From the NCBI GenBank assembly GCA_025360455.1, contig JANYCF010000100.1, forward strand, positions 1-44,465: 44,465 bases of DNA. Reading direction: 5' to 3'. Below the pieces are notes generated by a model. It worked only from the letters and a program-made list of their open reading frames with translations, was not told the DNA's origin and ran no database searches. Positions 1 through 44,465 of the stretch are shown here, one piece after another; position 1 is the stretch's first letter; each line of letters opens with the position of its first letter. The position numbers and the translations under genes are program-made. Source of the DNA: Opitutaceae bacterium (GTDB lineage: Bacteria > Verrucomicrobiota > Verrucomicrobiia > Opitutales > Opitutaceae).

Positions 1-576
1 GCCGTGCTGATCAAGTGGCTGCCTTCCGTCCAACAGATCGACCCCGCCGATGAACGCCTCATTCCCTTTTACAAGAAAATGGTCGAGCTCGGCCTACCCT
101 TGCTCACCCACACGGGGAACGAACGCTCTTTCACCCGCTCCCGCGACGAACTGTGCGACCCCGAGCGACTACGTCTGCCCTTGCGCGAAGGTGTCACCGT
201 CATCGCGGCGCACGCGGCGACCACGGGGAAATTTGCTGGCGAACGTTCCTTTGATCGCCTCGCGCGAATGATGCCGGAATATCCCAAGCTCTACGCCGAC
301 ATTTCTTCGCTCACCCAAATCAACAAGCACGGTTATTTGGGAGAAGTCCTGCATCGGCCCGAGTTTCAGCACCGCCTGCTTTACGGCACTGATTACCCGT
401 TGATCGCGATCAACCCGTTGGTTTCGCCGTGGTATTTTCCGCATCAACTCACCCTCCGTCAAAGTTACGCCTGCGCGCGAATTGAGAACCCGTGGGACCG
501 CGACGTTGCGCTCAAACAAGCCTTGGGCGTACCCACGGAAATCTGGACCCGGGCCGACGACGTACTCGCGCACTAG
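1..576 (+). CDS. Amidohydrolase superfamily hydrolase, C-terminal part
   Basis: The frame is open through base 1, so this is the last 191 codons of a longer gene whose start lies outside the window; the GTG at 4 is an internal codon. The protein looks like the second half of an Amidohydro_2-type TIM barrel. LTHTGNE (about bases 100-120), AAHAATTG (about 201-228) and YGTDYP (about 381-399) match the places where this superfamily carries its later metal-binding His residues and catalytic Asp. The N-terminal HxH motif would be upstream and cannot be checked. The substrate cannot be told from this part. The next gene is 385 bases downstream on the same strand, so an operon is unlikely. Confidence 0.75.
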   Translation, partial: AVLIKWLPSVQQIDPADERLIPFYKKMVELGLPLLTHTGNERSFTRSRDELCDPERLRLPLREGVTVIAAHAATTGKFAGERSFDRLARMMPEYPKLYADISSLTQINKHGYLGEVLHRPEFQHRLLYGTDYPLIAINPLVSPWYFPHQLTLRQSYACARIENPWDRDVALKQALGVPTEIWTRADDVLAH

Positions 577-593
577 GGCTATTCCTTAAATTC

Positions 594-715
594 TGTAGCC
601 GCGCTTGAGCTGAAGGCGAAAGCGTGGTCCGCTCTTCAGACCACGTTGTCGCTATGCTCCCCGTTCGACGGGCTCAGTGCCTTGAGCGAAGTCGAAAGGC
701 AACGCCCGGCTACCC
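594..715. repeat. Palindromic repeat family A, copy 1 (interrupted)
   Basis: It begins TGTAGCCGCGCTTGAGC and ends CAACGCCCGGCTACC, so the two ends are roughly inverted. An inner pair (GCGTGGTCC / GACCACGTTG) forms the stem. The same layout recurs at 13315-13400 and 32864-32941. This copy is longer because a second palindrome (664-696) sits inside it. Confidence 0.65.
664..696. repeat. Short palindrome nested in family A copy 1
   Basis: TTCGAC at 664-669 and GTCGAA at 691-696 form inverted ends around a GGGCTCAGTGCCTTGAGC-type core, itself partly self-complementary. The layout resembles REP-type extragenic palindromes. The other family A copies lack it, so it probably entered secondarily. Confidence 0.55.
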
Positions 716-806
716 TTTTACTGGCACTGCTCTTGATATGGAATGGAGTGCGTTTAAAACCACCACCGCGCACATCCCAGTTTTCATTTCCTTGGGTTTC
801 AAAGCT

Positions 807-875
807 GTAGGGCCGTCGCTAGCCGACGTGCCGGATCGCACCCTCTACGACACGGCCACAAGGGCCGGCCCTACC
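807..875. repeat. GTAGGGC...GCCCTAC palindrome (family C), copy 1
   Basis: The ends GTAGGGCCG and GGCCGGCCCTACC are inverted and could fold into a hairpin of about 69 nt. A related element with ends GGTAGGGCG/CGCCCTACC lies at 9687-9760, and a half-copy lies at 18051-18065. Confidence 0.5.
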
Positions 876-961
876 TTGAAAATCATTGTAATGCGCCCGC
901 CTCCACCGCGCGCATTCTTGTGCTGGCGCTTTGCCCGGGCAGAGCTACGGTGTCGCCACTC

Positions 962-2326
962 ATGAAACTTCTCCTGCCCCTCCTCATGGTTGTCGTGCTG
1001 CTCACCGGTTGCACTTCCAACACGACCACTCCCGCCAACACCCCGACTCAATCCGCCAGTCACTTCGCCATTCCGTCCACCGACGATGGCCTGCCTGGCT
1101 CCGGCCCAATCCGCCGCTATGATTGGTTCAGCAAGCTATGGATCGAGCGTCGCAGCCACTGGGCCACGCAGGTCCAAGCCGATCAAGGCGCCCTGGTTTT
1201 CCTCGGTGATTCCATTACCCAAGGTTGGGGTGATACACTCGGTGGGAATTTTTCCGGCGTTAAAGTCGCGAACCGCGGCATCAGCGGCGACACCTCGCGC
1301 GGCTTGCTCATCCGCCTGCAGGAAGACGTTCTTTCCCTGCATCCCTCCGGCATCGTCCTGCTGATTGGCACCAATGATATCGAAGAAGCCGCCACCCCGT
1401 GGATTGTAGCCAGTAACCTCCGCCTGCTACTCGTGGAGCTTAAAAAGCACAATCCCGCTATGCCCGTGATCGTCTGCGAAGTCATGCCCAGTTCGCCTGA
1501 GAAGCAGCGCCCCGCCTACCTTATCCGCCGACTGAATCAACTCATCAGCGAAGTCTGCGCCGACCAACCGCAAGTCACCGTCCTGGAAACATGGAAACTT
1601 TTTGCTGGTCCCACGAATGACGCCAAGCCCGAAGAATTCCCCGATCTGCTCCACCCCAATGCCGCCGGCTACGCCAAGTGGGCTAGCGCCCTCCGCCCCC
1701 TGCTCGCCACGCTTGGTTTCCTCAACCGTACCCCCGATGAATTCACAATCGAAAACGACTTCGTTAGTCTCTTTAACGGCCGCGACCTGACCGGTTGGGG
1801 TTACCTGCCTAGCACACCCGACGACGCAGCAAGTGCCCGCAGCTGGCAAGCTTCGTCACCCAACGCCGCCTCGTGGCCGATGGTCAAGGAAGCCGTTTCT
1901 TTTGACGGACTCACCGCCAGTCCTGATGGCCGCTACGTGGCCCAGAACGGCCGCATGATCGTCACCACTCCGGTCGGAGGACGTCGCGTGCAGAAAATCT
2001 GGACCAAGCAGGAATTTCCGAAAAACTTCATTCTCCGTCTGCAATTCCGGGCCACCCCAAATACCGACAGCGGTATCTACCTGCGCGGCCCGCAGCTGCA
2101 ATGCCGCGACTACCTAATCGCCGGCCCCTACACCCAATTAAAAAATTATCGGGCTGGTGAATGGAACGACATCGAGGTCACGGTGCAGGACAACATTGCC
2201 CGCGCCACCTGCAACGGCGAGGTGTTGGAGGAAGCCATGAAACTTCCTGCCACCGGTCCACTCGGTCTGGAAGGGGACAATGGCCAAATGGAATACCGTC
2301 GCATCCGCCTCCAAGAACTGCCGTAA
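962..2326 (+). CDS. SGNH-hydrolase / DUF1080 two-domain lipoprotein
   Basis: A predicted exported protein of 454 aa. The ATG at 962 is preferred over an in-frame upstream start at 920 because it places a lipoprotein signal at the N-terminus (MKLLLPLLMVVVLLTGC, lipobox Cys17). Residues about 75-250 form a GDSL/SGNH esterase domain: block I GDSITQGWGD with nucleophile Ser84, block II NRGISGD, block III GTND (Asn138) and block V DLLHP (Asp228, His231). Residues about 265-454 begin FVSLFNGRDLTGW, the opening of DUF1080 (3-keto-disaccharide hydrolase-type, concanavalin-like fold). The pairing suggests deacetylation plus glycan binding or cleavage at the cell surface. The exact substrate is unknown. 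Confidence 0.85.
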   Translation: MKLLLPLLMVVVLLTGCTSNTTTPANTPTQSASHFAIPSTDDGLPGSGPIRRYDWFSKLWIERRSHWATQVQADQGALVFLGDSITQGWGDTLGGNFSGVKVANRGISGDTSRGLLIRLQEDVLSLHPSGIVLLIGTNDIEEAATPWIVASNLRLLLVELKKHNPAMPVIVCEVMPSSPEKQRPAYLIRRLNQLISEVCADQPQVTVLETWKLFAGPTNDAKPEEFPDLLHPNAAGYAKWASALRPLLATLGFLNRTPDEFTIENDFVSLFNGRDLTGWGYLPSTPDDAASARSWQASSPNAASWPMVKEAVSFDGLTASPDGRYVAQNGRMIVTTPVGGRRVQKIWTKQEFPKNFILRLQFRATPNTDSGIYLRGPQLQCRDYLIAGPYTQLKNYRAGEWNDIEVTVQDNIARATCNGEVLEEAMKLPATGPLGLEGDNGQMEYRRIRLQELP

Positions 2327-2349
2327 ATGAAACACTAGGACGCCCGATC

Positions 2350-2397
2350 AAAACCGCAGACCCTAAATCCAAAACCCCAGACCCTAAACCCGAATTT
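2350..2397 (+). repeat. Low-complexity leader repeat before the yqeY-like gene
   Basis: The motif CAGACCCTAAATCCAAAACC occurs and is then repeated as CAGACCCTAAACCC just before the start codon at 2402. The same motif, in the same orientation relative to the next start codon, lies before the 62-aa minus-strand ORF at 17996. It may act as a leader without a Shine-Dalgarno sequence. Confidence 0.45.
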
Positions 2398-2401
2398 CCC
2401 T

Positions 2402-2851
2402 ATGCCTTCCCTCTACGAGACCCTCCGCGCTGATATCATCATTGCCGTGAAAGCCCGCGACTCCGGCACCGCCACCATGCTCCGCTCCGCCGATGCCGCC
2501 ATCCAGCGCGCCTCGATGGACACCGGTAAACCCATCGACGACGCCCTAGCCCTCACCAGCCTGCGCAAGTCCGTGAAAAACCTTACCGACGCTCGTACTG
2601 AATTTGAAAAAGGTGGTCGAGCTGATCTCGTTGCTGCGAACACCGCGGAAATTCTCGTACTCGAGAAGTACCTGCCGAAAGGACTGGATCCCGCCACACT
2701 CGAAGCGCTGATCGTCGCCACGATCACGGCGACCGGAGCCACCTCGAAAAAAGAAATGGGCAAAGTGATTGGGGCGCTCAAGCAACACCCCGACGCCGGA
2801 CTCATCGACTTCGGTGCCGCCAGCAAAGTGATCCAGGCTAAACTGCCTTAA
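2402..2851 (+). CDS. GatB/YqeY domain-containing protein
   Basis: A 149-aa protein of the usual length for the YqeY family, which resembles the C-terminal tRNA-associated domain of GatB. The N-terminal MPSLYETLRADIIIAVKARDS, the LTSLRKSVKNLTDARTEFEK segment and the central EKYLPKGLD fit the two-helical-domain pattern. The C-terminus (KKEMGKVIGALKQHP, then FGAASKVIQAKL) is also typical, reading like the family's usual MGKVM..L form. The family is often linked to tRNA metabolism or aminoacyl-tRNA amidation, but its role is not settled. No Shine-Dalgarno sequence is visible; the start is preceded by CCCGAATTTCCCT. Confidence 0.85.
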   Translation: MPSLYETLRADIIIAVKARDSGTATMLRSADAAIQRASMDTGKPIDDALALTSLRKSVKNLTDARTEFEKGGRADLVAANTAEILVLEKYLPKGLDPATLEALIVATITATGATSKKEMGKVIGALKQHPDAGLIDFGAASKVIQAKLP

Positions 2852-2897
2852 GCAGTCATCATCAGGTTAGATTCTTCGAATTGATTCCTTACCCGCT

Positions 2898-3824
2898 ATG
2901 AAGATTGAGATCCCCGAGAATTTAAAAGCCGAGTTGCCATCCAACCAATGGGGGAAAATTCTGACCTCAACTCCCATCGTGATGGCCGTGGTTGCCACCC
3001 TCCTGGCGGGACTCGCCTCCAGCGAAATGACCAGCGCCCAGTATGATCGCTCCTTTGCCGCGCAAATCCAATCCAAGGCCGGGGATCAATGGGGTTACTT
3101 TCAAGCGAAGAAATTACGCGGCGCTCTGCAGCGCAGCACGCTTGAGGTCCTGTTGGCCAATGCCCCGGCCAGCCCACTGGAGTCCACCGCGCAATTCGGT
3201 ACCGGGGAAATTCACACGCTGTTGGAATCAGCCGAAGGGCAACAAGCTCTGGCTTATCTCCGGACGGGTACGTTGCCGTCAGTCGCTGATGGCCAGCCCT
3301 TGCCGGCCGAGATCAAGGCTGTGCAGGCCGCCCTCGAAGCGAATCAATCGGACGAAGAAATCGCCCATCTGCTCATTCCGGTGCAGACCGATGCTCTCGC
3401 CACGATGGTGCGCAATGCCCGAGCCCACGCCAATGCGGTCGATCAAGCTAACGCGCCGGTCAGCCATACCTTGGATCGATTGGGAGAACTCCTCGAAACT
3501 TCATCTGAAATCACGGGGCCGACCCGCACCAGCCTCAGCGCGTCACGCCTGCGTTTTTTGCAGCGCCGTTATGAGGCCGAGGCCCGGGCCAACCAAGCGG
3601 TCGCCGTTCTGCTCGAGCTGCAAGTCCACAAGTACAACCGATCCGCCGAATGGCATCATCGGCGCAGCCAGCGATTTTTCTATGGCATGCTGGCCGCCCA
3701 AGCGGCCGTCATCATCGCCACCTTTGCGATCGCTGCCCGCCGGCGCAACCTCCTCTGGTCGCTCGCCGCCGCCGCCGGCCTGGCCGCTATCACCGGCGCC
3801 ACCTACGTTTATCTTTTCCTTTAG
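2898..3824 (+). CDS. DUF4337-like membrane protein
   Basis: A 308-aa protein with one predicted membrane segment near the N-terminus (about residues 25-42, PIVMAVVATLLAGLAS) and two at the C-terminus (about 254-273 and 282-306). The motif DQWGYFQAKKLRG just after the first segment matches the DxWxYYQAK signature I associate with DUF4337. The central 160 residues are probably soluble and helical, with an Ala/Gln-rich coiled-coil character. No catalytic residues are evident and the function is unknown. The start is preceded by a pyrimidine-rich stretch, not a Shine-Dalgarno sequence. It converges on the minus-strand gene at 3840, leaving only 15 bases between the stop codons. Confidence 0.65.
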   Translation: MKIEIPENLKAELPSNQWGKILTSTPIVMAVVATLLAGLASSEMTSAQYDRSFAAQIQSKAGDQWGYFQAKKLRGALQRSTLEVLLANAPASPLESTAQFGTGEIHTLLESAEGQQALAYLRTGTLPSVADGQPLPAEIKAVQAALEANQSDEEIAHLLIPVQTDALATMVRNARAHANAVDQANAPVSHTLDRLGELLETSSEITGPTRTSLSASRLRFLQRRYEAEARANQAVAVLLELQVHKYNRSAEWHHRRSQRFFYGMLAAQAAVIIATFAIAARRRNLLWSLAAAAGLAAITGATYVYLFL

Positions 3825-3839
3825 GTCTAAGTAGAAAAT

Positions 3840-4955
3840 TCAACCCGCAATGGCATCATCGGCGGCTTGCATTTTTTCAACCACCTGATCGGCCACTTTT
3901 CCGGCAAACCGATTCAGCCGGGAAACGTACACGGCATACACCACGCCCAGACCGATCCAGCACCACCGACCGAGAGCGTGATAGTGCTGACGAATGTCGG
4001 TTCGCGTCCAACCGTAGATATCCATCAATTTATTCATATCACCGCCTTGGTCATCCTCCCCATTGATCATGGAGCCAAAGGGGATTTCTTCGACCCCGTG
4101 ATAAACCAAAGCCCAAAATCCCGTGATGTTGAGAAAAGCAGTCGCCCCGATTAAAAAGAAAACGTAGCGGCAGGCGCCCCAGCGAAATTTCTCCGGCAAT
4201 TCCACAAAGAAGAAAGCCATGAGCAGGGCACTGAGGTAGAATTCGCCGCCCACTCCCCCAAAAGCGCCCCACCAAAACTCCTGACGCAGTTCCGGCATTC
4301 GCCAAGTCATGTAGCCCTGCAAAAGCCCCAGCGCGACCGCCGCGAGCATCGGCCAAATTTTGCGCTCCTTCCAACCGGCGGCAAACAGGATGCCGAACAG
4401 CAGCAGCAAGCCGAAGTACACAAAAGAAGAGTATTCCGGTTCCACCGGCGTCCAGCCAAGTGGCAAGGGGGTCGCCCGTCGTCCACACATCCACGCGGCC
4501 GTGGCGTGGCCAAATTCGTGCATCCAGACATGAAATCCCTTGAGGAAAAAACCCAATGGGCTGTGATTTACCAGCCACACCAAGCCGAGCAACAGCGGCG
4601 GAACGAGCACATTCACGCGCCAATTATCGAACGCGAAAAGAGGAAATACGGCAGGGCCTGATTCAACAGGGGTGACCATTCCCGACTGGTTTGATGAGGC
4701 GGCTGGGCTGTCAGCTGAACTGGTCGAAGCCATCGTAATCGTACGCGATTCTGTCGTGCGTTGCTGGCGTAATCTCGAGCGCACATGGGCAGCCACCGCG
4801 TTATGGGCCAAACGCAATCGCTCGCGATCACCCGCCAGTCCACCCTGCTGCAATGCCGTGTCTTTCTGCGTATACGCGTGCTCCAGCTCTTCGATGCCAC
4901 AGCCCAAACTTAAGCCCAGTAATTCATGGCAGCGCGCCAGTTCCTTCTCCTCCAT
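3840..4955 (-). CDS. Polytopic membrane protein with HEFGH zinc-protease motif
   Basis: A 371-aa protein. Residues about 1-65 are a helical, charged cytosolic segment with a weak J-domain look (CHELLGLSLGCGIEELEHAY) but no HPD triplet. A Ser/Ala-rich linker follows, then 6-7 hydrophobic segments from about residue 112 to 345. The motif HVWMHEFGHATAAW contains HEFGH (His146, Glu147, His150) at a membrane border, as in M50-like intramembrane metallopeptidases. The third metal ligand is not obvious; Glu238 in GGEFY or an acidic residue in GEDDQGGD (about 299-306) are candidates. It may be a regulated intramembrane protease or a non-catalytic relative. It lies downstream of ftsZ on the same strand but 244 bases away. 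Confidence 0.65.
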   Translation of the reverse strand: MEEKELARCHELLGLSLGCGIEELEHAYTQKDTALQQGGLAGDRERLRLAHNAVAAHVRSRLRQQRTTESRTITMASTSSADSPAASSNQSGMVTPVESGPAVFPLFAFDNWRVNVLVPPLLLGLVWLVNHSPLGFFLKGFHVWMHEFGHATAAWMCGRRATPLPLGWTPVEPEYSSFVYFGLLLLFGILFAAGWKERKIWPMLAAVALGLLQGYMTWRMPELRQEFWWGAFGGVGGEFYLSALLMAFFFVELPEKFRWGACRYVFFLIGATAFLNITGFWALVYHGVEEIPFGSMINGEDDQGGDMNKLMDIYGWTRTDIRQHYHALGRWCWIGLGVVYAVYVSRLNRFAGKVADQVVEKMQAADDAIAG

Positions 4956-5121
4956 GGGAAGCAGTCTGCGAATTCACGCACCGGTGTCCAGCCGGCACTG
5001 GCCAGCGCGACTACTAACGGCAGGCGCTGAAGCGTGATCGCAGGACGTGCGTAACAACATTCGCGGCGAGCCCAGCGGACAAGGCTATGCACTTGTCCCG
5101 GTCCCGCCCTACCATTGCGCA

Positions 5122-5141
5122 TTGCTGTAGTATAACAGCAA
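5122..5141. promoter_or_regulatory. Short inverted repeat downstream of ftsZ
   Basis: TTGCTGT (5122-5128) and ACAGCAA (5135-5141) are perfect 7-bp inverted arms with a 6-bp loop. The repeat lies between the ftsZ stop and the start of the minus-strand gene at 4955. There is no T-run on either side, so it is not a classic terminator; an operator is possible. Confidence 0.3.
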
Positions 5142-5199
5142 AGGGCTATATTATTCACCAGATTTCATCTCCCCTGGGGCGAAATTCCGCAATAGAAAG

Positions 5200-6498
5200 T
5201 TACGCCGGAATCTTGATGCCTTTGCGGAGGTAAGTGGGCAGGTCGAGATCCTGGCCTTGGTAAATATTTCGGGCGGAGGTGTTGAATGAACCGCGATTTT
5301 CTACGGGGTCATTGCCATTAAAACCAAACTCATCTTGCTTGGGCTTGTCGACGGGGGGCGCCGCTGGGGTGGTCGCGACCGGGGCACGGGTGCCGGCTTC
5401 CACGGTCACGGGCGTCTTCACCGGGCGCGTGGTTTCGGACACGGTAGTCGCTACGGGCGGAACCGTGTTTTTCTCCGGTTTCTTTGTCGAAGTGGGCACG
5501 CGGCGGACAAAATTCCGGCTGCCTAGATCGGTCGTGCCGAGCACGCACACTTCCACTTTGCCCTGCAATTCCTCGTCAATCACCGCACCCATGATGACGT
5601 GGGCTTCTTTGCCAAACTCCTCTGTCACCGCCGTCATCAATTCATTCACCTTGGTCAGGCTAAGATCGGGGCCTCCCGTAATATTCACCATGAGGCGGTC
5701 GGCCTTGCGGGCGAATTCCGGTGTGTGCAGCAACGGGCATTGCTTGAGATCTTCGAACGCGGCCATGGCGGCATTTTCACCTTCGCCCAGACCGAGACCG
5801 AACAGCGTCTTGCCGCCGCGTTGCTGAAAGGCCTGCCGTAGCGCCGCGAAATCGAGATTGATGAGCCCCGTGCGCGCCAGCATGCCCCAGATCGATTTCA
5901 CGCCGCGCCCAATCCAAGCATCCGCGCGGGCAAAAGCATCGAGCACACTCGTCTGCTCCGTGCCTTCCTGAAGCAACAAATCATTGGAGAGCGGAATGAC
6001 GGCGTGACACACCGCGCGCAACTCCGCGAGGGAATCCTCGGCCTGCTTACGGCGGCGTCCACCTTCGAAACTGAATGGCAATGTGACGAACGCGATGACG
6101 AGTGCGCCTTGCTCCATCGCCACTTCGGCGACGACTGGTGCGGCACCTGAACCGGTACCGCCACCGAGGCCAGCCACGATAAAAACCAGATCGGTGCCGC
6201 GCACGATATCGGCGATTTTCTCGCGATCCGCATCGGCGGCTTCGTAGCCGAGCGTGGGATCGCCGCCCGCGCTGAGTCCGCGCGTCACGCTGGTGCCGAT
6301 GAGAATTTTATCCTGCACTGGCGAAGTATTCAGGGCTTTGAAATCGGTATTGATGACGGCCAGCTGCAGGCGGTCGAGATTCTCCATCTTCAGCCGGTCA
6401 ACGGCATTGGAGCCGCCGCCGCCGATACCGATCAGTTTAATACCGATATCACGATCGGTGAGGGCTTCGAGGGGAAGTTCGTTGGGTAGATTTTCCAT
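5200..6498 (-). CDS. ftsZ: Cell division GTPase FtsZ
   Basis: The tubulin-like GTPase that forms the division ring. The ATG at 6498 gives 432 aa and starts 11 bases after the ftsA stop; the open frame extends further upstream only as an overlap with ftsA. Visible motifs are [10 protein letters not shown] (residues 24-33), the tubulin signature [10 protein letters not shown] (112-121) and a C-terminal conserved peptide [16 protein letters not shown] that would bind FtsA. A Pro/Thr/Val-rich linker of about 80 residues precedes that peptide. The T7 loop reads [10 protein letters not shown]: Asp216 is kept, but the second acidic residue expected in NVDFAD is Ala219. This matters because that Asp normally helps GTP hydrolysis in the neighbouring subunit. 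It is the last gene of the dcw cluster. Confidence 0.95.
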
Positions 6499-6509
6499 GG
6501 TCGCTGGCC

Positions 6510-7721
6510 TTACGAGAAAATTTTGGTGAGTCCGCTGAACAAGCCGGGCTTGCGCCGGGCCGGTGACGGATGTTCGTGCGCGGCACGCAGGCCGAATTGG
6601 TAGATACCGAGGACGGTGCTGAACATCGGGTCCTTCAACTCGTCCTTCACCCACGCGGGCGATTCGCCGCAGCGGGCCTGGACTCCGAACACTTTGGTGG
6701 CCGCATCCGCGATACCGGGAAGCTTGGCCGTACCCCCGGTCAAAATCACACCGGCTCCGCAATGCTCCGGGGAAAACTTGTTGCCGAGCTTGTGCATGAC
6801 CACCTCCAACAATTCCTGGGTGCGCGCCGTCGTGATCATTTCGATGGCGGTCTTAGGCAGTTGGCGATCGCCGAAAGACATGTCGCCGTTCAGCCAGACT
6901 TTTTCCGATTTGTCGCGCGTCTGCACGGTAGCGCGGCCCCAACGCAACTTCAGCGCCTCCGCCTGCATGGCGGTCACGCGCAGACCAATCGCGAGATCGT
7001 TACTCAGATGATCGCCACCGACGGGCAGCACACCGGTCGCCAACACGTGGCCTTCGCGGTAAAGCACGTAATCCGTCACGCCTTTGCCGATATCGAGCAC
7101 GAGAGCGCCGTGGAGGCGATCCTCGGTGGTCGTAAGCAAGGAACCGCTGGCGAGCGAGGCGAGGACGAGTTCGCTCACTTCCAAATGATAACCGCCGACA
7201 ACATGGATGTTGTCGCTCACCTTGCTTTCCTGTCCGTGCACCATCCAATAACCGACATCAAGTCGGCTGCCGGTGAGATGCTCCGGGTCGGGTACGGCGC
7301 GACCATCGAGACAAAAGGGCCGGCGGATGGCGTGAATACGCGAGCGACCGGCCGGTAATTCTTTTTGCTGGGCCAAGGTGCAAACGCGTTCCTTGTCGAG
7401 CTGCGTCACGGTATTGTCCGAGGACTGCACGTTCACCGAGGCTTCATTATAGAAACCATCAAGGTGGCCGCCGGTCTGGGCGAGCCACACTTCTTCGAGG
7501 CGGGTGCCCGCCTTGGACTCCGCCATCTCGAGCGCATGGTGCGTGGCTTCACAGACGGCCTTGTAATCGACAACTTCACCTTTCATGACACCGCGCGACT
7601 GCGCGAGGCCGACGCCGATGATATTGAGCGAGCGCCCATGGGCGATTTCGCCCACGAGGACCGCTATTTTGCTGGTGCCGATTTCGACGGCGCCGACTAT
7701 TCTACCGTTATTAGAACTCAC
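6510..7721 (-). CDS. ftsA: Cell division protein FtsA
   Basis: An actin-like ATPase that tethers FtsZ to the membrane. At 403 aa it has the family's normal length. Nucleotide-binding motifs are seen: phosphate 1 GAVEIGTSKIAV (residues 10-21), phosphate 2 LVLDIGKGVTDY (207-218) and adenosine motif VILTGGTAKLPGI (325-337). The last residues, GLFSGLTKIFS, make a short amphipathic helix that fits the membrane-targeting sequence. Its start overlaps the end of ftsQ by 11 bases, and ftsZ follows after 11 bases, so the three are almost certainly co-transcribed and translationally coupled. Confidence 0.95.
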   Translation of the reverse strand: MSSNNGRIVGAVEIGTSKIAVLVGEIAHGRSLNIIGVGLAQSRGVMKGEVVDYKAVCEATHHALEMAESKAGTRLEEVWLAQTGGHLDGFYNEASVNVQSSDNTVTQLDKERVCTLAQQKELPAGRSRIHAIRRPFCLDGRAVPDPEHLTGSRLDVGYWMVHGQESKVSDNIHVVGGYHLEVSELVLASLASGSLLTTTEDRLHGALVLDIGKGVTDYVLYREGHVLATGVLPVGGDHLSNDLAIGLRVTAMQAEALKLRWGRATVQTRDKSEKVWLNGDMSFGDRQLPKTAIEMITTARTQELLEVVMHKLGNKFSPEHCGAGVILTGGTAKLPGIADAATKVFGVQARCGESPAWVKDELKDPMFSTVLGIYQFGLRAAHEHPSPARRKPGLFSGLTKIFS

Positions 7722-8676
7722 GTGGCCCTTTGCGCTTGATTGGTTGGAGAATGAATTGAGGAGAGTATTCCGGCTGAGCCAGCTCGTCGGGGCTGCGTTC
7801 GAATTTCACCGGCACCTGGCCGGCGAGCGAGAGGTTGATGCTGTGCAGCCCGGCGTCGGGGAGCTTCTTGGCCATATCCAAAACGGAATCCAGTTGGGCC
7901 ACCTGTTTGTAGAAATCAACTTTGCGGGAGAAAATAATCTCGGCGACATCCTGCGATTTCACGGCAATCTCGTCGCGTTCCGCCAGTTTCGCCAATGAAA
8001 CAATCATCCAGCCGCGGTAGAGGTGCGGCGCTTCGATTTGTGCGGTGGTGAGAAGCTTCGAAACATCTTCCATACCGATGATGGGCGCATAACCCGTCCC
8101 CTGCCGCACGAGTCGGATGCCATCAAGCCACGGCAGCTGCCAATCATAGTTCGTGCCTTCATACACGACACCATCTTTCGCCACGTAAAGTTGTTTGGGC
8201 CGGCCCAAGCCATCTTGCGCCTGAATCCGCGCCACCGGGGTGCGCTCCTGCAAGTTCACCATCAGCATATCGGGGAATTTCCGCGTCACCACTGCCACCT
8301 TTACCTGCCCTTGAGCGGTGAGCCGATTCCGCAGCGCGGGCAAATCCAACGCCATCAGCGTGGCGCCCTTGGGCAGCGCGAGGATTTGCTCGACCCATTT
8401 TTTGGGCAAAGTCCCATCGGTAATCACCGCCAGATCGCGTACCGGTTCACTGTTTACCGAGTCGGCAAAAGCCACACGATCCGTCTGCCACTCATAGGTG
8501 AAATGATAAATTCCAAAAACAAGTCCACCCACCAAGACGGTGAGTCCACTGACTTTCAACCAAGCGGTATATTGACGCTTGCGCCCCTTCGATGACATGG
8601 CGCGCGGTTTCACCTCCTGGCTGATTTCACGCCAAGACCGGCCCGACCTGACTGCTGTAGGGGTTACTTCGCTCAT
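7711..8676 (-). CDS. ftsQ: Cell division protein FtsQ/DivIB
   Basis: A 321-aa bitopic membrane protein of the divisome. The ATG at 8676 is chosen because it overlaps the ddl stop codon in an ATGA junction; the longer open frame up to 8736 would begin deep inside ddl. A basic cytosolic tail (SSKGRKRQYTAW) precedes one transmembrane segment at about residues 40-58. A POTRA-like region (about 68-140) follows, including VVTRKFPDMLMVNLQERTPV, which matches the usual xxRxxPxxLxVxxxERxPV pattern. The C-terminal beta domain would bind FtsB/FtsL. Position between ddl and ftsA is the classic ddl-ftsQ-ftsA-ftsZ order. Confidence 0.88.
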   Translation of the reverse strand: MSEVTPTAVRSGRSWREISQEVKPRAMSSKGRKRQYTAWLKVSGLTVLVGGLVFGIYHFTYEWQTDRVAFADSVNSEPVRDLAVITDGTLPKKWVEQILALPKGATLMALDLPALRNRLTAQGQVKVAVVTRKFPDMLMVNLQERTPVARIQAQDGLGRPKQLYVAKDGVVYEGTNYDWQLPWLDGIRLVRQGTGYAPIIGMEDVSKLLTTAQIEAPHLYRGWMIVSLAKLAERDEIAVKSQDVAEIIFSRKVDFYKQVAQLDSVLDMAKKLPDAGLHSINLSLAGQVPVKFERSPDELAQPEYSPQFILQPIKRKGPREF

Positions 8677-9608
8677 CGCTTCGCTGACTGCGCCAAATGA
8701 AAACGCTCCACGGCAGGTCCAACCATCTCGCGGCACAGCGCGCTAAAATCCAGACCCACGCAACGGGCGCTCATCGGTAGCAGACTCGTTCCTTTCATGC
8801 CGGGCAGAGTATTTATTTCCAGCAAATAAATTTCATTTTCTGCGGAAACCATAAAATCGATTCGCGCGTAGTCGCGACACCCGCACGCGGCGAATGCCGT
8901 CTCGGCTGCGGCGCGCATCTGCGCCGCCAATTCTTCGGAGATCGCGGCCGGCGCATAATACTCCGTCTCGCCGGAGGTGTACTTGCTGGTGAAATCAAAT
9001 ACGCCGGACTTCGGCACGATTTCCACCACACCCATCGCCCGGCCTTTGAGCAAGCCCACGGTGAATTCCCGACCGAGAATGCGTTTTTCTAAAATCCATT
9101 CGCCCGTTTTTAGTCCCGCATGGGCAACTTCCAGTCCGGCCCGGTTTGAAACAATCTGCAAACCGAAGCTGCTGCCCTGCCGGTTGGGTTTGAACACCAC
9201 CTGTTCTCCGTACTGCTGGATGATTTCCGCCACCGCAGGTTTCTCCGCCGCAAGAAAGCAATGCCCCGGGGCAATTGGCACCCCCGCCGCGGCCACGGCC
9301 AGCCGGGTGCGCCATTTATCGAAACACAGGTCACTCGCTTGGGCATCGCATCCGGCATAATGAATACCGGCCGCGTCCAGCAGCCGCTGCATGCCGCCGT
9401 CTTCTCCAAAAGTACCGTGCAACGTCGAGTAAACCACATGCCGCGCCGGATCGAGGCCGAGCGGGACGGAGTCAGTGGTCACGATGATTTTTTCGGTCGG
9501 ATAGGACAAAGTCATGGCCTGAGCCACGGCTTTGCCCGAGCCGAGCGAGACTTCACTTTCCGAGGAGGTACCGCCACAAAGGACGGCGATGATGGGAGAG
9601 GGAGTCAT
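8673..9608 (-). CDS. ddl: D-alanine--D-alanine ligase
   Basis: An ATP-grasp enzyme that joins two D-Ala for the peptidoglycan stem peptide. At 311 aa it is the size of DdlB-type enzymes. Motifs: N-terminal VLCGGTSSESEVSL (residues 9-22), ATP-loop KPNRQGSSFG (140-149), and the Mg-binding set Asp251, Glu264 and Asn266 in the segments ARIDFMV and LLEINTLPGM. The start is preceded by an A/T-rich leader of the type TCCAAAATCGAAA with no Shine-Dalgarno sequence. Its stop overlaps the ftsQ start by 4 bases. A 220-bp repeat-rich gap separates it from the murC-murB fusion. Confidence 0.95.
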   Translation of the reverse strand: MTPSPIIAVLCGGTSSESEVSLGSGKAVAQAMTLSYPTEKIIVTTDSVPLGLDPARHVVYSTLHGTFGEDGGMQRLLDAAGIHYAGCDAQASDLCFDKWRTRLAVAAAGVPIAPGHCFLAAEKPAVAEIIQQYGEQVVFKPNRQGSSFGLQIVSNRAGLEVAHAGLKTGEWILEKRILGREFTVGLLKGRAMGVVEIVPKSGVFDFTSKYTSGETEYYAPAAISEELAAQMRAAAETAFAACGCRDYARIDFMVSAENEIYLLEINTLPGMKGTSLLPMSARCVGLDFSALCREMVGPAVERFHLAQSAKR

Positions 9609-9828
9609 TTTCGATTTTGGATTTCCGATTTTCGAGTAGAAACACCCGTGGCGAAGGATTGTGTGCTATGAAAATAAGCCCAGCGGAGGTAGGGCGCGCT
9701 ATCCCTAACGCGCCGTGAGTTTTCGCCCTGCTCCGGCGGGTTAGCGATAACCCGCCCTACCCAGGAGCCAGATAGCCGGGACGCTGCCGACATACCCAAT
9801 CGAAAATCCAGAATTAAAAATCGAAAAT
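9609..9828. repeat. Composite repeat region between murCB and ddl
   Basis: The middle (9687-9760) is a family C palindrome with inverted ends GGTAGGGCG and CGCCCTACC. It is built of two smaller hairpins, GGGCGCGCTATCCCTAACGC and GGCGGGTTAGCGATAACCCG. On both sides lie related A/T-rich segments of the AATCGAAAATCC type in opposite orientations (about 9608-9639 and 9798-9830). The whole gap therefore looks like an inverted-repeat element inserted into the operon. No gene is seen in it. Confidence 0.55.
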
Positions 9829-12153
9829 TCATAGCAGGTCTTTCCAGTTTTGACCGAACAACAGGACTTCCGGTTCCAGATCGATGCCGCGGACACTCTT
9901 CGCCCGCTCCCGCACACGCCGGATGAGACCAATGATGTCCGCGCTCGTGGCGTGACCGCGGTTCACGATGAAATTCGCATGCACCGACGATACTTCCGCA
10001 TCCCCCACCCGCTCGCCTTTCAGGCCGAGTTCATCGATGAGGCGACCCGCCGAAGTGCCGGCGGGATTTTTAAAAATACAACCCGCACTGGGTTCGCGCG
10101 GCTGGGATTCCTGCCGCTTCTTCTGATAAACATCGATCTGCCGCCGAATGTCCTGCGCCTCCGATTGCGCGGCTGGTTTCAAATACGCCCCCAGCGCCAC
10201 GGCGTCGTGCAACTCGCCGCAATGCCGGTAATCGACATGCATCTCCGCTTTCCGCATCACGCGTTTTTCGCCCGTGAGCGTCATCAGGTGGACCTCCTCC
10301 ACCACATCGAAAATCCATCCGCCCATCGCGCCGGCATTCATCCGCAGCGCCCCGCCAATCGAAGCCGGAATGCCTTCGAGAAACTCGAAGCCGACCAAAC
10401 CAGCCTTTGTCGCCAGTCCACAAAGATTTTTCAGACGCAGTCCCGCCCCCACCCACAGCCGGCCATCCGGCTGCACCTCGAATTTTTGCCAGTTCTCCTG
10501 TGCGAGACTGATCACGAGACCGTCCACGCCGGCATCCGGCACGAGCAAATTGGAACCACGACCCAGCATCAGCACGGACAAATGCCGCGCGTGCGCCGCA
10601 GCCAGCAGCAATTGCAGGTCCGCCTCATTCGCGGGCTCGGCATAAAGGCGGGCCGGACCACCCACGCGCATCGTGGTTTTTGGCCCGAGCAATTCTCGCT
10701 CGGTGAATTTCGTAGCAGGGGAAAGCTGCGGCCGGATCGCCGCGATAAATTCAGCCCAAGCTTGCTCGCGCATTTCTTCCGCGCGCAGGCCGACGACAAA
10801 TTCCTGTCCGGTCTGCTCTATGTCACCGGCTCCGACAAAAGCCACCATGTCACCCGGTAGCAGCGCCCCTTTGAGCGCCGCGAGCAAGCCGGCAGCATTG
10901 CCGGGCAAGTAAGTAATCGGCTGAGTGCTGCCGCCTTTCTTAAACTCCGCATAGATATCGGCGGTCGTCCCGCCGGTTACGGGCGCTTCACTCGCGGCAT
11001 AAACATCCAGGAGAAAAACCTGATCGGCTCCGGCTAAGGCGGCGGCAAACTCCGCTTTGAACTGCGCCGTGCGCGTATAGCGGTGTGGCTGGAAAACCAC
11101 CAGCAAGCGCTGGGCGCTCTTGCGCAAACCCGACAGCAAGGCGCGAATCTCCGTCGGATGATGCGCGTAATCTTCGATCACCGTCACGAGACGCGAAGCG
11201 TAGAGACAAGTCTGGCGGCGGCGCACGCCGGCGAAAAGGCTGAGTGAATCGGAGGTAATTTTCGCTCCGAGTTGTTGCGCCACCGCGAGCGCCGCGGCGG
11301 CATTGGCCGCATTGAAATCTCCGAGAGCCCGGACCGTCGCTTCCTGAATCGCGAACTTGCCGCTGAGCGACAACGTCTGGCGACCTTCCGCCTCCCGTTG
11401 AATGGAATATTGAAAATCTCCGGTGCGACCAAAGGTGAATGCGGGAGTTTGGCGTGTCGTGCGCGCTTGCAGGCGCTGCGAAAGCACACAGGCATCACTG
11501 GTAAACACTGCTCCCTTGGTCCGGCCAAAGAGCGCGGCAAATTCATTCTCCAAATCGGCCAGCCGCGGATAATGATCGGCGTGATCCCAATCCAGATTCA
11601 CCGCGAGCGTGATCTCCGGAGAAAAATTACTGATGGTGCCGTCGCTCTCATCGACCTCGGCAATCACCCACTCACCGGCCAGCCGCGCGGGAGGCAGCGT
11701 GTTACCCTGGAAAAGTCCGCCGAGCACCCAGCCGCACTCGAAGCCGGCCCGTTGCAAAGTCGTGATCAACATCGCCGTGGTCGTCGTCTTGCCATGCGAA
11801 CCCACCACCGCCACAAGGCGGCGATCACGCGTCACGGCCGCCAGCATCTCGCCGCGCCGCATCTGCGTCAGGCCGCGCGCCACCGCGCGTTGCCGGGTCG
11901 GATGCGACGGTGCCACCGCCGAAGTATAAACAATCAGCTCCGTCGCATCGGGGGCGGCGTTGACCGCCGTAAGCTTCACTCCGGCCTGCTCCAGCACCTC
12001 GCGGGTCGCAGGATTCCAATGATCATCCTCGGCGCTCACGACAAAACCCCGCTGCAGCAAAAACATTCCCAACGGCGTCATGCCCATCCCGCCCGCCCCG
12101 AGCAAATGCACGTGCCGAATAGTCCGACCGAAGATGAGTGGCAGATCGTTCAT
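9829..12153 (-). CDS. murC-murB: MurC-MurB fusion: UDP-MurNAc--L-Ala ligase / UDP-GlcNAc-enolpyruvate reductase
   Basis: A 774-aa protein joining two successive cytosolic peptidoglycan-precursor enzymes. Residues 1 to about 460 are MurC: dinucleotide-like start HLLGAGGMGM (17-26), P-loop GSHGKTTTT (118-126), and EDYAHHPTEI (327-336) in the C-terminal domain. Residues about 485-774 are MurB, a FAD enzyme: TMRVGGPA (494-501), GRGSNLLVPD (531-540), GIPASIGGALRMNAGAMGG (594-612) and a C-terminal substrate region. The usual catalytic Ser of the GSxFKNP motif is Cys692 in SAGCIFKNP, a variant I recall from other MurBs. The absence of an extra Tyr loop suggests a type II MurB. The start overlaps the murG stop by 4 bases. 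Confidence 0.93.
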   Translation of the reverse strand: MNDLPLIFGRTIRHVHLLGAGGMGMTPLGMFLLQRGFVVSAEDDHWNPATREVLEQAGVKLTAVNAAPDATELIVYTSAVAPSHPTRQRAVARGLTQMRRGEMLAAVTRDRRLVAVVGSHGKTTTTAMLITTLQRAGFECGWVLGGLFQGNTLPPARLAGEWVIAEVDESDGTISNFSPEITLAVNLDWDHADHYPRLADLENEFAALFGRTKGAVFTSDACVLSQRLQARTTRQTPAFTFGRTGDFQYSIQREAEGRQTLSLSGKFAIQEATVRALGDFNAANAAAALAVAQQLGAKITSDSLSLFAGVRRRQTCLYASRLVTVIEDYAHHPTEIRALLSGLRKSAQRLLVVFQPHRYTRTAQFKAEFAAALAGADQVFLLDVYAASEAPVTGGTTADIYAEFKKGGSTQPITYLPGNAAGLLAALKGALLPGDMVAFVGAGDIEQTGQEFVVGLRAEEMREQAWAEFIAAIRPQLSPATKFTERELLGPKTTMRVGGPARLYAEPANEADLQLLLAAAHARHLSVLMLGRGSNLLVPDAGVDGLVISLAQENWQKFEVQPDGRLWVGAGLRLKNLCGLATKAGLVGFEFLEGIPASIGGALRMNAGAMGGWIFDVVEEVHLMTLTGEKRVMRKAEMHVDYRHCGELHDAVALGAYLKPAAQSEAQDIRRQIDVYQKKRQESQPREPSAGCIFKNPAGTSAGRLIDELGLKGERVGDAEVSSVHANFIVNRGHATSADIIGLIRRVRERAKSVRGIDLEPEVLLFGQNWKDLL

Positions 12154-13292
12154 CCGGCGGGTTGCAGCGCGTCCGCTGGTTTCGCTTGGTTGCCCGACAA
12201 GTCGCGCTTGGCCAATGCTTCCAAATCACGCACCATGGTTTCGATCGTATTTTCCTCGGCCATGCGGCGAAGATTGCCGCGGAATTTATTAATCAACCAA
12301 TCGTTGAACAACACATCGGAAACTTCCTGCTTGAGGGTGGCGAGCGCGGTTTCCGGTACGACCACGCCGCCGCCTTGCTGCTCGAAATGCTGGGCGTTCG
12401 CCTGCTGGTGATTGTCGGCGGCGAAAGGATACGGAATTAAAATCGCGGGAGTTTCGCAGCAAATCAGCTCGGCGATTGTGCCCGCCCCCGCCCGTCCCAC
12501 GACGAGATCCGCGGCGGAAAACAGCGCACCCACCCGATCCGTGAACGGCTCGAACCAGGCCCGGATGATCGCGCCTGTCTTCGTGCGCAACTCGCGCACC
12601 TGCATCTCGCCTTTGCCCGGGCCGGTCACGCACCAGACTTGCACGCCTTCCCGCGCCAGCCACTCGCTGTTCGTTTCCACCCAGCTATTGAGCGGACCGG
12701 AGCCTTGGCTGCCACCGACGATCACGAGTAATTTTTGTTGAGGATCGACGCCGAGAATAGCCCGCGCCTCCAGCCGGGGAATTCGCCTGACCTCCTGGCG
12801 CACGGGCAAACCCGTATGACGGACCAGCAAACCGAGCCGGCCCGGCAGCCGCACCCCATGGGGCAAATACAGCCGATGCGCGACCCGCGAGAGCAAACGA
12901 ATCGCGCGGCCGGGAATGCGGTTCGCCTCATGCAATGCTACCGGCACATCGAGCAGGCGACCCGCAAACACCACGCCGGCATTGGTGAAGCCGCCGAAGC
13001 CCACAATCACTTGAGGGTGGTGGTGCCGCACGTAATTCAAACTAAAATTCAGTCCCTTCGCGAGGTACCAGCAGAACCGAATGAGTTCAACCGGTCGCCA
13101 ACCAAACGGCGCGCCCGGCACGGGCACGGCGAGGAGATTCGGATATTTGCCGCACAACCGGGCATCCACTTTTTTTTCGCTGATGAAGAGCGTCGTGGTA
13201 TGACCGCGCGCCTGCAACGCCTCGGCCAGCGCGATCCCCGGAGCGAGATGTCCGCCCGTGCCCCCGCAAGCGATGAGAAATTTGTGGTTCAT
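12150..13292 (-). CDS. murG: UDP-GlcNAc:lipid I N-acetylglucosamine transferase MurG
   Basis: A peripheral membrane glycosyltransferase (GT28) that makes lipid II. At 380 aa it is of normal length. Motifs are the glycine-rich loop ACGGTGGHLAPGIALAEAL (residues 8-26), HEANRIPGRAIRLL (the HExNxxPG motif), VGGSQGSGPLN in the C-terminal domain, and the donor-site region VVGRAGAGTIAELICCETPAI. The start ATG at 13292 is preceded by a 226-bp repeat-containing gap from ftsW, so murG-murCB may have its own promoter or be read through. It couples to murCB through an ATGA overlap. Confidence 0.95.
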   Translation of the reverse strand: MNHKFLIACGGTGGHLAPGIALAEALQARGHTTTLFISEKKVDARLCGKYPNLLAVPVPGAPFGWRPVELIRFCWYLAKGLNFSLNYVRHHHPQVIVGFGGFTNAGVVFAGRLLDVPVALHEANRIPGRAIRLLSRVAHRLYLPHGVRLPGRLGLLVRHTGLPVRQEVRRIPRLEARAILGVDPQQKLLVIVGGSQGSGPLNSWVETNSEWLAREGVQVWCVTGPGKGEMQVRELRTKTGAIIRAWFEPFTDRVGALFSAADLVVGRAGAGTIAELICCETPAILIPYPFAADNHQQANAQHFEQQGGGVVVPETALATLKQEVSDVLFNDWLINKFRGNLRRMAEENTIETMVRDLEALAKRDLSGNQAKPADALQPAG

Positions 13293-13314
13293 CGGGCGAT
13301 CCTCGTTTTGAAAA

Positions 13315-13400
13315 TGTAGCCGCGTTGGAGCGCAAGTGACAACGTGGTTCGCATGCGCCGCGCACCCCGTTTTCGGGCTGCGCCCTCAAACGCGGCTACA
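13315..13400. repeat. Palindromic repeat family A, copy 2
   Basis: The ends TGTAGCCGCGTT and AACGCGGCTACA are a perfect 12-bp inverted pair around a GC-rich core. Related copies are at 594-715 and 32864-32941. It sits in the ftsW-murG gap and could form a long hairpin in the mRNA. Confidence 0.7.
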
Positions 13401-13420
13401 GGGCAAACATTGATGCCGAG

Positions 13421-13503
13421 CTGTAGGAGCCGCTTTATGCCGCGATGGCGGGTGAGCGAGCGCATTTCAATATTCGTATCGGGGCATAAAGCCCCTCCTA
13501 CAG
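13421..13503. repeat. CTGTAGGAG palindrome (family B)
   Basis: The ends CTGTAGGAGCCGCTTTATGC and GCATAAAGCCCCTCCTACAG are imperfect 20-bp inverted arms. This arrangement is typical of REP-like extragenic palindromes. It lies 20 bases from the family A copy in the same ftsW-murG gap. Confidence 0.65.
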
Positions 13504-13518
13504 TTTCGGCAAAGGTCT

Positions 13519-14685
13519 TCATGCCGCCACCTCTACGAGTGAACGCTTCCGCACCAGCGGCCGCGGCCGGGCCCACGTCCGCGCACTGTTGATGATGATG
13601 CCAACGAGCAAGCCCATGAGCAAAAGATTGGAGCCACCGGCACTGATAAACGGCAGGGACATGCCCTTGGTCGGCACGAGACCCGTGACGACCGCGAGAT
13701 TGATAATCGCCTGGAGACAGATCAGGAGCACGCAACCCGTGACGACGAGAAACTGAAATAGATTCGGTGCGCGGCGCACATGCATCAGGCCGGCGATGAA
13801 GATCGTCACGAACAAACCCACGACGAGCAGCGTGAAGATCAGACCCATTTCCTCTCCGAGAATCGCGAAGATGAAATCCGTGTGCGCTTCGGGCAAAAAG
13901 GATTGTTGCTGCCGGCCGTTGCCCAAACCCACGCCATCAATACCCCCGGCGGCAAAAGCCAGAATCGCCTGCCAAAGCTGATAGGCACCCTCGGTGCGAT
14001 TGCCCTCCACGTCCATGAACGCCGTGATCCGGCGGAGGCGATTGGGATTGTGAATGATCAACACCACAAAGCCCATGAGCGCGAGCGACACAGAGGGGAG
14101 CAGAAAACGCAGCCGCCCACCGGCGAGAAACAACAGCCCCACACCGATGGTGCCCGTCAGCAACGCCGTGCCAAAATCCGGTTCCGCCAAAATGAGCACC
14201 GCAAATCCGCCCACCAAGGCGCAGGGCGTAACAAAGCCTTTCATGAAATCGTGCAGCTTGTTCTGATTCACGGCGAGGTAGTGCGAGAGACAGAACACCA
14301 TGGCGAGTTTGGCGAATTCCGAAACTTGCAAGCGCACCCCGCCCAAACCCAACCAGCGCCGACTCCCCTTAACCGAAATCCCAATGTGCGGAATCATCAC
14401 GAGGAGGAGCGCCACGACGGACACGATGCCGATGATCCAGGCAAATTTGCGCAGTTGCTCCAGATCCGCGCGCGCCATCACCCAACCACCGCCAATCGCG
14501 AGCGCGAGGAAGATCAGCTGCTTGTACAAATACGCGGTCGCTCCTCCCACCGCGCGGGAACTTGCGCTGAATAATACGGCCAAGCCAATCGCCAGCAGCG
14601 TGGAGACGCAGAGCAGAATGATGCTCGCCGGGGTGATGGCGAGTTGGCGGCGGGGAGGCGCTTCCGCGCTCGGCGTGCTCACCAT
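13519..14685 (-). CDS. ftsW: Peptidoglycan glycosyltransferase FtsW (SEDS family)
   Basis: A 388-aa polytopic SEDS protein that polymerises septal glycan together with FtsI. About ten hydrophobic segments are visible from residue 20 onward. Family signatures include SRRWLGLGGVRLQVSEFAKL (ending in the SEFAK motif), the AGGIDGVGLGNGRQQQSFLPEAHTDFIFAI loop region (about residues 255-285; only landmarks given), and GLVPTKGMSLPFISAGGSN near the C-terminus. Its place between murD and murG is the usual one for ftsW, which supports FtsW over RodA. A LysM protein gene lies directly upstream, 21 bases away. Confidence 0.93.
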   Translation of the reverse strand: MVSTPSAEAPPRRQLAITPASIILLCVSTLLAIGLAVLFSASSRAVGGATAYLYKQLIFLALAIGGGWVMARADLEQLRKFAWIIGIVSVVALLLVMIPHIGISVKGSRRWLGLGGVRLQVSEFAKLAMVFCLSHYLAVNQNKLHDFMKGFVTPCALVGGFAVLILAEPDFGTALLTGTIGVGLLFLAGGRLRFLLPSVSLALMGFVVLIIHNPNRLRRITAFMDVEGNRTEGAYQLWQAILAFAAGGIDGVGLGNGRQQQSFLPEAHTDFIFAILGEEMGLIFTLLVVGLFVTIFIAGLMHVRRAPNLFQFLVVTGCVLLICLQAIINLAVVTGLVPTKGMSLPFISAGGSNLLLMGLLVGIIINSARTWARPRPLVRKRSLVEVAA

Positions 14686-14706
14686 GGGAGTGGCGATAAA
14701 AACCGT

Positions 14707-15672
14707 TTACTTGGGAGCTTCCTCGGACTTGGGCTCTTCCACCTTGATCGTCGGCACGTCGGTCGAAGCACCGCCGCTCAAACCGGAGTCGAGATCCTGA
14801 CCGGGAGGCGGTGGCTTGATTTCAAATTGCGCGGCAGCCTCGACCGCAGATGGCTCAGCATGCGGAGCGGTGACTGAAGTGGGCTTGGCCGCAGGTGTCG
14901 ATGCAGTGGATTTCGCGACCGGCGCGACCGTTTTCGCAGTCGACTTGACCGCGCTCTTGGCCGCAGCAGATTTGCCACCGGGAATCACCAAGGGTTGACC
15001 GACACGAATTTTCGCTGGGTCGGTGATATTATTCGCCGCCGCGAGATCGCCTACCTTCACCTGATATTTGCGAGCGATGGTGCCGAGACTTTCGCCATTC
15101 GCCACGACGTGCTTAACGATTTCAGTGCTCGTGCGAACCGGTGCTTCCGCCGGTGCAGGAGCGGCTGCGGTGGTCGCGGGTAAAGACAAAGATAGCGAGT
15201 TGTCGGCCGGTGCCCCCACCGGAATCGGCTTGCCCGGAATCATCAACTTCTTGCCGGGTTTCAGCGAGGAACTACCGGTGAGATTGTTGGCTTTAGACAG
15301 TTCGGAGACGGTGATATGATTTTTCTTGGCAATGGTCCACAGGCTATCGCCTTTTTGAATCGTGTAGGAGGTGACGGGCGAGACATTCGCAGCCGCATTT
15401 TTCGCGGGAGTGATAGCCGCAGCGTTAGGCGAACCGGGACGGGTCGGAGTAGCGCGACCCGGAGTGGCATCCGTGGGGTAGAACGGCGCGATCGGTGCGG
15501 CGGCAACGGAGCTGTAACTTTGATCTGGTCCGGCTCCCGCCGCACTCGGAACCGTGGCGTCGGGCGTCGGCACATTGCGGGGCGACGAAGAGCAACCGGG
15601 GCTGGCGAAAATACCGAAAAAGGCGAGCAAATGGATTGCTACGACCCATCCAAAGATCTGGAGAATTTTCAT
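14707..15672 (-). CDS. Exported protein with two LysM domains
   Basis: A 321-aa protein. The N-terminal hydrophobic segment (residues 5-24) is followed by SPGCSSS, which could be a non-canonical lipobox at Cys27. An Ala/Pro/Thr-rich linker leads to LysM 1 (about 102-146, YTIQKGDSLWTIAKK to LKPGKKLMIP) and LysM 2 (about 187-231, HVVANGESLGTIARK to IRVGQPLVIP). The Lys/Ala/Pro-rich tail ends in an acidic segment (KVEEPKSEEAPK). LysM domains bind GlcNAc in peptidoglycan, so the protein probably anchors something to the wall or septum. No catalytic domain is present. It lies 53 bases after murD and 21 before ftsW, so it is likely a division-associated gene. Confidence 0.85.
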   Translation of the reverse strand: MKILQIFGWVVAIHLLAFFGIFASPGCSSSPRNVPTPDATVPSAAGAGPDQSYSSVAAAPIAPFYPTDATPGRATPTRPGSPNAAAITPAKNAAANVSPVTSYTIQKGDSLWTIAKKNHITVSELSKANNLTGSSSLKPGKKLMIPGKPIPVGAPADNSLSLSLPATTAAAPAPAEAPVRTSTEIVKHVVANGESLGTIARKYQVKVGDLAAANNITDPAKIRVGQPLVIPGGKSAAAKSAVKSTAKTVAPVAKSTASTPAAKPTSVTAPHAEPSAVEAAAQFEIKPPPPGQDLDSGLSGGASTDVPTIKVEEPKSEEAPK

Positions 15673-15725
15673 GGCAGAATATGAGTGGCTGATTTTGAGT
15701 TTTGCTATCTAAAAATGAAAGTTAT

Positions 15726-16991
15726 TCACAGGCTTTCCACAATGGCTTCGAACTGCCGGCCCCGATCGTCGTAACCGCGAAACATATCGAAGCTGGCGAA
15801 GCCCGGACTCAGGACCAATTGGTCACCCGGCACCGCTTGGACGAGGGCGGAACGAACCGCCTCTTCCAGCGTGGCGCAGATGATCGCCGGCACTCCCCAC
15901 GTCTGACAGTGCTGGGCGAGGATTTGTTTCGTTTCGCCGATCAAAAAAGCGTGGCGAACCTTCCGGGCAATCCGCTGGACGAAGCCCCCGAGATCACCGC
16001 CCTTGGCTTTGCCCCCTCCGATCCAAAGTACCGGCTGAGGAAAAGTCGCCAGGGCCGCCTCCACCGCGTGGAAATTAGTCGCCTTCGAGTCGTTCCAAAA
16101 CGTCACGCCGCTCTTCTCTCCCACCCGCGCAAAACGGTGCTGGCCGAGTTGAAAAGAACGAGCCGCCTTGAAGAGCGCGTCGTCGGGATAACCCGCCTGG
16201 CGCCACCACGCCGCCGCAAGCAGGAAATTCTCATAGTGCGGGTAAGCTCCAAACACAGAGCCGTGCAACCGGGCGTCCACGGCTTGTCCTTCCGAAGATA
16301 TTTTCGCCGTCGAAGCCAGGTCGTGGCCGAATTGCCGGGCAAAATGCTGCACGGAAGAACCAAAATAACTGGCTCCCACCGGCGTCCGTTCCACCAACCG
16401 CCATTTCGCCGCGAAATACGCCGCCATCCCCGGATGCCGTTCCAGATGATCTTCCGCAAAATTAGTCCAAAGCGTCGCCGTCGGTTTCAAATACAGCAAT
16501 GTCTCCGCTTGAAACGAACTCACCTCGCAAATCGCGACCGCCTCCGCCGGTTGTTCAATGACCAGCCGACTGAAAGGATAACCCACATTACCCGTGGCAA
16601 ACGCCGGATGCCCGATGGTATTCAACGCGTGAACCAGAAATTCCGTGAGGGTGGTTTTGCCATTCGTACCTGTGATAGCGACGAGCTTTCCTCTCCAAAA
16701 AAGTGAGGCAAAATCCAGTTCTCCGAGGCAGGTGCAACCGGCCGACCGAGCGGCGGCGAGCCAAGCATGTTCGGGGGCGAAGCCCGGACTAAAGACGACG
16801 AGACCATGGAGCGTAGCCTCGTTGGGCCCGAATTTCTTCCAAGCCTCTTCCGCTTTCTCGTCGTACAGCACGCCGTGAGCGCCGAGGGCCGCCAGCAAAG
16901 CAAACACGCCCTGCCCACTCACGCCCGCGCCGAAGACGGCGACCGGACGCGAGAGCAGCGCGGCGATTTCACTGGGTGGCGATGGGAGCAT
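15726..16991 (-). CDS. murD: UDP-MurNAc-L-Ala--D-glutamate ligase MurD
   Basis: A cytosolic Mur ligase adding D-Glu. The ATG at 16991 gives 421 aa. An in-frame TTG at 17027 would add 12 residues and has AAGGA upstream, so it is a possible alternative. Motifs: VFGAGVSGQG (about residues 19-28), P-loop TGTNGKTTLTEF (107-118), EVSSFQAETL, HRFARVGEKSGVTFWNDSKATN (landmark only, ligase C-terminal domain) and WIGGGKAKGGDL. A 232-bp gap with CTCTGTG-type repeats separates it from the upstream L,D-transpeptidase gene. Confidence 0.93.
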   Translation of the reverse strand: MLPSPPSEIAALLSRPVAVFGAGVSGQGVFALLAALGAHGVLYDEKAEEAWKKFGPNEATLHGLVVFSPGFAPEHAWLAAARSAGCTCLGELDFASLFWRGKLVAITGTNGKTTLTEFLVHALNTIGHPAFATGNVGYPFSRLVIEQPAEAVAICEVSSFQAETLLYLKPTATLWTNFAEDHLERHPGMAAYFAAKWRLVERTPVGASYFGSSVQHFARQFGHDLASTAKISSEGQAVDARLHGSVFGAYPHYENFLLAAAWWRQAGYPDDALFKAARSFQLGQHRFARVGEKSGVTFWNDSKATNFHAVEAALATFPQPVLWIGGGKAKGGDLGGFVQRIARKVRHAFLIGETKQILAQHCQTWGVPAIICATLEEAVRSALVQAVPGDQLVLSPGFASFDMFRGYDDRGRQFEAIVESL

Positions 16992-17032
16992 GGTTAACTT
17001 GAATGTTTCATCCTGAAAGACGCCCAATCCTT

Positions 17033-17197
17033 TTCACAGAGGGCACAGAGGCTGACACAGAGGGAGAAAGAGTATACAACGTGCGGGAGGTGCACACGCG
17101 GATGAGCTGGCGTGAACGTCACATCCGAAGCTTGAGTCTTTAGGTTTCGCTCTGTGACCTCTGTGTTGCTCCTTCGGTCTCTGTGTCTCAAGAATTT
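17033..17197. repeat. CTCTGTG/CACAGAG inverted repeat region
   Basis: The left part (17033-17063) contains CACAGAGG three times; the right part (about 17145-17197) contains CTCTGTG three times, so the two are roughly inverted. Between them lies about 80 bp without a gene. Similar CTCTGTG repeats occur between genes in several bacterial groups, as I recall. It borders the L,D-transpeptidase gene on its downstream side. Confidence 0.55.
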
Positions 17198-17223
17198 CAT
17201 GGCTTGGGTGTAAATCACTCGGG

Positions 17224-17739
17224 TTAGGCACGGATTTCGATTGGCGTCCCATCAGGAACAGCTGACCAAATTTCCTCTATTTCAGAATTGGTGACCGCGA
17301 TGCAACCGGCAGTCCAATTCACGACACGATGTAATTTCCCAATCCAGCCGAGACCATTGTGCATCCCATGAATCATGATATCGCCACCTGGTGAAACGTT
17401 TCGTGCTACCGCTACCTCTCTATCATGAGAGCTTGGGTAGGAAACATGCAGAGCACGATGAAAAGCGGACCCCTCTTTATGTCGATCAATCAGATAAACT
17501 CCTTCAGGGGTGCGCCTATCACCTTCCTGCGATTTGTGTCCCACGGGATTTCGTCCGAGCGATATTGAGTAGGATTTCAGCAATTGTCCTCCTTGATACA
17601 GAAACAGCATCCGCTTGCTCTTTTCGACTACGACACGGTCGACCTTGGCGCCAGAGGGGAGTCCTCCCTCCGCGACATTCGCCCAAATCAATATCAGGGC
17701 GATCAAGGCAATCACTGTTACTGTAAGACGACGGAGCAT
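17224..17739 (-). CDS. L,D-transpeptidase (YkuD domain), YafK-like
   Basis: A 171-aa exported or membrane-anchored enzyme with an N-terminal hydrophobic segment at residues 5-20. YkuD-fold landmarks are VDRVVVEKSKRMLFLYQ, GDRRTPEGVYLI, IMIHG with His124, and NWTAGCIAVTN with the catalytic Cys146. Such enzymes make 3-3 crosslinks or attach proteins to peptidoglycan. The short form with HG...GCI resembles the YafK/ErfK side of the family. Its base composition is visibly lower in GC than the flanking mur genes, and repeats bound it on the 3' side, so it may be a later arrival in the cluster. No Shine-Dalgarno sequence; TTCTTTT precedes the ATG. Confidence 0.85.
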   Translation of the reverse strand: MLRRLTVTVIALIALILIWANVAEGGLPSGAKVDRVVVEKSKRMLFLYQGGQLLKSYSISLGRNPVGHKSQEGDRRTPEGVYLIDRHKEGSAFHRALHVSYPSSHDREVAVARNVSPGGDIMIHGMHNGLGWIGKLHRVVNWTAGCIAVTNSEIEEIWSAVPDGTPIEIRA

Positions 17740-17807
17740 AAAAGAACGCTGAAGTCCGCAAGCAGCGGGTTGGTTTTGGTTCCGGTGAGGAGATATAAAG
17801 AACCTGC

Positions 17808-17996
17808 TTACGAACTTCGGCGAAAACGTTTGGTGGTTTTGACCACGACCGGCACATACTTGGACTCCACCACACTGGCGCGGATCGCGCGCAGCTTTTC
17901 CAAGGAACGAATAAACGGCTGACGCAGCAGCAACATTCCGGTCTCGGAAAGGTCACGGAAGCTGGGAGTATTTTCGTAATTATAATCGATCGGCAT
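17808..17996 (-). CDS. Small hypothetical protein, 62 aa
   Basis: A short ORF between mraY and the L,D-transpeptidase gene. The product starts MPIDYNYENTPSFRDLSETG and ends in a basic tail (KTTKRFRRSS). I do not recognise a family. Its ATG is preceded by a CAGACCCTAAATCCC leader like the one in front of the yqeY-like gene at 2402, and the same-strand spacing (75 bases after mraY, 68 before the transpeptidase) fits a real operon gene. It has no signal peptide or membrane segment. Confidence 0.45.
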   Translation of the reverse strand: MPIDYNYENTPSFRDLSETGMLLLRQPFIRSLEKLRAIRASVVESKYVPVVVKTTKRFRRSS

Positions 17997-18000
17997 GGTG

Positions 18001-18035
18001 GTTTTGGGTTTGGGATTTAGGGTCTGGGGTCTGGA
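18001..18035 (-). repeat. Low-complexity leader repeat before the 62-aa ORF
   Basis: Read on the minus strand it is CCAGACCCTAAATCCCAAAC with a second partial CCAGACC unit just before it. It matches the leader at 2350-2397, again directly upstream of a start codon. Confidence 0.4.
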
Positions 18036-18050
18036 AAAGTTTGATTTTCA

Positions 18051-18065
18051 GGTAGGGCGCGCCGT
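18051..18065. repeat. Half-copy of the GGTAGGGC palindrome (family C)
   Basis: GGTAGGGCGCGCCGT matches one arm of the element at 9687-9760. It lies just past the mraY stop codon. The partner arm is missing. Confidence 0.35.
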
Positions 18066-18071
18066 TTGGAT

Positions 18072-19187
18072 TCAGCGCAATTTGAGCGTGGCGAGACCGA
18101 GCAAAGCGAAACCAAGCGAAAGCACCCAAAAGCGGAGCACGACTTTGGTTTCAGGCCAGCCCTTTTTCTGAAAATGATGATGGATCGGGGCCATCAGGAA
18201 GACCCGACGCCCCGTGCCGGTCCGGCGCTTGGTGAACTTAAACCATGCGACCTGGATGATCACCGACATCACTTCCAAAACGAAAACACCGCCCACAATC
18301 ACCAAGGTGATCGGCTGGTGAATCATGAAAGCCATCACGCCGATCAATCCACCCAAGGCCAGTGATCCAGTATCGCCCATGAACACCTCCGCCGGATGCG
18401 AGTTGTACCAAAGGAAAGCCATACAGGCGCCGATCAGCGCGCCGCACACCACCGTCAGCTCACCCGTCCCGGGCACATGACTGATGAAAAGGTATCCGGA
18501 GAAATCCGCGCGACCGGCCACGTACGCCATGATGCCAAACACCAGCGCCACCGTAATCGTACAGCCGACGGCCAAACCATCCAACCCATCGGTCAGATTG
18601 ATCGCGTTGCTAAAGCCGACGATCCACAGATAAATCAGGACGAGCAACAACCACCACGGCATGTATTGGATAACCGCCGTCTTAAAAAACGGTACCCATA
18701 ATTCACGGATCTTCACGGAGCTCTGCGGATGCCACAGCAGCACGCCGAGAGCGACGATCGTCGCGAGCGACTGCCAAGCAATCTTCTCCCACGATTTAAT
18801 CCCATCTTTGTTTTTGTGCACCACCTTCAGGTAATCATCGCGCCAGCCCGGAATGGTCAGCGCCGTGTACACGAAGAGCGCGACGCACACCCAGACATTG
18901 GGCTCGGCCCAGAGCGCCGAGCTGATGAACACCGAAAAGAAGATGATCAACCCGCCCATCGTGGGCGTATGTTTCTTGTCAAAATAGGTCGCGCCCAGTG
19001 AGCCCGTGCGTTCGTCGATATAACCGTGGCCGAATTTCAATTTGCGGAAATGCCCAATGAGCCGAGGTCCGATAATGAACCCGATCACCAAGGCGGTGAG
19101 CGCCGCGCCAATCGTGCGCACGCTGTTATAGTGCAGCAGGCGCAACGGACCAAAAAATGCATCGTACTCGGAAAGATAGCTAAGCAT
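18072..19187 (-). CDS. mraY: Phospho-MurNAc-pentapeptide transferase MraY
   Basis: An integral membrane enzyme making lipid I from UDP-MurNAc-pentapeptide and undecaprenyl phosphate. It has 371 aa with about ten membrane segments. Signature residues are visible: KKHTPTMGG (residues 71-79), GWRDDYLKV with Asp117 and Asp118, NAINLTDGLDGLA (194-206), FMGDTGSLALGG and the C-terminal APIHHHFQKKGW. The start overlaps the end of the preceding 79-aa ORF by 8 bases. The product ends after the last membrane helix (LGLATLKLR), as is normal for the family. Confidence 0.96.
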   Translation of the reverse strand: MLSYLSEYDAFFGPLRLLHYNSVRTIGAALTALVIGFIIGPRLIGHFRKLKFGHGYIDERTGSLGATYFDKKHTPTMGGLIIFFSVFISSALWAEPNVWVCVALFVYTALTIPGWRDDYLKVVHKNKDGIKSWEKIAWQSLATIVALGVLLWHPQSSVKIRELWVPFFKTAVIQYMPWWLLLVLIYLWIVGFSNAINLTDGLDGLAVGCTITVALVFGIMAYVAGRADFSGYLFISHVPGTGELTVVCGALIGACMAFLWYNSHPAEVFMGDTGSLALGGLIGVMAFMIHQPITLVIVGGVFVLEVMSVIIQVAWFKFTKRRTGTGRRVFLMAPIHHHFQKKGWPETKVVLRFWVLSLGFALLGLATLKLR

Positions 19188-19419
19188 GGGAAGGTTTCTT
19201 CGTGAAGCCCGACGGTAAATCCAGTTGGACGAAATTCATCATCCACTCGCGAGCGCCCACGCCCATCAGTTGCTGTGGGCCGGTCAGGATAACCAGACGC
19301 TCTGCCTGACGCAGACGCGTGAAAAACTCACCCGCCAAGTTGGGCGTGTGCTGCAGGTACGGTTCACCGGTCACACAACGAACCGCAGGTTGGGTCGAGA
19401 CATGGAAGTTAGTGGGCAT
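19180..19419 (-). CDS. Small uncharacterised ORF between murF and mraY, 79 aa
   Basis: An ORF that begins inside the last codons of murF (11-base overlap) and ends inside the first codons of mraY (8-base overlap). This interlocked arrangement strongly suggests it is translated, by termination-reinitiation, because no Shine-Dalgarno sequence is seen. The product starts MPTNFHVSTQPAVRCVTGEP, has a hydrophobic stretch (ERLVILTGPQQLMGVG, about residues 40-55) too short for a sure membrane segment, and ends FTKKPSHA. I recognise no family. A role in lipid I/lipid II synthesis is only an inference from position. Confidence 0.6.
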   Translation of the reverse strand: MPTNFHVSTQPAVRCVTGEPYLQHTPNLAGEFFTRLRQAERLVILTGPQQLMGVGAREWMMNFVQLDLPSGFTKKPSHA

Positions 19420-20977
19420 GGGGTAAAGTGTCGGTGAGGACGGTTTCCAATTGGTAACGACGGCTGGCTTTGAGAAATACGGCGCCTTGATAGCCCACGA
19501 GTCGCGCGCGCACGGGGGCGACGTCCTCGATCACGGAGACCTGCGCGGGATCGTTGCCATTTTCCAGCAAACCCTCGCGCACCGCAGCGGCTTGAGCGCC
19601 GAGAACAAACAGCGCATCGCCCGGTCGCAGTAAAATCAACCGACCCAATTGCCGATGATATTCGGCAGCACCCTCCCCAAGTTCTTCCATGCAACCGAGC
19701 ACATATAGCCGCGCCAATTCGGGCTTCACCAGACTGGTGAACGCCGAAATCGCATCCGCCATCGAGGCCGGATTCGCATTGTAGAAATCACAATAAACCA
19801 ACGCCTCGCCCACGCGCTGCAGTTCACCGCGCCACTTGGAGGGTTGCCAGGTATGCAAACGAGTTTGCAGCGTGACGTCATCAATCCCGAGCGTAGAGGC
19901 CAACGCCAAAGCCAGCGCGGCGTTCTGCGCCATCCCACCCGAAACCCGGCGAAAGATAAATTTGCGTTTGTTTTCCAGGATCACCTCGGTCCGTTCCGGC
20001 CGGTGCAACACCGTATAGCTCAGCGTCGGTCCCGAGACTTTCACCATGCCCTCATTCGCGGGCACGAGCACAAGCGGATTGGTCAGAGCGCGAAACGATT
20101 CATACGCCCAGCACGCGACTGGAAAAACATTCAGTCCGCCACTGCGCGTAGCCGCCGGCAGCCGGGATTTTTCGTACGCCACGCCTTCGAGCGAACCGAG
20201 CAACGCCAAATGCGCCGGACCCACGAGTGTCACCAAACAGTGGTCGGGTTCGATCATCTCGGCCAACCCTTCCATCTCACCGGGCATATTTATTCCCGCT
20301 TCGATAATCGCCGCCCGATGCCGCGCGGGATTCAGCTTTGTCAGCGTCAACGGCACGCCGATGTGATTGTTCAAATTACCCTCGGTCTTGAGCACCGTGT
20401 CATGTTCGCGACCCATACCATCATCCCTATGAGCGCTTTTGTTCATATTCCCCTCGGTCGCATACGCGCTGGGATTTCCGCCGAGCAGAACCGCGAGCAT
20501 ATCTTTCGTCGAAGTTTTGCCGGCACTCCCCGTCACTCCGACCACCGTCCCATGAAATTCCCGGCGATGTTCCCGCGCGATGCGCTGAAACGCCGCCAAC
20601 GGATCCACCACGATGAGCTGCGGCAAGGTTGATCCGGAAACTTCGTGCGCCACGAGAGCGGCGACGGCGCCTTTGGCCTGCGCTTCACCCAAAAAATCAT
20701 GGCCGTCGCGCTTGTCCGTCTTGAGCGCGACAAACATCTGCCCAGTCGTCAGCGCCCGCGTGTCCTGATTAAAACCGCAAATTCCCTCATTCGATGCAGA
20801 AGCAGTAAGGTGGAACCCGGCCTCCGGACGAGTTTGCTTAACTTCCGCCGCAACCAACCCGTCCGGAGGCCGGGTTCCACCCCCAGAAAGCGTTTTGCTC
20901 AGCAGCGCCCCGCCCGGTAAACGGGTCCAGCGTCCGTCCGTCCAGACGGCGAGCTTTTCTTGGGCGAACGACGACAT
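19409..20977 (-). CDS. murF: UDP-MurNAc-tripeptide--D-Ala-D-Ala ligase MurF, with two in-frame insertions
   Basis: A cytosolic Mur ligase that adds D-Ala-D-Ala. At 522 aa it is longer than the usual ~450-470. The P-loop TGSAGKTSTKD is at residues 149-159, and later landmarks are LKTEGNLNNHIGVPLT, DFYNANPASM and YVLGCMEELGE. Two stretches do not belong to the family pattern. Residues about 33-57 (GGTRPPDGLVAAEVKQTRPE and neighbours) are encoded by a perfect inverted repeat at 20809-20881. Residues about 174-197 (TEGNMNKSAHRDDGMGREHD and on) lie between two near-identical copies of TEGN and end where the family motif resumes. The frame stays open through both, so the enzyme is probably functional. 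Confidence 0.9.
   Translation of the reverse strand: MSSFAQEKLAVWTDGRWTRLPGGALLSKTLSGGGTRPPDGLVAAEVKQTRPEAGFHLTASASNEGICGFNQDTRALTTGQMFVALKTDKRDGHDFLGEAQAKGAVAALVAHEVSGSTLPQLIVVDPLAAFQRIAREHRREFHGTVVGVTGSAGKTSTKDMLAVLLGGNPSAYATEGNMNKSAHRDDGMGREHDTVLKTEGNLNNHIGVPLTLTKLNPARHRAAIIEAGINMPGEMEGLAEMIEPDHCLVTLVGPAHLALLGSLEGVAYEKSRLPAATRSGGLNVFPVACWAYESFRALTNPLVLVPANEGMVKVSGPTLSYTVLHRPERTEVILENKRKFIFRRVSGGMAQNAALALALASTLGIDDVTLQTRLHTWQPSKWRGELQRVGEALVYCDFYNANPASMADAISAFTSLVKPELARLYVLGCMEELGEGAAEYHRQLGRLILLRPGDALFVLGAQAAAVREGLLENGNDPAQVSVIEDVAPVRARLVGYQGAVFLKASRRYQLETVLTDTLPHAH
20367..20458. repeat. 20-bp direct repeats flanking an insert inside murF
   Basis: On the minus strand ACCGAGGGGAATATGAACAA (20439-20458) and ACCGAGGGTAATTTGAACAA (20367-20386) differ at 2 of 20 bases. 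They are 72 bases (24 codons) apart, so the reading frame is kept. Both encode TEGN-N-N, the conserved MurF motif. Together with the 52 bases between them this looks like an insertion with a duplicated target, or a tandem duplication that then diverged. Confidence 0.65.
20809..20881. repeat. Perfect palindromic element inside murF (22-bp arms)
   Basis: The arm 20809-20830 (GGTGGAACCCGGCCTCCGGA followed by CG) and the arm 20860-20881 are exact reverse complements over 22 bp, with a 29-bp loop. It is 73 bp long and is translated as part of MurF without a stop codon. Family-A-like extragenic palindromes elsewhere in the window lie only between genes. Confidence 0.85.
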
Positions 20978-20987
20978 GGCAAAGTTT

Positions 20988-22475
20988 TCAGACCGGTTTG
21001 ATTTTCTTGATCTCGATCAGCTCGCGGACGACTTGGCGGTCATCAAACGGAATGATCGTGTCAGCAAATTCCTGGTAAGTTTCGTGCCCCTTCCCGGCGA
21101 TCAGCACGCAATCTCCTTCCTTCGCCGCCTCGAGCGCGAGACTGATGGCACGGCGGCGATCTTCCACGAAGGTGATTTTATCCGCCGCAGAAACACCCGT
21201 CTTCATGTCGGTGAAAATCTGCCCGAGTGCTTCCGAACGGGGATTGTCCGCCGTCGCCCAAGCATGATCGGCGATCGCTTGCACCGCCCCGGTCATCAAG
21301 GGACGTTTCGAGCGGTCGCGGTTTCCGCCGCAACCAAACACGACGAGCAAGCGCCCAGGCGTGATCGCGCGCAACATGCCCAGTGCATTGTGCAGCGCAT
21401 CGTCGGTGTGCGCATAATCCACCAGCACGTTGTACGGCTGACCCTCTTCGATTCGCTCCATACGGCCGGGGACTCCGGCGAAGCTCTTTAAGCGCGACGC
21501 GATCACCAGCGGATCGCGGCCAAGCGCATAACACGCCGCAAACGCCGCGAGGAGATTGCTGAGATTGTAGCGACCGATGAGCGGACTCTCGATGGCAAGC
21601 GAGCCTTCGGGCCATACCAGTTGAAACGAAGTGCCCTTAAATCCTAGATTCACTTTCTCCGCCCGCACTGTCGCCGTAGGCGCCTCACCAAAGGTGATGA
21701 CCTTCAGGTGCGCCGGCACCTCCGCCACGAGACGACGACCGTACTCATCATCAATATTGATGGCCGCAGTACGCGGGGCCGCCCCGATCCCGCCATTGAA
21801 GAGCCGGCTCTTTACTTCGAAATAGGACTCCAGCGTTTTGTGATAATCGAGATGGTCACGTGTCAGATTCGTGAAAACCGCGACGCCAAACTGCATGCCG
21901 AGCACGCGCTGTTGATCGATACCATGCGAACTGACTTCCATGACCGCCTGCCGGCAACCCGCATCGCGCATCTGCGCCAACATGCCGTAAAGTTCCAGCG
22001 ACTCCGGCGTCGTGCGATAAGACGGCACGATTCGCGCGCCCAAATCATAATTCACCGTACCGATCAAACCGACCCGCTGCGTGGGCGTGGAGATCAGTTG
22101 CTTGATCAGATTCGTGACGGTCGTCTTGCCATTCGTGCCCGTAACACCGACAAGATCCAGCGATTTGTCGGGAAACTTGAAATAGCGTTGAGCGACGCGG
22201 GCCAGCGCCCGGCGCGCATCCGTCACTTGAATGTACGTGACGCGAGTGGCCGTGCCACTCGGAATTTTTTCCGCCACGATCGCCACCGCCCCGCGGTTGA
22301 TCGCTTCATCGATGAAGGAATTTCCATCCGCGCGGCGCCCCGGGAGCGCAAAGAAAAGATTGCCCGGCATCACCCGGCGGCTGTCCATCGCGAGTCCGGA
22401 AATCGGCCGCTCCAGATCACCTTTGCTGGTGATGATCTCGTCGTCATTAAAAAAATCAGAGAGTTTAGGCGCCAT
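20988..22475 (-). CDS. murE: UDP-MurNAc-L-Ala-D-Glu--meso-DAP ligase MurE
   Basis: A cytosolic Mur ligase adding the third amino acid. Motifs: GVTGTNGKTTVT P-loop, VEVSSHG-type MEVSSHGIDQQR, VDYAHTDDAL and FGCGGNRDRSKRPLM. The DNPRSE motif is the signature for meso-diaminopimelate, so the wall peptide is probably DAP type. The ATG at 22475 gives 495 aa and starts like other MurEs (MAPKLSDFF), with AAGGA upstream. An alternative ATG at 22592 would add 39 unusual residues; it has a strong GGAGGT and an ATGA overlap with ftsI. The extra stretch contains a GC palindrome, so I prefer the shorter form. Confidence 0.93.
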   Translation of the reverse strand: MAPKLSDFFNDDEIITSKGDLERPISGLAMDSRRVMPGNLFFALPGRRADGNSFIDEAINRGAVAIVAEKIPSGTATRVTYIQVTDARRALARVAQRYFKFPDKSLDLVGVTGTNGKTTVTNLIKQLISTPTQRVGLIGTVNYDLGARIVPSYRTTPESLELYGMLAQMRDAGCRQAVMEVSSHGIDQQRVLGMQFGVAVFTNLTRDHLDYHKTLESYFEVKSRLFNGGIGAAPRTAAINIDDEYGRRLVAEVPAHLKVITFGEAPTATVRAEKVNLGFKGTSFQLVWPEGSLAIESPLIGRYNLSNLLAAFAACYALGRDPLVIASRLKSFAGVPGRMERIEEGQPYNVLVDYAHTDDALHNALGMLRAITPGRLLVVFGCGGNRDRSKRPLMTGAVQAIADHAWATADNPRSEALGQIFTDMKTGVSAADKITFVEDRRRAISLALEAAKEGDCVLIAGKGHETYQEFADTIIPFDDRQVVRELIEIKKIKPV

Positions 22476-22502
22476 TTTAAAAATTCCTTGGGTTAGACGG
22501 CT

Positions 22503-22536
22503 GGCCCCGCGCGCGCGCGTACGAGCGCTCGGGGCC
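22503..22536. repeat. GC-rich palindrome between ftsI and murE
   Basis: GGCCCCG (22503-22509) and CGGGGCC (22530-22536) are inverted arms around a CGCGCGCGCG/GAGCGCT core, giving a strong potential hairpin. It lies in the 113-base interval between the ftsI stop and the preferred murE start. If murE starts at 22592 instead, the palindrome is coding. Confidence 0.45.
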
Positions 22537-22588
22537 GGCAAAGTGCGGAAAGCCGCCACCAGCGGATAATTCGGGACGAGGTAACCGA

Positions 22589-24394
22589 TCATCGGGCACC
22601 TCCATGGGACGCCAGCGCGCCTTGGGTGGGAATCATGATAGGAGTGATCTCGAGATATTGAATGAGTTGTTCGGCAATATGCTTGAAGGCGGGCGCCGCC
22701 ACCGTGCGGCCATAGGCAATGCCTTTCGCCATCTTCGCGTCATCGACGATCACGCTGATGACCACCTCAGGACGACTCGCCGGGAAAAAGCCGACGAAAG
22801 AGGACACGTGCCGGTTGGTCACATACTTGCCGTCGATTATTTTCTGGGTGGTGCCAGTTTTGCCCGCGAGCTCGAAGCCTGGGATATCGGTGCCTTTGGC
22901 GGTCCCCTCAGTCACTACATGATGGAGCATTTGCGCCAGCACTGCCGCCGTACTCGGCTTCAGTACTTGTTCGCGTTTTTCGGGGGCAAAGGTCCGCACC
23001 ACTTTCCCTTGGCTGTCCCGAATTTCTTTCAAGATTTGCGGACGAAGCAGCGTGCCGCCATTGGCCACCGCACTCATCGCCATGTGAACTTGCAGAGGCG
23101 TAGCCGCCACCGAATGCCCCATCGGCATACGCGTGATGGTCAGCCCATCCCAATGCTTCGGCTCCTCCAGAATACCCCGGATTTCCCCGCCCAATTGAAA
23201 TTTCGTGGACTGGCCAAAGCCGTATTTCCGCGCGTAACTGTAGAAAGTTTCTTCCCCCATGAGCATGGCGAGTTGGGCGGCGCCGCGATTGCTCGAATGG
23301 GCGACAATGTCCGCCACGCTCAATTGCCCGAAAGGCTCGTCCTCTTTCGGAAGCTTTAGCTGACGGCCTTTGTAGAAAATCGAAGTCTCGCCGCAATCGA
23401 AGCTGGTCGCCGGCGTCACCAGCCCGAGGTCCAGTGCGGCGCCCGCCGCCACGATTTTGAATACGGAACCGGGCTCGATGATATCGGTGACCGCATTGTT
23501 GCGCTGCGCCTCCAGCGGCGCTTTTTCGAATGCGTTGAGATCATAACTCGGATAATTCGCCATGCCCAAAATCCGTCCCGTCTGCGGTTCGCTCACAATG
23601 ATCGTGGCAAAATGCGGGCTGTATTGGGTGGCGATGAGCTTGAGTTCGTTTTCGATCATGTGCTGGACCACCGAGTCGATGGTGAGCACCACGTCGTTGC
23701 CATTCTGGACCGGCACTTCCCGGGAGCGAAACTGCGCCAGCTCGCGCCGCGCGCCATCTTTTTCCGATTCGATCCAGCCATCTTCCCCCTTGAGATAAAT
23801 ATCCAGGTGATGCTCGGCTCCGGTGACGGCGTTACCTTCCTTATTGATATAGCCGAGCACGTGTGCCGCCAACTCGCCGCCCGGATAAATGCGCTTGAAA
23901 CTCCGGGCACCGTAGATGCCGCGTACTTTCAAACGCGTGATCTGATCGTAGACATCCTCATCCACCTCGTCCGCGATTTTCATCCAGCGCACCCGCTTGT
24001 CAGTCAAAGCAGGAGAAAGGGAATTCACCAAGGCCTGTCGCCCCGCCGCCATGGAACTTTTTAAAATCGCGGCTAATTCCGTCGGCGAAATTTTCAGCAA
24101 GCGCGCCATCTCCGGCCACTGCCTTTCATCTTCCGTATTCATCATTTCGGGATCAACCCCCACCACCACAAAGGAGCGGCTGGTGGCGAGCAGATCACCA
24201 TTTGTATCCATAATTGTACCACGCCGCGCGTGCTCGACCACAATCTGACGCCGCGCTTTATTCACATATTTCAGCAGATCCTCGCGATCAATCACGTGGA
24301 GAAACACCAAGCGGACGCCCACGCCCAGAAAGCACGCGAACACGCCCACGGCGATAAACGTCATCCGAAAATTGGAAGCGAAACCCTTCGACAT
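22589..24394 (-). CDS. ftsI: Septal peptidoglycan transpeptidase FtsI (PBP3-type)
   Basis: A class B penicillin-binding protein of 601 aa that crosslinks septal peptidoglycan. One N-terminal transmembrane segment (residues 9-32) is followed by the pedestal domain (RRGTIMDTNGDLLATS, YPGGELAAHVLGYIN) and the transpeptidase domain. Catalytic motifs are present: SxxK as Ser310-Lys313 in EPGSVFKIV, SxN as Ser367-Asn369 in AHSSNRG, and KTG at 512-514 in LAGKTGTTQ. No PASTA domains are present. It follows the ftsL-like gene after 3 bases. Confidence 0.95.
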   Translation of the reverse strand: MSKGFASNFRMTFIAVGVFACFLGVGVRLVFLHVIDREDLLKYVNKARRQIVVEHARRGTIMDTNGDLLATSRSFVVVGVDPEMMNTEDERQWPEMARLLKISPTELAAILKSSMAAGRQALVNSLSPALTDKRVRWMKIADEVDEDVYDQITRLKVRGIYGARSFKRIYPGGELAAHVLGYINKEGNAVTGAEHHLDIYLKGEDGWIESEKDGARRELAQFRSREVPVQNGNDVVLTIDSVVQHMIENELKLIATQYSPHFATIIVSEPQTGRILGMANYPSYDLNAFEKAPLEAQRNNAVTDIIEPGSVFKIVAAGAALDLGLVTPATSFDCGETSIFYKGRQLKLPKEDEPFGQLSVADIVAHSSNRGAAQLAMLMGEETFYSYARKYGFGQSTKFQLGGEIRGILEEPKHWDGLTITRMPMGHSVAATPLQVHMAMSAVANGGTLLRPQILKEIRDSQGKVVRTFAPEKREQVLKPSTAAVLAQMLHHVVTEGTAKGTDIPGFELAGKTGTTQKIIDGKYVTNRHVSSFVGFFPASRPEVVISVIVDDAKMAKGIAYGRTVAAPAFKHIAEQLIQYLEITPIMIPTQGALASHGGAR

Positions 24395-24397
24395 TGC

Positions 24398-24814
24398 TTA
24401 AGGATAAGAAGCGGTGACGAGTTGAAATTTGTTCGAGGCCACGCTCGACAACTTGGCGGTCGACGAAATTGAAAAGATTTCCTGATTGCGCTTACGCTGG
24501 AGCTTGAACCCGGGCGATTCCTTCATCCACACCACCTGGGTCACCTTCGGCGACACCAACGCCAGCCGCATCGTCTCATTGCACCGCAGGAGCGTAGCCG
24601 GACTCTCGGCGATAGCGACACCGGCCACGACTTCATCGAGCCGACGCTCGACATCGGCGATCTTGCTCTCGAGTGCATTGCTCCGGTTGGCGGTGGAGAA
24701 AATTTCCTGGCGCACCCACACGGCACCAAGGCCGAGGGTGCCGCTGAAAACCAGCAGGCAAAGAGTCAAAGCGACGATCTTGTTAACGAGAGCGTTGGGT
24801 GGAGGGGGTCTCAT
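24398..24814 (-). CDS. ftsL: FtsL-like divisome protein
   Basis: A 138-aa bitopic protein between rsmH and ftsI, the place held by ftsL in dcw clusters. A short basic N-terminus (MRPPPPNALVNK) precedes one transmembrane segment (about residues 12-33). A helical, heptad-like stretch follows (RSNALESKIADVERRLDEVV, about 44-63). Sequence similarity to known FtsL is too low to recognise; the assignment rests on position, topology and the coiled coil. In the divisome FtsL would pair with FtsB/DivIC and FtsQ. The C-terminal half has no clear motif. Confidence 0.7.
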   Translation of the reverse strand: MRPPPPNALVNKIVALTLCLLVFSGTLGLGAVWVRQEIFSTANRSNALESKIADVERRLDEVVAGVAIAESPATLLRCNETMRLALVSPKVTQVVWMKESPGFKLQRKRNQEIFSISSTAKLSSVASNKFQLVTASYP

Positions 24815-24820
24815 GGGTAA

Positions 24821-25777
24821 TTAAAGTTTACGGAGGACGCGGAGCTTGGCGGAACGGCTCCGGGGGTTGTGGGAAATTTCACTTTCGGACGGAGTGAGGG
24901 GCTTGCGCGTCAACAGATCCGCATGCTTGGCCCGCAATTGCTGCGGCGTGGCATCGTTCGCATTGATGGGCAGGCCGCACATCGAACGGAAAAACTGTTT
25001 CACCGGCCGATCTTCGAGAGAATGAAAGCTGATCACAGCCATCACACCACCGGATGCCAGTTTGGCAAAGGCCGCCGGCAGCGCGCGCTCAATGGCGCCC
25101 AGCTCATCGTTCACCAAAATCCGAATCCCCTGAAAGGAGCGCGTCGCGGGATGGATGCGGCTCTCGCGTTTGACCGCGGCCGGAATCGCCTCGGAAATCA
25201 AATCCGCAAGGCTGCTGGTCCGCGCCAGTTTGCCGGTGCCACGGGCACCCTCGATGGCCGACACCACCCGACGCCAGTTCTGTTCTTCGCCATAATTGCG
25301 AATGGCGCGGATCAGCTCTTCATGACTCGCCCGCTCCAGCCAATCTCCTGCGGACAAACCGACGCGCGGATCCAGCCGCATGTCGGCGTACGCATCATTG
25401 CGGAAGGAAAAACCGCGCGTCGCATCGTCCAACTGGAAGGAGGAAACGCCGAAATCGAAAAGTATCCCGTCAAAATTACCCTCGGGCAGCGCCGCCAAAT
25501 CACCGAAGTTCAGATCCAGAAAACGGAAATTCGCGGGGAACTCCGCCTGCACCTGCACCGCCCGAAAAGCCGCCGCCGGATCGCGATCCAACGCGGTGAC
25601 CTGGGCTCCGGTGGCCAGAATGACCCGCGTGTGTCCGCCGCCGCCGAACGTGCAGTCCAACACATGTTGGCCCGCTTTCGGCGCGAGGTGGTCGAGCACC
25701 TCGCGCAGCAACACTGGGAGGTGCCCGCTTTCAGCCATATCGTCTAGGACTGATTCAAGTTGGGCGGTGTTGACCAT
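24821..25777 (-). CDS. rsmH: 16S rRNA (cytosine-1402-N4)-methyltransferase RsmH
   Basis: An SAM-dependent enzyme, formerly MraW, that methylates C1402 in the decoding centre. At 318 aa it has the usual length. Motifs: [14 protein letters not shown] at the N-terminus, the SAM loop [36 protein letters not shown] and [16 protein letters not shown]. The C-terminal [12 protein letters not shown] is also typical. It is the second recognised gene of the dcw cluster, after mraZ, and the ftsL-like gene follows after 6 bases. Confidence 0.95.
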
Positions 25778-25893
25778 GTGGATTTCCTATTGGTCGGGCG
25801 AGGGAGTGAAATCGGCGTAGCGGCGCGCAAGAGACGGCGATGGCTGTCTCGGATCGAATACAACTTCGGCAAGGTCAGATTACGGATGGTCAT
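25744..25893 (-). CDS. Possible small ORF between mraZ and rsmH, 49 aa
   Basis: The 150-bp gap between mraZ and rsmH holds an ATG at 25893 that reads 49 codons and ends at a TAG inside the rsmH coding region, overlapping the rsmH start by 34 bases. The product begins [16 protein letters not shown] and is basic. There is no Shine-Dalgarno sequence and no family match that I recognise. It could be real and coupled to rsmH, or chance. Confidence 0.3.
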
Positions 25894-25927
25894 AGTTGGA
25901 TTGGCTAGGGGTTAAAGTTTTCCTCGG

Positions 25928-26380
25928 TTACAGACCGATGCGGCGCATCATATCGCCGAAATTCTCGCCGGCCGTGACGCGATCCATCTCCGTCCAACGC
26001 GCCGGACTCATGATATTGAAAGTGTCGCCCATGCCGCATAGGACCGCGTCCTTCGCGATGCTCGCATGGCCCAGCAGGCTCGCGGTAATGCCGAACCGGC
26101 CCTGTTTATCGAACGTGAACGAAAGCGCGTTCGAAAAAATCTTGGCCTTCACCGCCTGCGCATCGCGGTCGGAAAGTTTCATTTCCGAAACCTGCGCGAT
26201 CAATTTGGTCACGCGCGCGGGAGGCAGCACCGCGATGTAATTATCCGGATGCGGCATCGCGAGAAATGTCTCCGTGTCAGAATGAACCCAACGCCAGAGC
26301 GACGGAATCGTGAGCCGATTCTTGTCGTCGAGCGTGTGCTCAAAACGTCCCGAATATACAGTTGTGCCGATTTGCGCCAT
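25928..26380 (-). CDS. mraZ: Transcriptional regulator MraZ
   Basis: A 150-aa AbrB-fold DNA-binding protein, the first gene of the dcw cluster. It has the two tandem MraZ repeats: FEHTLDDKNRLTIPSLW (about residues 13-29) and LSFTFDKQGRFGITASL (about 86-102), each with the DxxxR signature. MraZ proteins form ring-shaped oligomers and repress their own operon by binding spaced TGGGN repeats, which are visible upstream (26405-26441). No Shine-Dalgarno sequence precedes the ATG. Confidence 0.93.
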   Translation of the reverse strand: MAQIGTTVYSGRFEHTLDDKNRLTIPSLWRWVHSDTETFLAMPHPDNYIAVLPPARVTKLIAQVSEMKLSDRDAQAVKAKIFSNALSFTFDKQGRFGITASLLGHASIAKDAVLCGMGDTFNIMSPARWTEMDRVTAGENFGDMMRRIGL

Positions 26381-26404
26381 TGAGGGTAATCCGGGGCCCC
26401 AATT

Positions 26405-26441
26405 CCCCAGAATGCCCCATTCCTCACCATTTTACTCCCCA
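26405..26441 (-). promoter_or_regulatory. Candidate MraZ operator (TGGKG repeats)
   Basis: On the minus strand TGGTG, TGGGG and TGGGG occur at 26425-26429, 26415-26419 and 26405-26409, each 10 bases apart. A further TGGGG sits at 26437-26441, 12 bases before the first. Known MraZ operators are TGGGN repeats separated by 5 bases, so spacing and sequence fit. They lie between the proposed -10 box and the mraZ start. Confidence 0.65.
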
Positions 26442-26460
26442 CAGTCAAGAAAAGAGCTCA

Positions 26461-26466
26461 AGTATA
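26461..26466 (-). promoter_or_regulatory. Candidate -10 box of the dcw promoter
   Basis: TATACT on the minus strand is a good sigma70 -10 match, about 80 bases upstream of mraZ. The -35 is weak (TTTGTG or nearby). Transcription would start near 26454, so the TGGKG repeats lie downstream of the start point. Confidence 0.4.
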
Positions 26467-26476
26467 ACGCGAAAAC

Positions 26477-26511
26477 TTGTTCACAAATTGCTATCACCCA
26501 TCTGTGAAAAA
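26477..26511. promoter_or_regulatory. Two DnaA-box-like sites upstream of mraZ
   Basis: TTGTTCACA at 26477-26485 matches the DnaA box TTWTNCACA at 8 of 9 positions. TGTGAAAAA at 26503-26511 is a full match in the opposite orientation. The two are 17 bases apart and face each other next to the proposed promoter. This may be coincidence. Confidence 0.3.
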
Positions 26512-26643
26512 CAGGTGGCGGGCTCAAAACCCAACTCGGCCGCTTAGCATCCGACCGATGATCAAGCTGTCCATCTCTCGCTCTTCTTGCCGCCCGGCAT
26601 ATTGATACGAACCAAGTGCGGCCGGGCTCAGCTGGCCTCTTCC

Positions 26644-27831
26644 TCAATCGCCCGTCAGCGCCTGATCTAAATCCGCCAAAATATCCTCCAGTGTTTCCAC
26701 GCCGACCGAGAGGCGGATCAGACTGTCTGACACTCCGGCCCGTTGGCGCACCTCCGGCGGCATGCCCCGGTGACTCGACATCGCGGGACGCGTCGCGAGA
26801 CTTTCCATACCGCCGAGACTGACCGCATGGACCACCAGCCGCAATCGGTCGATGAAACGCATCGCCGCCTCTGCCCCACCCTTCAGCTCAAAGGAAAGCA
26901 GCGCGCCGCCGTGTCGCATCTGGCGTTGAAAAAGCACGGCCTGCGCGTGTCTTGGATCGCCAGCATAGTAAACTTTCGCCACCGCCGGATGACAGCCCAG
27001 CCAAGCCGCGACTGTTTGACCGTTGCGATTGTGCGCTTCCATCCGCAGCGCGAAGCTCCGCAGCCCGCGCAGCACCAGCCAAGCATCAAAAGCATTCACG
27101 GTTCCGCCCAGATTTTTATGGATGCAACGGTTTTTCGCAGTCAACGGCTCCCGCTTGACGACGCAGCCCCCGATCATGTCGGAATGACCGTTCAGGTATT
27201 TGGTGGTCGAATGAACGATCCAATCGACGCCCGCCGCAAACGGACGCTGGTTGAACGGTGTCGCCACCGTATTGTCGATGATCACGGACGCGCCCGCTTG
27301 CCGCGCAGCGACCACGGTCGCTTCGAGATCGATCAGCCGCATCAGCGGATTCGACGGCGTTTCCAGCAACACCGCGCCGGCCTTGGCGACGGCCGCCTGC
27401 CACGCACCGGCATCGCTGGAGTCGACGGTCTCAACCGGAATCCGGCAGACCGTCGAGAGAATCTGCAGCAGCTCGAAACTGCCGCCATAAACATCCTGAT
27501 GCGCGACCAGCGGGCCCGTGCGCCCTTCCAGCGCCGCAGTCACGGCGCACAACACTGCGGCGTTGCCCGAACTCGTGATGAGCGCACCGGCGCCGCCTTC
27601 CAATTCGGCGATGGCTTCAGCGAGCAGTTCGACGGTGGGATTGCCAAAACGCGAATAGGCAAAACCCGGACGCTCCCCGGAAAAAACCGCCTCGGCATCG
27701 GCGGAAGTTCCGAGATCAAAGATCGTGCTCTGCGCAATCGGCGGTTGAAAAGGCGCGTTCCCTCCGGGCACGGCGCGACGGGTTCCGGCGTGCGCACAGC
27801 GGGTGGCGATACCTGGTTTGGTCTGGCTCAT
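26644..27831 (-). CDS. Cys/Met metabolism PLP-dependent enzyme (cystathionine gamma-synthase/lyase type)
   Basis: A 395-aa fold-type I PLP enzyme. The ATG at 27831 overlaps the methyltransferase stop in an ATGA junction and starts right before the family's usual opening (TRCAHAGTRR); the longer frame to 28032 is rejected. Landmarks: PPIAQSTIFDL, YSRFGNPT (residues 59-66), SSGNAAV, LLETPSNPL, IIDNT with Asp186, and the PLP-binding Lys211 in HSTTKYLNGHSD. The C-terminal SLGGMESLATRPAMSSH is also typical. Members make or break cystathionine or fix sulfide on acyl-homoserine; the exact activity cannot be chosen from sequence reading. With cysK nearby it suggests sulfur amino acid metabolism. Confidence 0.9.
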   Translation of the reverse strand: MSQTKPGIATRCAHAGTRRAVPGGNAPFQPPIAQSTIFDLGTSADAEAVFSGERPGFAYSRFGNPTVELLAEAIAELEGGAGALITSSGNAAVLCAVTAALEGRTGPLVAHQDVYGGSFELLQILSTVCRIPVETVDSSDAGAWQAAVAKAGAVLLETPSNPLMRLIDLEATVVAARQAGASVIIDNTVATPFNQRPFAAGVDWIVHSTTKYLNGHSDMIGGCVVKREPLTAKNRCIHKNLGGTVNAFDAWLVLRGLRSFALRMEAHNRNGQTVAAWLGCHPAVAKVYYAGDPRHAQAVLFQRQMRHGGALLSFELKGGAEAAMRFIDRLRLVVHAVSLGGMESLATRPAMSSHRGMPPEVRQRAGVSDSLIRLSVGVETLEDILADLDQALTGD

Positions 27832-28502
27832 GGCGAAATCATTCTTTGGTAGTTGGGCTGAAAAAGCCAGACTTCGCTGCGCACCAAGCCCCACTGCAAG
27901 GTGAGTTCGGCGCGCCGGACAAAGCCCATTTCTAAAAAACACTGCGAGACCGGAGGCAACTCGCGGGCAGCCAGTCCGGTTTGCCAGCGAAAATAAGCAT
28001 AAAGCCCGGCCAACCAAATCCGCGCCCGCCACCGCGCCAAGCTATTCGCTGGCATTGCAAAATCCGCCCACAGCCACAAGGCATCCGGACGCAGACTCGT
28101 CCGGATGCGTGCCATGATATCGTTAACCTGAGGTGCCGTGAAACAGTCGAGGAAGAAAAAAGTGATCACGGCATCGTACTGCGCGGGAGGCAAGTCCGTC
28201 GTCAGCAGATCAGCCTGCCGGAAGGTGACACGTTGAGCCGGCTCGTCGCCGGCGATTCTTCGCGCGGCGCGCGCAAGCATGGCGGAACTGAAATCCACGC
28301 AATCGATCCTCGCTTTGGGCGCGGCAGACACAAGTTGCTCCAAACAGCGTCCGTCCCCTTCCCCGAGCACCAAGATCGACCGGCTTTCCTTCAACCAATC
28401 GAGATGAACAAAACGCGCCCGCTCCAGGTCACGTCCGAAAGCGACATGTTCCAGCGCACAATAAATCCCCGCCAGCCGGTCGAAGTTGCGCGGAGACTTC
28501 AT
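27828..28502 (-). CDS. Class I SAM-dependent methyltransferase
   Basis: A 224-aa protein. The ATG at 28502 overlaps the UbiA-like gene stop by 4 bases (ATGA); the frame continues only 5 codons further upstream. Motif I is ILVLGEGDGRCLEQL, post-I acidic residue is in IDCVDFSSAMLARAAR, and motif II/III lies around YDAVITFFFLDCF. It fits a Methyltransf_25/UbiE-like Rossmann enzyme. The substrate is not indicated; being sandwiched between a UbiA-like membrane protein and a PLP enzyme, a small hydrophobic or sulfur compound is only a guess. Confidence 0.8.
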   Translation of the reverse strand: MKSPRNFDRLAGIYCALEHVAFGRDLERARFVHLDWLKESRSILVLGEGDGRCLEQLVSAAPKARIDCVDFSSAMLARAARRIAGDEPAQRVTFRQADLLTTDLPPAQYDAVITFFFLDCFTAPQVNDIMARIRTSLRPDALWLWADFAMPANSLARWRARIWLAGLYAYFRWQTGLAARELPPVSQCFLEMGFVRRAELTLQWGLVRSEVWLFQPNYQRMISP

Positions 28503-29383
28503 TTGGCTCGCAACCACACCCAGAGAAGGAAAACGACCGGAGTCATCAACGTCACATCCACCAGTGCCCGTGAAAGCTGCCGCCCCAGCCGGCGATGTGC
28601 GAGATCAAGGCCGCCAAGAAACACCCCACTGAGCGCAGCACACGCCGTCAGACCCACCAGCCGAAACGGCTCGTGCATCGTGCAAGTCACACCGAGGACG
28701 GCGATCATCCAGGGCAAAACCCGCACGACGGGCCGGCCGCGGGGGAATTGCAGCGCGAGCGAAGTCTGGCCGTGCATCCGATCAACCTCGTCTTCCCAGA
28801 GTGAAATCAGCGCGCAATCGGCGAAGCAGAGCAGCGCAAACAGCGCCAAGACCGGAGCAAGTTCCGCCAGCACCGCGGGATTGTTCGCAACGGGAAAACA
28901 AGCCACCCCGATCGTGAAAAGCGCCGCCACGCAGATTTCTTTGGGCGCACGCCAATTATGGGTGCGATGAATAAATTGATGGGAGAGCAGATAAACCAGC
29001 ACGGGGCCGAGCAACAAAAGTCCCGCGCTTAGCTCAGCGCGAGTGAGCAGAGTGAATGACATGCCCAGCGCAGTCACCAGCACGAGAACCCACAACACGG
29101 CTGTCGGCCACCGCCACCGCTGATAAAACCAATGGCGCTGCGTCCGTACTTGCGCCGGGGCAACCCGCCAGCCCTCGATCCAGCGGTCAACCGCGTAGGC
29201 GAGCCAGACGGATGCCCCGAGAATAAAAGTGTGATGACCGCGCAACACCACTCCCGCTACCCGCGCCAGTGCCAGCTGCCAGACCACCGCGACCAGCGGT
29301 GCATCGAGCGACAACACCGTCAGCCACTGCCACCAATGCGGCCGGCCGGGTTCATACGAATGCAGCGTGGGCACCTCGGTCAT
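28499..29383 (-). CDS. UbiA-like polytopic membrane protein
   Basis: A 294-aa protein with about 7-8 hydrophobic segments. Two acidic motifs on opposite halves, LAYAVDRWIEGW (residues 61-72, Asp66) and LISLWEDEVDRMHG, recall the two Asp-rich motifs of the UbiA prenyltransferase superfamily but are not the exact NDxxDxxxD form. The length and topology also fit UbiA. If it is a prenyltransferase, the acceptor is unknown. Both ends overlap neighbours by 4 bases (ClC channel gene upstream, methyltransferase downstream), so translation is coupled. Confidence 0.55.
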   Translation of the reverse strand: MTEVPTLHSYEPGRPHWWQWLTVLSLDAPLVAVVWQLALARVAGVVLRGHHTFILGASVWLAYAVDRWIEGWRVAPAQVRTQRHWFYQRWRWPTAVLWVLVLVTALGMSFTLLTRAELSAGLLLLGPVLVYLLSHQFIHRTHNWRAPKEICVAALFTIGVACFPVANNPAVLAELAPVLALFALLCFADCALISLWEDEVDRMHGQTSLALQFPRGRPVVRVLPWMIAVLGVTCTMHEPFRLVGLTACAALSGVFLGGLDLAHRRLGRQLSRALVDVTLMTPVVFLLWVWLRAK

Positions 29384-31218
29384 CTCGCGGTTATGGGGCT
29401 CACTCGGTCAGACGAGCGCAACAAGGGTCCTCGTTCCCGCCTTTCCTCCTCCTCCTGCAGTTTCACCCGGGCGGCGAGTATGTCGGCCCGGCCAAGATAG
29501 CCGACAACCTTGCCCGAATCCGACCGCTCCACCACCGCCAGGCGGCCAACGCCGCGCTTCAACATGCGCGCAATGGCGTCATGCAAGGTTTCATCCGGAA
29601 AAGTGACAGTAACATCGGTGGCTCCCGCTTCGCCGACCGAGGTGCTCGCGGCCGAGCCGTCCTGCAAAACGCGCAGCAGATCGCCGCGCGTGATCAGACC
29701 GGCCAGGCGACCCGTTTCATCCACCAGAATCGTGCCTTGCCGGCGCGAGAGCACCGGGTCGCCTTGGGCAATGCGATCCGACAACACCGCGACGGTCGTA
29801 GTGGCGAGAATCACCGGGGGATTGTGGTCCATTGCCTCCGCCACCCGCGCCATTTGGAAAATATCCACGCTGTATTCCCGCGCGATGTGCTGGCCGCGAC
29901 GCGCCAGTTTCTCCGTGAGAATGGAACGCTTCAGCAGCAAAACCGTGACACACAACGCGGCCACACTCCCGACCATCAGCGCGGGCAGCGCATTCAGATC
30001 GTGGGTCATTTCCAAAACGAACACCATGCCGGTCAGAGGCGAACGCATCGTCCCGCCCATCATGCCCGCCATGCCAACCATCGCCCAAAGACCCGGGTCA
30101 CCCACCCCGCTCGCTGAACCCACCAAGGCCCCGATCGCTCCTCCAATCATGAGCAAAGGCGCCAGCACGCCGCCGGAGGTACCCGACCCCAGCGCTATGG
30201 CCCACACAATTCCCTTCGCCAGCAAGAGAGCCACGAGCGACGCGCCCAGCAGTTCACCACGCATCAATTGGTGGATCGTATCGTAACCCACTCCCAATAC
30301 GCGCGGATCAAACACGCCACCAATACCGACAACGAGTCCGCCCAACGCCGGCCACCACATCCAATGGATCGGAAGTTTGGCGAACAAATCCTCGCAGCCG
30401 TACACGAGCGCGGTCAGAGCGCCGGAACCAAGACCGACAATCACCCCCACCAGCAGTGCGAAACCCAACATGGTGGGCACCAGCGCGGCATGCGCCAGCA
30501 CGGGGAAAATCGGTCCGGCCTCGAGCAACGGAACGCGTACCACGGACGCCACGACTGCCGCCACCGTCACGGGAATGAAGCTGCGCGGTTTCCACTCGAA
30601 CAACAGCAGTTCCACCGCGAGCAGCACCGCCGCGATCGGCGTGGCGAACACCGCGGACATACCCGCCGCGGCACCGGCCACGAGCAAGGTCTTGCGTTCG
30701 GCCGCCGTCAGGTGGAACAGCTGAGCAAAGATCGAACCCAACGCGCCTCCCGTCATGATAATCGGTCCCTCTGCACCGAAGGGTCCGCCCGTGCCAATCG
30801 AAATGGCCGAGGACACCGGTTTCAAAATGGCGATTTTCGGACTGATGAGGCTCCGGCCCAGCAAAATCGCCTCCAGTGCCTCCGGGATGCCGTGGCCGCG
30901 GATTTTTTCCGAGCCATAACGCGCCATCAAGCCGATGATAAGCGATCCGACCACCGGCACGATGATCACCCACCAGCCGAGATGATTGGTCTCGGGCGCC
31001 ACGGGCACAGCCGAGAACCGCAAAAAGAACGCCGCGTTCGTGATCACGGCAATCAGCCAGAGGAGCGCCTTGGCCACCACGGCCGCCATTGCGCCAATCG
31101 GCACAGCCAGTGCACAGAGCAACAGCACCCGGCGGTCAGTGGTGAAATCCGCTAATGCGCCCCGGCTGGTATGCGGCGGCGTGGCTGGCGATGGCGAGGA
31201 GGGTGATGCTTGGGTCAT
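29380..31218 (-). CDS. ClC-type chloride channel/antiporter with CBS domains
   Basis: A 612-aa membrane protein with a ClC transport domain (about residues 28-430) and two C-terminal CBS domains (about 450-590). Selectivity-filter motifs are GHGIPEALEAI (108-118), GTGGPFGAEGP (142-152) and GSGTSGGVLAP. The gating Glu of the GxEGP motif is kept (Glu150), which suggests Cl-/H+ exchange-type or gated transport. CBS domains usually bind adenine nucleotides and tune gating. The C-terminal tail is rich in Glu and Arg. It heads a four-gene chain and diverges from a MarR gene across 62 bases. Confidence 0.92.
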   Translation of the reverse strand: MTQASPSSPSPATPPHTSRGALADFTTDRRVLLLCALAVPIGAMAAVVAKALLWLIAVITNAAFFLRFSAVPVAPETNHLGWWVIIVPVVGSLIIGLMARYGSEKIRGHGIPEALEAILLGRSLISPKIAILKPVSSAISIGTGGPFGAEGPIIMTGGALGSIFAQLFHLTAAERKTLLVAGAAAGMSAVFATPIAAVLLAVELLLFEWKPRSFIPVTVAAVVASVVRVPLLEAGPIFPVLAHAALVPTMLGFALLVGVIVGLGSGALTALVYGCEDLFAKLPIHWMWWPALGGLVVGIGGVFDPRVLGVGYDTIHQLMRGELLGASLVALLLAKGIVWAIALGSGTSGGVLAPLLMIGGAIGALVGSASGVGDPGLWAMVGMAGMMGGTMRSPLTGMVFVLEMTHDLNALPALMVGSVAALCVTVLLLKRSILTEKLARRGQHIAREYSVDIFQMARVAEAMDHNPPVILATTTVAVLSDRIAQGDPVLSRRQGTILVDETGRLAGLITRGDLLRVLQDGSAASTSVGEAGATDVTVTFPDETLHDAIARMLKRGVGRLAVVERSDSGKVVGYLGRADILAARVKLQEEEERRERGPLLRSSDRVSPITAR

Positions 31219-31224
31219 GGATAT

Positions 31225-31253
31225 TTGACTTCACGATTGCATCGCACTACGAT
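31225..31253 (+). promoter_or_regulatory. Sigma70-like promoter for the MarR gene
   Basis: TTGACT (31225-31230) and TACGAT (31248-31253) are separated by 17 bases, the best spacing. The predicted start point is about 31260, 20 bases before the ATG. Confidence 0.5.
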
Positions 31254-31263
31254 ATATTGCAAT
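31236..31263. promoter_or_regulatory. Inverted repeat, possible MarR operator
   Basis: ATTGCA (31236-31241) and TGCAAT (31258-31263) form an inverted pair with a 16-bp spacer, and TCG/CGA add a smaller inner pair. It overlaps the proposed -10 box in the gap between the divergent ClC and MarR genes, so one repressor could control both. Confidence 0.4.
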
Positions 31264-31280
31264 AGCGTATTCCGCCGGCC

Positions 31281-31697
31281 ATGCCTTCCCGCCCTATCAC
31301 GAAAGCCCACTACGAATCCCTCGCCGCCCTCCGGCACGCGCTGCGGCGTTTTCTGGGCTTCAGCCAGGAAGCAGCCCGGCAGGCCGGCCTGACCCCGCAG
31401 CAACACCAGGCCCTGCTCGCGATCAAGGGTTTCTCGGAGCGCGACTATGCCTCGATCGCCGAACTCGCGGAGCGTCTGCAATTGCGCCATCATAGCGTGG
31501 TGGGACTCGTGGACCGGCTGGTGCGCCGGAAGCTCCTGCGCCGCACCGCGTCAACCGCCGACCGACGGCGGGTGGAACTGAGGCTGACCGCCAAGGGCGA
31601 AAAAAAAATCGAGCAATTGTCGGCGATGCACCTGCGCGAATTGCGGCAGCATGGCCCGGAACTCCACCGCCTCTTGGGCACCATCACCGAGATGTAA
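31281..31697 (+). CDS. MarR-family transcriptional regulator
   Basis: A 138-aa winged-helix regulator of usual MarR length. The DNA-binding region covers about residues 55-100: [20 protein letters not shown] (helices 3-4) and the wing [18 protein letters not shown] with the conserved DRR. The N- and C-terminal helices would form the dimer. No Cys or other obvious sensor residue is seen, so the ligand is unknown. It diverges from the ClC-led chain and is followed 59 bases later by cysK on the same strand. Confidence 0.9.
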
Positions 31698-31756
31698 CTC
31701 CGAACACTTTCGGTTGCCACCCACTAACAACTCAGCCTTCAACCCTCCCTCCCTCC

Positions 31757-32743
31757 ATGCCCCAAATATATAACGACATCACGGAAACGATCGGCAACAC
31801 CCCGCTCGTGCGTTTAAACCGCACCGCCGCCGCCCATGGCGCGCAGGCGGAAATCCTGCTGAAACTCGAATTCTTCAATCCCCTTTCCAGCGTCAAGGAC
31901 CGGATCGGAAAATCGATGATCGAAGACGCACTGGCGTCCGGCAAGATTAACGCCAACACCGTCCTCATTGAACCGACCAGCGGCAACACCGGCATCGCTC
32001 TGGCGTTCGTGGCCGCTGCCAAAGGGATCAAACTGATTCTAACCATGCCGGAAACGATGAGCATGGAGCGCCGCAAGATTCTCAAAATCTTGGGCGCGCG
32101 GCTTGTCCTCACCGAAGGCGCGAAAGGCATCAAGGGCTCAATCGCCAAGGCGGAGGAACTCGCCGCCAAAATCCCCAATAGTTTCATTCTACAGCAATTC
32201 GCCAATCCCGCCAACCCGGCCGTGCATCGAAAAACCACCGCGGAAGAAATCTGGCGGGACACCGATGGAAAGGTGGACATCGTCGTTTCCGGGATAGGAA
32301 CGGGCGGTACGATCACCGGCGTCGGTGAAGTGCTGAAAGACCGCAAACCTTCGGTGAAAATGATCGCGGTGGAACCCGACAGTTCGGCCGTCCTCTCCGG
32401 CGGCCAGCCCGGCCCGCATAAATTACAGGGCTTGGGTGCCGGCTTCGTCCCCGCCGTGCTCAATACCAAAATCTATGACGAAGTGATCCGCGTGAAAGAC
32501 ACCGACTCGGGTCCGATCAGCAAACAGGTCAACCAACTCGACGGAATTCCCATCGGGATCTCATCGGGCGCCGCCGTGTGGGCCGCCCTTCAGCTCGCCA
32601 AGCGACCGGAAAACAAAGGCAAGCAGATCGTCGTGATTATTCCGTCAAGCAGTGAACGCTACCTGTCTTCGTGGCTCTTCGCCGATGTGGGCGTGGAAAG
32701 CGATCCCATCGACGATCTCATGGCGGGACCGACGTCATTCTAA
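31757..32743 (+). CDS. cysK: Cysteine synthase A (O-acetylserine sulfhydrylase)
   Basis: A 328-aa fold-type II PLP enzyme that makes cysteine from O-acetylserine and sulfide. Motifs: [11 protein letters not shown] (residues 12-22), PLP-binding Lys47 in [10 protein letters not shown], the substrate loop [12 protein letters not shown], the phosphate-binding [10 protein letters not shown] and the C-terminal [11 protein letters not shown]. The slightly long C-terminus ([13 protein letters not shown]) is typical of CysK. The start is preceded not by a Shine-Dalgarno sequence but by CCCTCCCTCCCTCC (31743-31756). Confidence 0.93.
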
Positions 32744-33053
32744 AAGCGAACGCCCGAAGGTCTATTCCTGCCGATCCGCCAAATCGGCCAGGGCGTTGCT
32801 GCGCGAAGTTGCGTACAACGGGTGATTTCACCCTCTGGCCTTACTAGCGCGGTTTAAATAATTTGTAGCCGCGCTTGAGCCGTAGGCGAAAGCGTGGTCC
32901 GAGACGTGGCCACGTTGTCGCTACGCTCCAACGCGGCTACACTTTTCATGAAAATGCACCAGTCGGTCTGGGTCTCGCAAAGCGCAGAAATTCCTCCTCG
33001 TGCATTTCTAGAATCCCGCGGTTTGGCTGGTCTTCCCTCCTCCCCGCGCCAAC
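32744..33053. other. 310-bp gap between cysK and the Gfo/Idh/MocA gene
   Basis: No gene is seen. Around 32749-32797 an outer AACGCCC/GGGCGTT pair encloses an inner GCCGAT/ATCGGC hairpin; there is no T-run, so it is not a classic terminator. A family A palindrome is at 32864-32941. The convergent genes cysK (+) and the oxidoreductase (-) end on either side. Confidence 0.5.
32864..32941. repeat. Palindromic repeat family A, copy 3
   Basis: The ends TGTAGCCGCG and CAACGCGGCTACA are inverted, and the inner GCGTGGTCC / GGCCACGTTG pair is also present. This is the most intact match to copy 1 (594-715), without the nested insertion. Confidence 0.7.
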
Positions 33054-34013
33054 TTAAGCTAACCGCCGAATCCAATCCATGTGTTCCTGCAACTTCAGCG
33101 AGCAAGGGTGAGTCATCACTTCCGATTGCTTCCGACCGGCCAACATGTCTTCTCCTGCCGCCGAGATTTCATAAGCGAAACCCAAACTGGTGCGACCATC
33201 TCGGAAATGCTCCACGCATTCATCGAGCCGGTAATGCATCGCTTCGCTGGCGCGCCAAAAATCGGGGATCGCAATGTAACCCTCCTCCCCGATCACATAG
33301 GCCCAGTTTCGCAGCTTGCAGCGGAAGGAACTCGCCAGCGTTGCCGTCGACTCTGCAAACTCCAACACCGCGACCAAATCATCCTCGACCCCGTTGGGCG
33401 CGCGGTGACTGGTGACTTGGATTTTGAGCGGAGCCGCCGGTTGGAACAGCAGAGAAAACGCGATGGGATAGACGCCCATTTCCAGCAGGCAACCGCCGCC
33501 CAATTTGGCGTCGTATTCACGGCGTTGCGGATCGAAGGGCAACTGCGGGTAGCCAAAATCCGCCTGCACCGAACGGAGCCGTCCAATCCTCCCTTCATTT
33601 ACCCAGCGCACCGCCTGGCGGATGGCGGGCAGAAAATAGGTCCACATCCCTTCCATGAGATAATTACCGGTCTCCTCGGCCACCCGCATGAGTTCCCGGC
33701 ATTCGGCCGCGTTGAGCGTGAGTGGTTTTTCGCAGAGCACCGCTTTGCCGGCCCGCAGAGCGGCGGAAGCATTGGCCAAATGCTGCGCATGGGGCGTCGC
33801 GATATAGACGGCGTCAATCGCTGGATCAGCGAACAAGGCTTCATAACTGCCATAGGTTCGGCCCACCCCGTGACGTCGGGCGAACGCCGCCGCTTTCTCC
33901 GGTGTGCGCGATGCGATGGCGACGATTTCACCGTTGCCGGCAAAAGGCATGTCGTGCGCAAACGAGCCCGCGATTCGCCCGGCCCCGACAATTCCCCATC
34001 TGATTTTATTCAT
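33054..34013 (-). CDS. Gfo/Idh/MocA family NAD(P)-dependent oxidoreductase
   Basis: A 319-aa sugar-type dehydrogenase. The N-terminal Rossmann fold has GAGRIAGSF (residues 10-18), then YIATPHAQHL, and the catalytic EKP at 95-97 in VLCEKPLTLN. The C-terminal alpha/beta domain includes GGGCLLEMGVYPIAF, whose pattern recalls dihydrodiol/1,5-anhydrofructose-type members. It is the last gene of the carbohydrate locus, 12 bases after the MFS porter, and has one of the few good Shine-Dalgarno sequences (GGAGA). A role in oxidising a released sugar is inferred. Confidence 0.88.
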   Translation of the reverse strand: MNKIRWGIVGAGRIAGSFAHDMPFAGNGEIVAIASRTPEKAAAFARRHGVGRTYGSYEALFADPAIDAVYIATPHAQHLANASAALRAGKAVLCEKPLTLNAAECRELMRVAEETGNYLMEGMWTYFLPAIRQAVRWVNEGRIGRLRSVQADFGYPQLPFDPQRREYDAKLGGGCLLEMGVYPIAFSLLFQPAAPLKIQVTSHRAPNGVEDDLVAVLEFAESTATLASSFRCKLRNWAYVIGEEGYIAIPDFWRASEAMHYRLDECVEHFRDGRTSLGFAYEISAAGEDMLAGRKQSEVMTHPCSLKLQEHMDWIRRLA

Positions 34014-34025
34014 AATTATCTCCGC

Positions 34026-35585
34026 TCAGGGCGACATCAGCTGTTGTTCGAGTTCCTCGAGGGTACGCCCTTTCGTTTCCGGCAGATAACGGTAGACCAG
34101 CAAAAGTCCGGCAACCCCAAACATATCATAAAGCAAAAAGGTGCCGGCACTACCGAGCGTAGCCAACTCCCAAGGAAATAAAAACTGCACGAGAAAGCTC
34201 ACGCCGGTGTTGAGAAATCCGATCGCCGCCATGGCAAGACCACGGAGGTGATTGGGGAAGATCTCCGAAAGCACCACCCACATGACGGGACCGAGCGACA
34301 CTGCAAACGAAGCGACGAATCCGAGAATACCTGCGAGCACCACCAAAGGATTCAGGTGGATCGCCGCCGTCACGAGGCGGTCTTCGTTCGCCTTGAACGA
34401 GTCGGGCCCGAGGAGCGCGGCGACCTCGCGCTTAAAATCGATTTCGCTGCTGAAGGCGCGATCTTGGAGCGGCTGCAGTTTGGCGACCTCCCCCGGGGCC
34501 AAGACGCCGGCGAGTGCCGTAGCGTTGAGGCTATATTTGGCCTGATGAAAACCATAAGCCACCACCGTCAAACTCACGACCACACCCACCAGACCGCCAA
34601 TCAGCAAGGGGCGGCGGCCGAGCCGGTCGATCAGCAACATCGCCACGATGGTGAAGACAATATTGGTCAGCCCCACCCAGACGGCCTGGACAAAAGCCGC
34701 ATCCCGTCCCACCCCGCTCTTCTCAAAAATACTGGTGGAGAAAAAGAATACGCAATTGATGCCGGTGATTTGCTGGGCCACCGCGACGATGATTCCGAGA
34801 AATAGCACGAAGCGCATTTTCCGACTGAACAATTCGCGCAGCTTGGTTTGTCCTGGTTCAGCCCGCTCTCTTCTGGACTGCAGGACTTCGGCAATCTGCG
34901 CATCCGCTTCGGCGGGAGACATCAATTCCACCAAGACCTTACGGGCGTCCGCGACGCGGTCTTTCAGAATCAACCAACGAGGACTCTCCGGGATCAGAAA
35001 CAGCAGCCCGACCCAGACGGCCGCCGGCAGAACTTCCATACCCAGCATCCAACGCCAAGTATGGCTCGTGATACCCAGTTGGGTGATCCAAGGGTCGGTG
35101 CATCCGCTCAGGGCAACCAAAAGATAATTGGAGAAATAGGCGGCGGAGATTCCGACGACGATGTTCATCTGGCCAACCGAGACCAATAAACCGCGCAACC
35201 GGGCGGGAGCAATTTCGGCGACGTAAATCGGCGTGAGCATCAGCGAACCGAAAGCGAGTCCACCCAGTCCGCGGGCGATCACGAGGGTTAAAAAACCGGG
35301 TGCCAGCGTGGCGGCGATGCCCGACACAAAATACAGGGCCGCCACGGTGATCAACATGCGCTTGCGCCCGATCACATCACTCAATGTTGATACGGACAGA
35401 CTCGCCAGAATGGCAGCCAACGAAGGGGCGCTAACGACCAAGCCTTGTTGCCAGACGTTGAGACTATATTCACGGCTGACATAGCCGACGACTCCGGAAA
35501 TAACGGAGGCATCGAAGCCGAAGGTGAACCCGCCGATCGATACAACGATGGCGATGAGAAAAATATTGCGATGGGAAGAGGTCAT
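34026..35585 (-). CDS. Sugar-porter MFS transporter
   Basis: A 519-aa protein with about 12 membrane segments. The ATG at 35585 is chosen because the protein then opens with a short cytosolic tail and first helix (MTSSHRNIFLIAIVVSIGGF); the longer frame upstream overlaps the dioxygenase gene in another frame and is not protein-like. Sugar-porter signatures are GFDASVISG, DVIGRKR between helices 2 and 3, PESPRWLI after helix 6 and PETKGRTLEEL at the C-terminus. An unusually long loop (about residues 365-430, FHQAKYSLNATALAG onward) lies between helices 9 and 10. It likely imports a mono- or disaccharide by proton symport. Confidence 0.9.
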   Translation of the reverse strand: MTSSHRNIFLIAIVVSIGGFTFGFDASVISGVVGYVSREYSLNVWQQGLVVSAPSLAAILASLSVSTLSDVIGRKRMLITVAALYFVSGIAATLAPGFLTLVIARGLGGLAFGSLMLTPIYVAEIAPARLRGLLVSVGQMNIVVGISAAYFSNYLLVALSGCTDPWITQLGITSHTWRWMLGMEVLPAAVWVGLLFLIPESPRWLILKDRVADARKVLVELMSPAEADAQIAEVLQSRRERAEPGQTKLRELFSRKMRFVLFLGIIVAVAQQITGINCVFFFSTSIFEKSGVGRDAAFVQAVWVGLTNIVFTIVAMLLIDRLGRRPLLIGGLVGVVVSLTVVAYGFHQAKYSLNATALAGVLAPGEVAKLQPLQDRAFSSEIDFKREVAALLGPDSFKANEDRLVTAAIHLNPLVVLAGILGFVASFAVSLGPVMWVVLSEIFPNHLRGLAMAAIGFLNTGVSFLVQFLFPWELATLGSAGTFLLYDMFGVAGLLLVYRYLPETKGRTLEELEQQLMSP

Positions 35586-35673
35586 GAGGGAGGAAAACTG
35601 GATTATCAACACCGGCACTGCCGGTTCTAGCGGATCTGATGGGAACGATGGATCACCGGAGGCCGCGCTGGCC

Positions 35674-36396
35674 TCAGAGTTTCGCGGCCACGCGCTCCTC
35701 GAGCACGGTCTTGGTGGAAAATCGGTAGCGCATGTTGCGATAGACACACACGTCGGTGACGTCGTCGGGCGTGTTGGCCGGAGCCGCCCGATAATTCGTG
35801 GAGACACGGTAGCGGCCGTGCACGGGTTGCACGCTATGCCAGCAATGTCCGTGGAGCAGGACGAGTGTGCCCTTCTTGGGATATAAGGTGAGCTGGCCTT
35901 CAAAATCACCGTGCGGATCGCCGGCCGGCAGAGCGCCGCCGGTGTGGGTGCGCGGTACCAAACGCAGCTGACCGCCGATTTCATCGACAATGTCCCGCGT
36001 GTAAACGAGGCGGTTCAAGTTGTAGTCGTCTTTGGTCTCCGGTGGACAATCCTGATGCCATGCTTGGCCGTTAGTGCCCTGAGCCGAATACATGACCATG
36101 CAATACTGCGAATGCCACCCTTCCCCGAGCACAGCTGCAGTGATGGCCGCGAGCCGGGCATCATCATCAATTACATTGAAGCGATCCACCCCTTCCCGCT
36201 GGGGAAACCACGGGACGATTTGGGTCTCCGCCTTGGTGGCAAATTCGTCGTTAAGACAGCTGTCGTGGTTACCCTTGAACTGCGCGAGAATTAGCTCGTG
36301 CAGTTCGTCCATCAACGTGAAGTCAAAAAAGTTTTCAATGACGATGTAGCCATTGGACCAGAACTCTTCCCGAATTTGTTGTAGATTCGATTGCAT
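35674..36396 (-). CDS. Phytanoyl-CoA dioxygenase family protein
   Basis: A 240-aa Fe(II)/2-oxoglutarate-dependent oxygenase of the PhyH type. The N-terminal FWSNGYIVIENFFD is the usual opening. The metal triad would be His114 and Asp116 in AWHQD plus His187 in GHCWHSV, and an Arg (197 or 203) in RYRVSTNYR would hold 2-oxoglutarate. Members hydroxylate varied small molecules. Here it sits between a glycoside hydrolase and a sugar transporter on the same strand, which suggests a sugar- or lignocellulose-derived substrate; that is inference. Its leader is pyrimidine-rich (CCTACCTCCTTCTAAC). Confidence 0.85.
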   Translation of the reverse strand: MQSNLQQIREEFWSNGYIVIENFFDFTLMDELHELILAQFKGNHDSCLNDEFATKAETQIVPWFPQREGVDRFNVIDDDARLAAITAAVLGEGWHSQYCMVMYSAQGTNGQAWHQDCPPETKDDYNLNRLVYTRDIVDEIGGQLRLVPRTHTGGALPAGDPHGDFEGQLTLYPKKGTLVLLHGHCWHSVQPVHGRYRVSTNYRAAPANTPDDVTDVCVYRNMRYRFSTKTVLEERVAAKL

Positions 36397-36425
36397 GTTA
36401 GAAGGAGGTAGGAAGTGGAACCGTA

Positions 36426-37484
36426 TCAGGGTTGGGCCGCAGAAAGCGGGATCGTGCCGTCACTCGAAGCATTCAGGAAAATCGGATCGTTCAAGGCGCA
36501 GATCCAGCGTTCGCACACCAGCTTATTGCTGTTGAGACGGGCATCACCCCAGTCGTGCCATGTGAATCCCAGACGGTCAGACCACTCCTTCCACTCCCAA
36601 TTGATGTACGCGGTGGCCTTGATCTCCGGACGGTGTTTCAACAAATCAAGCATCGGCACATACCAGCGGTCCCAGCTCTTCTGCCCGCCCGTGACGCCAA
36701 TATAGCGTGGAGTCATTTCGCCGATCATGACCGGTTTGCGACGAGCTCGGGCAGTATCGAGAAATTCCGCGAGTTGGGGCTTGGCAAATTCATCTTCTGA
36801 AAACAAGTCCACGCCCCACCAATCCACCCACTCATCGCCGGGATAAAACTCCAGCAGATGTGCCATGGTGGGCCAGCCGGAGGAGGCACCGGCCGCGCAC
36901 CAGACAGTGGCAAAGGGCACACCGCGTGCCCGCAGAAATTGGGTGATATGCTGCCAAGCTTTCACGAACGTAACGGGGCGATAGTTGTTCCAATTGCCTT
37001 CAAACTCGTAGCCGATCCGGATGAACACCGGCCGGTCCAATGAGACCAAGGCGTCGGCGAATGCCGTCAGCTGGCCGTCATAATTCCCCTCCGCCACACC
37101 TTCATCCTTCCCGGTCCCGTTGTCCTGGCCGACGGTCAGGTTTAGTCCGATCTGTGGCACCATCCGCTGGGGTGCCAGCGCGGTGAGTTCGGCACGGGTC
37201 CGCTCACCCCATGCTTTCACCTCGGCCACCGGATGAATGAGCCCGATGTAAGTCATGTAGATTAATGGCTGATGCTCCGGAGCAAAATTATTTCGATATT
37301 CATCGAAGCCCCGGGGATCCTGGCCGGCTCCATGGATGATGCGATTGCCCGGCTCGAGGCGCGCCCCGAATTCGACCCGCGGAGCGTAGCCTTCACCCTT
37401 GGCCAGAATCGCCGGAAGCGCACAAACCAGCAACGCGGTGCACCGGCGCAAAGCCACGAAAAGTTGAATACGATGCAGGAACAT
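36426..37484 (-). CDS. Secreted glycoside hydrolase, GH26-like
   Basis: A 352-aa exported TIM-barrel enzyme. The N-terminal hydrophobic segment with cleavage around residue 28 (CALPAILAKGEG) is a signal peptide. Candidate acid/base is Glu160 in RIGYEFEGNWN and candidate nucleophile is Glu256 in PVMIGEMTPR, at the distance expected for clan A enzymes. The motif pattern resembles GH26 and related beta-mannan/xylan families rather than a named one. Between these residues lies WCAAGASSGWP. Start codon is preceded by CCTCCTTCTCTTTCCCTCAC, not a Shine-Dalgarno sequence. Lies between GH43 and the PhyH gene. Confidence 0.7.
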   Translation of the reverse strand: MFLHRIQLFVALRRCTALLVCALPAILAKGEGYAPRVEFGARLEPGNRIIHGAGQDPRGFDEYRNNFAPEHQPLIYMTYIGLIHPVAEVKAWGERTRAELTALAPQRMVPQIGLNLTVGQDNGTGKDEGVAEGNYDGQLTAFADALVSLDRPVFIRIGYEFEGNWNNYRPVTFVKAWQHITQFLRARGVPFATVWCAAGASSGWPTMAHLLEFYPGDEWVDWWGVDLFSEDEFAKPQLAEFLDTARARRKPVMIGEMTPRYIGVTGGQKSWDRWYVPMLDLLKHRPEIKATAYINWEWKEWSDRLGFTWHDWGDARLNSNKLVCERWICALNDPIFLNASSDGTIPLSAAQP

Positions 37485-37506
37485 AGTGAGGGAAAGAGAA
37501 GGAGGT

Positions 37507-39138
37507 TTACGGTCGGTTGGCCGCGTTCACCGTTTCGCTGCCTGGGCCGGCGCACGATGAAGAACGATAATCAAAAAGATCGAAATCAGCCGGAATGGCT
37601 GAGTCGGCACTGTCCTGCGCACACAACGCGATGAAACAGCCGGTAAAGCCCCACGCCCCGTTCTCAATCACGCGATCATCCGAGAGCAAGGTGGCGTCCA
37701 ACACCGGCCCCACCGGTTGCCGAGCGGAGTCCGCCATCGAATAAAAAAACTGGAGCGCCCCGTCCTTGAGTTCCGCCCCCAGTTCGACAGAACCCTCGGG
37801 CGGCAGCGTCACTCCGGCACCGAGCGCATTGAGATATTGCCCGCCGTCGCCGTTGAGCAGCCGCAGTTCGCGTCCCCCACCATCTCTGGCGGTGATCATG
37901 AGGTAGTGAAACTGCGTCGTGTTGTAATAAAAAGCGAGACCGGCGGATTGTTGGAAATTCCGGGGAAAGAATTCCAGTCGCGTGGACACCAGACAGGCGT
38001 GATGGAGCAGACGGAACCCCAGCAGACTTTGCGCGAAGGTGCAGAGCAGCGAATTACGCCCGCGCAACCGCAGGAAGCCGGGACGTTCGCTCAGGCTCAG
38101 CCACACCGCTGTCGGCATTTCCCGCAACGCGCTCCATTGTTGGGCCAAAGTCGGGGAGGAAAAATCGTCGAAATAATCCGGTTGATAAGGCAGCGCCGCA
38201 ACGTCCGGAATGTCAGTGTTCAACGCCGGTAAACTTCCACCCTGGGCCAGGCGGGGCCAATCGCCCTCAGGCCAATCGATGGCTTGCAGTGCGGTTTCAC
38301 GCCCGAGAATACAACGGCGATGCGGCCCCATCGGTCGGCTGCAAAGATGCGCCAAATACCAACGGCCATCCGGTGTCTCGACAAAGGAGCCATGCCCGGC
38401 TTTTTGCAGCGGTGCATCCGGATGGCCGGCCGAAGTCAGTACCGGATTGAACGGGCAAACCTCGTAAGGTCCGATCAGCTTTTTTGACCGGACAATGCTG
38501 ACCGCGTGCGCCTCTCCGGTTCCGCCTTCCGCCATGACGAGATAGTAGTAATCTCCACGTTTGTAGAGGTGTGGGCCTTCGGTCACACCCAAGGCGGTGC
38601 CGGCGCAGATCAAGGCGGGAGTGCCGAGCAGCGTCTGATTGGCGGGATCGTACTGCTGCAGGACAATGCCGGCGAACTGATTGCGATCCGGACGACAATC
38701 CCAGAGCTGATTCAAGATCCACTTGCGGCCATCATCGTCATGAAAAAGCGAAGGATCAAACCCGCTGCGATTGATCAGTACGGGGTCACTCCACGGGCCG
38801 GTGATCGCGCGGGCTGTCACCAGATAATTGCAGGCATCTTTGGCAAACCCGTTGAAACCCCGCACGTCGGAATAGATGAGCCAGAACATACCGTCGGCAT
38901 AACTGAGGGCGGGCGCCCAGATGCCGCCGGAATCCGGCACCCCGCCCAGAGCCAGCTGCGAGGGCCGCGTCAACGCGTGGCCGACCAATTGCCAATTCGC
39001 CAGATCCCGCGAATGATGGAGGCGCACACCTGGCCACCACTCGAAGGTCGAAGTGGCAATGTAGTAATCTCCGCCAACCCTTAGAATAGAAGGGTCGGGA
39101 TGAAATCCGGGAAGAATGGGATTTGGCACCTGGCTCAT
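37507..39138 (-). CDS. GH43 family glycoside hydrolase (beta-xylosidase/arabinofuranosidase type)
   Basis: A 543-aa five-bladed beta-propeller enzyme. The ATG at 39138 is chosen because the product then starts directly with the family's opening (PNPILPGFHPDPSILR); the frame runs on upstream only as noise. Catalytic residues: base Asp15 in HPDPS, pKa-tuning Asp128 in FDPSLFHDDD, acid Glu187 in TEGPHLYK. Residues about 350-543 form a C-terminal beta-sandwich (YFDDFSSPTLAQQWSAL onward), as in two-domain GH43 subfamily 11-like xylosidases. No signal peptide is visible, so it may act inside the cell on imported oligosaccharides. Confidence 0.92.
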   Translation of the reverse strand: MSQVPNPILPGFHPDPSILRVGGDYYIATSTFEWWPGVRLHHSRDLANWQLVGHALTRPSQLALGGVPDSGGIWAPALSYADGMFWLIYSDVRGFNGFAKDACNYLVTARAITGPWSDPVLINRSGFDPSLFHDDDGRKWILNQLWDCRPDRNQFAGIVLQQYDPANQTLLGTPALICAGTALGVTEGPHLYKRGDYYYLVMAEGGTGEAHAVSIVRSKKLIGPYEVCPFNPVLTSAGHPDAPLQKAGHGSFVETPDGRWYLAHLCSRPMGPHRRCILGRETALQAIDWPEGDWPRLAQGGSLPALNTDIPDVAALPYQPDYFDDFSSPTLAQQWSALREMPTAVWLSLSERPGFLRLRGRNSLLCTFAQSLLGFRLLHHACLVSTRLEFFPRNFQQSAGLAFYYNTTQFHYLMITARDGGGRELRLLNGDGGQYLNALGAGVTLPPEGSVELGAELKDGALQFFYSMADSARQPVGPVLDATLLSDDRVIENGAWGFTGCFIALCAQDSADSAIPADFDLFDYRSSSCAGPGSETVNAANRP

Positions 39139-39232
39139 GTGAATGATCGAATAGGGCACGGTTGCCGGAAAGTGTGCACCACACGCGGGGCGATGCACAC
39201 CGGTTGACGATTTTTTGTGTTGAGTGCGCGGA

Positions 39233-42200
39233 TTAGAAACGGATGCCGTACGTGAGCTTGGCCGTCAGGGGCGCGGCATAGATGAGGCCGTATTGTTTCG
39301 TGTCATTCAGCAGATTGGAAATGTTCAGCTGAACATACTGCCGATGCTTACTTCGGCTATTCCATTCATACTTGGCCATCGCATCCACGTTATATTGCGG
39401 ATCGGTGAAGAGGACCACCAGCTTACCGTCAGAGCCGATGATTAACTGACCGGAACCGTGCGTCACGCCGGAGGCATATTCGCGTTTGGATTGCCAGAAA
39501 CCGCCGAGCCCGAGGGAAAGGCCCTTCAGACTGCCGATGGTGAAGCGGTAGTTGGCCCAGATATCAAAGCGATACTTCGGGGTGTCGTCGCCCGAGGCAT
39601 TACCGACGCTGGTCAGACGTGTCTCGGTCTTCGGACCTTCCGTAGCCGTACCAGGAGTGCCGTAGATGGTATTGCGCGGCAGGGAAAATGTGCCCCATGA
39701 GGCGTTGTTGAAATTCCAAACAGCCCAGCGGTCCTTCAGGGAGGGATATGCCATCCAAGTACCATAGCTTAAGGTTTTGACCTCGGTGATGGCGCCATTG
39801 AGGATGATGTCTAAATTGGGTGTGGCCTTCATCTGGATTTGCATGTCGTAGCCCTTCGATTCCTGTGAAGTCAGGTAGGAGGCGTTGCCCGAGCCACTGC
39901 CGTGGAACGCCGAGGTGTCCATGGTGGCAATGTTCACCAGAGGATCGGAACCATTCGCGCCATCAAACAGCCAACCGGGCCAGTTGGCCCCATTATCTCC
40001 GTCGATCGTGGCAAAAGCCGTGTCCATGTAAGCGGCGCCGTCCGCCTTGGTGGCGTTGATGTGCCATACCCCCGCCCCATCCGTGAAGGCCGCGCCAGAC
40101 GTGACAGCCTGGTTCCAAGCCGCAACCACGGCTGGCTGATCAAGCGTCGGCAATCCGGTAGTCTTCCACGAACCGCCGCCGTTGCTTCCGCCCGGTGCAG
40201 ATGATGGCGTGAAGTTGCTGAGGCGGAAGACCACGTCCTTGGTGGCGTCGAAGCGCGGCTTCCCGAGAGTGACAGGATTCCACCAGTCCGCGTTAGTGTA
40301 GCCGGTCTTGTTGATCGTGAACTTGCTGATCGTGCCCGAAATGCGGCCGTCCATCAGGTCGAACTTAAGGCCAAATTCCTTGCTCTTGGCCAAGCTTGCT
40401 CCGGCTGGTGTGCCGGTAGCCGCCAATACTCGTCCGGAAAAATTCGGCTGCAGACCTTCCGAGCGTAAGGCGTAGATGGAAATATCCTTCGTGATTTTAA
40501 AGCTCAGGCCCTTCTGATAGGTTTTCTGAGTTTGCCCATCACCGCGCAGATTGGAAATGGTGGGAGTCGCTCCTGGTGTCGTCCAATTGGTGTCTAAATT
40601 GGAGGCATTGTTGGTGTCTTTGCGCCCGCCCACGAGGACCGTCAGACGATCATCGAGGAACGAGCCGGAGTAACTGACATAGAACGCCCGGTTCCATGCG
40701 GTATCTCCGTGGATGTTGTTTTGATACATGCCTGGGTCGGCAGAACCGTCGCCCTGTTTGCCGAAGCGCAGCGGAGTCAGATCTTTGGGTGCCTTGTAGC
40801 TGAAGGCCCCGGGGACCGTGACCCAATTGTATTTGGTGGTATCGTTGCGGAGTTCCGAATAGCCGGCCAGAATCTGACTGGAGAAGCGCAGCCATTTACT
40901 GCGTCCTTCAAAAAGGGTAATTTTATCGGTCAGCTCGACCCGTTCCTGAGCACGCTCAACCTTTTGATCCAGTCGCGACCAATTATACTTAAGAATCGAG
41001 CCTGGCACCGTGCCCGTAAGGAAGGAGGTACTGCCGTCTCCCGACGGTGAGAGCGGGCTGAGTTGGATAGTCTGCTGGAGGCTGACCGGACCTTCATTGA
41101 CAAACAGCTGAGCGTTCACGTCACGGGTTTGATAGTTAAAGGTTGAGCGGTTGTAGCCCACGAGCAGATATAGATTTTTCGCGAGTCCCTGAGTCACTTT
41201 GAATTCCAAGTTGGAGGCTTGGGAATTCAGATAGGTGTCTGGCCCGGTCACGCGATAGCTGCGCGGATCAGCTCCGGGTGGCGTATAGAGCCCGCCATGC
41301 TCGTTTTGATCGTTGTTCAAGCCGACACCTCCGACCGCCTGTCCGGCAACCGAGCGAAGCCGCCGAGCGCCGATGCCGCTGGTATTTTGTTCGCCATATT
41401 CCGCGTCGAGATAGATTTCGGTCTTTGATGCGGGCTTCCAGCTCAAGGAGGGGGAAAAGAAATAGTGGTCTTCCTTAAAGTAATCGGTGGAATCCCCGGT
41501 GGACTGGGCCGCAGCGGTGAACCGGTAGGTCAGCTTCTTCCCTGCATCAACCGGCCCTGTGGTATCAATCTGGCCCCTGAACAAGTTGTTCGTACCATAG
41601 GTGACATCAACGGAGCTGCTGCGATTATTGGACGGACGTTTGGCAAGATAATTGACCACCCCGCCGAAGTTGCCGGTGCCATAGAGCAGCGCGGCGGGTC
41701 CACGCACAACTTCCACCCGCTCCACATTAACCGAGTCGGTCGAGTTCTGGCGAATGAAGCCGTCACGCAGGGCATTGTCGGAGACAAAGCCACGCAGCTT
41801 GATCTGCACCGCATTCGGATTGGCGGTCGCCCCCTCGGGATTATTCACGCCGCCCGGCCCTTGATAGGCGCCAGCGCCGCGATTCGAAAGATCATTCTGC
41901 GACTGCAGGATGATGCCCGAGCTGAATTTCAGGGCCGAACGGAGATCCGTCGATCCGGTATCATCAAGAAACGTCCGGGTGATAACCTCGATCGGCATCG
42001 GTGTGTCTTTAATCGCCGCGTCGAGCCGGGTGCCCGAAATCGAATTGGTGGCATAGTAACCGGAATCCTTGTCGGCATTCACGACAAACGGGGACAAAAC
42101 GAGAGTGTCCTCCTCCTTGTCTTTTGGTTTGTCAGATACAGTGGCAGTGGCGCTAGGCACCGCTTGCCCCAGCAGTGCCAGCGGAGCGATCAACAATAGG

Positions 42201-42262
42201 CCGGAGAGGACGACGAGCAGACCCTGAGACGGGTGTAAGCGAGGTGGTGTAGTTTTCATCAT
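39233..42262 (-). CDS. TonB-dependent outer-membrane receptor
   Basis: A 1009-aa outer-membrane transporter. A signal peptide occupies residues 1 to about 33 (LLIAPLALLGQA cleavage area). The segment EDTLVLSPFVVNADKDSGYY holds the TonB-box region; this opening is the one I associate with the large Opitutaceae receptor family. The plug domain (about 65-200) includes IKLRGFVSDN and RGPAALLYGTGNFGGVVN. The rest is the 22-strand barrel, ending in the C-terminal aromatic YGIRF. The start ATG pair at 42257-42262 is preceded by a CCAACCAAACCCCT leader. It probably imports an oligosaccharide degraded by the following hydrolases; no SusD partner is present. Confidence 0.93.
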   Translation of the reverse strand: MMKTTPPRLHPSQGLLVVLSGLLLIAPLALLGQAVPSATATVSDKPKDKEEDTLVLSPFVVNADKDSGYYATNSISGTRLDAAIKDTPMPIEVITRTFLDDTGSTDLRSALKFSSGIILQSQNDLSNRGAGAYQGPGGVNNPEGATANPNAVQIKLRGFVSDNALRDGFIRQNSTDSVNVERVEVVRGPAALLYGTGNFGGVVNYLAKRPSNNRSSSVDVTYGTNNLFRGQIDTTGPVDAGKKLTYRFTAAAQSTGDSTDYFKEDHYFFSPSLSWKPASKTEIYLDAEYGEQNTSGIGARRLRSVAGQAVGGVGLNNDQNEHGGLYTPPGADPRSYRVTGPDTYLNSQASNLEFKVTQGLAKNLYLLVGYNRSTFNYQTRDVNAQLFVNEGPVSLQQTIQLSPLSPSGDGSTSFLTGTVPGSILKYNWSRLDQKVERAQERVELTDKITLFEGRSKWLRFSSQILAGYSELRNDTTKYNWVTVPGAFSYKAPKDLTPLRFGKQGDGSADPGMYQNNIHGDTAWNRAFYVSYSGSFLDDRLTVLVGGRKDTNNASNLDTNWTTPGATPTISNLRGDGQTQKTYQKGLSFKITKDISIYALRSEGLQPNFSGRVLAATGTPAGASLAKSKEFGLKFDLMDGRISGTISKFTINKTGYTNADWWNPVTLGKPRFDATKDVVFRLSNFTPSSAPGGSNGGGSWKTTGLPTLDQPAVVAAWNQAVTSGAAFTDGAGVWHINATKADGAAYMDTAFATIDGDNGANWPGWLFDGANGSDPLVNIATMDTSAFHGSGSGNASYLTSQESKGYDMQIQMKATPNLDIILNGAITEVKTLSYGTWMAYPSLKDRWAVWNFNNASWGTFSLPRNTIYGTPGTATEGPKTETRLTSVGNASGDDTPKYRFDIWANYRFTIGSLKGLSLGLGGFWQSKREYASGVTHGSGQLIIGSDGKLVVLFTDPQYNVDAMAKYEWNSRSKHRQYVQLNISNLLNDTKQYGLIYAAPLTAKLTYGIRF

Positions 42263-42417
42263 AGGGGTTTGGTTGGAGTTAAAAACTCAGCCTGACCCGG
42301 GAGCATCGGAACGCTTCAAACCAAGAAGACTTAAAGCGGAATGCGGGAGGGCAGACCTTTTGAAATCGCGATTTAACTGAACCGAGACTTCGTGAGTGCT
42401 GGGTCCATATCCCACGT

Positions 42418-42437
42418 TTGACTTCCCATTAGTCAAC
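42418..42437. promoter_or_regulatory. Inverted repeat TTGACT-N8-AGTCAA
   Basis: The 6-bp arms TTGACT (42418-42423) and AGTCAA (42432-42437) face each other across 8 bases. It is on the receptor side, about 155 bases upstream of the receptor start. TTGACT on the minus strand also looks like a -35 box, so the repeat may overlap the receptor promoter. Confidence 0.35.
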
Positions 42438-42451
42438 GTACATGTGCGCAG

Positions 42452-42467
42452 TTTAAATATTTTAACT
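42452..42467. promoter_or_regulatory. Near-palindrome GTTTAAATATTTTAAC
   Basis: A 16-bp sequence that is palindromic except for one symmetric base pair. Size and symmetry suit a LacI-family half-site pair, but it lacks the central CG common in that family. Confidence 0.35.
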
Positions 42468-42562
42468 ATATCGCCGATAGGATTCATTTGTAGTATATAT
42501 ATTATTATAAAACAGCTATTTAAATACTTTTATTTACGGATATGAATCAGCTAAAATCATTT

Positions 42563-42592
42563 TTGAGCACGAATACACTTTTATGTGCTCAA
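42563..42592. promoter_or_regulatory. Inverted repeat TTGAGCAC-N14-GTGCTCAA upstream of the LacI gene
   Basis: Perfect 8-bp arms at 42563-42570 and 42585-42592 with a 14-bp spacer. It ends 19 bases before the proposed LacI start at 42612, so it could be an autoregulatory operator or an mRNA hairpin close to the start codon. Confidence 0.5.
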
Positions 42593-42611
42593 GTTTGTTA
42601 TCGCTTATTAT

Positions 42612-43700
42612 ATGAGGCCAACTACCCCCAATAGCATGGCCCAAATGAACCAACAGAAACTGGCGACTCTGCTTAATCTGTCTCGGACGACTGTCTCTCG
42701 CAGTCTTTCCAACCATCCGATGATCCATGCCGACACGCGGGCAAAAGTGCAGGCCCTCGCCGAAAAATTGGGCTATCGCAACACGCCGACCCGCGCCGTG
42801 AAACGTCGTCGGCTAAGCAAACCGGTCACAGTCGGTGTGCTGGTCGGAATGCCTTCCATCAATATTGGTATGGCCACCTTTCCGCTCGTCCTGCAGGGCA
42901 TTCGCGAGCGCGGCATCATCGACCATGTGGCCATCGACGTCATCAGCCAAGACCCGGCGGAACTCACCACCAAAAATCTGCGGCAACCGGTCTTCCGGCA
43001 TATTCGGGCCAGCGACTGGCGCGGTGTCATCCTCATCTACCCGTTTGCCCCGGACGTGGTCGAAGCCATTGAACAGAAAATTTCCACCGTCTCCGTGCTC
43101 ACCGAATACGAACACCTGCCGATCGACACGATCGATACCGACCATTCCGATATCATCGATCTCATCGCGCGGCTCGTGCAATTGGGACACAAACGGATTG
43201 GATTCATGACGTGGCACTACTCCGTCGGCGGACGCTGGACGACCCGCCGCTTTGCCTCCTTTGCCGAGGGGATATTTCTTCACGGACTGGAATTCAACGC
43301 GGAGTGGACGGTCAATGTTCATGCGAAACAACCCGCCTTCCCCGATCATCTCACGATTGCAGATTACGTGGCAGCCCAAACCCGCCAGGCCGGGGTCACC
43401 GCTTGGGTCTGCGCCGCCGATCACCAAGCTTATCAGCTGATCGCCGATCTCCGCAACCGCGGTATCCAAGTACCGGATGACTGCTCGGTGACGGGATTCG
43501 ATGGCATCGAGCCGCCGCTCGGTATGACCAAATTAACCACCCTATCCGTCGCTCACGCCGAGATCGGCGCTTCCGCGCTCAGTCGCCTGATCAATCGCAT
43601 CCTTCATCCGAATTCTTCCCGCCGAAAAATCTTCGTGGAAACCAGCTTGGTCGAGGGAACCACCATGGCTCCGCCAAAAAAAGCGGCCAGCCCATTATAA
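42612..43700 (+). CDS. LacI-family transcriptional regulator
   Basis: A 362-aa repressor-type protein. The ATG at 42612 is preferred; the frame is open to 42585 but the upstream bases belong to an inverted repeat, and ATGs at 42636 or 42645 remain possible. The helix-turn-helix is at about residues 13-35 (QQKLATLLNLSRTTVSRSLS), followed by the hinge with KLGYRNTPTRAVKRRR. Residues 65-340 are a periplasmic-binding-protein-like sensor (VGVLVGMPSINIG, DHSDIIDLIARLVQLGHKRIGF, CSVTGFDGIE). It is divergent from the TonB receptor and probably controls the carbohydrate locus. The inducer is unknown. Confidence 0.9.
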   Translation: MRPTTPNSMAQMNQQKLATLLNLSRTTVSRSLSNHPMIHADTRAKVQALAEKLGYRNTPTRAVKRRRLSKPVTVGVLVGMPSINIGMATFPLVLQGIRERGIIDHVAIDVISQDPAELTTKNLRQPVFRHIRASDWRGVILIYPFAPDVVEAIEQKISTVSVLTEYEHLPIDTIDTDHSDIIDLIARLVQLGHKRIGFMTWHYSVGGRWTTRRFASFAEGIFLHGLEFNAEWTVNVHAKQPAFPDHLTIADYVAAQTRQAGVTAWVCAADHQAYQLIADLRNRGIQVPDDCSVTGFDGIEPPLGMTKLTTLSVAHAEIGASALSRLINRILHPNSSRRKIFVETSLVEGTTMAPPKKAASPL

Positions 43701-43997
43701 AAACAGGTTCCTCGCGGTTTCCGCTGGGGCGCAATGACGAAAGCTCATACGAAGCAGGCGAGGCGACCGCTCTCCTTTGAATGCATGAGGCCAAAAAGGA
43801 GCGCGGCCGCCCTCGGCCGCGGTGCAGCTCTTACCCTTATTCCGCCCTCACCCATCGAAAGCAGTGAAGAAACCCAAATCGCCTGATAAACCGAAAAATC
43901 AGTTTCGCCCGATTCATGCACTCGGTGATTTCCACCGCCGCAAAGTTCGCGCCGATTTCCTTATCAGTCCTCACGGGTTTCCCCAGCCAATCCATGT
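43701..43997. other. 297-bp gap with palindromic repeat and possible decayed coding sequence
   Basis: The part nearer the LacI gene contains an imperfect palindrome at 43760-43816. The part nearer 43998, read on the minus strand, is open for about 56 codons in the frame shifted relative to the PAS gene (to a TAA near 43835) and may be a remnant of its lost end. No other gene or terminator is seen. Confidence 0.45.
43760..43816. repeat. CGAGGCGACCGCTCTCC-type palindrome (family E)
   Basis: CGAGGCGACCGCTCTCCTTT (43760-43779) and AAAGGAGCGCGGCCGCCCTC (43796-43815) are imperfect inverted arms. It resembles a REP-like extragenic palindrome and lies behind the LacI gene, where it could also stabilise the mRNA end. 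Confidence 0.55.
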
Positions 43998-44465
43998 TCA
44001 CAACAGTCCGAGCGGCGGCTGTTCGGAGAGGTAGGATAGCTTGCGCAATTTATCGTCCACTTGTTTGCGCGCTGTGATATCGCGAACGATCGTGATCACT
44101 GTATCCACGGTTGAGCGTACCACTCTGGCCTCAAACTGCCGGACGTGGCCTCCGACCTTGAGCTCGTACTGCAACTCCTGCGTCTCGTTGGAATCCCAGG
44201 CTTGGGCAAAGGCCTTCATGAACAAAGTTGCGAGGGGCTTGGGGAGAATATCCGTGACCTTGCGCTGGAGAAAATCCTTCACCGGCACATATAGATCGCT
44301 CGGATTGGGTGCAGAAACCGACAAATATTCCCCATTCAGCCGGTTGGTGAAAATGACATCGGGTATCGCATTAAGCAGGGCACGTTTCTGCGCTTCGCTT
44401 TCGCGCTGCGCAATCTCGGCCACTTTGCGTCGGGTGATATCGTGGATCACCCCGAACACCTTTTT
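43998..44465 (-). CDS. PAS-domain sensor protein, C-terminal part, probably truncated
   Basis: The 5' end is outside the window (the frame is open to base 44465). The visible 155 codons hold the end of one PAS/PAC domain (VFGVIHDITRRKVAE), a complete PAS domain (RALLNAIPDVIFTNRLNGEY to VITIVRDITARKQVDDKLRK) and then the opening of another (LSYLSEQPPLGLL) that stops abruptly. In such proteins the last phrase normally leads into a further PAS or kinase/GGDEF domain. The opening is followed, in the next frame, by VVNMDWLGKPV, as expected if a frameshift cut the gene. No output domain is present, so this is probably a broken or reduced sensor. Confidence 0.65.
   Translation of the reverse strand, partial: KKVFGVIHDITRRKVAEIAQRESEAQKRALLNAIPDVIFTNRLNGEYLSVSAPNPSDLYVPVKDFLQRKVTDILPKPLATLFMKAFAQAWDSNETQELQYELKVGGHVRQFEARVVRSTVDTVITIVRDITARKQVDDKLRKLSYLSEQPPLGLL

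Follow-up and report, generated by a model that had tools for sequence, protein, structure and literature searches.

The described systems closest to the palindrome studied here are treated in two reports, which we take to be those of Di Nocera et al. on GTAG-type REPs and of Bertels and Rainey on REPINs. The former (PMC3733652), in the portion available, singles out Opitutus terrae: of the genomes examined there, it has the highest number of intragenic GTAG-type REPs, and a GTGG tag is present in the majority of its GTAG-20 elements. The same portion files two intragenic repeats of R. conorii, RPE-4 and RPE-6, under the CGTC type. With the GTAG-20 REPs of O. terrae, as presented in that portion, the element described below has in common the GTGG tag, the inverted dimers and in-frame genic copies, including one in uvrA, but stem and loop sequences are different, the published consensus not being part of this comparison. 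In the REPINs of Pseudomonas fluorescens, according to the available part of PMC3116915, the inverted REP doublet is likewise the unit, with a preferred spacing and an association with RAYT; however, these were described in extragenic space, whereas several copies here are genic. Rickettsia palindromic elements, by their description in the available portion of PMC3733652, are also in-frame palindromes that add residues to proteins, although they belong to other bacteria and the likeness is one of description and not of sequence.

The window, that is, the whole stretch of DNA that was analysed, comprises 44,465 nucleotides of an Opitutaceae bacterium and contains a murF gene with a palindrome in its coding region. 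The open frame matches the Pfam models Mur_ligase_M and Mur_ligase_C and aligns to solved MurF chains; the N-terminal Pfam model Mur_ligase gave no match to this MurF. No second full-length murF was present among the listed matches in the source genome (26 matches in all). The features of the locus are as follows.

19409..20977, minus strand: murF, the host gene, 522 aa.
About 20780..20902 (ends approximate), minus strand: block of about 41 residues missing from relatives (59 residues versus 18-20).
20809..20881, no strand: whole palindrome, read as a REP doublet from its inverted arms and family matches.
20810..20834, plus strand: REP arm 1, GTGG tag and stem AACCCG/CGAGTT (one mismatch), from arm collection and covariation.
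20835..20855, no strand: spacer of 21 nt, the most frequent length for this family in the source genome.
20856..20880, minus strand: REP arm 2, GTGG tag and stem AACCCG/CGGGTT, from arm collection and covariation.

As the preliminary description had it, the palindrome is perfect: GGTGGAACCCGGCCTCCGGACG at 20809-20830 is followed by its exact reverse complement at 20860-20881, giving arms of 22 bp that stand 29 bp apart, and the reading frame of murF is free of stops across them. If one mismatch is allowed, the arms reach 26 nt and are 21 nt apart. For the 19-nt arm core (at most 3 mismatches), 2 matches were found versus 0.04 expected, a number reached in none of 100 shuffles. Folded as DNA, the whole palindrome has an energy of -33.9 kcal/mol versus a shuffle mean of -12.7 (z -9.4; equalled by 0 of 200 shuffles). 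The two arms pair with one another as single-stranded DNA, and the long palindrome is the preferred fold; arm 1 folded alone is no better than shuffles (128/200 as good), and arm 2 is slightly better (15/200 as good). A search of the element against Rfam returned nothing at the gathering threshold.

Comparison with related MurF proteins reveals an insertion at this site. In the N-terminal part of the protein, just before the conserved FNQDTR motif, 59 residues are found in this MurF versus 18-20 in 42 of 42 informative relatives (both strands read); relatives keeping the same residues without an inverted repeat, the observation that could have made the palindrome a product of codon use, were not encountered among them. 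The insert reads GGTRPPDGLVAAEVKQTRPEAGFHL and probably occupies a surface loop. About 24 residues foreign to MurF had been proposed initially. The extra residues are real, but the block is larger, about 41 residues (about residues 26-66), of which the palindrome makes up about 25 and some 15 lie outside it. The ends given are approximate, there being no empty site at the DNA level, as the MurFs of relatives are about 67-77% identical at best. The 43 relatives compared consist of 29 loci from a set of 57 genomes and 14 from genomes with an exact arm match. In the first set, 55 of the 57 genomes (the source genome included) matched the MurF search, and the 30 listed loci were used, one of them being the source's own. 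In the second, 15 of 15 genomes matched; the weak match of the fifteenth (L262) and second loci of the same genes (L263-L267) were dropped. The MurF of L259 ends early within the block, leaving 42 informative relatives, and the two sets may overlap in species. Since the 14 were chosen for an exact arm match and yet are without the insert, genomes harbouring the repeat family can lack the murF copy. Separately, this MurF has a second extra block (window positions 20367-20459), with 51 residues versus 25-30 in 37 of 43 relatives and 35-63 in the other six. It contains near-identical 21-nt direct repeats, 72 nt apart, has no other copy in the source genome and is not of the REP family.

The possibility that the same palindrome occurs elsewhere in the genome was borne out. 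In the 405 contigs of the source genome, the arm core (at most 3 mismatches) was matched 86 + 86 times versus 1 + 2 times for the reversed control. From the surroundings of the 100 listed matches among these 172, 137 arms (at most 6 mismatches in 25 nt) were collected, one place at a contig edge being lost. They comprise 37 single arms and 50 pairs, and 46 of the pairs form regular inverted doublets in which the spacer measures at least 17 nt; two of these, on contigs C29 and C261, are near-identical, lie at contig ends and are possibly one locus counted twice. The spacer is 21 nt in 29 of the 46 doublets from the listed matches, which indicates inverted doublets with a preferred spacing. Because relatives lack the residues and further copies of the palindrome are scattered over the genome, the in-frame insert is regarded as an inserted repeat. 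That the copies share more than the palindrome was also considered and is unsupported, as matches stay within positions 6-100 of a 111-nt query (40 of 116 candidates scored, among the matches listed).

Beyond the source genome, an element search of the 57 genomes (source included) matched three, the source strongly and two others, G010 and G024, weakly (E 6.5e-4 and 6.9e-4). Additionally, an exact-pattern scan of public genomes found at least 85 stretches carrying the arm, and the titles of the 80 listed name Opitutus, Oleiharenicola, Lacunisphaera, Pedosphaera, Opitutaceae, Opitutia or Verrucomicrobia. At loci of other genomes, a 21-nt spacer is found in 20 of 62 doublets. Judged from these searches, the family is patchy, yet not private to the source species. 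With arms present in at least 15 other genomes, comparison can be used to test how selfish repeats contribute peptides to proteins. Genome G015, which we take to be Opitutus terrae, belongs to the same family as the source of the window and had no match to the window element. It has an in-frame dimer of its own inside a UvrA frame (L310), whose GTGG-tagged arms measure 23 nt and are separated by 24 nt; 479 codons precede the dimer and 255 follow it.

Taken together, a REP doublet, consisting of two inverted GTGG-tagged arms with a 21-nt spacer, was very probably copied into murF and tolerated there. The copying would probably have been done by a RAYT-type tyrosine transposase, with the DNA in single-stranded form. 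The arm consensus is without stops in all six frames, and the insert kept the frame; it would be translated as part of MurF, presumably without harm. The observations behind this reading are the family, the arm structure seen by covariation, the absence of the block in relatives, the open frame and the presence of RAYT beside some copies. The initial likening to Rickettsia palindromic elements holds in so far as an in-frame inserted repeat works alike, being dispersed and absent at this site from all 42 relatives, but REP doublet (REPIN) is the better name. The preliminary description knew of no palindrome inside a gene for this group, whereas many intragenic GTAG-type REPs are already reported for Opitutus terrae in the available portion of PMC3733652. 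Its main text, as far as available and with additional files aside, makes no mention of murF, queA or mfd, and a literature search for murF together with a palindromic element found only a paper on trypanosome mitochondria. The murF copy is a good new example, not a new phenomenon, because insertions of this sort are already on record for a relative. It shows clearly how a dispersed palindrome can sit in frame in an essential and well-studied enzyme, and before a protein insert in this group is taken for a natural domain, it should be screened for REPs.

The murF copy has counterparts in other genes. A codon-usage classifier for genic and intergenic placement was tried and rejected as too noisy, failing murF itself on one side; genic placement therefore rests on homology read by hand, by which 8 of the 46 regular doublets (listed matches) were judged genic. 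Among the listed copies, in-frame placement in genes of the source genome, with homology on both sides, was seen for six doublets and two single arms. The doublets are in MurF, QueA, Mfd, an MFS/spermidine-synthase protein, a BioD-BioF fusion (at the junction) and a membrane protein, and the single arms are in UvrA and an HI0933-like flavoprotein. The membrane protein matches no Pfam model, and "glycosyltransferase-like" describes only its appearance. Copies in ComEC and a GH28 protein are weaker cases, with homology on one side only. In Mfd, QueA and UvrA, the single compared relative has, at the copy site, a linker of comparable length whose sequence is different, so these copies may have replaced a linker; in QueA, 44 residues of the source's protein stand versus 6 in the solved chain. 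In other genomes, a DEAH helicase and a GH115 protein have copies within domains, and an FtsY-like GTPase is interrupted by the repeat between its two domains.

It is doubtful, though conceivable, that these copies represent something more specific, namely a protein-compatible REP family that spreads through coding sequence and supplies essential and repair proteins with a reusable peptide module. Such a family would have arms stop-free in six frames, a spacer that keeps the frame and, of three frame classes, the KVEPGL... class seemingly avoided in the few curated copies. The arm consensus is indeed stop-free in all six frames, but not every copy is: 10 of the 46 doublets (listed loci) are open in six frames, and the murF doublet is open in four of six. 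One frame class is shared by 7 of 8 genic doublets of the source genome (p 0.008) and the 21-nt spacer by 8 of 8 (p 0.016), both post hoc values on a hand-picked set that includes ComEC and GH28, and copies in other genomes also use a second frame. A further view, which would add to the copying and tolerance of a doublet without being exclusive of it, is that the insert is kept for a useful peptide or an RNA hairpin that slows translation or tunes murF mRNA. We consider this improbable. The doublet folds strongly as DNA and essential or repair genes repeatedly harbour in-frame copies, but the two cases closely aligned to several relatives sit in loops variable in length and sequence, as mere tolerance predicts.

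The reading of the element as a tolerated REP doublet draws on the structure of its arms. Each arm consists of GTGG, AACCCG, nine bases and CGGGTT, that is, a tag and a 6-bp stem, and conservation falls off about 2 bases beyond the tag. Across the 137 arms from the listed loci, standard pairs occupy 791 of 822 stem-pair cells versus a shuffle mean of 738, a value reached by 0 of 1000 shuffles. The fourth stem pair is C-G in 97 arms, G-C in 23 and T-A in 8, and the second is A-T in 119 and G-C in 9. Double-changed cells within arms number 43 versus 6.8 in shuffles and, among 53 distinct arms, 19 versus 4.2, neither reached by any of 1000 shuffles, which ignore kinship; the count of additional pair types stands out less, being reached by 14 and 25 of 1000 shuffles. 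Furthermore, the two arms of a doublet differ at the fourth stem pair in 20 of 46 cases (listed loci), while a standard pair within the arm is kept in 89 of 92 arms. Because compensating changes are found inside single arms whereas the two arms of a doublet often differ, the conserved unit is the small stem of each arm and not the long palindrome. Against this, the murF copy favours the long palindrome and its separate arms fold weakly. The covariation is that of the REP plan, and the layout of the element corresponds to a REPIN/BIME doublet in the GTAG superfamily.

The association with RAYT is seen beside some copies. A RAYT gene between copies was found in one related genome, where an open frame of 152 aa (L190, Opitutaceae bacterium isolate PL25a_bin.151, 3202-3660) is flanked upstream by an arm with a degenerate partner and downstream by an arm pair with a 3-nt spacer. 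The source genome has only a remnant beside one copy, at the end of contig C208 (L121:16-348); it contains an in-frame TGA and adjoins a REP doublet, the matched stretch stopping 36 nt ahead of the doublet. Of 13 RAYT-like loci, three have arms with at most 4 mismatches, and only that on C208 has them at its edge, the others being more than 1 kb off. A link of the arms to the PF01797 transposases of the source genome was rejected, as ten loci (11 of 14 PF01797 matches) contain no arm core with at most 4 mismatches; two chance-like matches with 5 mismatches were seen.

These results bear on the view that the element is a MITE of an ordinary DDE insertion sequence, its arms being the terminal inverted repeats. 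A length of about 75 bp, inverted ends, a high copy number and the long palindrome as favoured fold of the murF copy all suit a MITE. However, compensating changes fall within each arm and not between the two arms, single arms occur, a RAYT sits between copies in L190, and the IS-like element near some copies has other ends and sits inside arms, which makes this origin very unlikely. That codon use in a natural MurF extension produced the palindrome by chance is scarcely credible, for although another MurF loop differs in length among relatives, the view is refuted by an arm core that occurs 172 times in the genome (at most 3 mismatches) and by 42 of 42 relatives without the block.

An element with ends GAATGGCGCTTAAG lies at one fixed place inside REP arms, with 8 junctions in contigs of the source genome (C3:14361, C8:5563, C44:4807, C306:7512; C4:23, C9:3402, C134:3881, C275:168). 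Its two junction types, found at different loci, imply an 11-bp duplication, GCCTCYGGACG. A further junction (C354:184) lies outside an arm, after GGATCCGGACG, and C186:2350 resembles a footprint. Beside one junction stands an ORF (L109:2-1453) that by its look is presumably an IS4-type transposase. At C42:8308, C181:37635, C242:12965 and C255:21477, another repeat, similar to TTGTCCGTCGTAGCCTTGGCGAAGTCGGA, comes after the same point in the partner arm and looks as though it were nested in the hairpin loop.
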